Below are positions 1-64,000 of a stretch of 64,000 nucleotides of DNA, piece after piece (position 1 is the stretch's first letter; the number at the start of each line of letters is the position of its first letter). Origin of the DNA: Bacteriovoracia bacterium (GTDB lineage: Bacteria; Bdellovibrionota; Bacteriovoracia; Bacteriovoracales; Bacteriovoracaceae); NCBI GenBank assembly GCA_030431635.1, contig JAUIIL010000006.1:62001-126000 (forward strand), in the 5' to 3' direction. The position numbers and the translations under genes were made by a program. The notes below the pieces were generated by a model. The model worked only from the letters and a program-made list of their open reading frames with translations. It did not search any database and was not told the origin of the DNA.

Positions 1-434
<434 letters not shown>

Positions 435-439
435 TCACC

Positions 440-991
440 TTGAGTCAAGTAAGTCCCTTAGGCTCCCATTTTTTTCTTCTTGTTCTTATGGTGACACTCT
501 TTCTTCCTGTTATTGAAGAGGATCAAAAGACAGGATATGGGGTTGTCACTCAAGTAATTGACGGAGATACAATTACGGTTCGCAGAAAAAATTCAAGTCT
601 TATGCGTGTAAGATTGGCCTACATCGACGCACCAGAAAAAGACCAAAAAGATCTAGGACATAAGCACTTAATAGGGAAGTGGTCTTCTCAGTTTTTAAGA
701 GAGTTAATTGAAGGAAGGGAAGTTAAATGGGAGGTGATAAAAAAAGATATGTATGGACGCTTTATTGGTAGGATCTTTAGAAATCATCAGGATATTAATT
801 TAGAGATGATTAAAAATGGCTTGGCCATTATTTATCCTTTTGCTCAATTTAGTACTGTTGAAGATAAAAATTCTTATACCATTCATTTTTATCAAGCTTA
901 TGCAAAAGCGAAAGGAATTTGGTCAACTGAAGGAATGTTAAACCCTTACTACCATAGAAAGCAGAAAAAAAATTCTACTGGCCGCAAATAA
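440..991 (+). CDS. Thermonuclease family (SNase-like) secreted nuclease
   Basis: A 183-residue protein with a hydrophobic N-terminal segment (about residues 10-24), so it is probably exported or membrane-anchored, followed by a staphylococcal-nuclease domain. The motifs DGDTITV, RVRLAYIDAPE and YGRFIGRIF carry the expected Arg, Asp, Glu and Arg residues of the SNase active site. The start is a TTG with AAGGAG seven bases upstream, better supported than the internal ATG. Family role: calcium-dependent cleavage of DNA and RNA to 3'-phosphate products. In a predator-like genome it could degrade prey nucleic acid or extracellular DNA; that is inference. It diverges from tgt. Confidence 0.88.
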   Translation: MSQVSPLGSHFFLLVLMVTLFLPVIEEDQKTGYGVVTQVIDGDTITVRRKNSSLMRVRLAYIDAPEKDQKDLGHKHLIGKWSSQFLRELIEGREVKWEVIKKDMYGRFIGRIFRNHQDINLEMIKNGLAIIYPFAQFSTVEDKNSYTIHFYQAYAKAKGIWSTEGMLNPYYHRKQKKNSTGRK

Positions 992-1033
992 GAACTCCAT
1001 TATAATGATTGATATTAGGAAAGGAGTTTAGGG

Positions 1034-2170
1034 ATGAAGTTACTTTTAACTTTTGTATTATTATTGTCTTCACTGGAAGTCTTTGCAACTACAACCAGAG
1101 CAAGTTTAGATCGCTATTGGTTAATGCATGATAGGGTTAATACTGACGACTTAATGAGACCTTATAAGAGAGACTACTTTCGTCTTAACGTCGACGCCGC
1201 TTTGAGTGCTGACTTTCAAGATTTTGCTGATGAAGTTACTGAGGCCATTGATAACAACAGTAACTCGGCTCTAGAAGCTGCTGTTGAGAAATACAAGAAT
1301 ACTGAGCATTTTGTGAAAGCTGATGTTGGGTTAGGGATTTGGCTTCCAGGCTGGAATATGGGAGAAGTTGAAGCACTACCGTCGCTTAGAGCTGAAGTGA
1401 GTGTTGGTGGTTTGTTAACTGCCAACGGATCATCCATTGACCTCTCTAGTTACTGTGCGGAGTACGGAATTCCAGCAGCAGACTGTCCTAGTTCTTCTAC
1501 AAGTTCTCTTTTTCTTGATGCTTATGTACAAGGAACTGGAAAAGTTGGTTTTGATATAGAACTATCCCATGAAAATAAGTGGAAGTCTGATATCTATCTT
1601 TATGGGATGGTGAGAACTGACCAGATTAAGGCACTAGACGCGGCCACAGCAGCGACACAAACTGAAGATATTGATTTTAATGCTGATGAAACAAAGACAA
1701 CGACTGCTAACCTTGATTTTAATATTGGTTTTGATGATGGGACATCGAAGTTTTTTGCAGGAGTCTATGAATTAAGACTTAAAGAAATAGAGGGGGACGA
1801 TGATAGAAAAAGTGAAGTAGCAAACGCTAGACCACTTTATGTTGGTAACAGCCCTCTATATAGAGCTCATGCAGAGAGAAAATTTGAGTTCTTGGCCACA
1901 GAAATTACTCCCTTTGCTGGAGTTCACTATAGAGAGCAATATAAGTTAGATGATGGTTACTATGCTGGTTTAAAACTTCTCTGGGGGTGGAGAGCTCTTC
2001 ATTTTGCTTTAACAGGAATGTATGATCCTCAGTACATAACAACAACTCTTAGAACTCAGCTTGGAATTGTTGATATTGAAGGGACTGCCAAAACTCCACA
2101 CGAAGAAAAAGATGATTATGGCATAGAGCTTGCTAGCATTTATGCCGTCAATTTTAGATTTCACTTCTAA
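1034..2170 (+). CDS. Predicted secreted outer-membrane protein, function unknown
   Basis: The 378-residue product has a clean signal peptide (about residues 1-19, cleavage after VFA) and alternating hydrophobic/polar strands. It ends in FRFHF, an aromatic C-terminal pattern typical of beta-barrel outer-membrane proteins. An acidic stretch (about residues 215-265) may be a surface loop. I do not recognise a named family. AAGGAG lies just upstream of the ATG. Its stop codon overlaps the end of the convergent phospholipase D gene by 4 bases. Confidence 0.7.
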   Translation: MKLLLTFVLLLSSLEVFATTTRASLDRYWLMHDRVNTDDLMRPYKRDYFRLNVDAALSADFQDFADEVTEAIDNNSNSALEAAVEKYKNTEHFVKADVGLGIWLPGWNMGEVEALPSLRAEVSVGGLLTANGSSIDLSSYCAEYGIPAADCPSSSTSSLFLDAYVQGTGKVGFDIELSHENKWKSDIYLYGMVRTDQIKALDAATAATQTEDIDFNADETKTTTANLDFNIGFDDGTSKFFAGVYELRLKEIEGDDDRKSEVANARPLYVGNSPLYRAHAERKFEFLATEITPFAGVHYREQYKLDDGYYAGLKLLWGWRALHFALTGMYDPQYITTTLRTQLGIVDIEGTAKTPHEEKDDYGIELASIYAVNFRFHF

Positions 2171-3558
2171 AGTTGTTGGTAGAGGATGGGGAAAGTTTTA
2201 ATAAGTTTTTTATAAAACGAGAGCCAGAATTTTTTCTTTCGAGGAACTGGATAAAGGTATCCTCCTTCTGGCTCAAGTGTTTCAGGATCGATCTTTCTGG
2301 AAACGCTCTCATCAAGATTACGTGTGAAGGATTCGAGTAACTCCCCAGCAATAAGAACGTCTTTAACGACTACAGCGACCTCTGTATTGAGATTTGCAGA
2401 ACGTGGGTCCATGTTGTAGGTTCCAATAAAAGCATACTCACCATCTATGACAGCTGATTTTGCATGAAGATAGTTAGGACCTTGGTACTCATAGAGTTCG
2501 ACTCCCATTTCTAAGAGTTCTTTCTTTTTTAACTCATAGGCCGCTTGGGCAACCATACCATCAGTTGAATTAATTGAGTTGGTTAAGACTTGAACTTTAA
2601 AACCAGGGATTTGAAGTTTCTCTTTAAAGATTTTCATTAACCGCACTGTTGGAATTAAGTAGGGAGTTTCAATTTGAATAGAAACTTGAGCATTCATTGC
2701 GTATTCAGCAAGAGTATCTGAGAGTTTTGTGGGGTCTACGACACCATTTTCAATACCATCACTTAAAAATTTAATTCCTGATGTTTTATAGGAAACGTCT
2801 GTCCAGTCATAACCCGTATTTGAGCGAATAAACTCACTCTCTTCTAGAATTTTTGAAGCTTCTTGAAGCTGAACTTTCGCCTCTTCGTATTTTGTTCGAG
2901 AGAGTTTTTTGTAGTTAGGAGATGAGACCGATTGAGAATCCCAAAGGTTTAAATAATAATTTCTAGCATCAGCAACGGCGGGTGATTGGATGAGTACATC
3001 TCTATCGTCGTAATTTTTTTGATACTGTTCAAAATAATCACCTTTAACATTTCTTCCACCTGTAATAAAAATTTGTCCCCCTTCTTCAACGGGAATTTCT
3101 CCATCAACAATAAGCATTTTGTCATGCATCCTGTGAGTGAGTTTAAAAATTTGCTCAGCAGTATAGTCTCCAAAGGAATAATCAGAACTTTTTACTTTAT
3201 CCCAAAAAGAGCCTGGAGCGAATGTTGGGTGGAAGATTTTGACTTCGACTCCGCTATCTTCGAGCACTTTCATTAACCCAAGACTTATTTCATTGAAGTC
3301 ATCATCAAAAATAACTTTTACTTTCTTGTTCTGTTGAGCAGCTTGAGTAAGAAGAGCAAGTCCTGCCATTCCTGTTCTATCTTTATTAAAAATAAAATAG
3401 GAGGTTAATATTTCTTCCTTGGCCTGTTGGACAATATCAACTCTGGCTTGGGCCCCTTCCAAAGCAGTATCTAAAATACGATATATTTCATTACAATCAG
3501 TTCGTGTATGGGAGGAGAAAGATAAGAAAAGGAGAAAAATAACCAACAGCTTCATCAT
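2167..3558 (-). CDS. Secreted phospholipase D / cardiolipin synthase-like protein
   Basis: A 463-residue protein with a signal peptide and two HKD motifs: HDKMLIVDG near residue 145 and HAKSAVIDG near residue 365, the latter followed by GTYNMDPRSANLNTE. This two-motif arrangement defines bitopic phospholipase D family enzymes, which transfer or hydrolyse phosphatidyl groups through a phosphohistidine intermediate. The absence of transmembrane helices and the presence of a signal peptide point to periplasmic or secreted action rather than a membrane cardiolipin synthase. Two ATG codons are adjacent (3558 and 3555); ribosome-binding sequence is weak for both. Substrate unknown. Confidence 0.88.
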   Translation of the reverse strand: MMKLLVIFLLFLSFSSHTRTDCNEIYRILDTALEGAQARVDIVQQAKEEILTSYFIFNKDRTGMAGLALLTQAAQQNKKVKVIFDDDFNEISLGLMKVLEDSGVEVKIFHPTFAPGSFWDKVKSSDYSFGDYTAEQIFKLTHRMHDKMLIVDGEIPVEEGGQIFITGGRNVKGDYFEQYQKNYDDRDVLIQSPAVADARNYYLNLWDSQSVSSPNYKKLSRTKYEEAKVQLQEASKILEESEFIRSNTGYDWTDVSYKTSGIKFLSDGIENGVVDPTKLSDTLAEYAMNAQVSIQIETPYLIPTVRLMKIFKEKLQIPGFKVQVLTNSINSTDGMVAQAAYELKKKELLEMGVELYEYQGPNYLHAKSAVIDGEYAFIGTYNMDPRSANLNTEVAVVVKDVLIAGELLESFTRNLDESVSRKIDPETLEPEGGYLYPVPRKKKFWLSFYKKLIKTFPILYQQL

Positions 3559-3625
3559 TTGTTGTATATAGATTTTTCTCTTAATTGAGGACCAAATCCT
3601 TAAATGGTGTAAAACTTATAGAGAA

Positions 3626-3716
3626 TATTGCTATTGCCTTCCTTATTAACCCTAACTTTTGCCAATTGTTACAACTAATAAGGAGGCAATAGCGATACTT
3701 TTTGTTGCGTTGCCTC
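3626..3716 (+). promoter_or_regulatory. Long hairpin with a competing alternative hairpin
   Basis: Bases 3626-3648 and 3676-3697 form an almost perfect inverted repeat of about 22 bp with a 27-base loop. The right arm contains GAGGCAA (3683-3689), which can instead pair with TTGCCTC at 3710-3716. The two pairings exclude one another, as in attenuators or small regulatory RNAs. It lies between a divergent phospholipase gene and a small lipoprotein gene starting at 3807. No known riboswitch consensus was recognised; function is inference. Confidence 0.45.
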
Positions 3717-3806
3717 GAAGCCCTCTCTTTATCTCATACAAGTGAACGGTGAGGAAATTGATAGTTTTTATCCCCCCATAAACGAGCTTTATGATAAAAT
3801 GATAAT

Positions 3807-4217
3807 ATGAAGCGCTTTATTTTCTTTTCCCTAATGCTTGGTTTATTGAACGGGTGTTCGTGCTCAGATGAGGACAAAGAACCTTTATATTCGAAAATTG
3901 ATATTATGGTTAAAGTGATTAAAGCCGATCCTAATGCCAGGGAAGTACTACCTGATACTATGGATCAAGGAATTCACTGCTCAGATTATGGCCCAGGGTG
4001 TGTTAGAGGTTATACGGCACAAGTTGTGGGGTATAAAATGATATTTGTAGAGTTTAAAACGGTTAAACAAGCCCGAAATGAAGCCCTAAGAGTAAACCAA
4101 TTTTTTTCAAGGAATTGGTTATTCGATGATGTAAGAGGAGAGCCTCCTCTAGAGAAATTCTTTAAACAAGTTTTTGAGGCAAAAAATCCTAGCGAGAAAA
4201 AAGATGGGGGCTTGTAA
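3807..4217 (+). CDS. Small predicted lipoprotein, function unknown
   Basis: A 136-residue protein with a signal peptide ending in the lipobox LLNGC (Cys about residue 17), followed by CSDEDKE, so it should be lipidated and periplasmic. Four further cysteines (in HCSDYGPGC and elsewhere) may form a disulfide. The middle (KMIFVEFKTVKQARNEALR) looks like a small alpha/beta fold, but no family is recognised. Its 3' end overlaps the convergent haemoglobin gene by 29 bases. Promoter and ribosome-binding site are not obvious, and the long hairpin at 3626-3716 is directly upstream. Confidence 0.7.
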   Translation: MKRFIFFSLMLGLLNGCSCSDEDKEPLYSKIDIMVKVIKADPNAREVLPDTMDQGIHCSDYGPGCVRGYTAQVVGYKMIFVEFKTVKQARNEALRVNQFFSRNWLFDDVRGEPPLEKFFKQVFEAKNPSEKKDGGL

Positions 4218-4569
4218 GAAATTTTTGCTTAAAAAAATCGATTCTCTCTTTCCATTTTAAATACTCAGCAATGTGATGGCCCTCTTGTTCTCTAACTTCG
4301 GCCAGAACGTCTTCAAAAATTTTGACCCAGCGATTGAGTTGTCCTAACTTTATTTGCAGTGGAATGTGAGATTTAATGAGATCAAAGGGGGGAGAGACAT
4401 TTTCTGAACTTTTCCCGTTAAGCTGAATTTCCCAAAATTGAACGATACGAGGAATATGCTCATCAAAATCGGCAATATTTCTAAAATGAAAGCCAATAAG
4501 AATATCATTGGTTGCTCGTTGGTAAAATTCAGTGACAATTTCTTGGATTTTTTCTTTTGGTAATGACAA
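4189..4569 (-). CDS. Group III truncated haemoglobin
   Basis: A 126-residue globin of the short 2-on-2 type. The segment HIPRIVQFWEIQLNGK and the helix F region SHIPLQIKLGQLNRW match group III (trHbP) globins; His in SHIPL is the expected proximal haem ligand. The usual second His of the HFDRW motif is Gln here. Family members bind O2 or NO in the cytoplasm and are linked to NO or low-oxygen tolerance. The start is a TTG eight bases after the stop of the upstream zinc-ribbon gene, suggesting co-transcription with the genes at 4577-6379. Confidence 0.85.
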   Translation of the reverse strand: MSLPKEKIQEIVTEFYQRATNDILIGFHFRNIADFDEHIPRIVQFWEIQLNGKSSENVSPPFDLIKSHIPLQIKLGQLNRWVKIFEDVLAEVREQEGHHIAEYLKWKERIDFFKQKFLTSPHLFSR

Positions 4570-4576
4570 TTTAAAC

Positions 4577-4933
4577 TCACTCTTTTATTTCACTCATACA
4601 ACTTGGACAAAAGTTCCAAAATTGCAGATCAAGTTGATAATCACATTTATGACAGGAGTAATTTTGAGATAATTCATCAAGATTATCACCTGCGGTCAAA
4701 ATATTTTTTTTCATGGCCATAATTGTTTGAGGATGAGCGAAATATAAACCTGGTCTTAAAGGGTGAGGTTTGAAATTACCTGGGGTGATGCTTTCATCAG
4801 GTTTGATATCAATTTTTTTATCTTGGAAGTCCTCTAAATCAAAAAGAGGAAGATTGGCCGCATTTTGAAGTTGTTTGAGAAAATCAAGCTGTTCTTCAAG
4901 AGTCTGTTTTGTTTGATTCTTCCTTAAATCCAC
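4577..4933 (-). CDS. Small zinc-ribbon protein, function unknown
   Basis: The 118-residue product has a C-terminal CHKCDYQL...CPSC pair of CxxC knuckles (about residues 94-113), a zinc ribbon. The N-terminal half is charged and probably helical. The start is a GTG preceded by AGGAGG seven bases upstream, a strong site that decides the start even though it overlaps the upstream gene by 38 bases. It lies in a run of minus-strand genes (4189-6379), apparently an operon. No family recognised. Confidence 0.65.
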   Translation of the reverse strand: MDLRKNQTKQTLEEQLDFLKQLQNAANLPLFDLEDFQDKKIDIKPDESITPGNFKPHPLRPGLYFAHPQTIMAMKKNILTAGDNLDELSQNYSCHKCDYQLDLQFWNFCPSCMSEIKE

Positions 4934-5456
4934 CTGCCCACCTCCTGTGAAACATATCGATCAGTTGCACGCTGGCCCGTAGGTGTTTATTAAAGATCCA
5001 TAAAAACTTCGGTCGAATTTTTTTTATCTCTTTATAAAAGAACACCCCTTGTGGACCACATTCATCAATGACCCTCAATGTCCATTCTAACACTTCTGGG
5101 CTTGGGTGGAGTAATAAATCTTTCAAACACATCAAAAAATCTGCACTTAGTCGCTCTCCTGACTTAATTCTGGCATCAATTGAGTGTTTTCGGCAGGCAT
5201 TCAGAAGATAAATTTTGATATTTCCATCGACGGTGGGTTCTTTCAGAAGCGCGATGAGCTCGGGTTCAAATTCGGTAGTGAGAGTTCTCGTATTCTCAAT
5301 TAAACAAATAACTTTAACTAGAATAGATGGATTTTTTTTATTTTGAATAAGGGCATTTTTTAAAAAAGTTATTTCAGTAGGAGATAATTTATCAAGGACT
5401 CTCGATCCTTTTTTCAGGCGAGAGATAACTGATTCGTAGCGCTCATCAATATTCAT
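4896..5456 (-). CDS. HEAT-like helical repeat protein, function unknown
   Basis: A 186-residue, probably all-helical protein with repeating leucine-rich helix pairs resembling HEAT/ARM repeats (about residues 30-150). The ATG at 5456 is chosen because it overlaps the stop codon of the upstream lipoprotein gene as ATGA, a classic coupled arrangement; an in-frame upstream start at 5480 is unlikely. It is followed by the zinc-ribbon gene with a 38-base overlap. No signal peptide, so it should be cytoplasmic. Role unknown. Confidence 0.6.
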   Translation of the reverse strand: MNIDERYESVISRLKKGSRVLDKLSPTEITFLKNALIQNKKNPSILVKVICLIENTRTLTTEFEPELIALLKEPTVDGNIKIYLLNACRKHSIDARIKSGERLSADFLMCLKDLLLHPSPEVLEWTLRVIDECGPQGVFFYKEIKKIRPKFLWIFNKHLRASVQLIDMFHRRWAGGFKEESNKTDS

Positions 5457-6379
5457 TGCTTCAAAGGCCATCCGACACAAATAACATGAGCATTATCTTC
5501 TTTATCATCAGTACTTAAAATACCTTCAACACCGTCATAAAGCCAAGCTTTCGTTTTATCATAAGAGACAGTAGAAGCACTCCAAACATTGAAGTTTGAG
5601 CTTGAACTTGAACGATTTGCCAGACGAAAAGCTCTATGAACAAAGCGCAGTCCATTGATATCAGCTTGCAGAAGCTCGTTGCGTGTTGGAACCCTCCAAT
5701 GAACGACCTTATCTGTTGATGTCGTTGAGTTAATATATCCTCTTGCTGCATTATTCTCATCTTCATTGGAAACCTCTCCACAAAGGTTCACTGAATTTTG
5801 AGAACAATCACCAGAGTTTCCATTATCCTCAGTATTTCCAGTGCTTTTACACCAGTTAGAGTCAATAAGTTTATCACTCCAGAGAAGACCAGTTGAGACG
5901 TCTTTCCAAACTTCTTTGGCATGGTTTGAACTATCGGTGGCCCTGGAGACAAGTACCCAGTTTGTTTCACCAGCAAAGCCCCTTAGTCCCCCTTGCCAGA
6001 TAGCTTTTGAATTTTTTTGAGAACAATCACTTATAAAAGAACTCAAAGCACTTCCAGGAGTTGCACCGCAATTCACAAATTCGTTCGCATCTTCACAGAT
6101 AGAAATAGAACTATTAGTGCACAGATCATTTCCTTCAGTGTGAATACTCTCAACCATATCTACAAAGCCAATATCTTCTAGTTTTCTCTCGTTAAGAGCG
6201 AGAGCAATGAGTTTATCCGTATTTTGCTTGCCTTCTTTTCTGTAAGCAGAAGAAAAAATAAGAACATTTTCAGGTTCGAGGGAGGTATTTTGTTGGGCGA
6301 GGGATTGAACTTTTCTTTCTGGATTTCCTTCAAAACAAGAAAATAGGGATAGTAAAATAGCTAACTGAAGAACTCTCAT
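5453..6379 (-). CDS. Lipoprotein with Lcl/DUF1566 C-terminal domain
   Basis: A 308-residue protein beginning with a signal peptide and lipobox LFSC (Cys about residue 15). The C-terminal half carries the DUF1566 (Lcl C-terminal domain) signature: VSTGLLWSD, WRVPTRNELLQ and VWSAST, ending near ICVGWPL. This fold is common in many-copy surface lipoproteins of Legionella, Bdellovibrio relatives and other Gram-negatives, where it is thought to bind extracellular ligands. Several Cys pairs suggest disulfides. It heads the minus-strand cluster and overlaps the next gene by 4 bases. Confidence 0.78.
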   Translation of the reverse strand: MRVLQLAILLSLFSCFEGNPERKVQSLAQQNTSLEPENVLIFSSAYRKEGKQNTDKLIALALNERKLEDIGFVDMVESIHTEGNDLCTNSSISICEDANEFVNCGATPGSALSSFISDCSQKNSKAIWQGGLRGFAGETNWVLVSRATDSSNHAKEVWKDVSTGLLWSDKLIDSNWCKSTGNTEDNGNSGDCSQNSVNLCGEVSNEDENNAARGYINSTTSTDKVVHWRVPTRNELLQADINGLRFVHRAFRLANRSSSSSNFNVWSASTVSYDKTKAWLYDGVEGILSTDDKEDNAHVICVGWPLKQ

Positions 6380-6514
6380 TGGATACTCCTCGCGAAAAAA
6401 TAATAACTCTTTCAGAGCTTATTATGGCTTTGGCCCTTGGGTTTGTAAAATTTACTTAAAACACTTTAGAAGTCGACTTTACAGGGCGTCTTGCACCGGG
6501 TAAATTGCCTCTCT

Positions 6515-7228
6515 ATGAGTGATACATGTGCCATACATTCGATTTACAGGGCCACTGAAGGAGAGGGATTATTTATTGGAACCCCTCAGATTTTTGTGCG
6601 TTTTCAGGGTTGTAATATTGGTTGTGTAAACTGTGACTCGAAAGATACTTGGGAGTTTAACGACAAATCCTGGCCATTATCTCAGGTGATTGAAGAGATT
6701 TACTCTCAATCTGGTCATTACCCCCACCAATTGAAGAGAGTTTCTTTAACCGGTGGTGACCCATTGCATCCTAAAATTGCACCCGGGACTTTATCCCTCG
6801 CTAGAGTGCTTAAAAAAGAAGGTTTTTTTATCAGCATTGAGGCCGCAGGAACACGAGTTATTAATGAGTTATTTGACGTCGTTGATTTTATCAACTTTGA
6901 CCTTAAAACTCCCTCAACAGGAGTAAGAACTCCTCTTTCTTTGATAGAGAAAATGTATGAGCAATACCCAAATCGTTTTCAGGTGAAAGCTGTCATTGCA
7001 GATAAAAGAGATTTTGATTACGCCTTTGAAGCTTATAAAAGCGTTCAAAGTAAGCAAGAGACATTACTGACAAATTGGTGTTTGACTCCTTGTTATGAAA
7101 AGGATGAAAAATTTCCTAAAGAGCGTTTTCTTGAAATTATCAATTTGAATGAACAACATGGTGGAGCTTTCCGTGTGATCGGTCAGCAACACAAATGGCT
7201 TCATGGTCCTAACGAGACGAACGTCTAA
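6515..7228 (+). CDS. queE: 7-carboxy-7-deazaguanine synthase (radical SAM)
   Basis: A 237-residue QueE. YRATEGEG at the N-terminus is the family substrate loop, and C33-x3-C37-x2-C40 (CNIGCVNC) is the radical-SAM iron-sulfur motif. SLTGGDPL follows as the SAM-binding GGE-like segment. QueE converts 6-carboxytetrahydropterin to 7-carboxy-7-deazaguanine on the way to preQ1 and queuosine. The ATG at 6515 is preferred over a TTG at 6491 because family homology begins there. No preQ1-type aptamer was recognised upstream. Its end overlaps the convergent DUF423 gene by 20 bases. Confidence 0.93.
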   Translation: MSDTCAIHSIYRATEGEGLFIGTPQIFVRFQGCNIGCVNCDSKDTWEFNDKSWPLSQVIEEIYSQSGHYPHQLKRVSLTGGDPLHPKIAPGTLSLARVLKKEGFFISIEAAGTRVINELFDVVDFINFDLKTPSTGVRTPLSLIEKMYEQYPNRFQVKAVIADKRDFDYAFEAYKSVQSKQETLLTNWCLTPCYEKDEKFPKERFLEIINLNEQHGGAFRVIGQQHKWLHGPNETNV

Positions 7229-7595
7229 GAAATAAAAGAATCAATAAGGCCCAGCCAACTAAAAAACTCATTCCCCCAAAGGGAACAATCATCGCAAATG
7301 TTTTAATTTGAGTTACTGAGTAGAGATAACAATTGAAACTAAAAAGAAAAATTCCTAACAGAAAAAACTGAGATATTTTTTTTATTTTTTCTTCTTTTAA
7401 AATTTCATAGAGAACTCCAAGCATAAGCAGAGCAAATCCATGATAAAACTGGTAGCGAACTCCTGTGTGAAAAGTTTTTAAAGAGTTCTCAGAAAGAGTT
7501 TTTTCTAGACCATGGGCCCCAAATGCTCCAAGTGCAACAGCTAAAAAAAGAATGATAGAAGCATTAACGAGGATGGTATTTTTTTTTGAAGTCAT
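7209..7595 (-). CDS. DUF423 family inner-membrane protein
   Basis: The 128-residue product has four predicted transmembrane helices and the DUF423 signature: GAFGAHGLEK after the first helix, then TGVRYQFYHGFALL, and PFGGMSFLVGWALL near the end. The family (E. coli YgdD, Bacillus YwdK) is widespread but functionally undefined. It is a single gene converging on queE. Start ATG at 7595. Confidence 0.88.
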   Translation of the reverse strand: MTSKKNTILVNASIILFLAVALGAFGAHGLEKTLSENSLKTFHTGVRYQFYHGFALLMLGVLYEILKEEKIKKISQFFLLGIFLFSFNCYLYSVTQIKTFAMIVPFGGMSFLVGWALLILLFLRRSSR

Positions 7596-7686
7596 AACAA
7601 TGGTATCCTTTTGACACTGATGGTATCAAAAAAACGTTAAAAAACCAAAACAATATGACTTCGCTTTACGCTTATAAAAACAATGA

Positions 7687-8781
7687 CTAATTTAAAAGAT
7701 GTAAGTAGGAGGAAGATTTGTTTTCAACCCCCCGATGTATAACAAGTTTTCTTCCTGCTTCCTTACCTAAATGATGAGAAGCACTGTGGGTATTTGATGC
7801 TGAAGATGTTTGTGAGAGTCGTCGATAAATTTGGTTCACTCTCTCATCAAGTTTTTTTTCAATAACAACGAGAGCTTTCTGCTCTTCATTGGAGAATTGG
7901 TTTATGGAAGATTTTATTTTTGATTTGTATCCCTCTCCCAATCCTGAAAAAAATGAGTTTTTGTGCTTAATTCCTCTTAACTGTGGATTAGCTCCTTTGG
8001 CCGCTTCCCAAAGCCTATCAAGTTCATGGGAAAGAAAGTCACAAATATACTGGGCCATGGAAACATTGTGTTTTTCTCCAGCAACTTCGATGTAGACTTT
8101 TCCTTTGCCATAATTAAAGACTGGTCTGACCATGAATGTCCCTAGAATTTGATATAGGCAGGACATTTTTCCATCTCGTCTGTTTTGTTCAAAAACTTTC
8201 TTTATAACAATCTCTTCTCCTTCAGATGAGTCGAGATAACTTAAGTTGTGTTTCAAAAGAAGTTGATTGGCTTTCAAGGTCGCTAGTTCTGCTTCATGGG
8301 TATTTGAACTCGCTGCAAGACTTAGAAGTTTTTTAATTCTCTCTATTATTTTTTCACTTTTAAGATCCCCTTGAATTTGCTCATTAGTAGTGCCCAAATC
8401 AACGGTTGCGACTTTGACTTGAGGGGGGAAATTAAAGCGATCACAAACAGCCTTGAATTCTTCTCCATGAGCATGTTCAGTTAAACCATAATCAATATAG
8501 CAGAAGTAATGAGCAAGCTCATGTCGGATGAGGTCTCGCAGAACACTCTGCTTGGCAGTATACATCAGAGATTTGTGAATACCAATTTGGTAGCTATCTG
8601 GATCAAAATACCCCAAAAGATTTTTTCGCTCAAAGACGACAATGCTAAGGGGGTAAGTATATTTTTTGTAAAGAAAGCGAGTTCTTCTTGGTTCAACTCC
8701 CATTTCTTTTAAGAGAATTTCTTTTGCTATTTTTTCGCATTTTTTAATGAAAGAGAGAATTGTTTCTGAGTATAAAAGCAT
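7687..8781 (-). CDS. SprT-like metalloprotease-fold protein with DUF2786 domain
   Basis: A 364-residue protein. Residues 1-110 form a SprT-like domain with zinc motif H87-E88-x-x-H91 (RHELAHYF) and a possible third ligand at H105 (AHGEEF). Residues about 145-185 match DUF2786 (KKLLSLAASSNTHEAELA). SprT-like domains act as zinc-dependent peptidases on DNA-protein complexes in some families, but this bacterial DUF2786 combination has no assigned substrate. No signal peptide, so cytoplasmic. It is followed on the same strand by a secreted protein of unknown role but has its own spacing. Confidence 0.75.
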   Translation of the reverse strand: MLLYSETILSFIKKCEKIAKEILLKEMGVEPRRTRFLYKKYTYPLSIVVFERKNLLGYFDPDSYQIGIHKSLMYTAKQSVLRDLIRHELAHYFCYIDYGLTEHAHGEEFKAVCDRFNFPPQVKVATVDLGTTNEQIQGDLKSEKIIERIKKLLSLAASSNTHEAELATLKANQLLLKHNLSYLDSSEGEEIVIKKVFEQNRRDGKMSCLYQILGTFMVRPVFNYGKGKVYIEVAGEKHNVSMAQYICDFLSHELDRLWEAAKGANPQLRGIKHKNSFFSGLGEGYKSKIKSSINQFSNEEQKALVVIEKKLDERVNQIYRRLSQTSSASNTHSASHHLGKEAGRKLVIHRGVENKSSSYLHLLN

Positions 8782-8805
8782 AGTTTGATATTAGAAGAAA
8801 AAGCT

Positions 8806-10014
8806 CTATCTTTCTAGGAAACTTTTAAGAAGAATTTGATAGGTTGAATCCTTCTTTAAAACGTCCTGAGGAACATTTAAGCTATCATAGTTTTTTATCA
8901 GGTAATCATTGAGAAATTTTCTTCCCATACTATCTAGTGCAATATCAAGAATTTCATCTGGTCTCACGCTATTTTGATAAAGAGAGTCGATTTTATTAAA
9001 AGAATTTTCAATTTTTTCAATCTCTTCAGAGTTCTCTTCGACTCCTTCTTGAAGATTCTCATTGATATAATAACCAACCCAAGAAAGATAGAAGGCCCAA
9101 ATCAGCGCTTGTCTTTTAGGTGAGCGTCTCTCAATCTCAATGTCAGCTTGAAAAAGAAAATCTTGATAGTCAGCTGGTGAACCATTGAGGTATTTCTCAA
9201 CATCAGAAGAGGACAAGTGATATTTACTTAAAGCTTTCTCAGAAGGAGCTGCGATAACAGGTGAGAGTCCACCTTGAGAAACAGAGATGAGAAAAGAGAG
9301 GTATTCAATATTTTTTCTGACATGAGGGATTTGAATAAATTCTCGGAACTGAATCAAAGGAAAATTTGAATAGGCCCTGTTCTTCTGTGCCGTAGATTGG
9401 AGACCAAAAACGAGCGCTTTTTCCAACTGAATTTGATAGAGGATTTCATCAGAAGCATGGTTAGGAACTTGACCAAATAATGATTGAGGGTAAGATTTGA
9501 TGAATCCCAAAACTGTTTGATAGGAGTAGTGCTCTTTTCCCATTTGCCATTTCATAAGTGTTAGAACTAAGTTTTGTAATTTTCTTGGAGTCAGATCTTC
9601 TCTTATAAACTTAAGTAATTCTTTCGCAATTTTTTTCTTCTCATATCTAGCCGACGCCTTGAAATGCTGGATGAAAGAAACTTTTTTTTGAGAAGCCGAT
9701 TTTTCAATTAAAACATCCATAGCGGCTATAAGTTCATAGATACTCTTTGTTGAAAGAATAACCTTTCTCAATCTTTGAGTAGAATAAGCTTGATAACTTT
9801 CATAATGGGCCAGGTAATTAAAACTCTCAAAAGAATCAACGGTTTTTCGAACTTTGATTTCTCTGGGGAGAATTTGGCCGACTGTTTTTTCATGGAGAGC
9901 GCTAGTTTTTTGATTAAGCCAATCGGTGAAATTAGAGAAAAAAGACTTATCACAAAGATCTGAAGCTTGTGAGCTTATGGCTAAAAAAAGAAGAAGGCCG
10001 ATTGTTTTTTGCAC
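8806..10014 (-). CDS. Secreted protein, function unknown
   Basis: A 402-residue protein with a short signal peptide (about residues 1-17, ending SSQAS) and a long, helix-rich, charged body without recognised motifs. The start is GTG at 10014; the ribosome-binding sequence is weak. It is probably periplasmic. It lies between the SprT-like gene and a small lipoprotein gene on the same strand, a stretch of lineage-specific exported proteins. No function assigned. Confidence 0.6.
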   Translation of the reverse strand: MQKTIGLLLFLAISSQASDLCDKSFFSNFTDWLNQKTSALHEKTVGQILPREIKVRKTVDSFESFNYLAHYESYQAYSTQRLRKVILSTKSIYELIAAMDVLIEKSASQKKVSFIQHFKASARYEKKKIAKELLKFIREDLTPRKLQNLVLTLMKWQMGKEHYSYQTVLGFIKSYPQSLFGQVPNHASDEILYQIQLEKALVFGLQSTAQKNRAYSNFPLIQFREFIQIPHVRKNIEYLSFLISVSQGGLSPVIAAPSEKALSKYHLSSSDVEKYLNGSPADYQDFLFQADIEIERRSPKRQALIWAFYLSWVGYYINENLQEGVEENSEEIEKIENSFNKIDSLYQNSVRPDEILDIALDSMGRKFLNDYLIKNYDSLNVPQDVLKKDSTYQILLKSFLER

Positions 10015-10074
10015 ACACTATTTCTACTTTGATATGTGATTATGGACAAGTAAGATAAGCAGAATTTACATACT

Positions 10075-10833
10075 CTAGAGTTGGTAAACCTGTTCGATAA
10101 TGGCCACTGATTTTAACCACTTATTTTGTAAATAGGTGCTCTCAAGAGGTTTAATTTTAAATTTAAGCTGCTCAAGAGTCTTCTCATATAAATCCACACT
10201 GATACAGGAGAGGCTTTCTCGGTTCTCCTTGCAAGACTCTTTTCCTCTTTTTAAAGTGAGTACCACAAGCTTAGTGTATTTAAGGAGTTCTTTGGCCACT
10301 TGTTGTTCATTTTCTTTAGTTGCATTTTGAACATTCTCACTAGCGAATTTGATAAAATTGTTATGTGTTTTTGAAATATACTCTCGAGTGAGTAGGTCTT
10401 TGACTTCCTCTTTCTTTGAGCGCTCTTTGATTCTATCGAGGAATGAGAGGTAGCTTTTCGTGATGTAATTGTGAGAGCATAAAGGCATTTTGAACACTCG
10501 TCTATTACCAGACTTACTTGAAAACCTCTTTATTGTTCTAAAGCTAACTCTGGCTCCTTTATCCCAAAGGTATTGGGCCATTTGTTTATTACACTCATCT
10601 CCTTCTGAGACAGTCATGGCCATGGCCTTATTAAGCACTGCTTGATCGTTTCTAGAGCGGTTTTGATCTGGTATTTTCTCAACATGCTGAGCGAGGGTTT
10701 TAATATCGCCTAGAGCGATAGATTTAAAAATAACCTTTCTATCTTCTTTGCTAATAAAAGAAGGTGCATCCTTTTTCTTAGGAGTTGATGAACAAGCGAT
10801 AAGAAAAAAAAGACAGAATAAAGAATATTTCAT
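10075..10833 (-). CDS. Predicted lipoprotein, function unknown
   Basis: A 252-residue protein with signal peptide and lipobox LIAC followed by SSTPKKK, so it should be attached to a membrane. The remainder is helical and charged with scattered cysteines (for instance in EGDECNKQMAQ and KESCKENRESLSC). Ankyrin-like wording (LAQHVEKIPDQN...KGARVSFRT) hints at a degenerate repeat, but this is uncertain. ATG at 10833 with GAGG upstream. Divergent from the secreted protein gene at 10983. Confidence 0.6.
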   Translation of the reverse strand: MKYSLFCLFFLIACSSTPKKKDAPSFISKEDRKVIFKSIALGDIKTLAQHVEKIPDQNRSRNDQAVLNKAMAMTVSEGDECNKQMAQYLWDKGARVSFRTIKRFSSKSGNRRVFKMPLCSHNYITKSYLSFLDRIKERSKKEEVKDLLTREYISKTHNNFIKFASENVQNATKENEQQVAKELLKYTKLVVLTLKRGKESCKENRESLSCISVDLYEKTLEQLKFKIKPLESTYLQNKWLKSVAIIEQVYQL

Positions 10834-10982
10834 AGTTATGGCCTCACTTGTCTTTATTTTTGCTTATTCAGCTGGATTGGGCAAGGACTCTAGTATTTTA
10901 GGTCACTTAGAAGGAAATGAGACCTATATTTTTTACGCTATGCATTGTAATTATCTTAAAGACCTCGTAAGCTCTCTTGGTC

Positions 10983-11693
10983 ATGAAAACTTTTACATTG
11001 CTTTTGACTCTTCTCTCCTTGAACGCTCTGGCCCAAATAAGAGTAGATTTACTGGTTAGTGAAGAGCAAGCTTCATTTTCAAGACTCTACTCTCTTCATT
11101 CTTATAAGCCAGAGTTAAACGAGAAGTATGATGCTATCATTTCTGATTTGATGGATCTTATCGATGGGGAAGATAACTACGTAAGCTTCACCAAGAGTAA
11201 CTTTTACCTTTTAAGCCAAGATGAATTAAAGCTTAATGCCATTATCAAGAATCTTCCAAGTCAAAATGGAAAACAAAGAGCAGTGTGCACGATTGAGCTT
11301 TCAAAGAACCTTGCTAACTTTAATAGAGTTCGCTCTTTTCATCAACAAATAGAAGATTTTTTCTATACTGAGTTTAATAAAAAATATCGTTATTATCTAA
11401 CGAAGGTTTACAGTAAAATTTTAGGGTTAGAAGCAAAAATAGAGGAGCTCTCTCCTGCAAATTATTTTCAGAACCAACCTCAAGTTAAAGTTTCAATGCT
11501 TTTAGAGAGTTCAAGCGAGCATCCTTGCCATAATTTTTATCGTAAAAGGTGGTGGGTAAGCTCAAGGGCCGAAGATGTGATGAAGGAAGCTAATTCTCTC
11601 ATGAGAGATTATTTTAAAGAGCTAAGAGAATTAGATGAAGAAGTTCGAGGATTGATGAGTGTATTAAATCGTCAAAAAATAAAAAGAACATAA
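10983..11693 (+). CDS. Secreted protein, function unknown
   Basis: A 236-residue protein with a signal peptide (cleavage near ALAQ, residue about 17) and a charged, mostly helical mature part. The ATG at 10983 fits the signal peptide; a TTG two codons upstream would also read in frame. Two cysteines (CTIELS and HPCHN) may pair. The stop codon lies on the first bases of a strong terminator shared with the sdh operon. No family recognised. Confidence 0.6.
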   Translation: MKTFTLLLTLLSLNALAQIRVDLLVSEEQASFSRLYSLHSYKPELNEKYDAIISDLMDLIDGEDNYVSFTKSNFYLLSQDELKLNAIIKNLPSQNGKQRAVCTIELSKNLANFNRVRSFHQQIEDFFYTEFNKKYRYYLTKVYSKILGLEAKIEELSPANYFQNQPQVKVSMLLESSSEHPCHNFYRKRWWVSSRAEDVMKEANSLMRDYFKELRELDEEVRGLMSVLNRQKIKRT

Positions 11694-11723
11694 AAAAAGC
11701 CCCTTTTGTAAGGGGCTTTTTTT
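11692..11723. terminator. Bidirectional rho-independent terminator
   Basis: GCCCCTT (11699-11705) pairs with AAGGGGC (11710-11716) around a TTGT loop. Seven A residues precede it and seven T residues follow, so it can end transcription from the secreted-protein gene on the plus strand and from sdhB on the minus strand. Confidence 0.92.
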
Positions 11724-12491
11724 CTAAGCTTCGTTATTAGTAAATTTGGCCTTAAAATACTCTCTATTCATGCGAGCAATATTTGAAAGGTTAATTCCTT
11801 TTGGGCAACTGGCTTCACACTCAGCGTGATTCGTACAGTTTCCAAAACCTTCAATATCCATTGAGGCCACCATTGAGCTGGCCCTTCTTGCAGCTTCTTT
11901 TTGTCCTTGGGGAAGAAGAGCAAACTGCGAAATTTTAGCAGAAGCAAAAAGCATTGCTGAAGCATTTGGACAACTGGCCACACAAGCGCCACATCCAATA
12001 CAAGCAGCTGCGTCCATGGCCAGGTCCGCATTCTCTTTTGAGATAGGAATAGCGTTAGCATCTGGAGCATTTCCAACTGCTATCGAGTTATAGCCTCCAG
12101 CTTGAATAACTCTATCAAAGGCACTTCTATCAACCATAAGGTCTTTTACAACTGGAAAAGCTTTTGCTCTAAAAGGTTCAACAACAATGGTATCTCCATC
12201 GTTATAATGTCTCATATGAAGCTGACAAGTTGTTGTAAGGGCTTGAGGTCCATGGGCCTGACCATCAATCATCAAAGAGCACATTCCGCAAATTCCTTCA
12301 CGGCAATCGTGATCAAAAGCAATCGGGTCATCACCATCACGGATAAGTTTTTCATTAAGCATATCAATCATTTCAAGAAACGACATATCAGGTGAAACAC
12401 CATCGAGTTTATAATCGACCATCTCTCCTTTATGCTTATTTGTTCTTTGTCTCCAAATTTTTAAATTTAACATCATTGTTTTATCACTCAT
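11724..12491 (-). CDS. sdhB: Succinate dehydrogenase/fumarate reductase iron-sulfur subunit
   Basis: The 255-residue subunit carries all three cluster motifs: [2Fe-2S] CREGICGMC plus a downstream Cys (TTTCQL), [4Fe-4S] [12 protein letters not shown], and the [3Fe-4S] ligands in [15 protein letters not shown]. It passes electrons from the flavin subunit to quinone through the membrane anchor. It is the last gene of sdhCAB, 11 bases after sdhA, with TGAGG before its ATG, and ends on the bidirectional terminator. Sequence style matches class B succinate:quinone oxidoreductases of Bacteroidetes, epsilon- and deltaproteobacteria-like groups. Confidence 0.97.
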
Positions 12492-12502
12492 ATTTACCTC
12501 AA

Positions 12503-14419
12503 TTACTTATAACTTCTGGTTGCTAGTGGAACGTTTGGAAAATCAAGAGCCTCTGTATGCCTAACAGGTTCTTTATCAACTCCAGTAAATTCCCAAGCGG
12601 CCACATGACAAAAATCTTGATCGTTACGTTTGGCTTCACCATCTTCAGTTTGATACTCATCTCTGAAGTGGCCACCACAAGACTCTTCTCTGTTAAGGGC
12701 ATCTCTGGCCATAAGTTCACCAAGCTCCAAGAAGTCAGCTACACGAGCAGCTTTTTCTAATTCAGTGTTAACGATATTAGGATCACCTGGAACGTTAACA
12801 TCTTCCCAAAATTCTTTTCTGAGCTGCTGAATCTCTTTGATTGCTTTCTCTAAACCAGCTTTATTACGGCTCATTCCGACGTACTCCCACATAATTTGTC
12901 CAAGGGCCTTATGGAAAGTATCAACAGTCCTCTGACCTTTGATGGAGAGAAGCTTCTTTGTCAGTCCTTGCGCATCTTGATAAGCCTTCTCAAACTCAGG
13001 GTGGTTGGTCTCAATCTTATCAAATTTGTGGGAAGCTAAATAATTTCCAAGAGTATAAGGAATAACAAAATAACCATCGGCTAAACCTTGCATAAGAGCA
13101 GACGCTCCTAATCTATTAGCACCATGATCAGAGAAGTTGGCTTCTCCTAACACAAAAAGTCCATCGACAGTACTTTGAAGATTGTAATCAACCCACAGTC
13201 CTCCCATAGTGTAGTGAACAGCAGGGTAGATTCTCATTGGAATTTTATATGGGTTTTCTCCAGTGATTCTTTCATACATTTCAAAAAGGTTTCCGTAACG
13301 AGCTTCGATGGCGTCGCGACCATCTCTTTTAATGGCGTCAGCAAAATCAAGATAGACTGCAACTCCAGTTGAACCAACTCCTTTGCCCTCATCTACTCTG
13401 TACTTCGCTTGACGAGAAGAAACATCTCTAGGGGCAAGGTTACCAAATGAAGGATAAACTCTTTCGAGATAGTAATCTCTTTCATCTTCTGGTATTTCTG
13501 TAGGGTGTCTTTTGTCACCTTTTGCTTTAGGGACCCAAACACGGCCATCATTTCTTAAAGACTCACTCATGAGAGTAAGCTTTGATTGGTTTTCACCATG
13601 GACTGGGATACATGTTGGATGGATTTGAGTAAAGCAAGGGTTCGCGAAACAAGCACCTTTTTTGTAGGCCTTCCAAGCTGCTCCACCGTTACTGGCCATG
13701 GCATTCGTAGAGAGGAAGTACACATTTCCGTAACCTCCAGTTGCAAGAATAACAGCATGGGCTTCAAATTTTTCAATCTCACCCGTAACCAGGTTTCTAC
13801 TAATAACCCCTCTGGCTTTCCCATCAACAATAACGATGTCCAAAATTTCTCTTCTGGTATACATCTTAACTTTGCCTTTATCGACTTGTCTCATCAGTGA
13901 AGAGTAAGCACCAAGTAAAAGCTGTTGACCAGTTTGTCCTTTAGCATAGAAGGTTCGTGAAACTTGAGCTCCACCAAAAGAACGATTTGCTAAATACCCG
14001 CCGTAATCACGAGCAAAAGGAACACCTTGAGCAACACATTGGTCGATAATATTATTAGAAACTTCAGCTAAACGATAAACGTTGGCTTCACGAGAACGAA
14101 AGTCTCCACCTTTAACAGTGTCATAGAATAATCTCCAAATGGAGTCGCCATCATTAGGATAATTTTTGGCCGCGTTGATTCCCCCTTGAGCAGCAATTGA
14201 GTGAGCTCTTCTTGGAGAGTCTTGAATACAGAAGTTAAGAACATTATATCCAAGTTCAGCGAGTGTGGCAGCGGCAGCACCTCCAGCCAGTCCTGTTCCT
14301 ACGACGATAACATTGTATTTTCTTTTATTAGCTGGGTTTACTAACTTATAGTTAAACTTTGCGTTTTGCCATTTTTTTTCAACTGGCCCTTCTGGAATTT
14401 TTGAGTCTAATTTTGTCAT
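12503..14419 (-). CDS. sdhA: Succinate dehydrogenase/fumarate reductase flavoprotein subunit
   Basis: A 638-residue flavoprotein. The N-terminal [18 protein letters not shown] is the dinucleotide-binding motif, and [14 protein letters not shown] contains the His that carries covalent [16 protein letters not shown] and the C-terminal [11 protein letters not shown] hold catalytic residues. The ATG at 14419, with AAGGA six bases upstream, is the start; the longer reading frame (to 14500) would run into sdhC. It oxidises succinate to fumarate in the citric-acid cycle at the cytoplasmic face of the membrane. Confidence 0.97.
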
Positions 14420-14432
14420 ATTAAATCCTTCA

Positions 14433-15113
14433 TTAATTTTGAAAAAAACAAAAAAGTGAAATACCTGCAAATCCCAATGCGACAACAAGAGAATAGGCAA
14501 GGCCTAGTTTTTTAATTGTCGGTGTATATTTAGGGTGGTTAAACCCAAGGGATTGAAAAGTTGAAGAAAAGCCATGCCCAACATGAAAGGCCATGACAGT
14601 CATCGCAAAAATATACCAAGTAAGGTTAAGTGGAGCTGCGAAGTATTCAATGACTGTGCGGTAGAGATCTCTCATCTCAACACCATCAACAACAGTTGAA
14701 TAAACAGGTCCAAACTTAAACTGAATAAGATGAAGAATAAGAAAAACTAAAATCACAAAGCCAGTGTAAGGCATTGTTGAAGAAGCTAGCGTTGCTCCTC
14801 GCCCTGTTCTCTTTTTCATATAGTAGCCATCTTGTCGGGCCATTTTATTTTGGAGAGTTAAATTTAAGGCCAAAAATAAGTGGAGTAGAAAAATAAAAGC
14901 TAACCCTGCTTCAGCCACATAAATAAGGTTGTTGGAAGTTAATTTGTAGGCATAGAAGTTAAAAGCATCTGCACCGACTAAGATAAGTAAATTGCCTAAA
15001 AGATGAGAAACAAGGAATCCACAAAGAGCTAGTCCAGTAACGGCCATAATTTGTTTTTTGCCGATAGAAGAACTGAAATAAACTCTTAAGGACTTTGTGG
15101 CCGCTTGGGACAT
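14433..15113 (-). CDS. sdhC: Succinate dehydrogenase cytochrome b subunit (class B)
   Basis: A 226-residue membrane anchor with five predicted transmembrane helices and conserved histidines ([27 protein letters not shown]) placed as the ligands of two haems b in class B enzymes, which need only one anchor subunit. It anchors SdhAB and transfers electrons to quinone, probably menaquinone. The start has AAGGAGC upstream. It is the first gene of sdhCAB, 13 bases before sdhA; a good promoter lies at 15150-15178. Confidence 0.95.
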
Positions 15114-15149
15114 GAAAGCTCCTTTTGAAGATGAAAAATATTTGAGTTT

Positions 15150-15184
15150 ATTATAGTACTCTAGATGACTTTTGTCAGTGACAA
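15150..15184 (-). promoter_or_regulatory. sdhCAB promoter with overlapping palindrome
   Basis: On the minus strand, CTGACA (-35, 15173-15178) and TATAAT (-10, 15150-15155) are separated by exactly 17 bases, upstream of sdhC. A perfect 13-base palindrome, TTGTCAGTGACAA at 15172-15184, covers the -35 element and could be a repressor or activator site. The promoter match is direct; the regulator is unknown. Confidence 0.75.
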
Positions 15185-15243
15185 TAACCTGTTTGATAAT
15201 TCAAACAAGGAGTTTTCATTTGGGAAGTAGATGTTGCACCTAG

Positions 15244-16596
15244 TTATGATGAAAAAGTGGTCGGATGAAATCTTTCCCAAAAGTTAAAAGTCTCTTCAAG
15301 AATAAAGAGGTTAATAGATTGAGTCTCTTTTTTGCTGAGATTGTTAAATTCAATTCCCATCTGCAGTTGGCCGTCTTTCTCGGAAGGGATAAGTCTTTTC
15401 ACACTGGCATGACACCTAATAGCTTCATCATTAAAGAAAAGGCTAAAGTCATCAATAAGATCATCTTTTTGAAAGAAAGCTTCTTCCTCTTTAAGAATAT
15501 TTAAGCAAGCTCCGCCAGCACTAATATTAAGAAGCCTTTTATTGGCAAAGGATTCTTGTCTTGATTTGAGCCTTAGTTGAGCAAATTGAGGAGGATGAGA
15601 CTTGAGGTTAAGACGATGATACTTCCTTCTATCGATCTTCCACATCCTCTGTGGAATGTTGATAACTAAAGAATCTTCTATAGGAGAGAGTTGAGGAGAT
15701 CTTAATTCAAAAAATAAGCATCCTCGGTTTGTATCCATTTTAATAAAAAGAATGTCACAGTTTTGCTCTCGAATAAGTTCTTTTACTTTTTGAGTACTTT
15801 TGCTGCGGGTAAGAATGATTTGATATTTCTCTTCAGAGATTTGAAAGAGTGTTGTATTGATGATTTCGCTTCTGTTTCTAGTCCAAATAGTAACTTCTTG
15901 GTTATAGGTAGAAGCCTCATTGAAATAACTTATTTTTTCTTGATGATTTTTAACGTCTACAAACCCCGATCTCATTTGAGGTGTTTGATGGGCATGACAT
16001 ATTTCAAGGTAATAGCATCTGATTTTTTGGTCATCAAGAGAGAGGGCGTTCATAGGGGTAGAGAAGTCAAGGGCTCGCGAGAAGCGATTCTTTGAGAGTA
16101 TTTCTTCCTTTAAGATTGGCTCTTTGACAATTTCAATCTCATCATCAAAACTTTTTTGCAAGTTTTGCATAAAAGAGCTCGAAGTGACTTTTTTCGAAAG
16201 TGGTATCCCTATATATTTAACAAGTGTTGCTTTAAAAAAATTAAGACTTGCTGAGGACTTTATAATCTCGGCACATCCTACTTTTCTTAAAAGCTTTTTT
16301 AATTTTGGATGCTCAACTTTATGAGAGATGAGAACTTTGATCAAAGACTTGCCTACGTATTTTTTGATGCCTTCGATGAATGAGAGGCAATCTTTTAGAT
16401 CATCCATTGTTTCCAGATGAAAAATAACCACGCCACTTTGGTTGACCTCAATGTCGACTTCAGCTTCTAGATAATCATTATAAATTCTTGATTTAATATT
16501 AGGTGTTTCTTGATAAAGCTCCGCTAAATCAAAGAATTTTTGGTTATGTTCAGTACTGATGAGATAGAGATCTTTAAATTGTGTTTCATCCGTCAT
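15244..16596 (-). CDS. PilZ-domain protein with receiver-like N-terminal region
   Basis: A 450-residue cytoplasmic protein. The C-terminal 110 residues form a PilZ domain: RRKYHR is the RxxxR c-di-GMP motif, and NISAGG takes the place of the usual D/NxSxxG. Both elements are intact, so c-di-GMP binding is likely. The N-terminal 120 residues have alternating hydrophobic strands and helices resembling a receiver fold without a clear phospho-acceptor. The ATG at 16596 is preferred over a TTG at 16632, but neither has a strong ribosome-binding site. It may link c-di-GMP to motility or predation; target unknown. Confidence 0.78.
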   Translation of the reverse strand: MTDETQFKDLYLISTEHNQKFFDLAELYQETPNIKSRIYNDYLEAEVDIEVNQSGVVIFHLETMDDLKDCLSFIEGIKKYVGKSLIKVLISHKVEHPKLKKLLRKVGCAEIIKSSASLNFFKATLVKYIGIPLSKKVTSSSFMQNLQKSFDDEIEIVKEPILKEEILSKNRFSRALDFSTPMNALSLDDQKIRCYYLEICHAHQTPQMRSGFVDVKNHQEKISYFNEASTYNQEVTIWTRNRSEIINTTLFQISEEKYQIILTRSKSTQKVKELIREQNCDILFIKMDTNRGCLFFELRSPQLSPIEDSLVINIPQRMWKIDRRKYHRLNLKSHPPQFAQLRLKSRQESFANKRLLNISAGGACLNILKEEEAFFQKDDLIDDFSLFFNDEAIRCHASVKRLIPSEKDGQLQMGIEFNNLSKKETQSINLFILEETFNFWERFHPTTFSS

Positions 16597-16643
16597 TTTA
16601 TCGATTGTGGCACCATCACAAGGACGATTCAAGTCTTATTGAG

Positions 16644-18050
16644 TTAGGACTTTACTTCCTGATACATAATAAGGGCAAGTTCGCGGTTCTTTTTATAATC
16701 GACAACAGGAAACGGGTAATCTTGGCCGATAAGACATTTGGCCTCGTGCTGAATGAGCATGTCAGCTTCATGAGGGGCATGGATTTGTTTAGCAGAAAAT
16801 CCAGCTAGTTCAGGACAAAACTTTTTAATAAATTCTGCATTTTTATCAAATTTCTCTGATTGGGAATAGGGGTTGAAAATCCTGAAATATGGCTGAGCAT
16901 CACAACCAGAAGAACTTGACCATTGCCATCCACCATTATTGGCTGCCAGATCAAAATCAAGTAGTTTAAGCGCAAAATACTTTTCACCTTCCTGCCAGTT
17001 AATAAGTAAGGTTTTACACAGGAAGGAAGCAACAATCATTCTTAAGCGATTATGCATCTGACCTGTTTGATTAAGGCACCTCATTGCAGCATCAACTAAA
17101 GGAAAACCTGTTTTTCCTTCTTTCCAGGCCTTGAGATGTTTTTTTTCTCCTCTCCATTTAATATTGTCATATTCTGGTTTGAAGGATTTTTTCTCAATAT
17201 GAGGGAAATGGAAAAGAATCATTTGATAAAACTCTCTCCAAATGAGCTCACTTAACCAAGTCTGTGCTCCTGAAGAATTTTGGTGAGAGCAAGCTTTTAT
17301 CATTGTTCTGATAGATATATTTCCATGTCTTATGTAAGCCGAGAGGTTACTTGTTCCTTCTATGATGGGATAGTCTCTATCTTTGGCATAATTGGGGATT
17401 TTTTTCTCAAAATTTTTAAGCTTTTTCTTAGCTTCACTTGTTCCTCCCTTTAATTCTGAAGGAGTGAGTGAAAAACCAATTTCTCTGGCCCAATCAAACT
17501 TTTTTATCGATTGTTTATTCTTCCATTGGGCAATATTTTTTAGAGGACACTGATAGTTGGGTACTTGCTTCTCTTGTTGAGAAAAATAGGTCAGCCATTT
17601 GTTTTTGTAGGGAGTAAAAACCTTATAAACTTCGTTTTTACCATTTAAAATGGCATCAGGTTCAAAGAGAACATGATCAAGGTAATCAAAAGCATTTGGA
17701 ATTTTACTCTTGACCTCTTTATCTCTTTTAAGAGCATAGGGTTCAAAATCTTTATTAAAAAAGAGAGCGTCACAATTAAACTCTTGAAATATTCGAGGAA
17801 TCTCTTTAATAGGATCTCCATGCGCAATAATAACAGAGGAGCCTTTTTCATTTAAAAGAGATTCTACCTCCATGAGGGAGTCATAGATAAAAGTCACTCT
17901 CTGGTCATCTTCGGGTAGTTTTTTGAGAATATGTTCATCAAAAACAAAAGCGATATAAACTTCCTGGCAGTTTTTTAAAGCTGCACTTAAGGCATGGTGA
18001 TCATATAACCTAATATCGCGACGAATCCAGCAAAGCCCTTTTTTATACAT
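16644..18050 (-). CDS. phrB: Deoxyribodipyrimidine photolyase
   Basis: A 468-residue class I photolyase/cryptochrome. The N-terminal Rossmann antenna domain starts WIRRDIRLYDHHAL. The FAD-binding half contains LIWREFYQM, the signature TGFPLVDAAMRCL and NRLRMIVASFL, and NGGWQWSSSSGCDAQPYFR. It repairs UV-induced pyrimidine dimers using blue light. The key Trp and Asn positions appear intact, supporting repair rather than a signalling role. It is on its own on the minus strand. Confidence 0.93.
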   Translation of the reverse strand: MYKKGLCWIRRDIRLYDHHALSAALKNCQEVYIAFVFDEHILKKLPEDDQRVTFIYDSLMEVESLLNEKGSSVIIAHGDPIKEIPRIFQEFNCDALFFNKDFEPYALKRDKEVKSKIPNAFDYLDHVLFEPDAILNGKNEVYKVFTPYKNKWLTYFSQQEKQVPNYQCPLKNIAQWKNKQSIKKFDWAREIGFSLTPSELKGGTSEAKKKLKNFEKKIPNYAKDRDYPIIEGTSNLSAYIRHGNISIRTMIKACSHQNSSGAQTWLSELIWREFYQMILFHFPHIEKKSFKPEYDNIKWRGEKKHLKAWKEGKTGFPLVDAAMRCLNQTGQMHNRLRMIVASFLCKTLLINWQEGEKYFALKLLDFDLAANNGGWQWSSSSGCDAQPYFRIFNPYSQSEKFDKNAEFIKKFCPELAGFSAKQIHAPHEADMLIQHEAKCLIGQDYPFPVVDYKKNRELALIMYQEVKS

Positions 18051-18109
18051 GGAGGCATTCTAGCAAAAACTTCTTTACGAGACACTCTTTTTTCCGATAG
18101 AAAATATCT

Positions 18110-18373
18110 ATGTATATAATTGGTGATGATGAATTTCCCAAAGAACATCTTTTTGAACTAGAAAATAACCCCGATCATCTTGGAAGGGTCATTATTTATG
18201 CTTTGAAAGAATCCTTCAGTGTTGAAATTGATATTATTGTAAAAGAAAGCCATAAAATTTTTTTTCATGTAGATACTCTGTATAACCAAAAGGAAGAAAG
18301 AGATGCTCTAGAGAGTGCTGTTCAAAAACTCTCTTCTTTTCTAGTTGGTAAAAAAAGAACTAAGGACATTTAA
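18110..18373 (+). CDS. Small conserved-looking protein, function unknown
   Basis: An 87-residue protein with a compact alpha/beta composition (strand-rich first half, amphipathic C-terminal helix). No signal peptide or transmembrane segment. It diverges from the photolyase gene, and its end overlaps the convergent metalloprotease-like gene by 14 bases. No family recognised, and ribosome-binding sequence is weak, so existence as a gene is likely but not certain. Confidence 0.5.
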   Translation: MYIIGDDEFPKEHLFELENNPDHLGRVIIYALKESFSVEIDIIVKESHKIFFHVDTLYNQKEERDALESAVQKLSSFLVGKKRTKDI

Positions 18374-20150
18374 ATTTTTCGGTGTATTTTTGTGCATCTT
18401 GCAGCTCAACTTGAACTCCCGCATCTGTTGCTTGGAGAGATTGGATTTTATGTTTAGTTTGATACTCTTGGTAATAGTTTGAGTCCTCTGGTTCAAGTTT
18501 TTGTTCCTTTAAAATATGGAGAATATGAGCTTGGTTAGTCCCTTGTTGGGTTGAGTATATCATTGCTTGATAAATAGGATGAGGAATTGTTTTAAAATCT
18601 CTTCTAGATAAAAATTTTGTCATAAATTTACCAAACTCTTGGTTAGATGAGAGACGCTTTAATGTGCATAAGTGATCAGTGAGCTTTCTATCATTTTGAG
18701 CGCTAAACTTTGTGTTAAGGAGTTCTTCTTCATAAAGAGGTTTTAAACTGACAAAACTCTCGGGATCTTTTTTTAGAACATCAAGCTCAGAGAAAAGATC
18801 GATAAGATTTTCTTGGTAAAGGGGATTAGTCTTTTTTTTCTCATACGCTTCATAAAGAAGTTCGTTGATAAGGTTTTGAGAGATACTCTCTTGATTTTGG
18901 TTTAAATAGCGAGTGAGTTGATAATTCCCATAAGTATTGGTGACATTAAGAAGTGATAAGAGGTTCTTTATATCTTTATCGCTTTCTGGAGGAGAAAAAC
19001 CTTTCATGATTTCGTTAATTTCTAGCGGCAGAGCTCTCTCTCTAAGCGCTTTTTGAATAATATGCTCTTTCAAAATATTTTTTAAATAAGTCTTCTTCTC
19101 TTTTAATTCTTTTGAATCCGCTTCCTCATGATTTAATTTATCAATAACTGAGGAGTAATCAAGAGAAAGGAGCGTTTGTTTATTTTTTTGCAAAAATTCA
19201 AGAGGAAGTTGGTAAAGAAAAGATAGAGCATATTCACCTTGAAAGTCTTTGAGAAGAATATTGTTTTCAGCTAAAAACTTAAATAGCTCAAAAGCTTTTA
19301 AAGGTTCTTTTTGGCCGTAAACTTGAAAGAAGTTATTAATATAGTCATAGCTTGCGTATTGATAAAAACTCTTCTTCATCTCATCACTAAACTCAGACTG
19401 AGGAGTTCCACACAGCCTACACATAAACTCTTGTCTTGTGATTTTCTCTTCTTTGGTATTATTTTCATTAAGATAAAAAAACTCAGCATCAACTTCGCAA
19501 CACTCCTTACAAGCAACAGTGTAATCTGGAACATCAAAAAGATGGTGTAGATTCTCTGATGAGAGTAGATGAAACATTTCATGAGAGAGGGTTTTTTCAA
19601 GTTTCCCTGATAGTTTCATCTTTTGCCAGTCATCTTGTTGAGTTTGTGCATTAAAGAAAAGATAGGGAACCTCATCAATAACTTGAGCACTTGCAATCCA
19701 GTTACTCCCATTAGCTTCGTACTCTTCTTCAGTACAAAGCATTTCGATAGGATGGACTCTATCTTCTAGAAGTCTTCCTAAATTCATCAGATGAGATTTT
19801 CCTTGCTCATTAGCAACCTTACTGGCCATACAATTGACTTGCTTTTGAAGGGACTGGGCCAAAATCTGATTTAATTCTTCTGAGTCTTTAAAAATATTTT
19901 CACAGTTAGGATTATAAGTAATATTGATTTCAATATCTTTTGTCTCATTCTTCTTTAACATCTGATAGAGTGTCTTAAATGAAGCGAAGATTTCTGGATC
20001 AAGAGGATCGGTAAGAGGAGTTTGGCAGATAGCATGTTCTTGGTTTTGCTGTTCAGGTTTTATTTCTTCACTGGACCCAATACCTGGAATCCGCAAGACT
20101 GCGGCCAGTAAGAATTGAGAAGAAAAAAAGAAAAGTAAAAAACACTTCAT
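18360..20150 (-). CDS. Secreted zincin-like protein with Cys-rich cluster
   Basis: A 596-residue protein with a signal peptide (ATG at 20150 directly after a TTG). H190-E191-x-x-H194 (SHEMFHLL) is a zinc-protease motif; about 25 residues later CKECCEVDAEFF offers E219 or E223 as a third ligand, as in gluzincins. The cysteines there and in CRLCG could bind metal or form disulfides. The C-terminal 350 residues are helical. It is probably an exported metallopeptidase, but I cannot assign it to a named family. It lies beside the subtilase gene, so two putative exported proteases are adjacent. Confidence 0.65.
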   Translation of the reverse strand: MKCFLLFFFSSQFLLAAVLRIPGIGSSEEIKPEQQNQEHAICQTPLTDPLDPEIFASFKTLYQMLKKNETKDIEINITYNPNCENIFKDSEELNQILAQSLQKQVNCMASKVANEQGKSHLMNLGRLLEDRVHPIEMLCTEEEYEANGSNWIASAQVIDEVPYLFFNAQTQQDDWQKMKLSGKLEKTLSHEMFHLLSSENLHHLFDVPDYTVACKECCEVDAEFFYLNENNTKEEKITRQEFMCRLCGTPQSEFSDEMKKSFYQYASYDYINNFFQVYGQKEPLKAFELFKFLAENNILLKDFQGEYALSFLYQLPLEFLQKNKQTLLSLDYSSVIDKLNHEEADSKELKEKKTYLKNILKEHIIQKALRERALPLEINEIMKGFSPPESDKDIKNLLSLLNVTNTYGNYQLTRYLNQNQESISQNLINELLYEAYEKKKTNPLYQENLIDLFSELDVLKKDPESFVSLKPLYEEELLNTKFSAQNDRKLTDHLCTLKRLSSNQEFGKFMTKFLSRRDFKTIPHPIYQAMIYSTQQGTNQAHILHILKEQKLEPEDSNYYQEYQTKHKIQSLQATDAGVQVELQDAQKYTEKFKCP

Positions 20151-20214
20151 CAAACTCTTTTCGGGGGAAAAAGAGTAAGAGTTAAGTACCTAACCCTTTT
20201 TGTCGGAATCCAGG

Positions 20215-21276
20215 CTAAAGAGACGTCCCGTAAATAAGATCAAGTGCTGCATTAACATCTAGTACACCTTGAACAATAGTTTGCTCTTTAATGAGAGAAG
20301 AAATGCCTTGTCTTTTGGCCGAACGCCATAAAAGCCACTTTAGCTGAGGTGGAGTAAGGCTTGGATTGGCCTGAAGAAGAAGAGCTAAAGCTCCTGTAAT
20401 AAGTGGAGCGGCCATAGAAGTACCACTCATAGGGATAAAGCTCTCACCATCTAAGGCCAGAGAATAAACATCGACTCCGTAAGTACAAATATCAACTTCT
20501 TGTTTTCCGTAATGACTAAAAGAAGCAAGGTTATAGTTTTTATCATGAGCACAAACAGTAACAGCGTTTGGTGATTTGACATTAGCAGGATAAACGCTCA
20601 CAAAATCATTGTTCTTAAAATAATTGCCTGAGGAGATGACAAGAGTGACTCTTTTCATAAAAGCTGATTCATGATCCAGAAGATCGTCCCAAACCCTAGC
20701 CGAAACATCATCGGCCATTCCACCCAAGGAGAGATTAATAATTTGGGCCCCATTTTTAGCGGCATCCCTAATGGCCGTTCGAATAACACTTTGGCTAGTT
20801 TCTCCGTCTTTAGAGAACACTTTATAAGCGCTAATCTTAACTCTTGGGGCAACTAATTTAACCAGACCAGCAACATGAGTACCATGCCCCTCATCATCAT
20901 GAGGATAAACATTACGAAGAACATAATTAATTCCATTTCCGTACTGAGGATTATAGGCATTAGGATAGTTATAGTTTTGGTAATTAAGGTTTGATTTCAG
21001 CCAACTTGAGTTTTGATTAACACCCGTATCAATGATTGCAACATGGACACCTTCGCCAGTAAATTTAAAATCATTGCCTTTGATGATTTGCTTTCTATTA
21101 ACCCATTGATTGTGTTCAAGAACATAAAAATTTTGGTAGCTAAAGCTTTTTTCATTAGCTCCAACTGCATTGATATATTGCTTTTGTTCGAGATACTTTT
21201 TGTGTCCCTCCGTAAAAAGTCCTGTAAGAATTTGAGCATGAGTGACCAAGCAAAAAAGTAGGGTAAAAATCTTCAT
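20215..21276 (-). CDS. Secreted subtilisin-family (S8) serine protease
   Basis: A 353-residue subtilase with signal peptide and the full triad: D83 (AIIDTGVN), H131 (DDEGHGTHVAG) and S287 (SGTSMAAP), plus oxyanion N218 (SSGN). The segment before D83 may be a short inhibitor-like prosequence. There is no C-terminal extension, so the mature enzyme is small and probably released or periplasmic. AAGGAC precedes the ATG. Exported proteases of this kind are abundant in predatory bacteria; a role in prey degradation is inference. Confidence 0.93.
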   Translation of the reverse strand: MKIFTLLFCLVTHAQILTGLFTEGHKKYLEQKQYINAVGANEKSFSYQNFYVLEHNQWVNRKQIIKGNDFKFTGEGVHVAIIDTGVNQNSSWLKSNLNYQNYNYPNAYNPQYGNGINYVLRNVYPHDDEGHGTHVAGLVKLVAPRVKISAYKVFSKDGETSQSVIRTAIRDAAKNGAQIINLSLGGMADDVSARVWDDLLDHESAFMKRVTLVISSGNYFKNNDFVSVYPANVKSPNAVTVCAHDKNYNLASFSHYGKQEVDICTYGVDVYSLALDGESFIPMSGTSMAAPLITGALALLLQANPSLTPPQLKWLLWRSAKRQGISSLIKEQTIVQGVLDVNAALDLIYGTSL

Positions 21277-21429
21277 TTATTGTCCTTATTTTATTTAAAG
21301 GCTTTATTAGTCAAAATACTCGCAATATTCAATAACTAGCTGTAATTATTATAGTGATAAAGAATGCAAGTCATTGAATTTTAATAAACTTAACTTAGCT
21401 TCTCCTCACTATTATCCGAAAAATATTTT

Positions 21430-23319
21430 ATGAATATTGACTTGGGCTACGAGCGAGAATTTCTCCAATTATCTGAGCAGATATATGCTGTTCTTGATCA
21501 TAAAGGATGCTTTCTAGATGTGAGCGAAAGCTGGGGAAGTAAACTTAATTGGAGAAAAGAAGAAACGATAGGAAAATCTTTTCTGGATTTTATCCACCCT
21601 GAAGATAGAGTGAATGCCATTATTTATATTCAAGAGTTACTCTCGGGGGAAAAAGAAGAAAGTCCTCTCCTTGTAAGACTTAGAACTTCGAACGAGGACT
21701 TTCTTTATATTAAGCTTAAGGCTTCTTATTGTGATATCAAAAAACATATTCTGGCCGTCCTGACAGATAATTCTTCTCTGGTGCATACGCAAGAAACTCT
21801 TGCTGAAAAAATAGCGAGCTTAGAAGAAATACAAGAAAGTGCAAAGGTTGGGAGCTGGTTTTATGATGTTCATACCCATGAGATTAAGTGGTCGAAACTT
21901 ATGTACACTATTTTCGCAGAAGACGAAAAAAAAGGTGAACCTAGTTTTGAAGAGCACTACGAATCAGTCCATCCTGATGATAGAGAGGATTGGTCTGAGG
22001 TTATCACACAATGTGGTGAGGATGGTCTTCCATATGAAACACTTTTTAGAGCCGTTCATCCTGATGGGAAAATTGTTTGGGTACAGTCAAACGGAAGAGG
22101 CATTTTTGATGATAGAGGAGAGCTCACTGCCTTAATGGGAACTTGCCAAGATGTGACTTACGAAATTAATAAACAACTTGAACTTGAAGAGGCTAAGCAA
22201 AAAGCGGAAGACTTAGCGAAGGCCAAGTCAGTCTTTTTGGCCAATATGAGTCATGAGATCCGAACTCCTTTAAATGGAATTGTTGGGATGATTGAAATTC
22301 TTCAAATGTCAGAGATCAAAAAAGAGAATAAAGAGTATTTGAAGATCATGAACGATGCGAGTATGAGCTTGTCTGAACTACTGAACGATATTCTTGATAT
22401 CTCTAAAATAGAATCAGGAAAACTTCAATTATTACCAGAGCGCAATTCAGTTGATAAAGCCTTAAATGAGGTTGTTTTATTAATGCGTCCACTAGCAACG
22501 AAAAAATTTCTCAACTTAAGACTTATCTTAGAAGAAGATGTGAAAGAGAGTGCTGTTTTTGATTATCTTCGTTTTAAACAAATCGTTATTAATCTTGTGA
22601 GTAATGCTGTTAAATTTACCCCGATGGGTGAAGTCACGATTAAGGCCTATAGGCGTGATAAGCTTTTTCATCTTGATGTGATTGATACAGGAATTGGAAT
22701 AGCACAAGAGCATATAGGGAGTTTATTTGAAAGCTTTCAACAAGTGGATCAGGGGATTCAGAAAACTTTTGGAGGAAGTGGCTTAGGTTTGGCCATTACA
22801 AAAAAGCTGGCCCAAATGATGGGGGGAGACATTGCTGTTGAATCTAATCTTGATCAAGGAAGTGTTTTTCAGGTTACCCTCCCTCTTAAATTTATTAAAG
22901 CTCCCAAAAAAGAAAAAGCGAAAGAATCAAAAGAAGATTTGAGATTAGATAAATTAAGAATTTTGATTGTGGAAGATAATGAAATAAATCAAAAAGTTAT
23001 TTGTGCACTCATTAAAAGACTCGGTGCTGAGTATGAGTTATGTGTTAATGGAGAAGAGGCCGTTGAGAGAATGGCCCATAATAATAAATTTGATGTTATT
23101 TTAATGGATATTCAAATGCCTATTATGGATGGATATACAGCAACTAAAAAAATTAGAGACTTCAACAAAGAAATTCCTATTATCGCTCTTACGGCCAACG
23201 CTTTTTCTGAACACAAAAAACTCTCTATTGAAGTAGGGATGGATGACTTTTTGACGAAGCCCATCAAGAAAGAAGCCCTTATTTTGTCTTTGAAAAAACA
23301 CTGCAGAGCAAAAGCTTAA
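21430..23319 (+). CDS. Hybrid sensor histidine kinase with two PAS domains and a receiver
   Basis: A 629-residue cytoplasmic sensor. Residues 7-115 and about 135-250 are PAS/PAC domains (DFIHPEDR and SVHPDDRED mark each). HisKA follows with phospho-acceptor H275 (MSHEIRTPLNG), then HATPase with QIVINLVSNAVKFTP, DTGIGI and GGSGLGLAI. A C-terminal receiver has acceptor D560 (LMDIQMPIMDG). There are no membrane segments and no partner response regulator alongside, so it likely passes phosphate to a distant phosphotransfer protein. The signal is unknown. Confidence 0.95.
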   Translation: MNIDLGYEREFLQLSEQIYAVLDHKGCFLDVSESWGSKLNWRKEETIGKSFLDFIHPEDRVNAIIYIQELLSGEKEESPLLVRLRTSNEDFLYIKLKASYCDIKKHILAVLTDNSSLVHTQETLAEKIASLEEIQESAKVGSWFYDVHTHEIKWSKLMYTIFAEDEKKGEPSFEEHYESVHPDDREDWSEVITQCGEDGLPYETLFRAVHPDGKIVWVQSNGRGIFDDRGELTALMGTCQDVTYEINKQLELEEAKQKAEDLAKAKSVFLANMSHEIRTPLNGIVGMIEILQMSEIKKENKEYLKIMNDASMSLSELLNDILDISKIESGKLQLLPERNSVDKALNEVVLLMRPLATKKFLNLRLILEEDVKESAVFDYLRFKQIVINLVSNAVKFTPMGEVTIKAYRRDKLFHLDVIDTGIGIAQEHIGSLFESFQQVDQGIQKTFGGSGLGLAITKKLAQMMGGDIAVESNLDQGSVFQVTLPLKFIKAPKKEKAKESKEDLRLDKLRILIVEDNEINQKVICALIKRLGAEYELCVNGEEAVERMAHNNKFDVILMDIQMPIMDGYTATKKIRDFNKEIPIIALTANAFSEHKKLSIEVGMDDFLTKPIKKEALILSLKKHCRAKA

Positions 23320-23406
23320 ACCTTTTCACCTACTTTTGACATTCACCTGACAATTCATTCTTTTATTATTCTATGATGAAAGACGTAGAAGAAAAAAGGA
23401 TGTTTT

Positions 23407-24063
23407 ATGTCTGATAAAATTCAATTGTACTCATTAGCAACACCAAACGGACAAAAGGTTTCGATAGCTCTCGAGGAAATGGGCCTTCCCTACAACGCTC
23501 ATACCATAAATATTATGGATGGCGATCAATTCTCTGACGAGTTCATAAAAATCAACCCCAATTCCAAAATTCCTGCAATCGTCGACCCAAATGGGCCTGA
23601 CGGATCCCCTCTGGCCATCATGGAATCGGGAGCTATCCTTATATATTTGGCGGAAAAGTCAAAAAAGTTTTTACCTCAGGATGAGCGTTTAAGAAGTGAG
23701 ACTCTTCAATGGCTTTTCTTTCAAGTTGGAGGAGTGGGCCCTATGTTTGGGCAGTTCGGACACTTTTATAAATACGCTGGTGATAAATGCGATCATCCTT
23801 ATCCTATACAAAGATATGCAACTGAAACAAAAAGGCTTTTAAGTGTTCTAGAAAAAAGACTAACCAATCGAAATTTTATTGTTGGTGATGACTACACAAT
23901 AGCAGACATGTCCATTGTCCCTTGGATTGTTTGCTTAAAAAAATTCTACCAAGCTGAAGATTTTCTTCATCTTTCTCAATTTGAAAGAGTTAATGCCTGG
24001 GTAGACCGCATCCTAGACAGACCCCTTACCTTGGCAGGTACGAAAGTGTGCTCCTTGAATTAA
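23407..24063 (+). CDS. Glutathione S-transferase family protein (YfcG-like)
   Basis: A 218-residue GST. The thioredoxin-like N-terminal half has LATPNGQKVSIALEE, NPNSKIPAIVD and the glutathione-binding MESGAILIYLAEK; the C-terminal helical half has IADMSIVPWI. The TPNG/NPNSKIPAI pattern fits the Nu-class disulfide-bond oxidoreductases such as YfcG and YghU. It has AAGGATG before its ATG and a strong terminator after its stop, so it is transcribed alone. Confidence 0.9.
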   Translation: MSDKIQLYSLATPNGQKVSIALEEMGLPYNAHTINIMDGDQFSDEFIKINPNSKIPAIVDPNGPDGSPLAIMESGAILIYLAEKSKKFLPQDERLRSETLQWLFFQVGGVGPMFGQFGHFYKYAGDKCDHPYPIQRYATETKRLLSVLEKRLTNRNFIVGDDYTIADMSIVPWIVCLKKFYQAEDFLHLSQFERVNAWVDRILDRPLTLAGTKVCSLN

Positions 24064-24083
24064 GTAAAGTTGTGTAGTCCAGC

Positions 24084-24113
24084 AAAAGGGCCCCTACATG
24101 GGGCCTTTTTTTA
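24084..24113 (+). terminator. Rho-independent terminator after the GST gene
   Basis: GGCCCC (24089-24094) and GGGGCC (24100-24105) form a stem extended by A/T pairs around TACAT, followed by a run of T. It may also serve the convergent YhcH-family gene, which ends at 24117. Confidence 0.9.
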
Positions 24114-24116
24114 TGA

Positions 24117-24584
24117 TTAAAGGGATAATAGTTTAAGAGGAACTTTAACCACCACTTTTTTAACTCGTTCGTACCCTTTGGATCTGAGTTGAGTCATGTG
24201 GGCATCTTCTGGCCACAGGGCCGTAAAAAAACCAACTTGATTTTCAATTATTGCCTTTGGCCCATCGGGGTAGTGGTAGAACTGAGCATCAGTGGTGTCG
24301 TTATAAGGAGTTTTAATTTGTAAGTAGTCTCGATAGAAATATTCTATCACTTCGGACCCTTCTAACGTTACTTGGATATCAACATACGTTTCATGGGATT
24401 CTAAAATGGTATTTTCATCGCGCTCTTTAGTTGAGTAGCTCATAACAATAGCAAACATACCGTGATCAAGCTCGTAGCGCTTTTCTTCACTCTTTTCATT
24501 TAAAGAATCAATAAAAGAGAAGGCCTCTTTCCAAATTGCAGAATAAGGATATTTTGAGTAATTTTTAAGACTGTCATGAATCAT
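24117..24584 (-). CDS. YhcH/YjgK/YiaL (DUF386) family protein
   Basis: A 155-residue cupin-like protein with the family pattern LESHETYVDIQVTLEG and FFTALWPEDAH, whose His and Glu residues form the metal site. Relatives include E. coli YhcH, NanQ and EbgC, sugar anomerases or beta-subunits that act in sialic-acid and galactoside metabolism. No sugar-catabolic neighbours are present here, so the substrate cannot be inferred. Confidence 0.85.
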   Translation of the reverse strand: MIHDSLKNYSKYPYSAIWKEAFSFIDSLNEKSEEKRYELDHGMFAIVMSYSTKERDENTILESHETYVDIQVTLEGSEVIEYFYRDYLQIKTPYNDTTDAQFYHYPDGPKAIIENQVGFFTALWPEDAHMTQLRSKGYERVKKVVVKVPLKLLSL

Positions 24585-24670
24585 GAGAAGAGTATGCTAC
24601 GGAATAAATATCTACACAAGTCTTGAGTTATAAGTTTGAGCTTTTTTTCAGAACAGGGTAGACTCTTCCC

Positions 24671-27600
24671 ATGACTCGACTTATTAGTTACTTCACTCAC
24701 CAGCCACTTATCTCAAACGTTATCTTTTTTGGGTTACTTATTCTTGGTTTTTTTACTTGGTTTCAAATCGGCAAAGAAGAGATGCCTGAATTTGCAAGTA
24801 ACTGGGTACGAGTGACAACGAACTATCCAGGTGCGCCGGCTGAGGATGTTGAGCTTTTTATCACAAAGCCTATTGAAGATGAGTTAAAAGGTGTTGTTGG
24901 AATTGAAGAGATTGAAACAACCTCCAGTGTTGGGACAAGTAGCTTTAGAATTGTTGTGGATGATAATTATCCCGATAAAAATGAAGTTGTTCGTGAAATC
25001 AAAGATGCTGTTTTAAGAGTCGATCTGCCATCAGAAGTCAGGGACCTTCCTGCCATCAGGCAGTTTAAGAGTTCTGAGAAGGCCATCTTGGATGTGGGGT
25101 TATACCTTAAAGGGGAGAAAAAACTCACAACCCAAATGAGACAAAAATTACAGAAGTATGTGTTAAGTTTTGAAAACCAATTGATTGCTAAAAATGAAAT
25201 CAGCTCAATTGAGAGAAGTCACTACTTAAAACCAGAGCTTCAAATACTGGTGGATCCAAAGAAGGCCCATGAACAACAAATTTCGCTTTCAAAAGTTAAA
25301 GAACAAATTCAAAGCTACAACTTACGTGTTCCTATTGGAACTCTTGAAGATAAAGGTGAGAGTAAGGTCACTGCTTATAATGAATTAGAAGACGTTAAGT
25401 CTTTGAGCTCTCTCATGCTTCGTTCAAACTATGAAGGGCTGGGAGTTCACCTGGGCGACATTGCTCACGTGCAAGATAGTTTTGAAAAATCAAACTCTAT
25501 TTTTAAGATTAATGGGCATGAAGGAATTTTTCTTAACATCAAAAAAAGTATCGCTACTGATATTTTAACAGCTCAAAAAGTGGTGAAAGAGCAAATCGCT
25601 CTTTTTCAAAAGAATAATAAAAATGTGGGAATTGGTGTGACTTTAATGGATGATGAGTCTTACGCCGTTCAAAATAGATTAAAAATCATCAGCTCCAATG
25701 GAATTTTAGGTTTCATCCTGATCCTTATTATCCTTTTTATCTTTCTTGATTTTAAATCTGGTTTTTGGGTGGCCATGGGAATTCCATTCTCCATGAGTTT
25801 TACTCTTATTATCGCTGCTATTGTGGGCTATACAGTGAATAATATGACTCTGGCTGGAGTTATTATTGTTTTGGGAATCGTTGTTGATGACGCCATTATT
25901 ATCGCTGAGAATATTGCCAGAAAAAGAGAAGAAGGTCTAAGAGGAGTTGAAGCAGCTATTGAAGGGGCCAAAGAAGTTGTTAAACCAATTTTTGCTAGCA
26001 TTATTACAACCTGTGTGGCCTTTGTTCCTCTTATCTTCTTTGAAGGTTTCTTTGGTAAACTCGTTGCCTATATCCCTCTTATTGTAATTTTGATGCTTTT
26101 AGGTTCTCTCTTGGAGTCTATTTTTATCCTCCCTTCTCACTTGGTGACTTACAAAGAGTATATTCGTAAGGAGAATTGGTTTAATAGATATGAAGAAATG
26201 TATGCGAATTTCTTGCAAAAAGTTTTTCAGATGAGAACTCTGGCCATTAGTATTTTTACTTTGCTACTTGGACTTTCTATTTACTTTTTCGTTTCAACTC
26301 TTCGTTTTGAAATGTTTCCAAGGGAAGAGAGCACTGAAATTATTGTTAAAGTCAAGGCCCCAAAAGAGACTACAAGAAATGAGATGTCTGAGCTCATCGA
26401 CCCCATTGAAAAGTTTTTGGCCGAAGATACAAAAAATGTTGTAGGGGTAAGAACAAGTATTGGGCTTAACCGTAGAGGGGGAGAGGTTAAAGAAAATGAA
26501 GCTTCAATTCTGGTGGAGATTTTTCCAAGGGATGAAAGAGATACGGATTTAAATCATTTAATTGACGGGTGGGAGCTCGCGAGTAAAGAAGTCAAAGGAC
26601 TCGATGAAATTAAATTTTTAAGAGGTCGCTGGGGACATGATTCTGGGAGCTCGATTGAACTACAAATTCAAGAAAGTGATGATAAGTTAAGAGCACAGCT
26701 GGCCGATGTTCTCGCACAGAAAATGAAAGACCTTGGGATTATGGATGATGTTGAAATTGAAGAGCCACTTATTAAGAAAGAATATATCTTTCATCTGATG
26801 CAACCAGAGATTATGCGTTTAAGTGTGACTCCAGAGAAGATAACCAGTGCTCTTCGATCTTTTGTTCAAGGCTCTATTGTTTACTCTATTAATAAAGGGG
26901 AGGAGGAAATTGATGTCAGGCTCTCGGTTCCAGATTCAGATAAGACTAATATCTCTAAACTTTTAAAGCTGAAAGTAGAAAACTCACAAGGCGAATTAAT
27001 TCAATTAACTCGCCTTGTAAAAATGAAGGAAGTCATTCGTCCTGTGAATATAAAAAGAGTGAACTACAAGAGAACGACGATGATTTATGCGAATAAAAAA
27101 GAGGAACTTAAAATAACTCCTTTAGAAGTGGCAGAAAAACTAGAGCGTGATGTTTTCCCAGAAGTTCTTAATGATTTTCCTACAGCGATTCTTAAATTTA
27201 GAGGGGAAATCGAAGACTCTCGCGAGAGTCAGGGAGAATTTTTAAACTCAATTTATATGACGGTTATTTTTATCTATTTCATTCTAGTTATTATGTTTAA
27301 CTCTTTAACGAAGCCTTTTATTGTTTTGGCCATTATTCCTTTTGGGCTCAGTGGTGTTGTCTACACTCTTCTTCTACATTCTATGAGTATCTATGGCTTC
27401 TTCGCTGTCATTGGCGCACTTGGAATGATTGGAGTTGTTATCAATGATGCGATTGTCATGATTGATAAGATTGATAATACTCCTGGGGCCCAAGGCTCTT
27501 TTGAAAAAATCGCCCAAGTGGCCTCCACTAGACTCAGACCTATTCTCGTTACAACACTCACGACTGTTGTGGGAATACTCCCCACTGCTTATGGTGTAGC

Positions 27601-27724
27601 AGGTTATGATTCTATGCTGGCCGAGATGATGCTTACCATGGGATGGGGACTAGCTTATGGTACAATTATTACTTTAGTTTTGATTCCAATTCTCTATACT
27701 TTCTCTAGAGAAAAAACTGTTTAA
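24671..27724 (+). CDS. RND-family efflux transporter permease (AcrB-like), orphan
   Basis: A 1017-residue inner-membrane pump with the duplicated RND layout: a first transmembrane helix (about residues 15-32), a large periplasmic domain, a helix bundle with VVDDAIIIAENIAR carrying the proton-relay aspartates, then a second copy with INDAIVMIDKID. The family exports drugs, lipids or metals using proton motive force, normally with a periplasmic adaptor and an outer-membrane channel. No adaptor or TolC-like gene is adjacent, so this pump either works alone or borrows partners from elsewhere. Confidence 0.93.
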   Translation: MTRLISYFTHQPLISNVIFFGLLILGFFTWFQIGKEEMPEFASNWVRVTTNYPGAPAEDVELFITKPIEDELKGVVGIEEIETTSSVGTSSFRIVVDDNYPDKNEVVREIKDAVLRVDLPSEVRDLPAIRQFKSSEKAILDVGLYLKGEKKLTTQMRQKLQKYVLSFENQLIAKNEISSIERSHYLKPELQILVDPKKAHEQQISLSKVKEQIQSYNLRVPIGTLEDKGESKVTAYNELEDVKSLSSLMLRSNYEGLGVHLGDIAHVQDSFEKSNSIFKINGHEGIFLNIKKSIATDILTAQKVVKEQIALFQKNNKNVGIGVTLMDDESYAVQNRLKIISSNGILGFILILIILFIFLDFKSGFWVAMGIPFSMSFTLIIAAIVGYTVNNMTLAGVIIVLGIVVDDAIIIAENIARKREEGLRGVEAAIEGAKEVVKPIFASIITTCVAFVPLIFFEGFFGKLVAYIPLIVILMLLGSLLESIFILPSHLVTYKEYIRKENWFNRYEEMYANFLQKVFQMRTLAISIFTLLLGLSIYFFVSTLRFEMFPREESTEIIVKVKAPKETTRNEMSELIDPIEKFLAEDTKNVVGVRTSIGLNRRGGEVKENEASILVEIFPRDERDTDLNHLIDGWELASKEVKGLDEIKFLRGRWGHDSGSSIELQIQESDDKLRAQLADVLAQKMKDLGIMDDVEIEEPLIKKEYIFHLMQPEIMRLSVTPEKITSALRSFVQGSIVYSINKGEEEIDVRLSVPDSDKTNISKLLKLKVENSQGELIQLTRLVKMKEVIRPVNIKRVNYKRTTMIYANKKEELKITPLEVAEKLERDVFPEVLNDFPTAILKFRGEIEDSRESQGEFLNSIYMTVIFIYFILVIMFNSLTKPFIVLAIIPFGLSGVVYTLLLHSMSIYGFFAVIGALGMIGVVINDAIVMIDKIDNTPGAQGSFEKIAQVASTRLRPILVTTLTTVVGILPTAYGVAGYDSMLAEMMLTMGWGLAYGTIITLVLIPILYTFSREKTV

Positions 27725-28100
27725 AAAAAAGAATAATAAGAGAAGAGCTCATAATAACAAGTGGCCACAGAGTTAACTGCATTCCTACAACTCTTAATTT
27801 AAAATTTGTTTTCTCTCGCGCTACTCCCAGGTAGTGCAAAAGTCTTCCTAAGAAAATACAGCTTCCTAAAATCACAACCAAAGCGCGAGGAACAGCAGGA
27901 GATTGCTCTAAAAAATAAAGAAGAATGAGTAGAATAGGAACGTAGGCCGCAAAGTTTGAGTGAGCACTCACGTAGGGAAGAATCTCATTATTCTCTCCAG
28001 CTCCGTAGGAGATTTGTTTTCTTTTGCGTTGTTTAATCACTTCAACCGAGATTTTCATGTACAAAAGAGCTAATAAAGCAGCGAAAAATGAAGTTATCAT
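27705..28100 (-). CDS. MAPEG-family membrane protein
   Basis: A 131-residue protein with four predicted transmembrane helices and the MAPEG pattern SAHSNFAAYVPILLILL and GRLLHYLGV. The family covers glutathione-dependent membrane enzymes, but bacterial members have mostly unknown substrates. It overlaps the RND gene end by 20 bases in convergent orientation and diverges from ssrA. Confidence 0.85.
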   Translation of the reverse strand: MITSFFAALLALLYMKISVEVIKQRKRKQISYGAGENNEILPYVSAHSNFAAYVPILLILLYFLEQSPAVPRALVVILGSCIFLGRLLHYLGVAREKTNFKLRVVGMQLTLWPLVIMSSSLIILFFKQFFL

Positions 28101-28174
28101 GCATAAATATTAGGTCCACTACCTCGGCAGTGGTATCCTCATCGCGTCAAGTGTGATATACTGTTTTTCTCAAT

Positions 28175-28542
28175 GGGGGTGCACTGGTTTCGACAGGGCC
28201 CTTGAAAATTTGAGTGCGTGTCTGGGTTGGTCGCTGGGCCCAGTAAAAAGGCGACCGAACTATAATTGGTAATGAAAATTACGCTTTAGCTGCCTAATCT
28301 ATAGATTATTGCAACTAATGAGGGACCTACACCAATAACAAAAAGTAGGTAAAGAGCGTTGTGGGCCTCTCGGTAAAAGAAACCCTCTGGAGCTGTCGGT
28401 AGTCTCCACAAAAAAGCATCCGAGGTTTTGGTTGTTTTCACAAAAATAGCTTAAGGTGTTCATTCCTTTTAATGAACTACACACGTAGGACTCTCTTTGG
28501 ACGGGGTTTTGGACGCGAGTTCGATTCTCGCCACCTCCACCA
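28175..28542 (+). ncRNA. ssrA: Transfer-messenger RNA (tmRNA)
   Basis: The 5' end GGGGGTGCACTGGTTTCGAC and the 3' end with TTCGATTC T-loop and CCACCTCCACCA form the tRNA-like half. The acceptor stem pairs GGGGGTG with CACCTCC, leaving discriminator A and encoded CCA at 28540-28542. The tag reading frame at 28268-28297 gives GNENYALAA then TAA; the resume codon could be GGT or the preceding codon. It rescues stalled ribosomes and tags the product for proteolysis. A TATACT box at 28157-28162 is a plausible -10. Its 3' end is the integration site of the island that follows. Confidence 0.97.
28528..28542 (+). repeat. attL: 3' end of tmRNA, 15-bp direct repeat
   Basis: The 15 bases TCGCCACCTCCACCA end ssrA and recur exactly at 37484-37498. 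Sequences flanking the two copies differ, as expected for the ends of an integrated element. The tmRNA 3' end is a well-known integration target for site-specific recombinases. Confidence 0.85.
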
Positions 28543-28558
28543 TCGCAAAAATAAAAAC

Positions 28559-28580
28559 AGCTCCACACAGGGGCTTTTTT
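28559..28580 (+). terminator. Terminator downstream of ssrA
   Basis: AGCTCC (28559-28564) pairs with GGGGCT (28570-28575), with one G-U pair, around ACACA, followed by a run of T. It lies inside the island, immediately after the attL repeat, so the element supplies the tmRNA terminator. Confidence 0.7.
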
Positions 28581-28766
28581 TATTTCTATAATTTCAAATA
28601 GTTGATCCCATTCTGTAAATAGGACTTATTTTTCATGTCATTGGAAATCACCCAAAATAACAACCGTTGTAGTATTTTGTAGTAACTGGGTGTAATACTT
28701 TGAGATTTGTCATACTTAAAACTATACATGTAGTCAAAAAGTTTAAGGTGAGATAAAGTAGGGTTC

Positions 28767-29114
28767 ATGTCTATAAGAACAAAACAAGTAATTATGAGTA
28801 ATGAAGCAAAGGTCTTAAAGCTCTTCAGAGAGAGGGCCAGTCTTTCTATGAGAGAGGCAGGAGAAAAAATGGGAGTCTCGGGCTCTCTTATATCTCAGAT
28901 TGAAAATGGACGTGAAAATATTCCTAGAGGTGAGAAGCTTCAACGCTTTTTGGATTGTTATGGCGTAGGACTATCGACCTATAAAAAGCATGTTAAGGAG
29001 TATGAAGAGAGTCAGACGGATAAGGATATTGTGAAGTCATTAATAGACAAGGTGTCAGACAAGGATATGAAAACTTTAAGAGTCATAATAGAACATTTCA
29101 TAAGTGAAACTTGA
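28767..29114 (+). CDS. XRE-family helix-turn-helix regulator
   Basis: A 115-residue protein (106 if it starts at the ATG at 28794). The helix-turn-helix spans about residues 15-70: MREAGEKMGVSGSLISQIENGR is the recognition region of XRE/Cro-type repressors. A charged C-terminal tail follows. It is the first gene of the island after the tmRNA terminator, with about 185 bases of non-coding sequence upstream, and is probably the island regulator. A lone antitoxin-like role is also possible. Confidence 0.8.
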   Translation: MSIRTKQVIMSNEAKVLKLFRERASLSMREAGEKMGVSGSLISQIENGRENIPRGEKLQRFLDCYGVGLSTYKKHVKEYEESQTDKDIVKSLIDKVSDKDMKTLRVIIEHFISET

Positions 29115-29189
29115 AATCACATCTTGTGACTTCAAGATGGACTAAGAACAAAATAATCGTTACTGAAATGAGTTGAAATAAGGAAGACT

Positions 29190-30218
29190 ATGAAAACAGA
29201 TAAAAGTGAAATTATTCTTTATAATACAGATGATGGACAAGTTGAGCTGGAAATAAAACTTGACCATGAGGGGCAGACTATTTGGTTAACTCAAAGCCAG
29301 ATGGCAGAGCTTTTTGAAGTCAGTGTGAAGACTGTTAATGAGCATTTAAAAAATATTTACTTAGAAAACGAACTCAATGAAAAAGCAACTATCCGGAATT
29401 TCCGGACAGTTCGACAAGAAGGGTCAAGAGATGTTGAAAGGGAGCTAAGTTACTATAATCTAAATGCTATTTTAGCAGTCGGTTACAGAGTTCGCTCAGT
29501 GCGAGGGACGCAATTTAGAAAATGGGCCACGAAGCAACTTAACGAATATCTGGTCAAAGGTTTTGTCATGAACGACAAGCGTTTGAAAAATCCAGGAGGA
29601 TGGGATTATTTTGATGAACTTCTTGAGCGTATTAAGGACATTAGGGCCTCTGAGAAAAGGTTTTATCAAAAGATTCGTGATCTTATTAAAGAAACGAGTG
29701 TGGACTACTCTAAAGAGCATCACCAAACAAAAGATTTTTTTTCGACAATCCAAAATAAGCTTCTATTTGCAGAGACTGGAAAAACGGCTGCAGAGTTAAT
29801 TATAGAAAGGGCCAATTCAAATAAGCCTAATATGGGTCTTACAAGTTTTGAAGGAAGTATCGTTCGTAAAAAAGATATTGAAGTTGCTAAAAATTATCTT
29901 AATGAAGGTGAAATTAAGAACCTCAATCGACTTGTAAATATGTTTTTAGACTTTGCTGAAGATAGGGCCAATCGAAGAAAAGAGATAACCTTAGCTGAAT
30001 GGATAGCGCAAACTGAAAAGTTCTTAGAGTTTAATGAAAGAGAACTATTAAAGGGGGCAGGTAAGAAATCTAGACAAGAAATGCTCTCTCATACAGAAGA
30101 GCAATATGAGGTATACAAGTTAAACAGAAAAAACTCAGAAAAAGATAAGGCTGAAGAAGAATATTTTGATGAGTTGGAGGAGGTATTAAAAACAATAGAA
30201 AAAAAGAAAAAAGAGTAG
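29190..30218 (+). CDS. RhuM family protein
   Basis: A 342-residue RhuM-type protein. The N-terminal domain has WLTQSQMAELFEVSVKTVN, an HTH-like segment, then RTVRQEGSRDVERELSYYN and VRSVRGTQFRKWA, all hallmarks of the family. The C-terminal half is helical and ends in a lysine/glutamate-rich tail. RhuM was named as a Salmonella pathogenicity-island protein and is common on mobile elements and in defence islands; biochemical function is not established. AAGGAAG precedes the ATG. Confidence 0.9.
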   Translation: MKTDKSEIILYNTDDGQVELEIKLDHEGQTIWLTQSQMAELFEVSVKTVNEHLKNIYLENELNEKATIRNFRTVRQEGSRDVERELSYYNLNAILAVGYRVRSVRGTQFRKWATKQLNEYLVKGFVMNDKRLKNPGGWDYFDELLERIKDIRASEKRFYQKIRDLIKETSVDYSKEHHQTKDFFSTIQNKLLFAETGKTAAELIIERANSNKPNMGLTSFEGSIVRKKDIEVAKNYLNEGEIKNLNRLVNMFLDFAEDRANRRKEITLAEWIAQTEKFLEFNERELLKGAGKKSRQEMLSHTEEQYEVYKLNRKNSEKDKAEEEYFDELEEVLKTIEKKKKE

Positions 30219-30351
30219 CGTTATTGAAACATTAAATAGACTTGGTATTCTACTCATTTTTGTATCAATAGCTTCTTTATTAGAAGACATTTCTTTTTTT
30301 ACAGATTTACTTTCAAATTTCAGATTTCAATATTTATGGCTTTCTCTATTA

Positions 30352-31134
30352 TTGTTTTTAATAAATGTTATCCGTAAAAAGCATTTCTATGGAAGTGCTT
30401 ATCTTATTGTATGCCTTATCAACTTAAGTCTGATTTATCCAACATGGACGAATATTCATAGAATTGAGATTCCTGACATCAAAGTTTATTACGCAAATAT
30501 TTTATCTTCAAATAGAGAATACCTAAAAATAAAAGAGAGTATTAAGAACGAGAATCCAGATATTATTGTTTTACAAGAAGTGAATCAAAGTTGGGTAGAA
30601 AATCTTAATTTCCTCACTGATGGTTATAAATATAAAATTCTACTTCCAAGAGAAGACAACTTTGGCATGGCCATATTCTCTAAAGAGAAAATTCTTAGTG
30701 AGCAAATTCTAATAGGTAAAGCTGAAGTTGAGTCGATTTTGTTTGAAGTGAGCTTTAAAGGTAGAAAATTAAGTATTCTTTCAACCCATCCAGTTCCTCC
30801 CATAACACTAGAGTATTGGGATTTAAGAAATAATCAATACATTGAGGTAGCAGAGTATTTGAATAGTATTGAGGGAGATAAAGTTTTAATAGGGGACTTT
30901 AATACAACTCCATGGTCACATTATCTGGGGGAAATGGCCCAAAAGACAAACTTGGAACCAGTTAATGTTTTTGAAGATACTTGGAATAGTTTTTTTCCTA
31001 TAGGTATGCGTATTAGGCTAGATCATGCTTTTATTTCAAAAAACTTTCAAGGGGAATTAAAAGTATTAAATGAAGTGGGTTCAGATCACCTGCCTATGCT
31101 ATTAAATTTAAAATATAAAGGAAGTTCAATATGA
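30352..31134 (+). CDS. Endonuclease/exonuclease/phosphatase family protein with membrane N-terminus
   Basis: A 260-residue EEP-fold protein. Catalytic motifs: LQEVN (Glu), STHPVPP (His), GDFNTTPW (Asp/Asn) and GSDHLPM (Asp/His), all intact. These enzymes cleave phosphodiester bonds in nucleic acids, inositides or sphingolipids. Hydrophobic N-terminal helices suggest membrane attachment with the catalytic domain outside the cytoplasm. The TTG at 30352 is a poor start: the same frame is open back to 30199 and reads as two more hydrophobic helices, but contains no ATG, GTG or TTG, so the true start may be a rare codon (ATT near 30223) or may be lost. Coupled by ATGA to the next gene. Confidence 0.82.
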   Translation: MFLINVIRKKHFYGSAYLIVCLINLSLIYPTWTNIHRIEIPDIKVYYANILSSNREYLKIKESIKNENPDIIVLQEVNQSWVENLNFLTDGYKYKILLPREDNFGMAIFSKEKILSEQILIGKAEVESILFEVSFKGRKLSILSTHPVPPITLEYWDLRNNQYIEVAEYLNSIEGDKVLIGDFNTTPWSHYLGEMAQKTNLEPVNVFEDTWNSFFPIGMRIRLDHAFISKNFQGELKVLNEVGSDHLPMLLNLKYKGSSI

Positions 31135-31487
31135 AATGGCCTCTAGAACTAATGGAAGAAGCAAGAGATGAAGCTTATGAATATTTTGATAAAAATATAA
31201 GGCCATTGCCAAAAGATAAAGATGGTAAAATTGATTTCACTGCTTTTGGATTAGAAAATAATGATATAGATGCCTTTAGGCATGCTCATGTGAGTGGGGT
31301 GTTCGTGATTGAGTACAATGAGGTGGCTTCAGATTTTCTAGGTAGGATGAATGAATATAAAATTGGAGATTTGTATTCAAACTCTAAAGACTCAAGATCT
31401 CTGAATATGGATTTATGGAATAACCAAGTGGGACGTAAGTATGCTAAAAAAGTAAGTAATAGAAATGAGTTACTCAAGAGACAGTAG
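31131..31487 (+). CDS. Small DUF6973-like protein
   Basis: The 118-residue product contains DAFRHAHVSGVF and NMDLWNNQVGRKYA, which resemble the DAFRHAxW...MDLxNNxxGR pattern of the DUF6973 group found in phage, polymorphic-toxin and secreted proteins. In that group the His and Asn residues are thought to form an active or binding site; activity unknown. It overlaps the phosphatase-like gene by 4 bases, so the two are translated together and may act together. Confidence 0.6.
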   Translation: MKWPLELMEEARDEAYEYFDKNIRPLPKDKDGKIDFTAFGLENNDIDAFRHAHVSGVFVIEYNEVASDFLGRMNEYKIGDLYSNSKDSRSLNMDLWNNQVGRKYAKKVSNRNELLKRQ

Positions 31488-31599
31488 GTTAAGATAAATT
31501 ATATAGCACTATTTTCTTCTAGAACTATTTTTTATAAAAGAGTTTGATGAGTGAGACGATATGGATTAATAATATTAATTTAATTGGTATAGCTTTATA

Positions 31600-34500
31600 A
31601 TGACTCATTTAACTAATGCGACAAGGCTTTGGATCTATCAAAATTTTAAAAAATTTATAGGTAATGATCAGTATTTCAAAGCATTTAATTCTAATGTTTT
31701 GTTGTCAGTTCTAAAATATGTTCTTAGTGGTAAAGCAGACTTAAATTTGATCATAGCTGAAATGAAAGAGTTAGGGCTAGATAAAGATTTTAAGCTGTTT
31801 AGAAAAATCGATAAAACTACAAATAAGCCTCAATATTTCAAGTATCCAAATCTTGTTTTTCAAATGGAGTCTTTGATTGATTGCTGGCCAGAAATAATTG
31901 AATTAGAGAAAAAAATACGTGAAAATTATTATGAATATGAAGATACCAATTCAGCTCAAGCTTTGATCGATCCAGATGAATACAATGGCTATGAAAAAGA
32001 ATATATTAAAAGAGGGCTATACGGATTAAAGCCAAATATAAGAACTATCATTGGGCTTGATGAAAATGAAATTACATTGCATGGATATGAACTTTCTAAG
32101 ATAACATCGATCCGTTCTGATTTCTCATACGAGTACGATAGTTTTAAACATGAAACAAAAAGTAGTGTTCAGAATATTGCAAAAAATGAAAATAGCTTTG
32201 GTATCTTTTTTCAAACAGACATAGCCGCTTTCTATCACTCGATAACTCCTACAATTTTAAGAAAGTTTTTTTACAACAATTATCCGAAGTCAAAGAATAT
32301 AAGAAAATACTTAAGAGAGCTTGAAAAAAAGAAAGAAGATGAATTGCCAATTGGTTGGATATTAAGTGGAACCCTTGCCTATTTTGTCTTACTTAAATTT
32401 CATGAGCTTTTAAATAAAAAACTTAAGAGGCACCTAAATAAATCATTAAAAGATGAAAAATCTAATTTATCTGTACTTTCAGTAGGTATCACTTCTTATG
32501 TTGACGATTTTATTTTCGTTGTAAAAACAAATGAGACAGTAGTTGATGAAACTATTCTAGAGAACTTTGAAAAGCTAATCCTTGAAAAGTCCAATCAGAC
32601 ATTAAAGGAACTCCTAGGTAATGATTGTAAAGTAAGGTTCCATGATTTTAAGGCTCCAAAAAATAAAAAATTTACCATAACCCCTGAGTTTGCCACTTTA
32701 CTTGATAGTAACTTTCATGACTTTATGAACAATGCCTCAGCGTTAGGAGATGAAGCAGATTTACTAGATGATTTAATGGCTCCTTGTGAAAACGAAATGA
32801 TTCTTAATGAAAGAGCTCAGTTTGTAAAAAGTTTAAGGGCCTTGAAGAATAAGATAGAAGACGAAGAGGTAATTGATCCCGATAAATTTAAGAAAAATTT
32901 TGATAAAGTTCTATATAGATTAGATTCTGAGGGAGCCAGATATATTTTATCTGTAATGTCTTTACTGAAATCTTTTTTCAATAAACTAGAAAGCGAAGAG
33001 AAATTTACTGAGAATATGTACTTTCAGTTTATAAACCAAGTTTATGAGAAGTTGATACAAAATACGCTTTCACCTGAAATATTTGTTAGATTTTTTTTAA
33101 AAGCCTGGTCATTTATTCCCAAGCCTTATGACTCTAAATATACCTCTAAATATTTCGATATATTTAATAAGTGTAGAGAGGGGTATTTTAATTCAAGCGA
33201 CAATGGCTTTTCAGAAGCTGATAGAGAATACTTTGATCTTGTTTCGCAAGCGGTAAGAAGGGACCTCTTGATTCATTTCCCCAGTGACCCAAAAGGAAAT
33301 CCGAAACGAAAGCATAAAGGAAAACTTCCTTTCTATCAGGTTCATAAAATGTTTTGTGATACAATTTCAATTTTAGTAGGAAAATCAGATAGCAGTTTAA
33401 TATTAGAAGAATCAGATGTATTTACAGTTATAGAATCCGTAAAACACTATTTTTATGGGCTAGATGATCCTCTTGGTTTTAATTATCTTAAGTGTTTTGA
33501 AGATTTTTTTGTAAAAGTAAAAGAGAAAGATAAGAAAAGGTTTATTGAGAAATATGTAAACGAAAGTTTATATCATTTTATATCGATTATGAATAATAAT
33601 GATATAAATGCTCTTGTAGTTTTTTTAGAAAAGAACAATAAAAGCCATATGTCCGCATATAAAGAACTTAAACATCAAATCAAGCAAGCAGGTTTTATTG
33701 AAAATATAGCAACCTCTCATAGCAAGGAGAGATTTGATGTAATGATGAGTTATTTTTCTATGCTTGGAGAAGATGATGGAAAAAGTATTGATAATGAAAT
33801 AAAGAAAATCTCGCCTACCTTTTTAATCGTGCCATCAAAAAGTCAGTTTTTAAGAACTTACCTCTTTTTATGTCACCTGTTTCTATGCTCAACCGTAAGC
33901 GATTTGAGAAAAGTCATATTCTTTCAATTAACGAGGTTGGATTCATCTTTCTTTTTATCTTGGAAATCAAATATTCAGGGTTTCTCTCCTTTGTCACCTT
34001 ATATTGCCCGATTATTAAGAGGTATTTTAACTGTTGGGTATATAAAAAATTTTAGCATATTTAAATTTGTAACTAACGCTCTACTGGAACAAGAAAAATA
34101 TTATTATTATTCAAGTCCTGATTTTGATACTGACGGCATAGCAAAGGTTTCACTTGATGGTTTAGGCTTTAAAGGTAGTGGGAGGCTTGAAGAGTTAGAC
34201 CCAAAGAGAGTAATGAAAATTACTTTAGCACCTATTGGAATATGGGGGAAATCCTATGATTTTAAACGAGGTGGGAAGTTAAGAAAGGGGATTATTTATA
34301 ATATTAACAGAAGAATAGTTAGTGCTATAAATCATGCGATAAGGGTTAAGTCCAACCTTGTTATATTCCCTGAGTGTAGTATTCCTCAGGAAAACCTCAA
34401 TTATTATCTTAAGCTAGCAGGTGACAACGGCATTATTCTTATAGGAGGCTTGGAACACTCTTCGAATCGCTCTAATCAAGCTTGGAATTCAGCGATCGTA

Positions 34501-35073
34501 TCTATTCCTTGTAATGTGAAAGAGAATCCTTTTGGGAAAACTTATTGGCCTTTCATACAAAATAAAATATATCCTGCTGCAAAAGAAAGTTTTGAATTGA
34601 GAAATGCTGGTGGAAGTTTTGAATTTATTGGAGGAAAAGAATTAATAATTTTCGAATCAAATAAATGGAGAAACTTTTCTATTCTGACTTGTGCTGACTT
34701 TCTATCTTTAAAGCATTTATTTTTACTACAAGGTAGGATACAAAGTCTTTTTGTACCATCTTTAAATAAAGACTCAAGCACCTTTGAGCATAATTCTCAA
34801 ACGGCAATTAGGCAGTTATATTGCTATAGTATCATATGCAATAATTCTTTTTGGGGTAAAAGTTCTGTTTATGCTCCATATAGGAAATCATACGAACGAA
34901 CCATATTTTCTATCGAAGGGAAATCTACACCCAATTTTCATACAATTGAGATCAGCCCACAAGAATTTAATGAAGTTCAAGATAACGAAGCTGAAACCTG
35001 CTTTTTTGAAGATAAAGAAAAAGGCTTGAAAAAATATAAACAGTTGCCGCCAGGATGGAAAAAGATAAGTTAG
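31600..35073 (+). CDS. Reverse transcriptase-nitrilase fusion (DRT type 1 / UG1-like)
   Basis: A 1157-residue protein. An N-terminal reverse-transcriptase domain (about residues 60-370) shows TDIAAFYHSI with motif A Asp207, LPIGWILSGTLA (motif B-like) and SYVDDFIFVV with Y300-V-D-D303, so polymerase residues are intact. A long helical middle follows. The C-terminal 250 residues form a nitrilase fold: E925 (FPECSIP), K989 (QNKIYP) and C1031 (LTCADF) give the Glu-Lys-Cys triad. RT plus C-terminal nitrilase is the architecture of DRT type 1 (UG1), a known anti-phage system. How the nitrilase acts is not established. Only about 110 bases separate it from the previous gene, leaving little room for a dedicated template RNA. 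Ribosome-binding site is weak. Confidence 0.88.
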   Translation: MTHLTNATRLWIYQNFKKFIGNDQYFKAFNSNVLLSVLKYVLSGKADLNLIIAEMKELGLDKDFKLFRKIDKTTNKPQYFKYPNLVFQMESLIDCWPEIIELEKKIRENYYEYEDTNSAQALIDPDEYNGYEKEYIKRGLYGLKPNIRTIIGLDENEITLHGYELSKITSIRSDFSYEYDSFKHETKSSVQNIAKNENSFGIFFQTDIAAFYHSITPTILRKFFYNNYPKSKNIRKYLRELEKKKEDELPIGWILSGTLAYFVLLKFHELLNKKLKRHLNKSLKDEKSNLSVLSVGITSYVDDFIFVVKTNETVVDETILENFEKLILEKSNQTLKELLGNDCKVRFHDFKAPKNKKFTITPEFATLLDSNFHDFMNNASALGDEADLLDDLMAPCENEMILNERAQFVKSLRALKNKIEDEEVIDPDKFKKNFDKVLYRLDSEGARYILSVMSLLKSFFNKLESEEKFTENMYFQFINQVYEKLIQNTLSPEIFVRFFLKAWSFIPKPYDSKYTSKYFDIFNKCREGYFNSSDNGFSEADREYFDLVSQAVRRDLLIHFPSDPKGNPKRKHKGKLPFYQVHKMFCDTISILVGKSDSSLILEESDVFTVIESVKHYFYGLDDPLGFNYLKCFEDFFVKVKEKDKKRFIEKYVNESLYHFISIMNNNDINALVVFLEKNNKSHMSAYKELKHQIKQAGFIENIATSHSKERFDVMMSYFSMLGEDDGKSIDNEIKKISPTFLIVPSKSQFLRTYLFLCHLFLCSTVSDLRKVIFFQLTRLDSSFFLSWKSNIQGFSPLSPYIARLLRGILTVGYIKNFSIFKFVTNALLEQEKYYYYSSPDFDTDGIAKVSLDGLGFKGSGRLEELDPKRVMKITLAPIGIWGKSYDFKRGGKLRKGIIYNINRRIVSAINHAIRVKSNLVIFPECSIPQENLNYYLKLAGDNGIILIGGLEHSSNRSNQAWNSAIVSIPCNVKENPFGKTYWPFIQNKIYPAAKESFELRNAGGSFEFIGGKELIIFESNKWRNFSILTCADFLSLKHLFLLQGRIQSLFVPSLNKDSSTFEHNSQTAIRQLYCYSIICNNSFWGKSSVYAPYRKSYERTIFSIEGKSTPNFHTIEISPQEFNEVQDNEAETCFFEDKEKGLKKYKQLPPGWKKIS

Positions 35074-35130
35074 TTTTGACAGGTGCAACTCTTCTTTATT
35101 TTTCATAAGAAGTAAATAAGGAGCTATTTT

Positions 35131-36063
35131 ATGTCCAAGGAACTGTATGGGAAAATATTTCCAAACGCTTTTAGCGATGAAAAGGATTTAAGCAATAAGG
35201 ATTTTCAATTAGTGCATTATACTTCTGCAGAAGCTCTTGTAAGTATTTTAAGAAATAAGTCGTTTTGGCTACGGCCTACTTATAATATGAATGATTATAC
35301 TGAAGTAATTCATGGCTTAGACTTTTTAATAAGATCCTATAACAATGGAAGCGACTTTACTTTTAGGAAAACAATTAATTCAATATTCCCAAATAAAGGG
35401 GATGACCTAGAAAAATTTTTAAACGAAAACCTACATAATAATAAAAATGATATATTTGTGGGTTGTTTTTCTCAGCATAAGAAGGAGGAGGATCTATTCG
35501 GGCGCCTTTCTATGTGGAGAGCTTATGGTCGTGGGGCTGGTGTGGCATTAATTTTAAATAAAAACTTCTTTCAATTAGACTCAAGTGAAGTTTTATTCTT
35601 TTCAAAAGTCAAATATGATGATGAATCAATTTTTAAAAAAGAATTTGATCAACTGGTCGAGAATATCAAGAAGTATAAAGAGGATATAAGGAAGCTGGGG
35701 TTTGAAGGATTTGCGAGCATGATACTAGTATATTTTTTAATAAAGCTATCTTCTCAAAAACATCCTGGATTTAAAGAAGAGTTAGAATGGAGATTGATTC
35801 ATTTACCTCGAGTATTTCCCTTAAAGCATGTTTTAGAGTCAGTGCATATTATAAGTAATTTGCCACAGAGAGTTTACGAAATCGATTTTGTAAAATCTCC
35901 GTTTCCTGTTACACTTGACTCATTAATAAAGAGGGTTGTAATTGGTCCATGTAAAGATGGTCTTGCTGTTTATGACTCTATATTGATAGAAATGAGGAAA
36001 GCAGGGATTAGTGAACCATATAAAAAGATTGTAAACTCTACTATACCCTTGAGAATTGATTAA
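35131..36063 (+). CDS. DUF2971 family protein
   Basis: A 310-residue cytoplasmic protein with the DUF2971 hallmarks: HYTSAEALVSIL, FWLRPTYNMNDYTE, FVGCFSQHKKEEDL and SMWRAYGRGAGVAL. The family is common in phage and defence islands, and the fold (conserved HYT, N/D and W-x-Y-G) resembles ADP-ribosyltransferase or RES-like toxins, but activity is not established. AAGGAG sits close upstream. It follows the reverse transcriptase by 57 bases on the same strand and may be part of the same system. Confidence 0.82.
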   Translation: MSKELYGKIFPNAFSDEKDLSNKDFQLVHYTSAEALVSILRNKSFWLRPTYNMNDYTEVIHGLDFLIRSYNNGSDFTFRKTINSIFPNKGDDLEKFLNENLHNNKNDIFVGCFSQHKKEEDLFGRLSMWRAYGRGAGVALILNKNFFQLDSSEVLFFSKVKYDDESIFKKEFDQLVENIKKYKEDIRKLGFEGFASMILVYFLIKLSSQKHPGFKEELEWRLIHLPRVFPLKHVLESVHIISNLPQRVYEIDFVKSPFPVTLDSLIKRVVIGPCKDGLAVYDSILIEMRKAGISEPYKKIVNSTIPLRID

Positions 36064-36090
36064 CTGGATTAATAAATAGTTTGCCTTAGC

Positions 36091-37140
36091 ATGAGTTGTA
36101 TTCTATCCCGTGTAAGGCTTTTAATTAGAGAGGTTAATATCAATCCATTTTATTCTCGCAATTTTTTTACAAATGAATTTAATAGGGGAGCTGCTTATGA
36201 GGAAGGCTTTGCTCGATTGTTTGTTTATTTCATGCCTGGAAATAACAAACCAACTATTCAAATAATGTGTGATACTGATCCAAGTAAACTTATTGGATTT
36301 TATCTTCAGTTTCCATCTCTGGGTGAAAGTTCTTTTAAAATGGCGAGAAAGAAATTAGAAGCGATGATAAAAGGATCAACATTAGATAATATTTTAAGTT
36401 TTATTGAGGATAGAGTTTATTTTCATACTAATTTGCTAACTGGTAATGAGGTTAGAGAGTTTTTAGGCCAAATACCATGGGTACAAGATGGGATCCGTTC
36501 CGCAATGATGGATTTTTCAAATACTGAAAAGGGCATTCTTTTTAAGGCAATGTTTCATAAAGACTTTTTAACAGTTTCTGGGAAATGCAATTCAAGTGTA
36601 TTTTCTATAATTGGGAAAAAAGGTAAAAGCATAGGTTCTGCATTTGCATTTTGCTTTGAGCTTGGAACACATGGAATTTTAACTGCTAAGCATTGTCTTA
36701 CAAATATTAAGGGAGTTGTTAACTTGCAAACGGCTAGCGGAAAATTGTTTCAGTGTCATATTAAGAAGATTTTTAGTTCTAAAATAGATTTAGCACTTCT
36801 AGAGCCAGTTGGTGACATTCCTTTTAAGTATGGGTTCTCTTTAGGTGAATATGTTAAATGTGAAATTGGGGACAGAGTTTACTGTGCAGGTTATCCAAAT
36901 AAGTTGGGAATAAGTCCCACTATTTCTTTAGGGCATATTTCAAATACTAATGCTAAATATAAAAACGAACTTGAATTGTTACAGATTTCAGGACTTGCTA
37001 TTAATCCTGCTAATAGCGGAGGTCCAGTATTAAACTCAAATGAAGAAGTAATTGGTGTTTTAACTGGAAGAGGTTTGGGGAGTGACCACCTTCAAAATAT
37101 AGCTTTTTGTGAGCCAATCAGTAGAATACTAAACATGTAG
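36091..37140 (+). CDS. Trypsin-like serine protease with novel N-terminal domain
   Basis: A 349-residue protein. The C-terminal half is a chymotrypsin-fold peptidase with triad H201 (LTAKHCL), D233 (KIDLALL) and S309 (NPANSGGPV). There is no signal peptide, so the protease should act in the cytoplasm, which is unusual for S1 enzymes and typical of defence effectors. The first 170 residues match no family I recognise; they could be a sensing or adaptor domain. It starts 27 bases after the DUF2971 gene, pointing to a shared transcript with the reverse transcriptase. Confidence 0.82.
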   Translation: MSCILSRVRLLIREVNINPFYSRNFFTNEFNRGAAYEEGFARLFVYFMPGNNKPTIQIMCDTDPSKLIGFYLQFPSLGESSFKMARKKLEAMIKGSTLDNILSFIEDRVYFHTNLLTGNEVREFLGQIPWVQDGIRSAMMDFSNTEKGILFKAMFHKDFLTVSGKCNSSVFSIIGKKGKSIGSAFAFCFELGTHGILTAKHCLTNIKGVVNLQTASGKLFQCHIKKIFSSKIDLALLEPVGDIPFKYGFSLGEYVKCEIGDRVYCAGYPNKLGISPTISLGHISNTNAKYKNELELLQISGLAINPANSGGPVLNSNEEVIGVLTGRGLGSDHLQNIAFCEPISRILNM

Positions 37141-37164
37141 TTGTTTTTAATAGTGAGGTTTTAT

Positions 37165-37413
37165 ATGAAGATTGCTTTCCATATTTTTTTGATGTTTGTT
37201 TTAGTTAACTCTTGTGCATCTTCTAATAAGATAATTGGGCCAGATGGTTCTGAACATCAACTAATAACTTGTGAAGGAATACAATATTGCTATGAAGAAG
37301 CGACCAAAGTTTGTGGAGGAAAGTATAAAATTGTAAACTCAACTTCTAAAACTGAAGGGTATAACGGTATTACGTCTTCTGAAGAAAGCTTATTGGTTAA
37401 ATGTGTGAAGTAA
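37165..37413 (+). CDS. Small lipoprotein, function unknown
   Basis: An 82-residue protein with signal peptide and lipobox VNSC (Cys about residue 17). The mature part holds three more cysteines (TCEGIQYCYEEATKVC) that may form disulfides, and ends GYNGI...LVKCVK. The ATG at 37165, preceded by GTGAGG, is chosen over a TTG at 37141. It is the last gene before attR and is likely cargo. No function assigned. Confidence 0.65.
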   Translation: MKIAFHIFLMFVLVNSCASSNKIIGPDGSEHQLITCEGIQYCYEEATKVCGGKYKIVNSTSKTEGYNGITSSEESLLVKCVK

Positions 37414-37483
37414 TTTATAGATTGTAGTAATTTGTAGTGAACTTAATCTTTTGCTCGAGTAATATTAAGAAGTTATAACTACT

Positions 37484-37498
37484 TCGCCACCTCCACCA
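37484..37498 (+). repeat. attR: second copy of the tmRNA 3' end
   Basis: Exact 15-base copy of the ssrA 3' end (28528-28542), marking the right end of the island. Just before it lies a small palindrome AGTTATAACT (37471-37480) that could be part of a recombinase binding arm. Confidence 0.85.
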
Positions 37499-37585
37499 GC
37501 CTAGGTAATTAACCTTACTTAGTTTACTTACTTAAATTTAAGTATATATAATCCATATTCTTATTTAATTTCTCAAAGAAACTAT

Positions 37586-38197
37586 ATGAGTAAACCATTT
37601 TCCGCATCATGTGAAAGAAACCAAGGTCCTATTCTAGAGGTTTTAAAGCAATATATTGATAAAGGCCTTTTACTTGAAATAGGTAGTGGAACCGGGCAAC
37701 ATGCAGTTTACTTTGCCAAACATCTCCCTGAGCTGCAATGGGTTTGCACTGATTTACAAGAGAATCATGATGGAATAGAAATCCGACTTAAAGAAGAAAT
37801 GCTTCCAAATATCCATGGCCCAAAAACACTCAAAATTGGACGTGATGATTTTCCCGATAAAAAATCATATGAATATGTATTTAGTGCTAACACTTTACAT
37901 ATTATGACTTGGAAAGAAGCAAAGACTCTATTTAAACTACTTGGAAAACGCTTAAGAGAAGGTGCCCTTGTTTTCTTCTATGGCCCTTTTAATTATAATG
38001 GTGACTACTCTAGTGATAGCAATCAGAAATTTGATGAATGGCTTAAAAATAACTATTCATCAGCTTCTAGTATTAGAAACTTTGAAGATGTTCTATTAAA
38101 TATGAAGAAAAATGGCTTCAAGCTCTTAAATGACCATGAAATGCCAGCTAATAACCGTATGTTGGTTTTTGAGCGCTTAAAGTTTGTTGCTCAATAA
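37586..38197 (+). CDS. DUF938 family SAM-dependent methyltransferase-like protein
   Basis: A 203-residue protein with a class I methyltransferase fold. LLEIGSGTGQHAVYFA is the SAM-binding motif I, and VFSANTLHIMTW is the DUF938-typical segment after motif II. Members occur across Proteobacteria with unknown substrates. It is the first gene beyond attR and is probably the original chromosomal neighbour of ssrA. Start ATG at 37586 with no strong ribosome-binding site. Confidence 0.85.
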   Translation: MSKPFSASCERNQGPILEVLKQYIDKGLLLEIGSGTGQHAVYFAKHLPELQWVCTDLQENHDGIEIRLKEEMLPNIHGPKTLKIGRDDFPDKKSYEYVFSANTLHIMTWKEAKTLFKLLGKRLREGALVFFYGPFNYNGDYSSDSNQKFDEWLKNNYSSASSIRNFEDVLLNMKKNGFKLLNDHEMPANNRMLVFERLKFVAQ

Positions 38198-38200
38198 AGA

Positions 38201-38386
38201 CTAGAGCTTCTTAAGTTCTATCGATAAAATTAAGTATGACTGAAGTCGTAAATAACTTTCAAGATTTTTCGTGCAATAACTGTGGTTGATGCTGTCAGAG
38301 AACTTCTTGCCAAGTGGGGTTTTATCTTGGACAGAGACCCATGTCTTCTTAAAAGAAACAGCAGAGAATGAATTGTAACTTCGCAT
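38201..38386 (-). CDS. Possible small protein (doubtful)
   Basis: A 61-residue reading frame with a G-rich sequence before its ATG. Composition is ordinary and no family is recognised. The surrounding 38198-38504 interval holds no other recognisable gene, so this is listed as possible only. Confidence 0.3.
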   Translation of the reverse strand: MRSYNSFSAVSFKKTWVSVQDKTPLGKKFSDSINHSYCTKNLESYLRLQSYLILSIELKKL

Positions 38387-38504
38387 CGTTCAACCCCCAA
38401 ATAATATAAATGGAGTCAATAGTAGCATTGGTTTGTTCACTATATGTCATTAGTACAAAAGTCAGCAATGCTGATAATAAATAGATGATTTTATTAAACA
38501 CTAG

Positions 38505-38912
38505 TTACTTCTTAGTGCCAGCTTTCATTCCTTCGAGTATTCCAGTGTAAAGTTGAAATGCCAGGGGGGGGATATCGATGATTGGTAAAGCTAAGGGATT
38601 CTTAGTCTTGTTCAATTGGTGTTTTGTGGATGTGCCTCGAAATAAAAAAATGAGAAATATGAAATTTAAAGTAATAACTGAAATTAAAATTCCTATTTTC
38701 CATTCTAATGCATATTCGAATTTATTTAACCATAACAAAAAAATATTACTGAAATGGATGATGGACGTAATAAGTATTGAAGTGAGGATGAAGCCTAGTA
38801 AAAGTCGAAAACTTAAAGCAGAGATTATCTGCTTTAAGTCACGTTCGAGGGGTGATTGGTCCTCGCCACTTTTTAGTAAAAAAGCGGCGAGGATTGGACT
38901 GAGGGAATTCAA
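38505..38912 (-). CDS. Small holin-like/YqjE-like membrane protein
   Basis: A 135-residue protein with two predicted transmembrane helices (about residues 35-55 and 70-92) and a charged N-terminus. Size, topology and its position directly after a DUF883 gene resemble the YqjE/phage-holin-III-type partner of YqjD. The start is a TTG overlapping the stop of the DUF883 gene by four bases, indicating coupled translation. Function inferred from context only. Confidence 0.6.
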   Translation of the reverse strand: MNSLSPILAAFLLKSGEDQSPLERDLKQIISALSFRLLLGFILTSILITSIIHFSNIFLLWLNKFEYALEWKIGILISVITLNFIFLIFLFRGTSTKHQLNKTKNPLALPIIDIPPLAFQLYTGILEGMKAGTKK

Positions 38913-39169
38913 ACTCGACTACCTCGCATGGCCACGGTTAGGAGGCTGCCTACGACAACACCAGCGGTAGCTGCAATGGCGACACCTTTAATCGGATTGG
39001 CCTTGACATAGGTCTTACTGGCTTTAATGTAGTCAGAAGTTGCGTTGGATAGATCAGCGGCATAAGAACCGATTGTCCTTCCCGCATTATGAGTCATTTC
39101 TTCTAATTTGTCAGCGCTTGGAATAATACCATTTATTTTTTCTTGATCTTGAATTTTGTTTTTTTCCAT
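38909..39169 (-). CDS. DUF883 (ElaB/YqjD-like) family protein
   Basis: An 86-residue protein with an amphipathic N-terminal helix and a C-terminal transmembrane segment headed by YVKANPIKGVAIAATAG, the DUF883 signature. E. coli YqjD and ElaB bind ribosomes at the inner membrane in stationary phase. AAGGAAA precedes the ATG. It is the first gene of a two-gene minus-strand operon with the holin-like gene and diverges from the DUF1328 gene. Confidence 0.85.
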   Translation of the reverse strand: MEKNKIQDQEKINGIIPSADKLEEMTHNAGRTIGSYAADLSNATSDYIKASKTYVKANPIKGVAIAATAGVVVGSLLTVAMRGSRV

Positions 39170-39379
39170 TTTCGTTTCCTTTGTTAAGTTTTACTAATTA
39201 TTGAGATTTATTTCGACCTGAAGCCCAATAGAATTCATACTGGGCTCCATTAGTGTCATTTCCTAAAATGGTTTTACTCAATTTAAGTGTGTGCATAAAT
39301 AAGGCAATCACCCCATAGTACTTTATTTCATAGTCAGATATAAGTTAAGCAAGAAGATTTACTACAAAGGAGCGATATT

Positions 39380-39562
39380 ATGTTAAAAGCTGCTGTTTCA
39401 CTTTTTGCAATAGGGGTATTGGCTTTTATACTTGGGGCTAACAATATAGCAGGCATATCTATTGAATTAGGACAGATTCTATTGTTTATTTTTATTGTAC
39501 TGTCGATTTTAAGCTTCTTAGTCTCAATTTTTAAAGGCAAAAAACCTAAAAAATTACTTTAA
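39380..39562 (+). CDS. DUF1328 (YtjA-like) small membrane protein
   Basis: A 60-residue protein with two transmembrane helices; AGISIELGQILLFIFIVLS and a lysine-rich C-terminus match the DUF1328 family. The family is often stress-induced and appears next to CsbD, DUF883 and two-component genes. AAGGAG is placed ideally before the ATG. It lies 36 bases before a histidine-kinase gene. Confidence 0.88.
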   Translation: MLKAAVSLFAIGVLAFILGANNIAGISIELGQILLFIFIVLSILSFLVSIFKGKKPKKLL

Positions 39563-39598
39563 CAGTATTATGAGATTAATCATGTTATACCTGTACTT

Positions 39599-40354
39599 GT
39601 GAATATTAACAAACTTAAGGTTGAACTTGATTTGGCCAAGAAACTTAATACTAAGTTGATTAAAGAATCGCTTGCGAATCAAAGAAAATCGCAAAATTTA
39701 ATTCAATTACTTATCAAGAAGCAAGAGGATTCTCGTCGAGAAATTAGTCGTGAACTTCACGATGAAATTGCTCAGTTGCTGACTGGAATTAATTTTGAAT
39801 TATCAGTTCTGAGTAAGGAAACTGATAGATATGGTGAACGCTTGATAGATAAAATTGCGAAAACTCAAGTTTTAGTACGTGACTCGGTGGAAGTTATTCA
39901 TCGCTATGCAAGAGAACTTCGTCCTTTAATTTTAGATGATTTGGGTTTAGTGCCGGCACTTAAATCTTATATTAAAGAATTTGTTAAACAGAATACTATT
40001 GAAGTTGAATTCAAAACACCTCATAGTATTACCAATTGTAATTATTATAGCAAAACAGTTCTTTTTCGAGTGGCGCAAGAGGCGATGACAAATATTGCAA
40101 AACATTCGAAGGCGACCCGTGTGACTATTAAACTACAAAAATTGAAAAATACTGTTAAGTTAGAAATAGCGGATAATGGTCAATCGTTTAAATTAAAAGC
40201 ACATTCAGTATCTTTAAAACATAAAGGAATGGGGTTGTTGATTATGGAAGAGCGTGTAAAAATGGTGGGCGGAAAATTTGTTATTTTGGCAGCTCCTAAA
40301 AAAGGCACTAAGGTTACGGCAACAATTCCTTGTAACAAAGATAAGTTTCAATGA
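39599..40354 (+). CDS. Cytoplasmic sensor histidine kinase, NarX/HisKA_3 type
   Basis: A 251-residue kinase lacking any sensor domain or membrane segment. A short N-terminal coiled coil leads to HisKA_3 with phospho-acceptor H54 (SRELHDEIAQ). An HATPase domain follows (TNIAKHSKA, IADNGQSF, HKGMGLLIMEERV). The start is GTG at 39599. It overlaps the response-regulator gene by ATGA, so the two form a NarX/NarL-like pair. With no sensor region the input probably comes from a partner protein. Confidence 0.92.
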   Translation: MNINKLKVELDLAKKLNTKLIKESLANQRKSQNLIQLLIKKQEDSRREISRELHDEIAQLLTGINFELSVLSKETDRYGERLIDKIAKTQVLVRDSVEVIHRYARELRPLILDDLGLVPALKSYIKEFVKQNTIEVEFKTPHSITNCNYYSKTVLFRVAQEAMTNIAKHSKATRVTIKLQKLKNTVKLEIADNGQSFKLKAHSVSLKHKGMGLLIMEERVKMVGGKFVILAAPKKGTKVTATIPCNKDKFQ

Positions 40355-41034
40355 GGCAAAATCAAATTACGATTTTGTTGGTTGAAGATCACAAAATCGT
40401 TCGTAAAGGATTACTGGCACTTTTAGATTTAGAAGAGGATATGGAAGTCTTAGGTGAAGCAGGAGATGGTCTTGAGGCCATAGAGCTTGTCAAAATTTTG
40501 CAACCGATGGTTGTTGTAATGGATATAGCCATGCCAAAATTAAACGGAATAGAAGCTACTCGAGAGATTTTAAAAAAATTTCCAGAAACCAAAATACTTA
40601 TTCTTTCCGCTTTTGCTGATGATGTTTATATTGAAAAATCAGTAGAACTTGGAGCTCATGGTTTTTTAATTAAACAATGCTCTCCTCATTTATTAACGGA
40701 AGCTATACGTAAAATTTATATTGGAAAATATGTTTTTTGTCCTATAGTACAAACTCGGCTTGAGTATCTGAAAAGCCATGAGTTTGATCATAATGGTATT
40801 CAAAAAAAAGCGAATCAAAATCTGAGTCAAAGAGAAAGCCAAGTCCTACAATTGATTGCTGAAGGTAAGGCAAATAAAAATATTGCAAATATTTTATCAA
40901 TTAGTATTAAAACAGTAGATAAACACCGTCAAAACTTAATGAAAAAACTCACGATACACGATACAGCAGGTCTCACTCGTTATGCCATGATTCATGGTAT
41001 GCTTGAAAACGGTCCCATTCGAAAACGCCACTAG
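40351..41034 (+). CDS. NarL/FixJ-family response regulator
   Basis: A 227-residue regulator. The receiver domain has acceptor D58 (VVMDIAMPKLNG). The C-terminal LuxR-type helix-turn-helix carries LSQRESQVLQLIAEGKANKNIA and ISIKTVDKHRQNL. It is translationally coupled to the preceding kinase and probably controls the adjoining stress genes. Target sites not identified. Confidence 0.94.
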   Translation: MRQNQITILLVEDHKIVRKGLLALLDLEEDMEVLGEAGDGLEAIELVKILQPMVVVMDIAMPKLNGIEATREILKKFPETKILILSAFADDVYIEKSVELGAHGFLIKQCSPHLLTEAIRKIYIGKYVFCPIVQTRLEYLKSHEFDHNGIQKKANQNLSQRESQVLQLIAEGKANKNIANILSISIKTVDKHRQNLMKKLTIHDTAGLTRYAMIHGMLENGPIRKRH

Positions 41035-41121
41035 TATGGGGTATTCACCCAATCGACGATAATCGCTAAAGTCTGTAGAAACAATTCAATTAAAAGCAAT
41101 AACTCTAACAAAGGAATTAAA

Positions 41122-42447
41122 ATGACTTTTACTTTTAAAAAGAATGTTTTTTTACTCGTCCTGCTCTGCTCTATTATAGCAAGCTGTAGTAGGGGACCAG
41201 TTGTCCAAGATTTTGCAGCAAGTGCTAGTCCTACAGTCGAAGTGGATAGACTTGAAAGTGACATGCATAAAGCTCACAAAAAACAAGTGAATGTGCTTGC
41301 ACCAACAAACTATGAAGCTACTGAAAATGCTTTAGCAGATGCTAAAGAATGCTTGGCAAACAATAACTCGGCAAAGGCAGTCCTCCATCAAGTGGCGATT
41401 GGACGTGCTTATCTTAAGAGAGCAAATGAATTTGCTGAAAGATCACGAATGAATCTTAAAGGAGTTATCAATGCAAGATCTCAAGCTATTGAAGCAAGAT
41501 CTCCACAAATAGATAGTAAAGAATTTAAGCAAGTTGAAAGGAAGTTACAATCTGTTACAGCTGACATTGAAGAAAATGATTTATCTAGTGCTATTAGTGA
41601 ACGAGGATCACTACAAAATGATTACCTAAGAGTCGAATTAAGTTCAATTAAGCATGCAATTCTTGATCAGGCCAACGCCAATATTGCAAAGGCTGAAAAA
41701 GAAGGAGCTGGACAATATGCTCAAAGAACTTTGGCCCTTGCAAATCAGAGTGTATCTGACCTTGATGCTTATATAACAGCCAATCGTCATAACAAAACAG
41801 AGATTGCGAAAAGACAAATAATTACTGAAAGAAATACAGAGCATTTATTAAAAATTACAGGTGAATCTAAGGCCGGAAAGAACATTTCTTCTGAAGACAT
41901 GGCACTCAAAATTGAAATTGAGGAAAAGAAAACGATGGATTCTCGAGTAAGAGCACGAAGAGGAGAGGCAAGAAATGTAAAACTTGTGGCCATAAATAAT
42001 AATCTTGAAATGGAAAAAGAAGCAGATTTACGCTTTGAAAAAGCCAGAAATGAATTTTCAAGTTCAGAGGCAGATGTTTATAAGCAAGGTAATAAGTTAA
42101 CCATTCGCTTGAAAGGCTTAGAATTTGCTCAAGGAGATTCAGAGCTTAAAAGTTCTAATTTTGCCCTCTTAGCAAAAGTTCAAAATGTGATTAAGGCCCT
42201 TGGTAATAGTTCGGTCGTTGTTCAAGGTCATACTGACTCAACAGGTGGGAAAATGATTAATAGAAAATTATCGTCAAGACGAGCGCAAGCTGTTAGGAAA
42301 TACCTTCTTTCTAATACTGATGACCAGGCATTGGAAGTTAAAGCGATTGGTTATGACTATCAAAGACCACTTGCAACTAATAAGACGGCGAAAGGTCGTG
42401 CCAAAAACCGTCGTGTTGATGTGGTAATAACTGCTAAAAATAATTAA
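41122..42447 (+). CDS. OmpA-family lipoprotein with DUF4398-like N-terminal region
   Basis: A 441-residue lipoprotein: lipobox IIASC (Cys about residue 22), a helical region with the DUF4398-like stretch YEATENALADAKECLANN, long coiled coil, and a C-terminal OmpA domain (about residues 330-440) with VVQGHTDSTGG and NRRVDVVI, the residues that grip diaminopimelate in peptidoglycan. It probably tethers the outer membrane to the wall. AAGGA precedes the ATG; a terminator follows the stop. Confidence 0.9.
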   Translation: MTFTFKKNVFLLVLLCSIIASCSRGPVVQDFAASASPTVEVDRLESDMHKAHKKQVNVLAPTNYEATENALADAKECLANNNSAKAVLHQVAIGRAYLKRANEFAERSRMNLKGVINARSQAIEARSPQIDSKEFKQVERKLQSVTADIEENDLSSAISERGSLQNDYLRVELSSIKHAILDQANANIAKAEKEGAGQYAQRTLALANQSVSDLDAYITANRHNKTEIAKRQIITERNTEHLLKITGESKAGKNISSEDMALKIEIEEKKTMDSRVRARRGEARNVKLVAINNNLEMEKEADLRFEKARNEFSSSEADVYKQGNKLTIRLKGLEFAQGDSELKSSNFALLAKVQNVIKALGNSSVVVQGHTDSTGGKMINRKLSSRRAQAVRKYLLSNTDDQALEVKAIGYDYQRPLATNKTAKGRAKNRRVDVVITAKNN

Positions 42448-42459
42448 GTTAAAACTAAT

Positions 42460-42490
42460 GAGGCCAAGTTATTTGCTTGGCCCTCTTTTT
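42460..42490 (+). terminator. Rho-independent terminator after the OmpA-like gene
   Basis: GGCCAAG (42462-42468) pairs with CTTGGCC (42476-42482) around TTATTTG, followed by CTC and five T. It lies just before the small lipoprotein gene at 42507, so it may attenuate rather than fully stop read-through. Confidence 0.85.
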
Positions 42491-42506
42491 AATAAAGGGA
42501 AAAATT

Positions 42507-42749
42507 ATGAAAACGCAAAATTTTAATATTTATTTTTTGACAATATTTCTCTCTCTCTTTTCTACTGCTTGCAGTAAATCTAATGAAACAGTGATGGAGA
42601 AAATAGGTTCACGTACTGAGAAGTTAGCAGATGGAGCTAAAGAGATGTACTCAGATACGAAAGATGGTCTTTGTAAAATGGTCAATGGTGAATTAGAGTG
42701 CGCAGCTAAAAAACTAAAAAATGAAATTAAATCTCAAAGTAAAAAATAA
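42507..42749 (+). CDS. Small lipoprotein, function unknown
   Basis: An 80-residue protein with signal peptide and lipobox STAC (Cys about residue 23). The mature part is a short amphipathic helix (MEKIGSRTEKLADGAKEM) with a Cys pair (CKMVNGELEC) and a lysine-rich end. The ATG at 42507 follows GGG; an upstream TTG frame would run through the terminator. It belongs to the stress-type cluster by position only. Confidence 0.65.
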   Translation: MKTQNFNIYFLTIFLSLFSTACSKSNETVMEKIGSRTEKLADGAKEMYSDTKDGLCKMVNGELECAAKKLKNEIKSQSKK

Positions 42750-42915
42750 GGACGCTTTAAGGAGTATTTATGACCATGTATACATTACCTTTGCCCACAC
42801 CCTCGATGAACTCATGCCCTGCAGTTCTGCAAACTCTATCGATTATCAATATAATCGCCACTACAAAGGTTATGTGAAAAAGCGCATTGAGTTCATCATA
42901 AATACTTTGTACAAG

Positions 42916-42965
42916 CAATCATCACTCGAAGCGATTATCTTTAAATCTGCTTCGAGTGATGATTG
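42916..42965. repeat. Perfect 17-bp inverted repeat with 16-base loop
   Basis: CAATCATCACTCGAAGC (42916-42932) is the exact reverse complement of GCTTCGAGTGATGATTG (42949-42965). The stem is far longer than a usual terminator and lacks a T run. It lies inside a doubtful open frame and may be the end of a mobile element or a structured RNA. Confidence 0.85.
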
Positions 42966-43035
42966 TGAAATGGAAAAGATATCTTTGATAATACTGGCCA
43001 TACTTGGGTTCATTCTTTCTTTTGAGATTGCTTGA

Positions 43036-43455
43036 GTTGGCCAAATAAGACTTCATCAACTCCATAAACTAGCATGCTGTTCGACCTCCTGATTTTAAAA
43101 AAATAATTTAAATTATTTCCATATTAATTTTAATATTCCTATCCCTTGGTAGGAATATTGATTATGAGTAGAGGTATCGCTAGGAACAATCAATCAATAT
43201 AGGATTGATCGCAGCTTAGGGGATGGAAAGAGTGCTCGCTACAGAATGGGTAAGGATAGTATTCAAATCAAATAGGAATAAGTTATGTAGGACATAATAA
43301 ATATATATTATACTTCTATACCTGAATCTTGTAACTTGAGTTTAAGATTGAATAAGCAATCTTAAATAAATAAAAGTTCTGAACACGAAAATTTATATAG
43401 AACCAATCTTCTGGTTATGTTTAGTTTACAAATATATTTTAAAGGAAATTGAGTA
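43036..43455. other. Intergenic stretch with a palindrome; no clear gene
   Basis: No convincing gene. A perfect 10-bp inverted repeat, AATATTCCTA (43132-43141) and TAGGAATATT (43150-43159), has an 8-base centre and could be an operator or hairpin. A short in-frame run near 43201-43275 (RIDRSLGDGKSARYRMGKDS) looks like a decayed coding fragment. The interval may contain a promoter for the gene at 43456. Confidence 0.5.
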
Positions 43456-43941
43456 ATGAAGTCGAATTATCTTAAAGTTTTATTTTTAATATTACCCCTT
43501 CAATCGATTACTAACCTTTCGTTTGCGAAGACCTGGGGATTAGGGGCCGTAATTGGTGACCCAACAGGTTTGTCAACAAACTACTTCATAAATGATAACA
43601 GAACAATACACACGACATTAGCTTATGATTTGAATAGTGATAATGATCTTCGGCTCACATCACATTACACGTTGCGGGTAAATAATTTAAATTTTGAAAA
43701 ATTAAATTTAGGTTGGTTCTATGGAATGGGTGCACAGATATCTTTGGAAAATCATGACCATAATAATCATCATCACGATCATAAAGATGTCGAATTCGGT
43801 CCAAGTGGAACGATTGGTCTTTTTCATGAATTTACAAAAACTCCCTTAGAGTTTTTTTTGAAAGGAAATCTAACTGTAAACGTTATCTCACACACTAATG
43901 CCGACTTAGATGGAATGTTGGGACTTCATTACAATTTTTAA
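43456..43941 (+). CDS. Small outer-membrane beta-barrel protein with His-rich loop
   Basis: A 161-residue protein with signal peptide (cleavage near SFAK, about residue 25), eight or so amphipathic strands and a C-terminal aromatic end (GLHYNF), as in small beta-barrels. A histidine/aspartate cluster NHDHNNHHHDHKD (about residues 100-112) sits in a predicted loop and may bind metal ions. AAGGAAA precedes the ATG. It resembles BAPKO_0422-like porin-family proteins in layout, but identity is not certain. Confidence 0.65.
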   Translation: MKSNYLKVLFLILPLQSITNLSFAKTWGLGAVIGDPTGLSTNYFINDNRTIHTTLAYDLNSDNDLRLTSHYTLRVNNLNFEKLNLGWFYGMGAQISLENHDHNNHHHDHKDVEFGPSGTIGLFHEFTKTPLEFFLKGNLTVNVISHTNADLDGMLGLHYNF

Positions 43942-43949
43942 AATATATA

Positions 43950-44203
43950 GAGCTGTTTTATTAAGCTCTGCTTCAGCAAAAAGTTTTTTAAGGCGAGCAT
44001 TTTCTTTTTCTAAATCTCTAAGCTTCTTGACATCAGGAATACTCATTCCATTGCACTTTCTGCGCCATTTAGCAAAAGGGTAACGGGGTGAACTCCAGTT
44101 TTGCTAGAGACAACTCCTCAACAGTTTGTCCTTTTGTCTGAGCTACCTCGAGAGTTCTTAAATGCTGAGTGATCTCTTTAGTTGAATACTTCTTACGCGA
44201 CAT
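43950..44203 (-). pseudogene. IS3-family transposase OrfA remnant
   Basis: From an ATG at 44203 the minus strand reads MSRKKYSTKEITQHLRTLEV, matching IS3-family OrfA. The frame then breaks near 44100, and the next frame continues VKKLRDLEKENARLKKLFAE, the family leucine-zipper region. The coding sequence then runs into unrelated DNA near 43950. So it has a frameshift and lacks its 3' end and all of OrfB; it cannot transpose itself. Confidence 0.85.
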
Positions 44204-44271
44204 AAACCCTGCTCTCTTGGCCCATCTAAACATAAGCTTAGAAAGTGAACCTAATTATGCCGGGCAGTTCA
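43950..44271 (-). mobile_element. Truncated IS3-family element (left end only)
   Basis: Besides the OrfA remnant, the minus strand at 44271 begins TGAACTGCC, resembling the TGAAC-type inverted-repeat end of IS3 elements. No matching right end was seen. Confidence 0.6.
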
Positions 44272-44293
44272 AGTTACAAAACAAGTAAGAGGA

Positions 44294-45133
44294 TTATTCC
44301 TTTATAAGTTCTATTCCTTTACTTGTGATGAGAATTCTTTTTTCTTTATAAAGCATTCCAATGACACTTTTGAATGACTTCTTACTCATTTGTAGAGCAT
44401 TCTTAATTTCTTCGGGAGTACTTTTATCGTGAAGGGGAGACTTTCCACCCATCTCTTTTAGATAGTTAATGATAACCTCTTTTGAATCAACTAAGTTTTG
44501 AATGCCTTGTGGTTGCAATGAGACATCAACCAATCCATCATCTCTTATCTTCTTTACCTGCCCTTTAATTTTGCGGCCAATTCTAATATCTTGAAAAATT
44601 TCATTGTGATAAATCATTCCAATATATTTTTTGTTAATAATGCAGCGGTAACCGAGCTCTTCTTTACTAACTGGAACTAATTGAACTTCATCTCCATTAG
44701 CGATATCAAACTCTGATGATTGGATGTATTTGTTAATTTTAGTTGTTCCATAAATTTTTTCAGTTCTCTCATCTATGCAAACTCTCACAAGATATGACTC
44801 GCCTCGATTAAGCTTCTCTCTCTGTTCATTTTCAGGGATAAATAAGTCCTTTTTCACTCCCCAGTCCATGAATGCACCAAAGTGTTGAGTTTCAATAACC
44901 TTCAAGAAACCAAACTCACCAACAAAAGTATTCGGGATTTCAGTTGTGGCAAGAAGAGATCCTTTATCATCAACTGTAATGAAGACTTCAATCTCATCAC
45001 TTACAATAAGATCTCTAGGGGCAAGTGTTCCTGGCAAAAAAGCGCATTCATCATCATCGGGATGATCAAGTAAGAACCCTGACTTGTTCTCTGATACGAC
45101 TTTTAATGTATTAACTTCTCCTACTCGTATCAT
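44294..45133 (-). CDS. cvfB: CvfB-family S1-like RNA-binding protein
   Basis: A 279-residue protein with repeated S1/OB-fold domains: VGEVNTLKVVSEN, ETQHFGAFMDWGVKKDLFIP and IKGQVKKIRDDGLVDVSL, ending in a winged-helix-like region (KKSFKSVIGMLYKEKRI). This matches CvfB/YitL, an RNA-binding protein that affects virulence and gene expression in Staphylococcus; elsewhere its targets are unknown. It overlaps the ABC-F gene by 4 bases and is co-transcribed. Confidence 0.9.
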   Translation of the reverse strand: MIRVGEVNTLKVVSENKSGFLLDHPDDDECAFLPGTLAPRDLIVSDEIEVFITVDDKGSLLATTEIPNTFVGEFGFLKVIETQHFGAFMDWGVKKDLFIPENEQREKLNRGESYLVRVCIDERTEKIYGTTKINKYIQSSEFDIANGDEVQLVPVSKEELGYRCIINKKYIGMIYHNEIFQDIRIGRKIKGQVKKIRDDGLVDVSLQPQGIQNLVDSKEVIINYLKEMGGKSPLHDKSTPEEIKNALQMSKKSFKSVIGMLYKEKRILITSKGIELIKE

Positions 45134-46719
45134 AAGAGGTTACTTGTTAAGTACTCATCAAAAGTCGAGTAGGTATCATTTACGAGCTTGGTATCAATTT
45201 CAATAATTCTATTGGCCACAGTTTGAATGAATTCGTGGTCATGGGAGGCAAATAAAACAGTTCCTTTATATCTTATCAGACCATCGTTAACTGAAGAGAT
45301 ACTCTCTAAGTCTAAGTGGTTTGTTGGCCCATCAAGAATAAGAACATTAGCACCAGAAAGCATCATTTTTGAAAGCATACAACGAACTTTCTCTCCACCT
45401 GAGAGAACATTTGTTCTCTTAAGGGCTTCCTCTCCAGAGAAGAGCATTTTCCCTAAAAAACCTCGGATAAAAGACTCATCCTTTTCTGTTGAATATTGTC
45501 TTAACCAATCAACTAATGTGTGTTCTCCTGAATCAAAGTAGCTCGAGTTATCATTCGGAAAGTGAGACTGAGTTGTCGTCACCCCCCATTTGTACTCACC
45601 ACTATCAGGCTCTAGCTCTCCGGCAAGAATTTGAAATAGGGTTGTCTTTGCAACGTCATTATTACTAATAAAAACGACTTTATCTCCTTTTTGAAGAGTA
45701 AAGCTAATATTATCTAAAACTTTCACCCCATCGATAGTTTTCGAGATACTATCAACTGTAAGAATATCTTTTCCAGCTTCTCTTTGAGGCTCAAAATGCA
45801 CATAGGCATATTTTCTAGAAGAAACAGGAAGGTCGACAATTTTAAGTTTCTCAAGTTGTTTTTGCCTTGAAGTAGCTTGTTTTGATTTTGAGGCATTCGC
45901 GCTAAATCGCTGGATGAAGGATTTTAGTTCACTGGCCTTCTCTTCGGCCTTTTTATTCTCAGCGGCCCTAAGTTTTACTGCAAGCTCACTTGCTTGACGC
46001 CAGAAAGCATAGTTTCCGGCATAAGTTGTAATTTTCCCAAAATCAATATCAGCAATATGAGTGCAAACTTTATTAAGAAAATGTCTATCGTGTGAAACAA
46101 CAATGACGGTATTTTTAAAACTCAGAAGAAACTCTTCCAACCAATTAATGGCCTTAATATCTAAGTGGTTTGTTGGTTCATCTAATAATAAGATATCAGG
46201 ATTTCCAAAGAGCGCTTGGGCAAGTAGAACCTTTACTTTTTCACCACCGTTAAGTTCTTTTACAAGCCTTTCATTATACGAGACAGGTATTCCTAATCCT
46301 GCTAGAAGTTGGCCAGCCTCAGACTCGGCCTCCCAGCCATTCATCTCAGCAAACTCTGTTTCAAGCTCTGATGCTCTAATACCATCTTCATCTGTGAAGT
46401 CTGGCTTCATATAGATTTCATCTTTTTCCTGCATGATTTTGAAAAGTTTTTCATTACCCATCATTACAGTTTTTAGAACGCTAAACTCGTCATATGAGAA
46501 GTGGTCCTGCTTTAAGAATGAAAGCCTTTGTCCCGGAGTTATATTCACGGTGCCGCTTTGAGCTTCAACTTCACCTGAGAGAATTTTTAAAAAAGTAGAT
46601 TTCCCTGCACCATTGGCACCAATCAGTCCATAGCAATTTCCAGGAGTGAACTTGATATTCACTTCATCAAAGAGTTTTCTTCCACCGAAGCTTAGTGCAA
46701 TATTATCTGTACTGATCAT
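45130..46719 (-). CDS. ABC-F ATPase (YbiT-like) with degenerate second domain
   Basis: A 529-residue soluble ABC-F protein. The first nucleotide-binding domain is intact: GANGAGKST, LNGGEKVKVLL, and LLDEPTNHLD. The second keeps LSGGEKVRCML, but its Walker A is SNNDVAKTT and its Walker B is LILDGPTNHLD, so the catalytic Glu is Gly. ABC-F proteins bind the ribosomal E site and help stalled translation. Degeneracy of the second site is seen in a subgroup of YbiT-like proteins. GAGGAATAG precedes the ATG; cvfB follows. Confidence 0.9.
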   Translation of the reverse strand: MISTDNIALSFGGRKLFDEVNIKFTPGNCYGLIGANGAGKSTFLKILSGEVEAQSGTVNITPGQRLSFLKQDHFSYDEFSVLKTVMMGNEKLFKIMQEKDEIYMKPDFTDEDGIRASELETEFAEMNGWEAESEAGQLLAGLGIPVSYNERLVKELNGGEKVKVLLAQALFGNPDILLLDEPTNHLDIKAINWLEEFLLSFKNTVIVVSHDRHFLNKVCTHIADIDFGKITTYAGNYAFWRQASELAVKLRAAENKKAEEKASELKSFIQRFSANASKSKQATSRQKQLEKLKIVDLPVSSRKYAYVHFEPQREAGKDILTVDSISKTIDGVKVLDNISFTLQKGDKVVFISNNDVAKTTLFQILAGELEPDSGEYKWGVTTTQSHFPNDNSSYFDSGEHTLVDWLRQYSTEKDESFIRGFLGKMLFSGEEALKRTNVLSGGEKVRCMLSKMMLSGANVLILDGPTNHLDLESISSVNDGLIRYKGTVLFASHDHEFIQTVANRIIEIDTKLVNDTYSTFDEYLTSNLL

Positions 46720-46853
46720 CTATTCCTCAAATTTCCTAAAATATTTGCTCTGAAACATATCACCTTTGATGCGAAAAGCCAAAAAGGCCCAAGAGCACGC
46801 TACAAATCTTTCATGGATAAAATTGAATAAGAGATTTGAAACTAAAAAGCTAT

Positions 46854-47513
46854 CTAATCGAGTAAAACAAATGGTCTGAACTTAACATCTAATTCACGGG
46901 AATAATAACAAGATTCATAAGAGTTTAATGAGTGAAAACCAAACTCTTGAGAAAAGTTATTTTGATAAAGTAGATTATTTACTTTTTGTAGTTGCCATGG
47001 GGGGTGAATAACATCACCTCTGTATATTCTATTTTTTTTATTAATTGTAAAAAGGCAATACCTTTCACAAATCCAGTGCTCAAGGTCTCCATGTGATATT
47101 TCATCAGATATAGTACAAGAAACTTCAAATTGCCTATTGGCCTTGAAATTAAATTTTTTATGATGAACCTCTCCATGCATTTGTTTGTAACGGTAGGGAA
47201 GGTGAAAGAGCTTGTTGGCCACCAGTTTACCAAGCCTATCATTAGTATCTAGAGTGAAAAAATAAATTCCTTTTTCTCCTTTGTATTTTACATAAGTTCT
47301 AAGATTGAGTTCCCATAAATTAAAGAACGAGAAGGAAGGTGTAAAGGGAAACCTAATATGAGACATGAAAAATGGAACGATACTGAGATAAGCTTTTGAG
47401 TTACAAGTATCTATCTCTAATTGTTTTGGCAAATGTTCTCTGAGTATATTCCTATCAACTTCGAAGTTGATAAATAGAACATTTGACCATTTTTGAGATA
47501 TAACCCAATCCAT
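46854..47513 (-). CDS. DUF2071 (YqjF-like) family protein
   Basis: A 219-residue protein with the DUF2071 layout: VNFEVDRNILREHLPKQLEID near the start, RTYVKYKGEKGIYFFTLD in the centre, and YRGDVIHPPWQLQ near the end. Family members are conserved in Bacillus (YqjF) and other bacteria with no known reaction. It lies in a minus-strand run with the DoxX-like gene, six bases away. Confidence 0.82.
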   Translation of the reverse strand: MDWVISQKWSNVLFINFEVDRNILREHLPKQLEIDTCNSKAYLSIVPFFMSHIRFPFTPSFSFFNLWELNLRTYVKYKGEKGIYFFTLDTNDRLGKLVANKLFHLPYRYKQMHGEVHHKKFNFKANRQFEVSCTISDEISHGDLEHWICERYCLFTINKKNRIYRGDVIHPPWQLQKVNNLLYQNNFSQEFGFHSLNSYESCYYSRELDVKFRPFVLLD

Positions 47514-47519
47514 AGGCCA

Positions 47520-47927
47520 TTACTTGTCAGCAATCGATTGAGAGAAGTTTTTATTCAGGTTAATCCCTAATACTTCTGAGTTTTTTGATGACTTTAAAGT
47601 AAAGGTAAGAACAAGACCTGTAATGAATAATAATGATAATGCAGGAACCATTTTAGGTAGGGGATTTTTAACTTTTAAATGAGTCAGAAGAGCAAAAAAC
47701 ATTAATAAACTCAACATTACGCAACCTAGTACAACGACTTCATTAGATGGGTTAAATAACATCACAACACATGATATTTTTAAAATACCAACAAAGTCAC
47801 GTAGCCATTCAGGCAACTGGTACTGTTTGAACTCGTCTCTAATATACTTATACTTTACGACCCAAACAAATAAAACTGATGAGAGAGTGATAATTTTAAG
47901 AGCAGCTAAAAAAGTTTCTGTATTCAT
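47520..47927 (-). CDS. DoxX-like small membrane protein
   Basis: A 135-residue protein with four predicted transmembrane helices and the C-terminal pattern KMVPALSLLFITG, typical of DoxX-like proteins. AAGGAAA precedes the ATG. It overlaps the end of a small coiled-coil gene by 4 bases (ATG/stop) and precedes the DUF2071 gene, so all three are probably one transcript. Function unknown. Confidence 0.7.
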   Translation of the reverse strand: MNTETFLAALKIITLSSVLFVWVVKYKYIRDEFKQYQLPEWLRDFVGILKISCVVMLFNPSNEVVVLGCVMLSLLMFFALLTHLKVKNPLPKMVPALSLLFITGLVLTFTLKSSKNSEVLGINLNKNFSQSIADK

Positions 47928-48103
47928 TGCTTTTCCTTATCTTTAAGCTTTTCAATTTCATTTAAAATTTCTTCAGACTCAAAGGATAACTTGGCATAAA
48001 GTTCGATTTTTCCATTCCTCTGAGCTTCCATGGCCTTCTGTAATAAATCAGCATACTGTTTTTGAAGCTTTTTCTCAGGGTTTCTTTTAAATATTTTAAA
48101 CAT
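47924..48103 (-). CDS. Small Lacal_2735/DUF6435-like protein
   Basis: A 59-residue helical protein starting MFKIFKRNPEKKLQKQYADL, the pattern of the Lacal_2735 (DUF6435) family. The ATG at 48103 fits family length; an upstream ATG at 48118 adds five residues. It overlaps the DoxX-like gene by 4 bases. Function unknown. Confidence 0.75.
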   Translation of the reverse strand: MFKIFKRNPEKKLQKQYADLLQKAMEAQRNGKIELYAKLSFESEEILNEIEKLKDKEKQ

Positions 48104-48253
48104 GAGACAATATGGCATTATTAATATAATTGTTCAAGTTTTTGTGAACAATTTATATTGGCTTAAGTGCCTGAATTTATTGGTGCAAAGTTTCCATTTT
48201 AAAGAAAAATACCGCTAAATGACTTTGGGTACTCTCTTGTTATAATAAAAAAT

Positions 48254-48532
48254 ATGGGTGATTGTTGTTCAAATAATAGAGAGGGAAAAGTTCAATCAGT
48301 AGATTTGAAAAATCTTGATGGACTTATTTGTTATTGTTTTGAAAAATCAAAAAAAGAATTGTTTAATGCTGTCAAAAATGGTGAAGAAGCTTTGATCATT
48401 GAAGACATAAAATTGAAGATAAAGAATCCTGGTTGTTTTTGTAAAACGGCAAATCCATCAGGAAAATGTTGTTTGCCAGATGTTCAGGAGTTTATCCGTG
48501 CCATATATCATTTCTCCAATGATAAAGCTTAG
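48254..48532 (+). CDS. BFD-like [2Fe-2S] protein, CopZ-type
   Basis: A 92-residue protein with CYCF in its first half and PGCFCKTANPSGKCC later, a four-cysteine arrangement like bacterioferritin-associated ferredoxin-like domains. The N-terminal GDCCSN adds a CC pair. Such domains bind a [2Fe-2S] cluster or copper and can deliver electrons or metal. It overlaps the cyclase-family gene start, so the three genes at 48254-49927 form an operon. Confidence 0.75.
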   Translation: MGDCCSNNREGKVQSVDLKNLDGLICYCFEKSKKELFNAVKNGEEALIIEDIKLKIKNPGCFCKTANPSGKCCLPDVQEFIRAIYHFSNDKA

Positions 48533-49193
48533 TTCAAGGGGCGAGTGGTTTGAGGGGGATGCTTATGAAAAAGAGAGCCTTTATTCTATTCAAGAAGGAA
48601 AGCTTCCTCCCGTAAACTACGACAAACATATACTTAAACCTCATAGCCTGACTCATATCGAGACCCCTCTTCACACCCAAAAAGAGGGAAAGGGAATAGA
48701 TTATTATTTTTCAACTCACCCAGAACATTTCTATGGAAAATGTCATGTTATTAAATTTAAAAATAACAATTGGGTTGATAGAGGAAATGGAATTAAGCAA
48801 AAAGAGATCTTACTTAATGAGCTGAAGGATAAAATTGATAAGATTGAAAATCTAGAAAAATTACTCATTACAATTGAGTCTGTTCAAGAAAACGAGTTTG
48901 GCTACCATGACCCCAATTATGTTTTGACTCTCTCTTTTGAGGCGGCCGAGCATTTAACTAGCTTGAAGGGATTTAATCTTTTTGGCACATCCTGGAAATC
49001 TAGTGATTTTATGCCTGGTTCAGCAGAAAGACCTATTCATAATGAATTATTCAAAAGAGCTCTTATTTTAGAATATATTAATCTGAAGTATGTCCCAGAA
49101 GGAGAATACTTTATAAACTGTTTTCCATTAAATTTGGAAGGAGCTTCTGAAACACCTGTGACAGCAGTTTTATTTGAAAAAGGAATATTATGA
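48519..49193 (+). CDS. Cyclase-family (kynurenine formamidase-like) hydrolase
   Basis: A 224-residue protein of the cyclase superfamily. HSLTHIETPLHT carries the HxGTHxDxPxH-like metal motif, here with T/E substitutions, and SVQENEFGYHDPNY and LFGTSWKSSDF follow. Members hydrolyse formyl or cyclic amides. The ATG at 48519 overlaps the end of the upstream gene; a TTG-type start earlier at 48480 is less likely. Coupled by ATGA to the SDR gene. Confidence 0.8.
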   Translation: MIKLSSRGEWFEGDAYEKESLYSIQEGKLPPVNYDKHILKPHSLTHIETPLHTQKEGKGIDYYFSTHPEHFYGKCHVIKFKNNNWVDRGNGIKQKEILLNELKDKIDKIENLEKLLITIESVQENEFGYHDPNYVLTLSFEAAEHLTSLKGFNLFGTSWKSSDFMPGSAERPIHNELFKRALILEYINLKYVPEGEYFINCFPLNLEGASETPVTAVLFEKGIL

Positions 49194-49927
49194 AAAACGT
49201 TTTAATTCTTGGTGGCTCTAAAGGGCTAGGATATGAGTGTGTGAAGCTCTTCTTAAAGAATAACCACCGAGTGACTGTTTTATCAAGAAGCATAGGACTA
49301 CTTGAAGTTCATGAAAACCTCATTCATATTGAAGCTGATTTTAAGTCTCAAGAAAGTGTAGAGAGCGCAAAAAGTAAAATTTTAAGTGAGAGTTTTGATG
49401 TTATTATTAATAATTCAGGAGGGCCGGAGTCAAAACCTTTCTTAAAGGTAGGAGTAGATGAACTAGAACAAGGCTTAAAGTCACACTTGTTAGTCGCCCA
49501 TGAGTTTACTCGTTTAGTAACTCCAAAAATGATTGAGAATAAATTTGGAAGAATTATCAATATTGTTTCTGTAACGGCCAATAACCCATTACCTAATATG
49601 ATTGTAAGTAACACAATTCGAGGAGCGATGATTAACTGGTCAAAAACACTATCAAAAGAACTTGCTGGTTATGGGATAACTGTCAATAATCTCCTTCCTG
49701 GTTATACAGAAACGCAAAGACTACATGAAGTCATTGAGTACTCCTCAATAAATACTAAAGTGGAGAAAGAGAAAATTGTGAACAACCTTCTTTCTCAAAT
49801 CCCAGCCCAGCGCTTTGGAAGGCCCGATGAGCTTGCTCGTATAGCCTATTTTTTAAGTCTCGAAGAAAATAGTTATATAAATGGACAATCAATTGCTGTA
49901 GATGGTGGGTGGACACCATGTATATAA
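49190..49927 (+). CDS. Atypical short-chain dehydrogenase/reductase family protein
   Basis: A 245-residue Rossmann protein: GGSKGLGYECVKLF binds the nucleotide, and NNSGG follows. Where classical SDRs have YxxxK it has SNTIRGA (after SVTANNPLPNMIV), so the catalytic Tyr and Lys are replaced. This SN..R variant is a known SDR subgroup whose activity is uncertain. The C-terminus GQSIAVDGGW is typical. Translationally coupled to the cyclase-family gene. Confidence 0.85.
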   Translation: MKNVLILGGSKGLGYECVKLFLKNNHRVTVLSRSIGLLEVHENLIHIEADFKSQESVESAKSKILSESFDVIINNSGGPESKPFLKVGVDELEQGLKSHLLVAHEFTRLVTPKMIENKFGRIINIVSVTANNPLPNMIVSNTIRGAMINWSKTLSKELAGYGITVNNLLPGYTETQRLHEVIEYSSINTKVEKEKIVNNLLSQIPAQRFGRPDELARIAYFLSLEENSYINGQSIAVDGGWTPCI

Positions 49928-49935
49928 ATTCAAGA

Positions 49936-50481
49936 TTATTTTTTAAGAAGTTCTAAAAAAGTATCAATTTCAATCATGAGATCACTTGGCTTCATGGCAT
50001 TTAGCTTAAGGCTTATCCCTGCACCAAAGGTCATAATCAAACTGGCCATGGCCTGAGTTTCTTTTTTTATTCCAGCTGCTTTGAGATTTTTCTCAATTAG
50101 CTTGAGATAATCCTGAGAGTCTTCTGTCATTAAAGATTTGGCCTTTTTAGGAAGAATCGCATGCTCACGAAGAGAATTACTCATAAAACATCCCTTACGT
50201 CCTTTGCAGGTCAAACTTGCTTTCATAAAATTTTCAATATTGGCCCATCCAAAAGGAGCAGTACTTAAGATCTGATAACCTGGGTGATTAGTTTTATAAT
50301 GTTTAAGACACTCAAAAAAAATATCTTCTTTATCTTTAAACTCTGAGTAGAGGCCAGATTTATTGACTCCTGTGGCCTTTTCAAGATCGGATAAACTCGT
50401 GTCAGCAAATCCTTTTTCCCAAAAGAGTTGGGTTGCGGCATTAAGAACATCCTCACGAATAAATTTTTTCGCTCTTCCCAT
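49936..50481 (-). CDS. TetR-family transcriptional regulator
   Basis: A 181-residue repressor with the N-terminal TetR helix-turn-helix (about residues 8-50: DVLNAATQLFWEKGFADTS and ATGVNKSGLY). The ligand domain is helical with CKGRKGCFMSN, a cysteine pair that could sense electrophiles. It diverges from an SDR gene, and a palindromic site between them overlaps the SDR promoter, so it most likely represses that gene and itself. Confidence 0.9.
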   Translation of the reverse strand: MGRAKKFIREDVLNAATQLFWEKGFADTSLSDLEKATGVNKSGLYSEFKDKEDIFFECLKHYKTNHPGYQILSTAPFGWANIENFMKASLTCKGRKGCFMSNSLREHAILPKKAKSLMTEDSQDYLKLIEKNLKAAGIKKETQAMASLIMTFGAGISLKLNAMKPSDLMIEIDTFLELLKK

Positions 50482-50526
50482 ATATCCCTTATTTTACAAT
50501 AAAAAACCGATTGGTTCAATATTTTC

Positions 50527-50571
50527 TTGCAATTAATTTGGAATGACTCTATATTGAACTGAACGGTTCAA
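50527..50571 (+). promoter_or_regulatory. SDR promoter with TetR operator
   Basis: TTGCAA (50527-50532) and TATATT (50550-50555) have 17 bases between them, a good sigma-70 promoter. TTGAACTGAACGGTTCAA (50554-50571) is an 18-base inverted repeat covering the end of the -10 and the start site. A related ACCGATTGGTTCAAT half-site copy sits near the tetR start at about 50506-50520. Operator role is inferred from the divergent TetR gene. Confidence 0.78.
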
Positions 50572-50586
50572 AATAAAGGAGAAACC

Positions 50587-51333
50587 ATGAAATTAGAGAA
50601 TAAAGTGGCCTTAGTTACAGGCGGAAATTCAGGTATTGGGCTTGCAACAGCTAAGCTTTTTAAAGAGCAAGGTGCCCAAGTGATTATTACGGCAAGAACT
50701 GTAGAGAGTTTTGACAAAGCCCAAAAGGAGTATGGAAATCATTTTGATGTGATTCAAGCTGATGTGAGTAAAATTGATGAAATCGATAATCTTTATGCAC
50801 GCATTAAAGAAAAACATGGTCGATTAGATGTGCTTTTCGCTAACGCTGGTATTGCACTCTTCTCTCCAACAACAGAGAGTACACCTGAGTTTTTTGATAA
50901 TCAGTTTAATACTAACGTAAGAGGGTTATATTTCACTGTTCAAAAAGCTCTTCCTCTTCTCTCTCCAGGTAGTCGAGTTGTTCTTAACGCTTCCGTAGTA
51001 GGTGTTAAAGGTTTCCCTGGTTCAAGTGTTTACTCTGCGACAAAAGCAGCAGTCAGAAGTTTTGCAAGAACCTGGACAGCAGAGATACCAGTAGAGCAGG
51101 TCCGCTTTAATGTTCTTTCCCCTGGACCAATTATGACTCCTATTTTTGATAAGATGGGTATGGACTCAGAACAAAAAAATGAAACGGCAAAGCAATTTGC
51201 AGAAATGACTCCTATTAAGAGAATGGGAAAACCTGAAGAAATGGCCAAAGCCGTTTTATTTCTCGCAAGCGATGATTCCAGTTATATCGCAGGAGTAGAG
51301 CTGTTTGCGGATGGTGGTTTTGGACAAGTTTAG
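50587..51333 (+). CDS. Classical short-chain dehydrogenase/reductase
   Basis: A 248-residue SDR with all marks intact: TGGNSGIGLATA nucleotide motif, FANAGI, catalytic Ser (NASVVG), Y-x-x-x-K in YSATKAAV, and PGPIMTP. Closest in style to 3-oxoacyl-ACP-reductase/glucose-1-dehydrogenase-type enzymes; substrate unknown. AAAGGAG precedes the ATG. It is driven from the promoter with the TetR operator, so it is probably induced by a small molecule. Confidence 0.92.
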   Translation: MKLENKVALVTGGNSGIGLATAKLFKEQGAQVIITARTVESFDKAQKEYGNHFDVIQADVSKIDEIDNLYARIKEKHGRLDVLFANAGIALFSPTTESTPEFFDNQFNTNVRGLYFTVQKALPLLSPGSRVVLNASVVGVKGFPGSSVYSATKAAVRSFARTWTAEIPVEQVRFNVLSPGPIMTPIFDKMGMDSEQKNETAKQFAEMTPIKRMGKPEEMAKAVLFLASDDSSYIAGVELFADGGFGQV

Positions 51334-51345
51334 AAAATAAACACA

Positions 51346-51406
51346 GCAGCGCTTCTGTTTGACTTTCTTAAGTAAAACTTCTAGATTACGCTGGCAGTGG
51401 CGCTGC
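51346..51406. repeat. Inverted repeat GCAGCGC / GCGCTGC
   Basis: Exact 7-bp arms at 51346-51352 and 51400-51406 with a 47-base centre that itself contains smaller symmetric pieces. It lies after the SDR stop. It could be a terminator without a T run or a decayed repeat. Confidence 0.4.
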
Positions 51407-51476
51407 GTTCTCTATTTGAGTTCCTAAAATTTATGCTCTGAGTTTACTCAGTAACTTTGTAATAAAGGGAGTATAA

Positions 51477-52136
51477 ATGACAGAACCAAAAACTAATCAA
51501 AAAAACTATAACCTTTGGTCTTCTTACTATGACAGTTATCCAAACCCAACTGTTGCCATTGATGAAATGAGTGTACCTGAGTTTTATCAAAACTGGTCTA
51601 AAGCTAAAATTTTAGAGATAGGATGTGGAACGGGAAGGCATACAGTACGACTAAATAGCAAAGGTAACCAAGTTATTGGAATAGATGTTTCTGAGGGGAT
51701 GTTAAAGAAAGCGAAAGAGAAAATACCAGAAGGAGAGTTTATCCATGGTGACTTTATGGAGCAGGAATTTGAGCAATCTAGCTTTGATAAAGTTTTTATG
51801 AGTCTAGTCTTAGAGCATATAAGTAATCTTGATTCTTTTTTTCAAAAAATAGTAAACCTACTTAATACTCAAGGAGAAGTTTTAATCTCAGAGTTGCATC
51901 CAGAAAGAGGGAAACAAGGTTCTCTTGCCCATTTTACAACAAAAAGTGGAGATGAGGTTCGCTTATCAAGTAAAGCTCACAGTGAAGATGAAATTTTAAG
52001 GGCCACAGAAAGAGCTGGATTAAAACTCAATTTCAAACATGATATTTGGGGTAATAATGAGTTGGTCTTGTTGAATCAAAAATGGAGTAAGTATCTAGAT
52101 AAAGCGATGATTCAAGTATGGTTCTTTTCAAGGTAG
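51477..52136 (+). CDS. Class I SAM-dependent methyltransferase
   Basis: A 219-residue methyltransferase: ILEIGCGTGRHTVRL is motif I, VIGIDVSEGML motif II, FDKVFMSLVLEHI motif III/IV, and VLISELHPERG beyond. This resembles UbiE/BioC-like small-molecule methyltransferases. The substrate cannot be told. AAGGGAG lies before the ATG. The following gene cluster begins with a higBA locus. Confidence 0.9.
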   Translation: MTEPKTNQKNYNLWSSYYDSYPNPTVAIDEMSVPEFYQNWSKAKILEIGCGTGRHTVRLNSKGNQVIGIDVSEGMLKKAKEKIPEGEFIHGDFMEQEFEQSSFDKVFMSLVLEHISNLDSFFQKIVNLLNTQGEVLISELHPERGKQGSLAHFTTKSGDEVRLSSKAHSEDEILRATERAGLKLNFKHDIWGNNELVLLNQKWSKYLDKAMIQVWFFSR

Positions 52137-52185
52137 TTTGAACATTGTTATCCTCTTGAAAATACTTGCAGATATTGAATCGTTG

Positions 52186-52219
52186 TTGACATTATTACAG
52201 ATAGTGGTATAGTGTAATA
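52186..52219 (+). promoter_or_regulatory. higBA-1 promoter and palindrome
   Basis: TTGACA (52186-52191) and TATAGT (52208-52213) are 16 bases apart. TATTACA (52193-52199) and TGTAATA (52213-52219) form an inverted repeat across the -10, a likely HigA binding site for autorepression. Confidence 0.75.
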
Positions 52220-52236
52220 GCTTTCAGGGAGATGAA

Positions 52237-52533
52237 ATGATTGTAAGCCTTGAAGGCAAGGTTGCGAAAGATATTTGGAATACGAACGAGTCAAAAACTT
52301 TGCCTAAAGAACTATGGATACGGGCAAAAGCTTTAATGTCTATTATGCATGCAACAAGTACTTTAGATGATTTAAAAATAAAAGGTGAGCCTCCAACAAT
52401 TCGTCTGCACAAGCTCAAAGGAAGCAGAAAAGAATACTGGAGCGTGACGATAAAACTACCTTGGTGTATAACCTTCAAGTTTAGAAGCGGTGAGTTTTCC
52501 GAGGTAAAAATAGAAAATTATCATAGAGGTTAG
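52237..52533 (+). CDS. higB: HigB toxin (RelE/ParE superfamily), copy 1
   Basis: A 98-residue toxin. PPTIRLHKLKGSRKEYWSVTI and KLPWCITFKF match HigB; the Lys/Arg and Tyr/Trp residues form the mRNA-cleaving face of the RelE fold. It cuts ribosome-bound mRNA unless bound by HigA. Two bases separate its stop from higA. The gene order toxin then antitoxin is typical of higBA. A paralogous pair lies 2.5 kb away on the other strand. Confidence 0.9.
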   Translation: MIVSLEGKVAKDIWNTNESKTLPKELWIRAKALMSIMHATSTLDDLKIKGEPPTIRLHKLKGSRKEYWSVTIKLPWCITFKFRSGEFSEVKIENYHRG

Positions 52534-52535
52534 TT

Positions 52536-52796
52536 ATGATTGAGAATCCATTACCACTACATCCAGGAAAAGTTCTTGCTGAAGTTTATATGAGCGAAAT
52601 GAGGCTGAATCAAACCTCTCTTGCTAGTCTCTGTGGATGTTCTCCACGAAAAATTAATGAAATAGTTAATGGTAAAAGAGGAATTTCACCCTCTTTTGCT
52701 ATTGTTTTAGAAGAGAAGCTAGGAACATCTGCGCAAATGTGGGTAAGATTGCAAGCAGAATATGATCTTTGGGAAGCTCGTAAAAAAGTTGCTTAA
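52536..52796 (+). CDS. higA: HigA antitoxin (XRE family), copy 1
   Basis: An 86-residue antitoxin: HPGKVLAEVYMSEMRLNQTS begins the helix-turn-helix, followed by NEIVNGKRGISPSFAIVLEEK and a C-terminal WVRLQAEYDLWEA. It neutralises HigB and represses the operon. Its stop overlaps the stop of the convergent methyltransferase gene by 4 bases. Confidence 0.93.
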   Translation: MIENPLPLHPGKVLAEVYMSEMRLNQTSLASLCGCSPRKINEIVNGKRGISPSFAIVLEEKLGTSAQMWVRLQAEYDLWEARKKVA

Positions 52797-53746
52797 CACT
52801 TTTTATGAGCAAAAAGAAGGCACTCTTTTTTATGGTAGGGTAGTTGAACCATTTCTAAAGAGCTAAAGCCCATTTCCTTGGCCATGCCTTTATAAGTAGG
52901 GAGATCCTTAACCATCACTCCATCAGTGAGTTTGAGGGTAATAAAAAGAGAGTGGAGCTTAGGGAGAGACTTATTAATCCTGGCCACTTCCCTGAGAACA
53001 AGCTTAGGAGAAAGATTCATATCAGAGACGATGATTTCAAATTTATCTTGAGAGACTTGAAAATCTTGAATTGAAGTTTTCACATGTTTAAATTGAGGAT
53101 GTTCAATGAGTCTGTTATCCATTTGAGCAGGATCGACTCCTAAAACATAATGGCCTTGTTCAAGAAGAAATTGGCTAATTCCTCCAGGGGCAGAGCCTAG
53201 TTCAAGTACGTTCGCCTCTTTTTGATTAGGAAGGAACATAGGAAAGGCATCAGCTCCCTTATAATAGGCGCGAGAAATAACATCTTCTCTTTTGGCCGAG
53301 AACTTTCTCATCCAAGGAGAATTCCACCTATCTTTATGCCTGAATCCTAGTAAAACTTCATCTCGATGTGTGCGAATGATATCTAGTTTTCGCTCTGCTG
53401 GGATTGAGGTTATTGGTAGAGTCCAAGAGTCAATAATGCCTAAATGATCGAGTTGGTAGAAATGAAGCTCACTCTGAGGGTAGTCTAATTGCAGTGAAGT
53501 GAGACTCTCGTGGTTGATTTCAGTAAGTTTTTTAATTGCGATTGTTTCTCCCCAAGTGAGTGCGAAGCAAAAGGAGAGTTGAGAGATTTCTTCGAGCGAG
53601 AGATACCGGGAAGTATTTTTGAAAGTACAAATCCCTGGTCTTGAGTATGAAAACTTAAGCCAAGGATAGTAGAGTTCTATTTCAGACTTAAGCAGTTTCT
53701 CGTTTCCAACAACAGTAATAAAATAAAGAAATTGTGCTTTTTTCAT
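52793..53746 (-). CDS. FtsJ/RlmM-like 2'-O-methyltransferase
   Basis: A 317-residue protein. The C-terminal half is a SAM-dependent RNA methyltransferase with LELGSAPGGISQFLL (motif I), VSDMNLSPKLVL (Asp), TLKLTDG (Lys) and KKECLLF (Glu), the K-D-K-E tetrad of 2'-O-ribose methyltransferases. The N-terminal half has a THUMP-like look, which resembles RlmM, the 23S rRNA C2498 enzyme. RlmM proper is longer, so this is RlmM-like, not proven. It overlaps the next gene's end by 4 bases. Confidence 0.8.
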   Translation of the reverse strand: MKKAQFLYFITVVGNEKLLKSEIELYYPWLKFSYSRPGICTFKNTSRYLSLEEISQLSFCFALTWGETIAIKKLTEINHESLTSLQLDYPQSELHFYQLDHLGIIDSWTLPITSIPAERKLDIIRTHRDEVLLGFRHKDRWNSPWMRKFSAKREDVISRAYYKGADAFPMFLPNQKEANVLELGSAPGGISQFLLEQGHYVLGVDPAQMDNRLIEHPQFKHVKTSIQDFQVSQDKFEIIVSDMNLSPKLVLREVARINKSLPKLHSLFITLKLTDGVMVKDLPTYKGMAKEMGFSSLEMVQLPYHKKECLLFAHKKC

Positions 53747-54381
53747 TTTGACTCAAACAAAAATTCGAATTTAGGAAAGTCATTACTTGGTAAAATCGCT
53801 TTGAGATAATGCCGGTAATGCTCTTTATGGGTGTTCATATCACTAATAAGGTAGAAGAATTTTTCTTTAAAGTTTTTATCCTCCAAGTAAGGAGACCAGA
53901 GGTGACTCTCAAGAGATAGTTTAACTTGGTTGAAAAACTCTAATTGCATATTCTTTTTCTCTTCATGGTAAAAAAACATATGGCCATGCTCTAGATCGTG
54001 TAGAAAAAACTCCAGAGAGTCATCACGGTTTAAAATTGGTGATAACTTTTCTTGCAATATACATGTCACCGGTCTAACACCAGCTGCTTGCCAATTAAGA
54101 ACTTCATAAGGTGAGGGGATATAATCTATTAATACAAAATTCCACTTACCTTCAAGCCAATGAGTGAGCGAACTGAGAGCTTTTTGTTTTACTTTTTTAA
54201 ATTTTAGTTCATAAAGGGCTTCACAAAATTTTTGTTCATGAATGTAGTTTAAGATTTTTTTATGAGGATATTTAAACCAATGCTTAATAACAAAAAATTG
54301 CACGGCCATGTGGGCATCGGTTATCTTGTTTTCTTTCCAAAGAAGAGATTGGGATTTAAGAAACTTGAACACTTCCATCAT
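53743..54381 (-). CDS. Protein with HDLEHGH motif, function unknown
   Basis: A 212-residue cytoplasmic protein. The motif FFLHDLEHGHMFFYH (about residues 130-145) has the HxxxHxH spacing of metal-binding sites, but I do not recognise a family. The two adjacent ATG codons (54381, 54378) and a GTG (54387) are possible starts. It lies between the RlmM-like gene and a YkgJ-type gene with overlaps at both ends, so the three form one transcript. Confidence 0.55.
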   Translation of the reverse strand: MMEVFKFLKSQSLLWKENKITDAHMAVQFFVIKHWFKYPHKKILNYIHEQKFCEALYELKFKKVKQKALSSLTHWLEGKWNFVLIDYIPSPYEVLNWQAAGVRPVTCILQEKLSPILNRDDSLEFFLHDLEHGHMFFYHEEKKNMQLEFFNQVKLSLESHLWSPYLEDKNFKEKFFYLISDMNTHKEHYRHYLKAILPSNDFPKFEFLFESK

Positions 54382-54955
54382 TTTCACTTGAGGCTAGATA
54401 GTTGTACTGTTCAACTAATTCAATGGCCTTAGATAAAGAAATATTAATCGGGTTCACATCTTTGGCCAGATAAGGGTCAATATCATCTAATAATTTTGTC
54501 CAGTAACTAAAAGAGCTTTGAAAATCAAGTCCTTCTATAGAATCGAGGTTTCTCTTTTCTTGTTTTAAAACGCTACACAGAGCAAGTTGGTAGCGACCTG
54601 ATTTGTTTTTATGAGCATAGGCCCCAAAAATACGACAGATAATAGGTCTATATTGATAGAGAGAACAAAAGCCTTTTGTTCCATCAGAACCTATGGGTTG
54701 AAAGAGATGACAAAGAGAATCTGTGGGGCGGTTTTGAATTTTCTCTTTCATTTCTTGGAGCTGCTCATTCTTATTCAGATAAATGGCCAAAGGAATTGCT
54801 TCAAGAACAGAACATTGTATATCAGGGTAGGTACAACACTTCCCACAGGAGCTTGGACAAGCTAGGTTATTTTTAGTTTGAAAAGAGAGAAAATGGCTTG
54901 AGATCTCACGATGGAGCTCGTCAACTTGAGAAGCTTTTAAATCAAACTTAACCAT
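54356..54955 (-). CDS. YkgJ-family cysteine-cluster protein
   Basis: A 199-residue protein with CPSSCGKCCTYPDIQC in its N-terminal half and CRIFGAYAH later, the CxxxC..CC..C pattern of YkgJ (CxxCxxCC) proteins that bind zinc or an iron-sulfur cluster. Function of the family is unclear. The ATG at 54955 is preferred; a TTG at 54961 is equally close. Co-transcribed with the next two genes. Confidence 0.85.
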   Translation of the reverse strand: MVKFDLKASQVDELHREISSHFLSFQTKNNLACPSSCGKCCTYPDIQCSVLEAIPLAIYLNKNEQLQEMKEKIQNRPTDSLCHLFQPIGSDGTKGFCSLYQYRPIICRIFGAYAHKNKSGRYQLALCSVLKQEKRNLDSIEGLDFQSSFSYWTKLLDDIDPYLAKDVNPINISLSKAIELVEQYNYLASSENDGSVQVS

Positions 54956-55036
54956 CCCCAATTAATAATACAGTTATGCTAAATAAGTCTCCAAAAATTT
55001 TCACTTTTGGGCAAAATTTTAAGGTTAAAGTGATAT

Positions 55037-55297
55037 TTAAGCGGCTTTTTCTCTGGCCTGGTGAAGTTCCCACTTAGCTTGCATCGTCACCCAAAATTCA
55101 GCACTGATTCCAAGTACTCTTTCAAGCTCTAAGGCAAAAGTCGCTGATATACCTCTTTTATTATTGCAAATTTCGGAGACCTTTCTTTCTGCACATCCGA
55201 TTTCCCGAGCTAACCATTTTTGGGTAAGACCACGTTCATCAAGGATCATAATTTTAAGAAATTCTCCTGCTGAATACCTACTTTTAAGCTCAATCAT
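55037..55297 (-). CDS. higA: HigA antitoxin (XRE family), copy 2
   Basis: An 86-residue antitoxin, the same length as copy 1, with SAGEFLKIMILDERGLTQKW, NNKRGISATFALELERV and WVTMQAKWELHQA, clearly paralogous to the other HigA. The ATG at 55297 follows GGAG and overlaps the end of higB copy 2. It is the second gene of the minus-strand pair. Confidence 0.93.
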   Translation of the reverse strand: MIELKSRYSAGEFLKIMILDERGLTQKWLAREIGCAERKVSEICNNKRGISATFALELERVLGISAEFWVTMQAKWELHQAREKAA

Positions 55298-55583
55298 GAT
55301 AATCTCCAATTTCTACATCAAAAAATTCACCATTTTTATACTTAAAAATAATACACCAAGGCTTCTCAATAGTGATGGACCAAAACTCTTTCATACTACC
55401 TTTAAGCTTGTGTAGCTTAAGTGAGGGAGGTTCACAGATTTTCTTCAAATCATCCATTCCAGTAACATCACTTAGGGCCATAAGTAGAAAAATAGCTCTT
55501 TTATTAAGTTTCATGGAAAGCTTTTTAGAACTACCTTTTTCAACAATATCCTTAGTAATCTTTCCATTAATGGACTTAATCAT
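55290..55583 (-). CDS. higB: HigB toxin (RelE/ParE superfamily), copy 2
   Basis: A 97-residue toxin with PPSLKLHKLKGSMKEFWSIT and KPWCIIFKYKNGEF, the same motifs as copy 1. It overlaps higA copy 2 by 8 bases, so translation is coupled. It reads on the opposite strand to copy 1, with the methyltransferase-YkgJ operon between them. Whether the two antitoxins cross-neutralise is unknown. Confidence 0.9.
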   Translation of the reverse strand: MIKSINGKITKDIVEKGSSKKLSMKLNKRAIFLLMALSDVTGMDDLKKICEPPSLKLHKLKGSMKEFWSITIEKPWCIIFKYKNGEFFDVEIGDYHD

Positions 55584-55590
55584 TGATTAC

Positions 55591-55618
55591 ATATTAACAC
55601 ATTCTGTAAATATATCAA
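55591..55618 (-). promoter_or_regulatory. higBA-2 promoter
   Basis: On the minus strand TTGATA (-35, 55613-55618) and TAATAT (-10, 55591-55596) are 16 bases apart, eight bases before the higB start. An imperfect ACAgaaTGT palindrome lies in the spacer and may bind HigA. Confidence 0.7.
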
Positions 55619-55791
55619 TAGTTAGAGAAGATTTAAGTCTTTAATGACAAAAGGAAAAGGTTGGAACAGTGTAGGTTGTTGAATTAATTGACTTCTTGTT
55701 CCCAGTTACACTTTCCTTTAATTTATTGACTCAACAACAAAACATGCATTACATTGAAGCGTTAATGTAACCCTAAAAAGACCTTGGTGGA

Positions 55792-56769
55792 ATGATGAAA
55801 AAATACGAGTCAATTACCCAGTTTATGAGCGAGAACTTCCTACACTTTAATGCGGCCACTTTGGTTGATGCAGCGAAGGGGTACGAGAAGCACTTACTTA
55901 ATAACGGTAAAATGATGATCACTCTAGCAGGAGCGATGTCTACGGCTGAATTAGGGAAGTCCCTGGCCGAAATGATTCGCGAGGATAAGGTGCAAATTAT
56001 TTCCTGCACTGGGGCCAATTTAGAAGAAGATATTATGAATCTTGTGGCCCATAACCATTACAAAAGAATTCCCAATTATAGAGAGCTCAGCTCATCTGAT
56101 GAAGTGAAGTTATTAGAAGAAGGACTAAACCGAGTGACTGATACCTGTATCCCTGAAACAGAGGCTTTTAGAAGGCTGCAAGGTCACCTCATCAATCATT
56201 GGAAAGAGTGTGAGGCCAAAGGGGAGCGCTTTTTTCCTCATGAGTTTATGTACAAGATTTTAAACTCAGGGGAGCTAGAGCAGTACTACCAAATCGATCC
56301 TAAAAATAGTTGGATGTTAGCAGCTGCTCAAAAAAATCTTCCTATTATTGTTCCAGGTTGGGAGGACTCAACCATTGGAAATATATTTGCAAGCTACTGT
56401 CTTCAGGGGGAGTTAACTCCTAGTACAATGAAGTCAGGAATTGAGTATATGGTATGGCTTGCTCAGTGGTATAAGGAAAACGCGACAGGTGCTGGGATTG
56501 GTTTCTTCCAAATTGGAGGAGGGATCGCTGGTGATTTTCCCATCTGCGTTGTTCCGATGCTTAATCAAGACTTAGAAGATGAAGTCCCTCTTTGGGGGTA
56601 CTTTTGCCAGATATCTGATTCCACGACAAGCTATGGTTCTTACTCTGGAGCTGTTCCTAACGAAAAAATCACTTGGGGAAAACTCTCTGGAGAGACACCT
56701 AAGTTTTTAATTGAATCAGATGCCACTATCGTGGCCCCTTTAATTTTTGCTCATGTTCTTGGGTACTAG
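55792..56769 (+). CDS. Deoxyhypusine synthase-like enzyme (candidate homospermidine synthase)
   Basis: A 325-residue NAD-dependent enzyme of the deoxyhypusine synthase fold. LAGAMSTAELGKSLAEMI begins the NAD domain; PIIVPGWEDSTIG and QIGGGIAGDFPIC follow, then SYGSYSGAVP and WGK with K297 at the position of the catalytic Lys of deoxyhypusine synthase. Bacteria have no eIF5A, and such homologues have been proposed to make homospermidine or other polyamines from spermidine or putrescine; which is made here cannot be told from sequence. GGTGG precedes the ATG. Confidence 0.85.
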   Translation: MMKKYESITQFMSENFLHFNAATLVDAAKGYEKHLLNNGKMMITLAGAMSTAELGKSLAEMIREDKVQIISCTGANLEEDIMNLVAHNHYKRIPNYRELSSSDEVKLLEEGLNRVTDTCIPETEAFRRLQGHLINHWKECEAKGERFFPHEFMYKILNSGELEQYYQIDPKNSWMLAAAQKNLPIIVPGWEDSTIGNIFASYCLQGELTPSTMKSGIEYMVWLAQWYKENATGAGIGFFQIGGGIAGDFPICVVPMLNQDLEDEVPLWGYFCQISDSTTSYGSYSGAVPNEKITWGKLSGETPKFLIESDATIVAPLIFAHVLGY

Positions 56770-56779
56770 AATATAGTTC

Positions 56780-57583
56780 ATGAGTGAAAATAAGTTCGGT
56801 CTGAGTAGAACAATTCCTACAAGTGTAAAAAGAGAAGTGAGACGTCGCTGTGGGTATGGATGTGTTATTTGTGGAAATGGTATCTATCAGTATGAACACT
56901 TTAATCCTGTTTTCTCAGAGGCCAAAGAGCATAACGCAGATGGAATTACTCTTCTTTGTGGTTATTGCCACGACCGGAAAACAAGAAAGCAGTTTTCGAT
57001 AGAAAAGGTCATTGAGGCCAATAATTCTCCTAAGTGTTTTGAAAAGAATTACACCAGCTTTACGCTTGATCTTGGAGAAGAAGTTCCGGTGGTAAGAATT
57101 GGGAGTAATCTTTTTGAAAATCCCGAAGTTGTTCTTGAAGTTAATGGGAAATCTATTTTTAGTTTTACTAAAGATAGTGAATCTCAAACCTGTCTTATGA
57201 ATTTTAATTTTTTTGATAAAGATGGAAATTTAATTTGTAAGATAGAAAATAATGAACTGATTAGTAATATCGGAAAGCTTGATATTGAGGCCATTGGAAC
57301 AAAAATATCCTTCTACAATCTAAAAAAAGAAGCTGTTTTATTACTGGACTACCTACCTAGAAAAGAGCTTCTTATTAAGAAAGCGCATATGAAAATCGAG
57401 CAAACTGAACTTTATATTGATGATGATAATTCAATTATCAGGTCAGGCTCAGCGAACGCCAATTTTAGTAATAGTGTATTTACTAACTGCAAGGTTGGCC
57501 TAAAAACGAATGAAAATGGGTTGAGCATGGGGCATCAATGCAGTAGCTGTAGAATAGGTTCAGCTGTTTTTGACCAAAAATGA
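56780..57583 (+). CDS. HNH endonuclease-domain protein with long C-terminal region
   Basis: A 267-residue protein. Residues about 20-75 form an HNH domain: CGYGCVICGN and LLCGYCHDRK supply the zinc-binding Cys pairs, and YEHFNPVFSEAKEHN carries HNH-type His. The C-terminal 190 residues are strand-rich and end with a further Cys pair (CSSCRI); they could bind DNA or another partner. It sits 10 bases after the deoxyhypusine-synthase-like gene. It may be a nuclease or a regulator. Confidence 0.8.
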   Translation: MSENKFGLSRTIPTSVKREVRRRCGYGCVICGNGIYQYEHFNPVFSEAKEHNADGITLLCGYCHDRKTRKQFSIEKVIEANNSPKCFEKNYTSFTLDLGEEVPVVRIGSNLFENPEVVLEVNGKSIFSFTKDSESQTCLMNFNFFDKDGNLICKIENNELISNIGKLDIEAIGTKISFYNLKKEAVLLLDYLPRKELLIKKAHMKIEQTELYIDDDNSIIRSGSANANFSNSVFTNCKVGLKTNENGLSMGHQCSSCRIGSAVFDQK

Positions 57584-57614
57584 AAGGAAGCTGTAAGGCC
57601 GTTTACGGTTATCG

Positions 57615-58304
57615 TTAATTGAAGTTAAAAACCATTTTATAACGTCTATTTTCCAGTTGGGTAGGAAAGGTCAGAGATTCAATTTGCTTTTGAACACAAG
57701 TTTGAAGTTTGTTGATGATTCCTTGCTGCCCAATGCCTTCAAATTTGACATCCACAACATTATTGGCCGGATGAGTTTTAAGAGAAATACTTAGATGACC
57801 TTCAAGTAGTTCATCTAGTTTCTGATGGTTTTGGTAACACCCCTTGATATTATTTTTCCTCGTATTAATAATACGTCTAGCGAGTGATCTTTTTTCATCC
57901 TCAGAAAGAGTTATCATTTCACCGGTATTAGTAGAGCCAATATCAAGTCCAGTGAAGTCTTTTTTATAACGAGAGAGACCACTGAGTGTGGTTGAGATTT
58001 CTTGTGTTTTATCGAGCTTACTTTTCATTAAATCATGAAGTTTAGATTGATAGATAATATCAACGGCCCCCAGATAAGTGATACCGATAAAGCGCATTTT
58101 CTTACCTAAGAGCATCTCTATTTGTTTTTCTCGACTCTCTTCCTTCTCTTTTTTAACTTCTTTCTCTTTCATGACTTCGGCCACCTGGCTTTGATAGAAC
58201 ACGCTATCAGGCAATCTTAAAATAAAAAGATGAATAGCTATAATTATCAAATAACTCAGATGTTTTTCGGTGAAAGTTAATGTTAATTTATATTTAAATC
58301 TCAC
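57615..58304 (-). CDS. AgmX/PglI C-terminal-domain protein
   Basis: A 229-residue protein with one N-terminal transmembrane helix (about residues 18-36), a charged linker, and a C-terminal AgmX/PglI-type domain (IKGCYQNHQKLDELLEGHLSI and KLQTCVQKQIESLTFP). In Myxococcus such domains belong to envelope proteins linked to gliding. The topology also resembles TonB/PilZ-independent energy-coupling proteins. The GTG start overlaps the upstream gene by 11 bases and has GGAGG upstream, so it is the last gene of a four-gene operon (60844 to 57615). Confidence 0.75.
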   Translation of the reverse strand: MRFKYKLTLTFTEKHLSYLIIIAIHLFILRLPDSVFYQSQVAEVMKEKEVKKEKEESREKQIEMLLGKKMRFIGITYLGAVDIIYQSKLHDLMKSKLDKTQEISTTLSGLSRYKKDFTGLDIGSTNTGEMITLSEDEKRSLARRIINTRKNNIKGCYQNHQKLDELLEGHLSISLKTHPANNVVDVKFEGIGQQGIINKLQTCVQKQIESLTFPTQLENRRYKMVFNFN

Positions 58305-58569
58305 TAGTTATCTCCTCCATGAGCTCATATTGAGCATCAAGAGCTTTCTTCTTGGCCTGTTCATCTATTTCTTGCTTTAATTCATTGAAAACATCTTCTT
58401 CTCTCTTAGTCGCGAAGTTAAAGAGAGCACTTTTTTGGTTTTTATTATTTCTCTTATAATGAATTCCCATCTTGTAACGATCCATTTGGGCCCCAAAGAT
58501 TCCCAGATCTACTTCCTGCTCTTGTGCAGAAAGAGCAAAGCTCATAAGTAATAAGAGAAGAGTTTTCAT
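58294..58569 (-). CDS. Small secreted protein, function unknown
   Basis: A 91-residue protein with a signal peptide (cleavage after ALSA) and a charged helical mature part ending in EEITSEI. It overlaps the 600-residue protein gene upstream by 4 bases and the AgmX-type gene downstream by 11, so all are co-translated. No function assigned. Confidence 0.65.
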   Translation of the reverse strand: MKTLLLLLMSFALSAQEQEVDLGIFGAQMDRYKMGIHYKRNNKNQKSALFNFATKREEDVFNELKQEIDEQAKKKALDAQYELMEEITSEI

Positions 58570-60368
58570 AACGACATCTCCTCTAAAAAAGTCATAAGTT
58601 TCTTATCCTGGATTTTCCGAGCTGCCAAATGCTTGATTCTTGATAGCTTTTGATTAAAGCTTTCCACAGTTCTCTTTCTCAGCTCTTGAGATAACCATTG
58701 GTTTTTTAAAACTTTATTTCTCATATTTTTGAGTATTGAAATGGTATTAAAAAACTCATAGTCATCAAATTTAAAAAAGGATTTATGAAAGTTCATCTGC
58801 TTGATAGAACTGTTTAGGTAGAGATCTTTTCTTAAGGATTTAAAATCTCTTTTAGGTTGCAGCTTTTGAAATGAAGGAAGCTGGTAATTCATCTCATTTC
58901 TGAGTTGGTAGTCAATAAAATGAGCAAAAAGATTTTGATCAGACTTTAGCTTCTCTTGAAAGCAATCTTCAGGAGTAAAGATATTCTTTGTTAATTTGGC
59001 CATAAAAAGAAAGTTTTGTAATATTGGTGTTTGGTCGCAGACAGCAAAATCTAAGGACTCATCAAGAGGGAGTCCTAGAATATACTTTGCAGCAATCCTT
59101 GTTTTTTGATCTTGGATTGTAGATACAAATTTCTCTTTCTCTTCAATACTCTGAGAGTGACCAAGTACAAATTGAAAAGAATCTTCATCAGAAAGTCTTA
59201 CTTTACTCTTAATATAAGAAGACACTTCAAAGTCGTTGAGAGTATAGGCAAAGAGTTTTTTTAGTTGAACTTCATTAAGTCTTGTTAAAACAGGCTCTCT
59301 TTCTTTTAGTTTTAAAATATTCTTTCCCATAAAATCAATCGTAATATCAGAATTAACTCCAATTTGATTGATAACACTAACCAAGTCAGACTCATTGCAG
59401 TTTTCACGTACTCCTTTAAGATAGTCTTCTTGCTCTGACAAGATTTGACAGCTTAAATAAGCATCACAAGCCATTTGTTTTTGATTTGTTTGTGAAAAGA
59501 CAACGGCCCTAATTTGCCATGCTGGTAAAGTGAGATCTTTTAGTTCCTCAACAAGCGGGGCAATTTTTTTGTATTGAGGTGATTTCGAAGAAAGGCATCC
59601 ATTAATTTTTTTTATGATAATTTCTTCATCAATAGAGTTTTGAGAAAGATAATCTAAGTCACAAGATGATTCAAAAAAATCATAGTTTCTTGCTACCATA
59701 TTTTTAAATTGAGGATAATCTTTGAGAAATTTAACTTCAAGCTCATATGGGGATATTTTACTTAATTTCTCTAAAACTCCTGCTAGAAGTAATTCTTCAG
59801 ATAGATATTTTCCTTTTAAAATAATCTTCTTTCTTTTCTTGAGATGGTTAACAACTAAAATTTCTCCCATTTTTTTGAGTGCAATATCCCAATATTTGTT
59901 TTCCGTGAGCGCAACTTGATTATTTATCCAGTAATCAATCGCTTTCTGAAATTCTCCTTTATTAACGTAGAGCCATCCTTGCTTTAACTGAGCATAGACT
60001 TTAAACTCCTGGGGGCACTCTTTTGTAATTTCATTAATACTTGCTTGTGCTGATTTGAGATTAAATGTATTAAGCAGGTATTCAGCCGTTAGTGTTTTCA
60101 GTTCACAAATCTGCTCTATTGAAAGGTAGTCAGATTTTTTTAGAGCATACTTAGTATAATAAATAGGGTGATTCTTTGTTTCCCCTGGTTTAGCAAAAGA
60201 TAGAGTATAGGCAAGAATTGATTTGCTCGACGCTTCTTCTTGGTTGAAGCTCTCTTCTAGTTCTTGATAATTGATGAGGTCTTTTTTTGAAAATAGAACA
60301 AGTTTCTCTGCTGAATTATTAGCAAAAGAAGTAAAACTTAATATCAACATTACTACATATCTTAACAT
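58566..60368 (-). CDS. Large secreted TPR-like helical protein
   Basis: A 600-residue protein with a signal peptide and a nearly all-helical body with TPR-like pairs (for example AQLKQGWLYVNKGEFQKAID near residue 125). Such periplasmic repeat proteins act as scaffolds. It overlaps both its neighbours by a few bases. No family recognised. Confidence 0.65.
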   Translation of the reverse strand: MLRYVVMLILSFTSFANNSAEKLVLFSKKDLINYQELEESFNQEEASSKSILAYTLSFAKPGETKNHPIYYTKYALKKSDYLSIEQICELKTLTAEYLLNTFNLKSAQASINEITKECPQEFKVYAQLKQGWLYVNKGEFQKAIDYWINNQVALTENKYWDIALKKMGEILVVNHLKKRKKIILKGKYLSEELLLAGVLEKLSKISPYELEVKFLKDYPQFKNMVARNYDFFESSCDLDYLSQNSIDEEIIIKKINGCLSSKSPQYKKIAPLVEELKDLTLPAWQIRAVVFSQTNQKQMACDAYLSCQILSEQEDYLKGVRENCNESDLVSVINQIGVNSDITIDFMGKNILKLKEREPVLTRLNEVQLKKLFAYTLNDFEVSSYIKSKVRLSDEDSFQFVLGHSQSIEEKEKFVSTIQDQKTRIAAKYILGLPLDESLDFAVCDQTPILQNFLFMAKLTKNIFTPEDCFQEKLKSDQNLFAHFIDYQLRNEMNYQLPSFQKLQPKRDFKSLRKDLYLNSSIKQMNFHKSFFKFDDYEFFNTISILKNMRNKVLKNQWLSQELRKRTVESFNQKLSRIKHLAARKIQDKKLMTFLEEMSL

Positions 60369-60844
60369 TTTGATTTTACCTCAATATCAAGATAAGGGTA
60401 AAACTCATGAGGGATTTCTTTTGGCCTTCTGACCGGCCACTTTATTTCAGAGTTTTGAAATTTTTGAGAAGAGTTAAAATCATCCCATCCTCTCAAAATT
60501 TCTAAGTATTTCAAGTTTTGAGAGGATTTCTTATAAACATCTTGTGAGCGATTATATTTTTGGGCATAGAACTTACCGACTTCTAAAACTTGTTCAGAGG
60601 TCTGATGCAAGCAAAGTTTTTTCAAAATAAATGATTCTATGAGAATAGGGCGGTGGTCGTAGGTTAAGTCTGATCTTCCGAAAAAATTATCTCTGTACAT
60701 TTTTGATAGCGCCAGGGCCTTAGAGTATTCTTTCTGTTTAAAATGATTTTGTATTTGCTTGATAAGCTCAAAGTGGGAAGCAGCAGCTCTTCCAGAAAGA
60801 GAGTAAGCCAGGACAGAGATTGTCAGTATGAGAGAGTATTTCAT
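60362..60844 (-). CDS. Secreted TPR-like protein, function unknown
   Basis: A 160-residue protein with signal peptide (residues 1-20) and helix-rich mature part containing IQNHFKQKEYSKALALSKMY, a TPR-like helix pair. It is the first gene of the overlapping operon and starts at ATG 60844. It probably works with the large TPR-like protein that follows. Confidence 0.62.
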   Translation of the reverse strand: MKYSLILTISVLAYSLSGRAAASHFELIKQIQNHFKQKEYSKALALSKMYRDNFFGRSDLTYDHRPILIESFILKKLCLHQTSEQVLEVGKFYAQKYNRSQDVYKKSSQNLKYLEILRGWDDFNSSQKFQNSEIKWPVRRPKEIPHEFYPYLDIEVKSKC

Positions 60845-60938
60845 CTATTTTTCCTTATGTTTCATTTTTGCAAAAACAATGCCACTGAACACATCTAATA
60901 TCTTGTAATTAGGGAGCTTTCTGACTAATATCGTGTCT

Positions 60939-61526
60939 ATGAAAAGACTATTGCTTACTTTATTGACACTTGTAATTTCAAACTCTTATGCAGCTCCTAA
61001 GGTCGATGACTACGCTCAGGTGGTATTAGAGCAAAATATGGCCAAGCTCCCTAAATACTCCCATTCGTTATATGCCTCCTATGTGATGGACTCAGCTTTT
61101 GATGATATTCACTCATTTAACTATGCGTTTAAAAGGAATGAAAACTATATAAGCTACGGTATTTCACTTTCGAAATATACAAAGAGTTCAAATCTCAATC
61201 AAACCCTGGCCCAAAACATCACTGCTACGACAATTTCTCCAGATAAAGTCATTGGAGCAGAGCTTGATATTCACCTGGCCAGAGGTGTAGGCTCAATTTT
61301 TAATGTAAAGTATTTCTCATTTTTATTTGTTCTGACAGCAAGTTATGGAAGTGCGAATACAGAGAACAACGGGACTCAAAATATCTACTCTTACGGGGGA
61401 AGGTTTAGTTTTCCAAGTCATTCAAAAAAGGGTTTTTTCTCTGTTGGGATTAAACAAACAGTTTTAATGCCTGGAGATAGTTTAGAGCAAAATTTCAATG
61501 AAGTTTACTTAATGTATAGTTTCTAA
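60939..61526 (+). CDS. Predicted outer-membrane beta-barrel protein
   Basis: A 195-residue protein with signal peptide (cleavage near SYAA, about residue 18) and alternating strands typical of a small barrel, ending in NEVYLMYSF, an aromatic C-terminal motif for outer-membrane insertion. No family recognised. The ATG at 60939 is preferred over a GTG two codons upstream. It diverges from the secreted TPR operon and converges on the toxin-immunity pair. Confidence 0.6.
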   Translation: MKRLLLTLLTLVISNSYAAPKVDDYAQVVLEQNMAKLPKYSHSLYASYVMDSAFDDIHSFNYAFKRNENYISYGISLSKYTKSSNLNQTLAQNITATTISPDKVIGAELDIHLARGVGSIFNVKYFSFLFVLTASYGSANTENNGTQNIYSYGGRFSFPSHSKKGFFSVGIKQTVLMPGDSLEQNFNEVYLMYSF

Positions 61527-61539
61527 ATAACTCGTAAGG

Positions 61540-61914
61540 TTATGAGTCAAAAAATCTAACTTCTATCTCATTTCTGGTTTCTGCTTTTTTATCAGAGTCC
61601 CAGTTCCAAGCTACTGTTTTAACACTTTCATTTTCAAAATATAATGAATCACAGCACCCTTCAACTCTATTCGATTTAGTTACTGTTTTATTATCAGCAT
61701 CAACTTTCCATACGATATATCCAGGGTTTTTATCTATGGCCCATTGAATGAGGTAACATATTCTTCCATTTTCGGAAATCAAGGCTATATCTTGAAAGGT
61801 AAAATCTCCTAGTGCCGGTACATAATCACCAGTTAATTTTACATTAGCTCCATTGTAAGGAGACCCCATTCTAATTTCACCTAAAACTTCAAATTCTATA
61901 TTATATTTAATCAA
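61540..61914 (-). CDS. Candidate immunity protein
   Basis: A 124-residue, strand-rich cytoplasmic protein without recognised family. Its TTG start overlaps the end of the toxin gene by 8 bases with GAGGAG upstream, the arrangement of immunity genes behind polymorphic toxins. Composition (acidic, cysteine pair CC) fits a small binding protein. Role inferred from position only. Confidence 0.65.
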   Translation of the reverse strand: MIKYNIEFEVLGEIRMGSPYNGANVKLTGDYVPALGDFTFQDIALISENGRICYLIQWAIDKNPGYIVWKVDADNKTVTKSNRVEGCCDSLYFENESVKTVAWNWDSDKKAETRNEIEVRFFDS

Positions 61915-64000
61915 GAATAATCTCCTCTATTACGTCCGATAATGGAACATCATTTGGAATAAAAAACTGGTGACCACTTCCACCTTCAACCTTACCAGCA
62001 TAACCTGATACACTTTCTTTGACTTTGAATATTCTTAGTTGGCCGGCATCATTACTCCACTTCTCAATATTTAATAATTCTTCTGCATGGTCAGCATCGA
62101 TTGGTTTTATCGGAGTAAACCAACGACCAGGTTTATCTTGGCCAGTTCTCAAAGCCTGAAAAAGTACTTCACCTGGTTTATAAGTCCCTTTGTGAATTGT
62201 ACCTTCAAAAGCCTCCTTAAAACTATCAGTTAGGTCTGGAAGTTGTTTCACATATTTATCACCAAGTTTTGGACTGACATTAATCGCGGACTCTGCAATT
62301 TTGTTTATATGCTTAAATGTATTGGAGTCTGCTCGAAGAACTTGTTTAGACAACTGAGCAAAATTAGAAATCTCATTTTTCGCTTTTAACCCTAACTTCC
62401 TTGCGGAATCATATATATTGCTCACAGTCCCTAGCGTGGATGCACTTATAATTGAAGTTATTTCTCCTATTTGGTTGAGCTTACTTCCCATTCTCATAAG
62501 GTACTTTCCAGCTGTTTTAACTTGAGATCCAACTCCAAGAGTCACAAAACTAGCAGCAGCAATAGCGCGTTCCCAATCCTCTAGCTCTACTCCTGTAACA
62601 AGGTTTACTCCCGTCGTGGCTTCATATAGATCTTTAACCATTCCAACTCCAGGAGTAAGCCCGAGAGCAATATCGGTAAAAGTTTGAGCATATCCGACTA
62701 AGCTGTCAGACTCAGAGTCAGCACCCGCAATAGAATCACCAACTGTTGAGTATAAAGCTTGAGATAAACTATAAACCTCTGAATGACTTTCATAAAGATT
62801 GGAACTCTCAACAGAATCTTTCATTTTTAGAACTGACTGAGAGCTGGCCCTCAGCTGATAAATTTCTTTTTGAGGACCTTGGCCATAGTCAGTATTTAAA
62901 TACTGACCTAAACGACCGCTCTCTACACATTCATTGTATTGAGTTAAACAGGTATTGATATTAATCGTATCAACAGCTGCCTTCATTTCATCTGATTGAT
63001 ATTGATTATTATCTTTAACAACTTCAGACGTCACATTATGTATTTCAGATGAATCTCTGTCTCTTGAAAATTCATCTCGATTTAAGTTGTATTCATCCAA
63101 ATCTTGAGTTGTTTTGATCCGAGATAATTCTTCTAATTCTCGTTCTAAACGATAACTAGTTTTATCTTGATAATCAGAAGTATCACTCCAATCAGTCACT
63201 GCTCGGTCGAGTCTTTGAATGTCTGTATAAATTTCGTTAAAAACAGATACTGTTTTTGCGACTCTTAGTAATTCTTGAGAAGAGTTGCAATCCCCCTGTA
63301 AGCAGTTTGCTCTAAGAAGAGAATTTAAACTTGATTGAATTCTCATAGCTTGATTCAGTTGATGCCGAAGATGTTTTCCAATGGGAGAGTTTTTGTCAGT
63401 TCTAAAATCAACATTTGGTCTTGGGGTCAGAGGAAGTGATTTGAGTGTATTATCTGGATTTAAATAAGTCCTATAGAGCTCAGTTTGATAAAAGGACTTA
63501 CTGGCTTCATCCATAAGATCAAGTTCATCAATTTTATTCTGAATTTGTTCAAGCAGTTTCTGGCTTTCTGAATTTTGAGCATACTTATGAAGTTGATTAA
63601 AGTAATCCTGGGCGATAGTTTTGTTAACCTCATCGGGTATTGGAGTTGGTCTGCTTTCAAAAGAAATTGGCGTTGTGTAATCTGGATCCTTAAGAGTTTG
63701 AAGAAGAGATTCCATCATTTTAGCAATGGCCTCTTCGTTAGCTTTGACCTGACCGTTGTTTGAAACATGTTCTTGTCTAAAATTACTAATATCTTGAGCT
63801 AGCTGAGGATTATATGGGGCCCAGCCTCTAATACTATCAACAATTGATTGGGTTGTGCTATTGCTATGACTTCTAAAGAACTGAGAAACAGTTGAAGCTA
63901 AAGTTGATTCCCAGAATTGTCCCATAGAAGACTGAGGGATATCTAAACTAATGTTTTGATTATAATCATAGGGCTCGATATCAGAGTTATTTTGAATATC
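61907..64000 (-). CDS. Polymorphic toxin, N-terminus cut by window edge
   Basis: The frame is open to the last base, giving at least 697 residues; the first ATG seen (63925) is probably internal. The N-terminal part is helical and low in motifs. Near coordinates 62600-62650 lies ALGLTPGVGMVKDLYE then GVNLVTGVELEDWERAIA, the pretoxin TG pattern found before toxin domains. The last 90 residues (LFQALRTGQDKPGRWFTP, LNIEKWSND, KVEGGSGHQFFIPND) resemble ADP-ribosyltransferase-like toxin tips. Activity is not proven. Delivery route lies outside the window. Confidence 0.78.
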   Translation of the reverse strand, partial: DIQNNSDIEPYDYNQNISLDIPQSSMGQFWESTLASTVSQFFRSHSNSTTQSIVDSIRGWAPYNPQLAQDISNFRQEHVSNNGQVKANEEAIAKMMESLLQTLKDPDYTTPISFESRPTPIPDEVNKTIAQDYFNQLHKYAQNSESQKLLEQIQNKIDELDLMDEASKSFYQTELYRTYLNPDNTLKSLPLTPRPNVDFRTDKNSPIGKHLRHQLNQAMRIQSSLNSLLRANCLQGDCNSSQELLRVAKTVSVFNEIYTDIQRLDRAVTDWSDTSDYQDKTSYRLERELEELSRIKTTQDLDEYNLNRDEFSRDRDSSEIHNVTSEVVKDNNQYQSDEMKAAVDTININTCLTQYNECVESGRLGQYLNTDYGQGPQKEIYQLRASSQSVLKMKDSVESSNLYESHSEVYSLSQALYSTVGDSIAGADSESDSLVGYAQTFTDIALGLTPGVGMVKDLYEATTGVNLVTGVELEDWERAIAAASFVTLGVGSQVKTAGKYLMRMGSKLNQIGEITSIISASTLGTVSNIYDSARKLGLKAKNEISNFAQLSKQVLRADSNTFKHINKIAESAINVSPKLGDKYVKQLPDLTDSFKEAFEGTIHKGTYKPGEVLFQALRTGQDKPGRWFTPIKPIDADHAEELLNIEKWSNDAGQLRIFKVKESVSGYAGKVEGGSGHQFFIPNDVPLSDVIEEIILD

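Follow-up and report, generated by a model that had tools for sequence, protein, structure and literature searches.

The gene described here encodes a protein in which a reverse transcriptase (RT) is fused to a nitrilase, and the protein belongs to a separate, rare third lineage of the “class 3” UG/Abi-type RT-nitrilases. It lies in the window, which is the whole stretch of 64,000 nucleotides that was analysed and to which all coordinates given without a locus name refer. The placement of the window protein with the class 3 RT-nitrilases follows from its layout, its catalytic residues and its C-terminal lid. Judged from the sequence evidence and from what is known of characterized relatives, the gene is probably a single-gene RT-nitrilase of this third lineage that works most likely as DRT1 does, and it would best be read as a template-free, protein-primed abortive-infection system. 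What is known is the RT-nitrilase type of defence; what is new is a separate, uncharacterised branch belonging to it, most of whose members stand beside a DNA-trimming enzyme.

The mechanism of DRT1, published in 2026, does not settle what the nitrilase targets, how the adduct senses phage or how general the scheme is (PMC13275509). Members of the lineage with and without an exonuclease of their own allow one and the same enzyme to be compared in both natural states, and the setting of the window gene suggests that tmRNA islands in Bdellovibrionota may carry defence genes.

Gene structure and domain organization

The initial annotation had read the gene as an RT-nitrilase fusion with intact catalytic residues in a Bdellovibrionota-like genome, and each of these points is borne out; the residues that it had named, YVDD (at 300-303), E925, K989 and C1031, are correct. 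The fusion is one 1157-aa ORF in which the RT and the nitrilase are recognised both by sequence and by predicted fold, and the host falls in the same family grouping as 'Bdellovibrionales bacterium GWA2_49_15'. The gene is divided as follows.

31600..35073, + strand: RT-nitrilase gene, 1157 aa, a single uninterrupted ORF from ATG to TAG
31600..32799, + strand: N-terminal module and RT domain, residues 1-400 (invariant alignment columns, predicted model, Foldseek matches to Abi/DRT RTs)
32800..34149, + strand: all-helical middle region, residues about 401-850 (predicted secondary structure)
34180..34989, + strand: nitrilase domain, residues about 861-1130 (tetrad E925, K989, E996, C1031)
35038..35070, + strand: C-terminal tail KQLPPGWKKIS, residues 1147-1157 (K1147 and P1150 kept in all three RT-nitrilase lineages)

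An RT fused to a nitrilase or a phosphohydrolase is what defines class 3 of the UG/Abi RTs, and the window protein has the first of these compositions. When 11 proteins of the three RT-nitrilase lineages (UG1, UG5 and the window lineage) are aligned, only about 25 columns are invariant, among them D207, YVDD 300-303 (with the RT aspartates D302 and D303), K354, E925, K989, E996, C1031, K1147 and P1150. Taking this alignment together with that of the relatives, the invariant positions of the N-terminal and RT part are R68-K69, G142, Y179, D207, LPIGW 249-253, YVDD 300-303 and K354. E996, the second catalytic glutamate, which completes the nitrilase tetrad, and the conserved tail K1147-Q-L-P-P-G-W had not been named in the initial annotation.

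The E-K-E-C tetrad, set in a predicted nitrilase fold, indicates that the C-terminal part is a member of the nitrilase (carbon-nitrogen hydrolase) superfamily. The PADLOC model RTasNitrilase matches this part at E 1.5e-45, and Pfam CN_hydrolase matches it at E 0.006, under the family cut-off. The RT half gives weak matches to RT models (RT_VI, E 1e-11; Drt1a, E 1e-7), and Pfam RVT_1 has no match in the window's own genome at E 1e-6, so that standard annotation would overlook the RT. The middle region has no sequence match among the PADLOC models and does not align by profile to UG1 or UG5; judged by its position, it would correspond to DRT1's alpha-helical repeat domain.

The structural model used was computed from the 11-sequence alignment and is usable for the RT and nitrilase parts only; a model from a five-sequence alignment was poor (pLDDT 51). 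Confidence in the RT part (residues 1-365) is mostly pLDDT 70-90, except for residues 110-180, and is low also in the loop 370-404; in the nitrilase part (residues 871-1130) it is mostly 77-90, and in the helical middle it is low, mostly below 50 beyond residue 560. The nitrilase model superimposes on the best amidase and formamidase chains with Z 22-24 and an rmsd of 2.4-3 A over about 230 residues (Foldseek E 3e-8), in agreement with the structural identity first proposed for the C-terminal region. The RT model matches the structures of AbiP2, AbiA, UG15/DRT4 and DRT9 (Foldseek E 1e-7 to 4e-6), and the matches of a viral fold search are mostly generic polymerases. When the PDB is searched with a profile of the lineage, a single chain reaches E <= 0.01, namely DRT1 9yfd, at E 7e-9 and spanning RT and nitrilase; 9YFD is not among the matches of the fold search, whose library ends in April 2026, and the comparison of DRT1 with the window lineage is one of sequence.

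Relatives and phylogenetic placement

Full-length relatives occur in four further genomes of the phylum (L016, L017, L018 and L019), on Leptospira plasmids and on two viral contigs, all at 26-29% identity to the window protein. A profile search finds the lineage in 5 of 369 genomes of the phylum, distributed over five genera and two families. A scan of viral contigs with a single sequence gave no match, and a scan of the phylum for UG1, run without a positive control, found none. The best family model overall is phrog_28773 (E 1e-101), with two matched stretches, the better of them over the middle and the nitrilase.

In the RT tree a clade with support 100/99 unites the window protein with six relatives, and the UG1 clade (99/96) and the UG5 clade (99/98) both stand apart from it. 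A single clade comprising the lineage, UG1 and UG5 is not recovered in this tree, yet it is allowed (p = 0.40; 0.30 in the other tree), as is the grouping of the whole lineage with UG1. The lineage is also marked by particular residues. All seven members have S or N immediately ahead of YxDD, whereas R stands there in all 15 UG1 and UG5 proteins and both DRT3a proteins compared, so the RT chemistry could differ from that of UG1 and UG5. Two further marks are LPIGW, where UG1 and UG5 have LPQGL or LPIGL, and a C-terminal KQ[LT]PPxW. A separate observation concerns L062, an RT protein of 1572 aa from a different genome of the phylum; its length is UG10-like, and in one tree it joins the lineage weakly and on a long branch (80/87).

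The alternative that the window lineage is a deep branch of UG5 (UG5-nitrilase), and not a separate group, has several points in its favour. The best PADLOC model for the window protein is RT_UG5-nitrilase, at 152 bits; the nitrilase tree places the lineage closest to UG5 (85/81); in profile comparison the lineage matches UG5 (E 3e-30) more strongly than UG1 (E 4e-19); and the whole lineage as sister to UG5 is not rejected (p = 0.32). The RT half, however, has no UG5 match at E < 1, and a position of the window protein within the sampled UG5 is rejected (p = 4e-4). The members of the lineage score 136-174 bits on the UG5 model and 51-76 bits on the UG1 model, nearly all of it from the nitrilase, while UG5 proteins of E. 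coli and Sinorhizobium exceed 1000 bits, and the lineage has an exonuclease in place of the UG5 membrane partner. A deep UG5 branch is thus unlikely, and the separate third lineage is the preferred placement.

Neighbouring genes

A DEDDh exonuclease, consisting of an RNase_T domain and a C-terminal GFRW..K.W module with a weak match to DUF5710, adjoins the RT-nitrilase in four of six lineages, namely the Leptospira loci, L017, L018 and L019. It lies downstream, after gaps of about 12-25 bp, in the Leptospira loci and L017, and upstream in divergent orientation in L018 and L019. Its positions in the respective loci are as follows.

L012 11504-12217: DEDDh exonuclease
L017 11164-11865: DEDDh exonuclease
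L018 3367-4236: DEDDh exonuclease
L019 7658-8542: DEDDh exonuclease

No exonuclease adjoins the window copy, and the matches in the window genome are to generic DEDDh domains only, without the GFRW..K.W module. The L016 genome has a full-length copy elsewhere, away from its RT-nitrilase. The exonuclease also occurs alone (G059 C3; G212 C1 2376721), so its link to the RT-nitrilase is one of adjacency only. The members that adjoin it form one clade of the nitrilase tree (96/96), with the window protein and L016 outside, but in the RT tree L018 and L019 pair with the window protein and L016; since the two trees disagree, gain and loss of the exonuclease are both possible.

By a crude hydropathy measure, five of seven UG1 loci and two of the UG5 loci checked carry a small gene downstream whose product has a strongly hydrophobic segment. 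No such membrane partner stands beside the genes of the lineage, the window included; the PEGA-type gene that follows L018 is unrelated. The DRT1b membrane protein is found in about 18% of DRT1 loci (PMC13275509); it is absent next to the window gene, and UG1 membership does not require it.

The tmRNA island

The RT-nitrilase gene lies in an AT-rich island inserted at the tmRNA gene, with the following features.

28175..28542, + strand: tmRNA gene (ssrA), the attachment site of the island
28528..28542, + strand: left copy of the 15-bp repeat TCGCCACCTCCACCA, equal to the tmRNA 3' end
28543..37498, no strand: AT-rich genomic island of 8.96 kb, holding the RT-nitrilase
28767..29114, + strand: HTH_31/HTH_3 regulator, 115 aa
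29190..30218, + strand: RhuM family gene, a full-length match to the PADLOC candidate system PDC-S05, with the HTH regulator just upstream
30352..31134, + strand: endonuclease/exonuclease/phosphatase (EEP) family gene
31131..31487, + strand: DUF6973 gene
35131..36063, + strand: DUF2971 gene, beginning 57 bp past the RT-nitrilase
36091..37140, + strand: trypsin-like protease gene, after DUF2971
37484..37498, + strand: right copy of the 15-bp repeat, an exact match, and right end of the island

A tmRNA 3' end duplicated at the far end is what usually marks an element integrated at a tmRNA gene. The GC content is 30-33% over most of the island and 36-40% just upstream. The island also contains a small lipoprotein-like gene, and the N-terminal 150 or so amino acids of the trypsin-like protease have no family assignment. 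An empty site was not found in relatives, in which synteny is too diverged; MAPEG and DUF938, which flank the tmRNA and island in the window, stand side by side only in G129 (L180), in another orientation. A comparable setting is seen at L019 13582-13927, where the RT-nitrilase is again found close behind a tmRNA 3' end, at a distance of about 1.5 kb, with an imperfect copy of that end (3 mismatches in 18) 199 bp downstream.

A functional link of the RT-nitrilase to the DUF2971, trypsin, RhuM or EEP gene was considered and rejected: none of them adjoins any relative, and the island neighbours are therefore treated as passengers. The match of the trypsin gene to RT-Protease_XI, likewise set aside, covers the protease only.

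The RT-nitrilase could itself be a mere passenger of the island, decaying or unrelated to defence, with no role against phage, or a metabolic nitrilase. This would be in keeping with the lack of an integrase among the island ORFs and of the partner genes of relatives beside the window gene. Against it, the 1157-aa frame is intact, all catalytic and tail residues are kept at 26-29% identity, relatives are found on plasmids and viral contigs, and both sister groups defend against phage; a UG5 RT-nitrilase of E. coli, together with its 1TM partner, is one such case (PMC9122126). A passenger is accordingly very unlikely. The patchy spread over five genera, the plasmids, the viral contigs and the tmRNA island fit a mobile defence gene, and the reading as a defence-type gene is supported.

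It is highly improbable that the RT copies a defined RNA template, as a class 2 or retron-like enzyme with the nitrilase as a retron-type effector. There are 112 bp of non-coding DNA upstream of the gene, and the sole NCBIfam match is a weak one to the retron St85 RT (29 bits, cut-off 235), but the island holds no RNA family besides the tmRNA, and a retron or templated RT was rejected with no ncRNA in the island; a promoter scan gave results no better than shuffles. The initial annotation had found the template unclear, a concern that is explained by the finding that purified DRT1 and DRT5 need no template (PMC13275509).

C-terminal lid and priming residue

The C-terminal 19 residues of DRT1 are exchanged between protomers, with residues 1218-1221 covering the nitrilase pocket, and K1219A or A1223F does damage equal to deletion of the tail (PMC13275509). 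Counted from the C terminus (DRT1 has 1229 aa, and its close relative L022 1235 aa), K1219 and A1223 fall on K and A in the motif KTQPAG. At this position UG5 has sequences of the type KPLPEG and the window protein has KQLPPG, where K1147 aligns with K1219 and P takes the place of A at the 1223 position (K1147..P1150-P1151). The lid K is kept in all 21 full-length proteins compared and the P in 20 of them, one UG5 protein having S. This conservation is the strongest sign that shut-lid control may be common to the window lineage and DRT1.

The priming serine Ser402 is reported to be conserved in DRT1 only (PMC13275509). At the aligned place, where the alignment is uncertain, no S or T is conserved in the lineage; the low-confidence loop after the RT (residues 370-404) contains S, T or Y in every relative, none of them invariant. 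That the window protein is itself a diverged DRT type 1 (UG1), which is how the initial annotation had assigned it, has next to no probability: although the layout is shared, the Drt1a models match weakly (76 bits) and DRT1 is the only PDB relative of the lineage profile, a true UG1 protein reaches 1317-1890 bits on the same models, the RT tree separates the window lineage, the grouping of the window protein with UG1 is rejected (AU test, p = 1.7e-5; p = 9.6e-5 with other sampling), and the protein lacks both the R before YVDD and a Ser402 counterpart. UG1 membership is refuted by the RT phylogeny as sampled.

Proposed mechanism

Purified DRT1 and both forms of DRT5 synthesise DNA that needs no template and is linked to the protein (PMC13275509), a chemistry that the two neighbouring lineages, UG1 and UG5, therefore share. 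DRT1 forms quiescent filaments driven by DNA, acts by abortive infection, requires the T4 helicase Dda for triggering, and loses its defence wholly or in large part in the mutants D324N/D325N (RT), C1116A (nitrilase) and K1219A (tail) (PMC13275509).

By analogy, the RT of the window protein would synthesise short stretches of DNA, not fixed in sequence and with no RNA as template, as shown for DRT1 and DRT5 (PMC13275509), priming the synthesis on one of the protein's own hydroxyl side chains. The DNA adduct would drive the assembly of nitrilase-centred tetramers or filaments, a structure shown for DRT1, in which the conserved tail K1147-Q-L-P-P may reach over the nitrilase pocket of the neighbour and keep it ready but shut. 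Phage activity on single-stranded DNA, which for DRT1 is that of T4 Dda, would disturb the adduct or filament and free the nitrilase. The E925-K989-E996-C1031 nitrilase would then attack an essential amide or nitrile metabolite or make a toxic one, and growth would stop before phage release, as in the abortive infection by which DRT1 acts. Where an exonuclease adjoins the gene, as in most relatives, it would serve to trim the DNA adduct or to reset it; the window copy does without one. The unmatched Ser402, the S or N in place of R before YxDD, the unalignable middle domain and the absent membrane partner count against a DRT1-like mode of action.

A bolder version of the scheme is conceivable but rather doubtful. 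A dedicated DEDDh exonuclease, and not phage enzymes or a membrane protein, would set the length of the bound DNA and thereby hold or release the nitrilase, giving a system of a toxin, a self-made DNA antitoxin and a trimming enzyme. The window copy would be a streamlined form without the exonuclease, relying on phage nucleases or helicases alone and on a priming residue other than that of DRT1.

Comparison with known systems

AbiP2, AbiA, AbiK, DRT4 and DRT9 carry out protein-primed DNA synthesis (PMC13275509) and have an RT fold like that of the window protein; none has a nitrilase. The family phrog_28773 (1167 positions), the best family model for the window protein, is unannotated and, from its length, is probably the version carried by Leptospira viral contigs.

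The UG5 RT-nitrilase (DRT5) resembles the window protein as a single-chain fusion with the closest nitrilase domain and tail (K..P.GF/W) and the best PADLOC model. It differs in the score reached on that model (above 1000 bits) and in its RT clade, and the window protein is about 90-200 aa longer and has no membrane partner.

With DRT1/UG1 (9YFD) the window protein shares the order RT, helical region and nitrilase in one chain of similar length, usable as a single gene, together with the RT aspartates, the E-K-E-C tetrad and the C-terminal K..P lid. The RT-plus-nitrilase layout on which the assignment to DRT type 1 had been based stands, but the RT lies outside the UG1 clade. The window lineage differs further in having S or N for R before YxDD and LPIGW for LPQGL, in lacking a Ser402 match and a DRT1b-type membrane protein, and in the exonuclease beside most relatives. 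As a third independent lineage it separates the parts that RT-nitrilases share (the tetrad, the lid and the RT aspartates) from those that they do not (the priming serine, the membrane partner and the R before YxDD).
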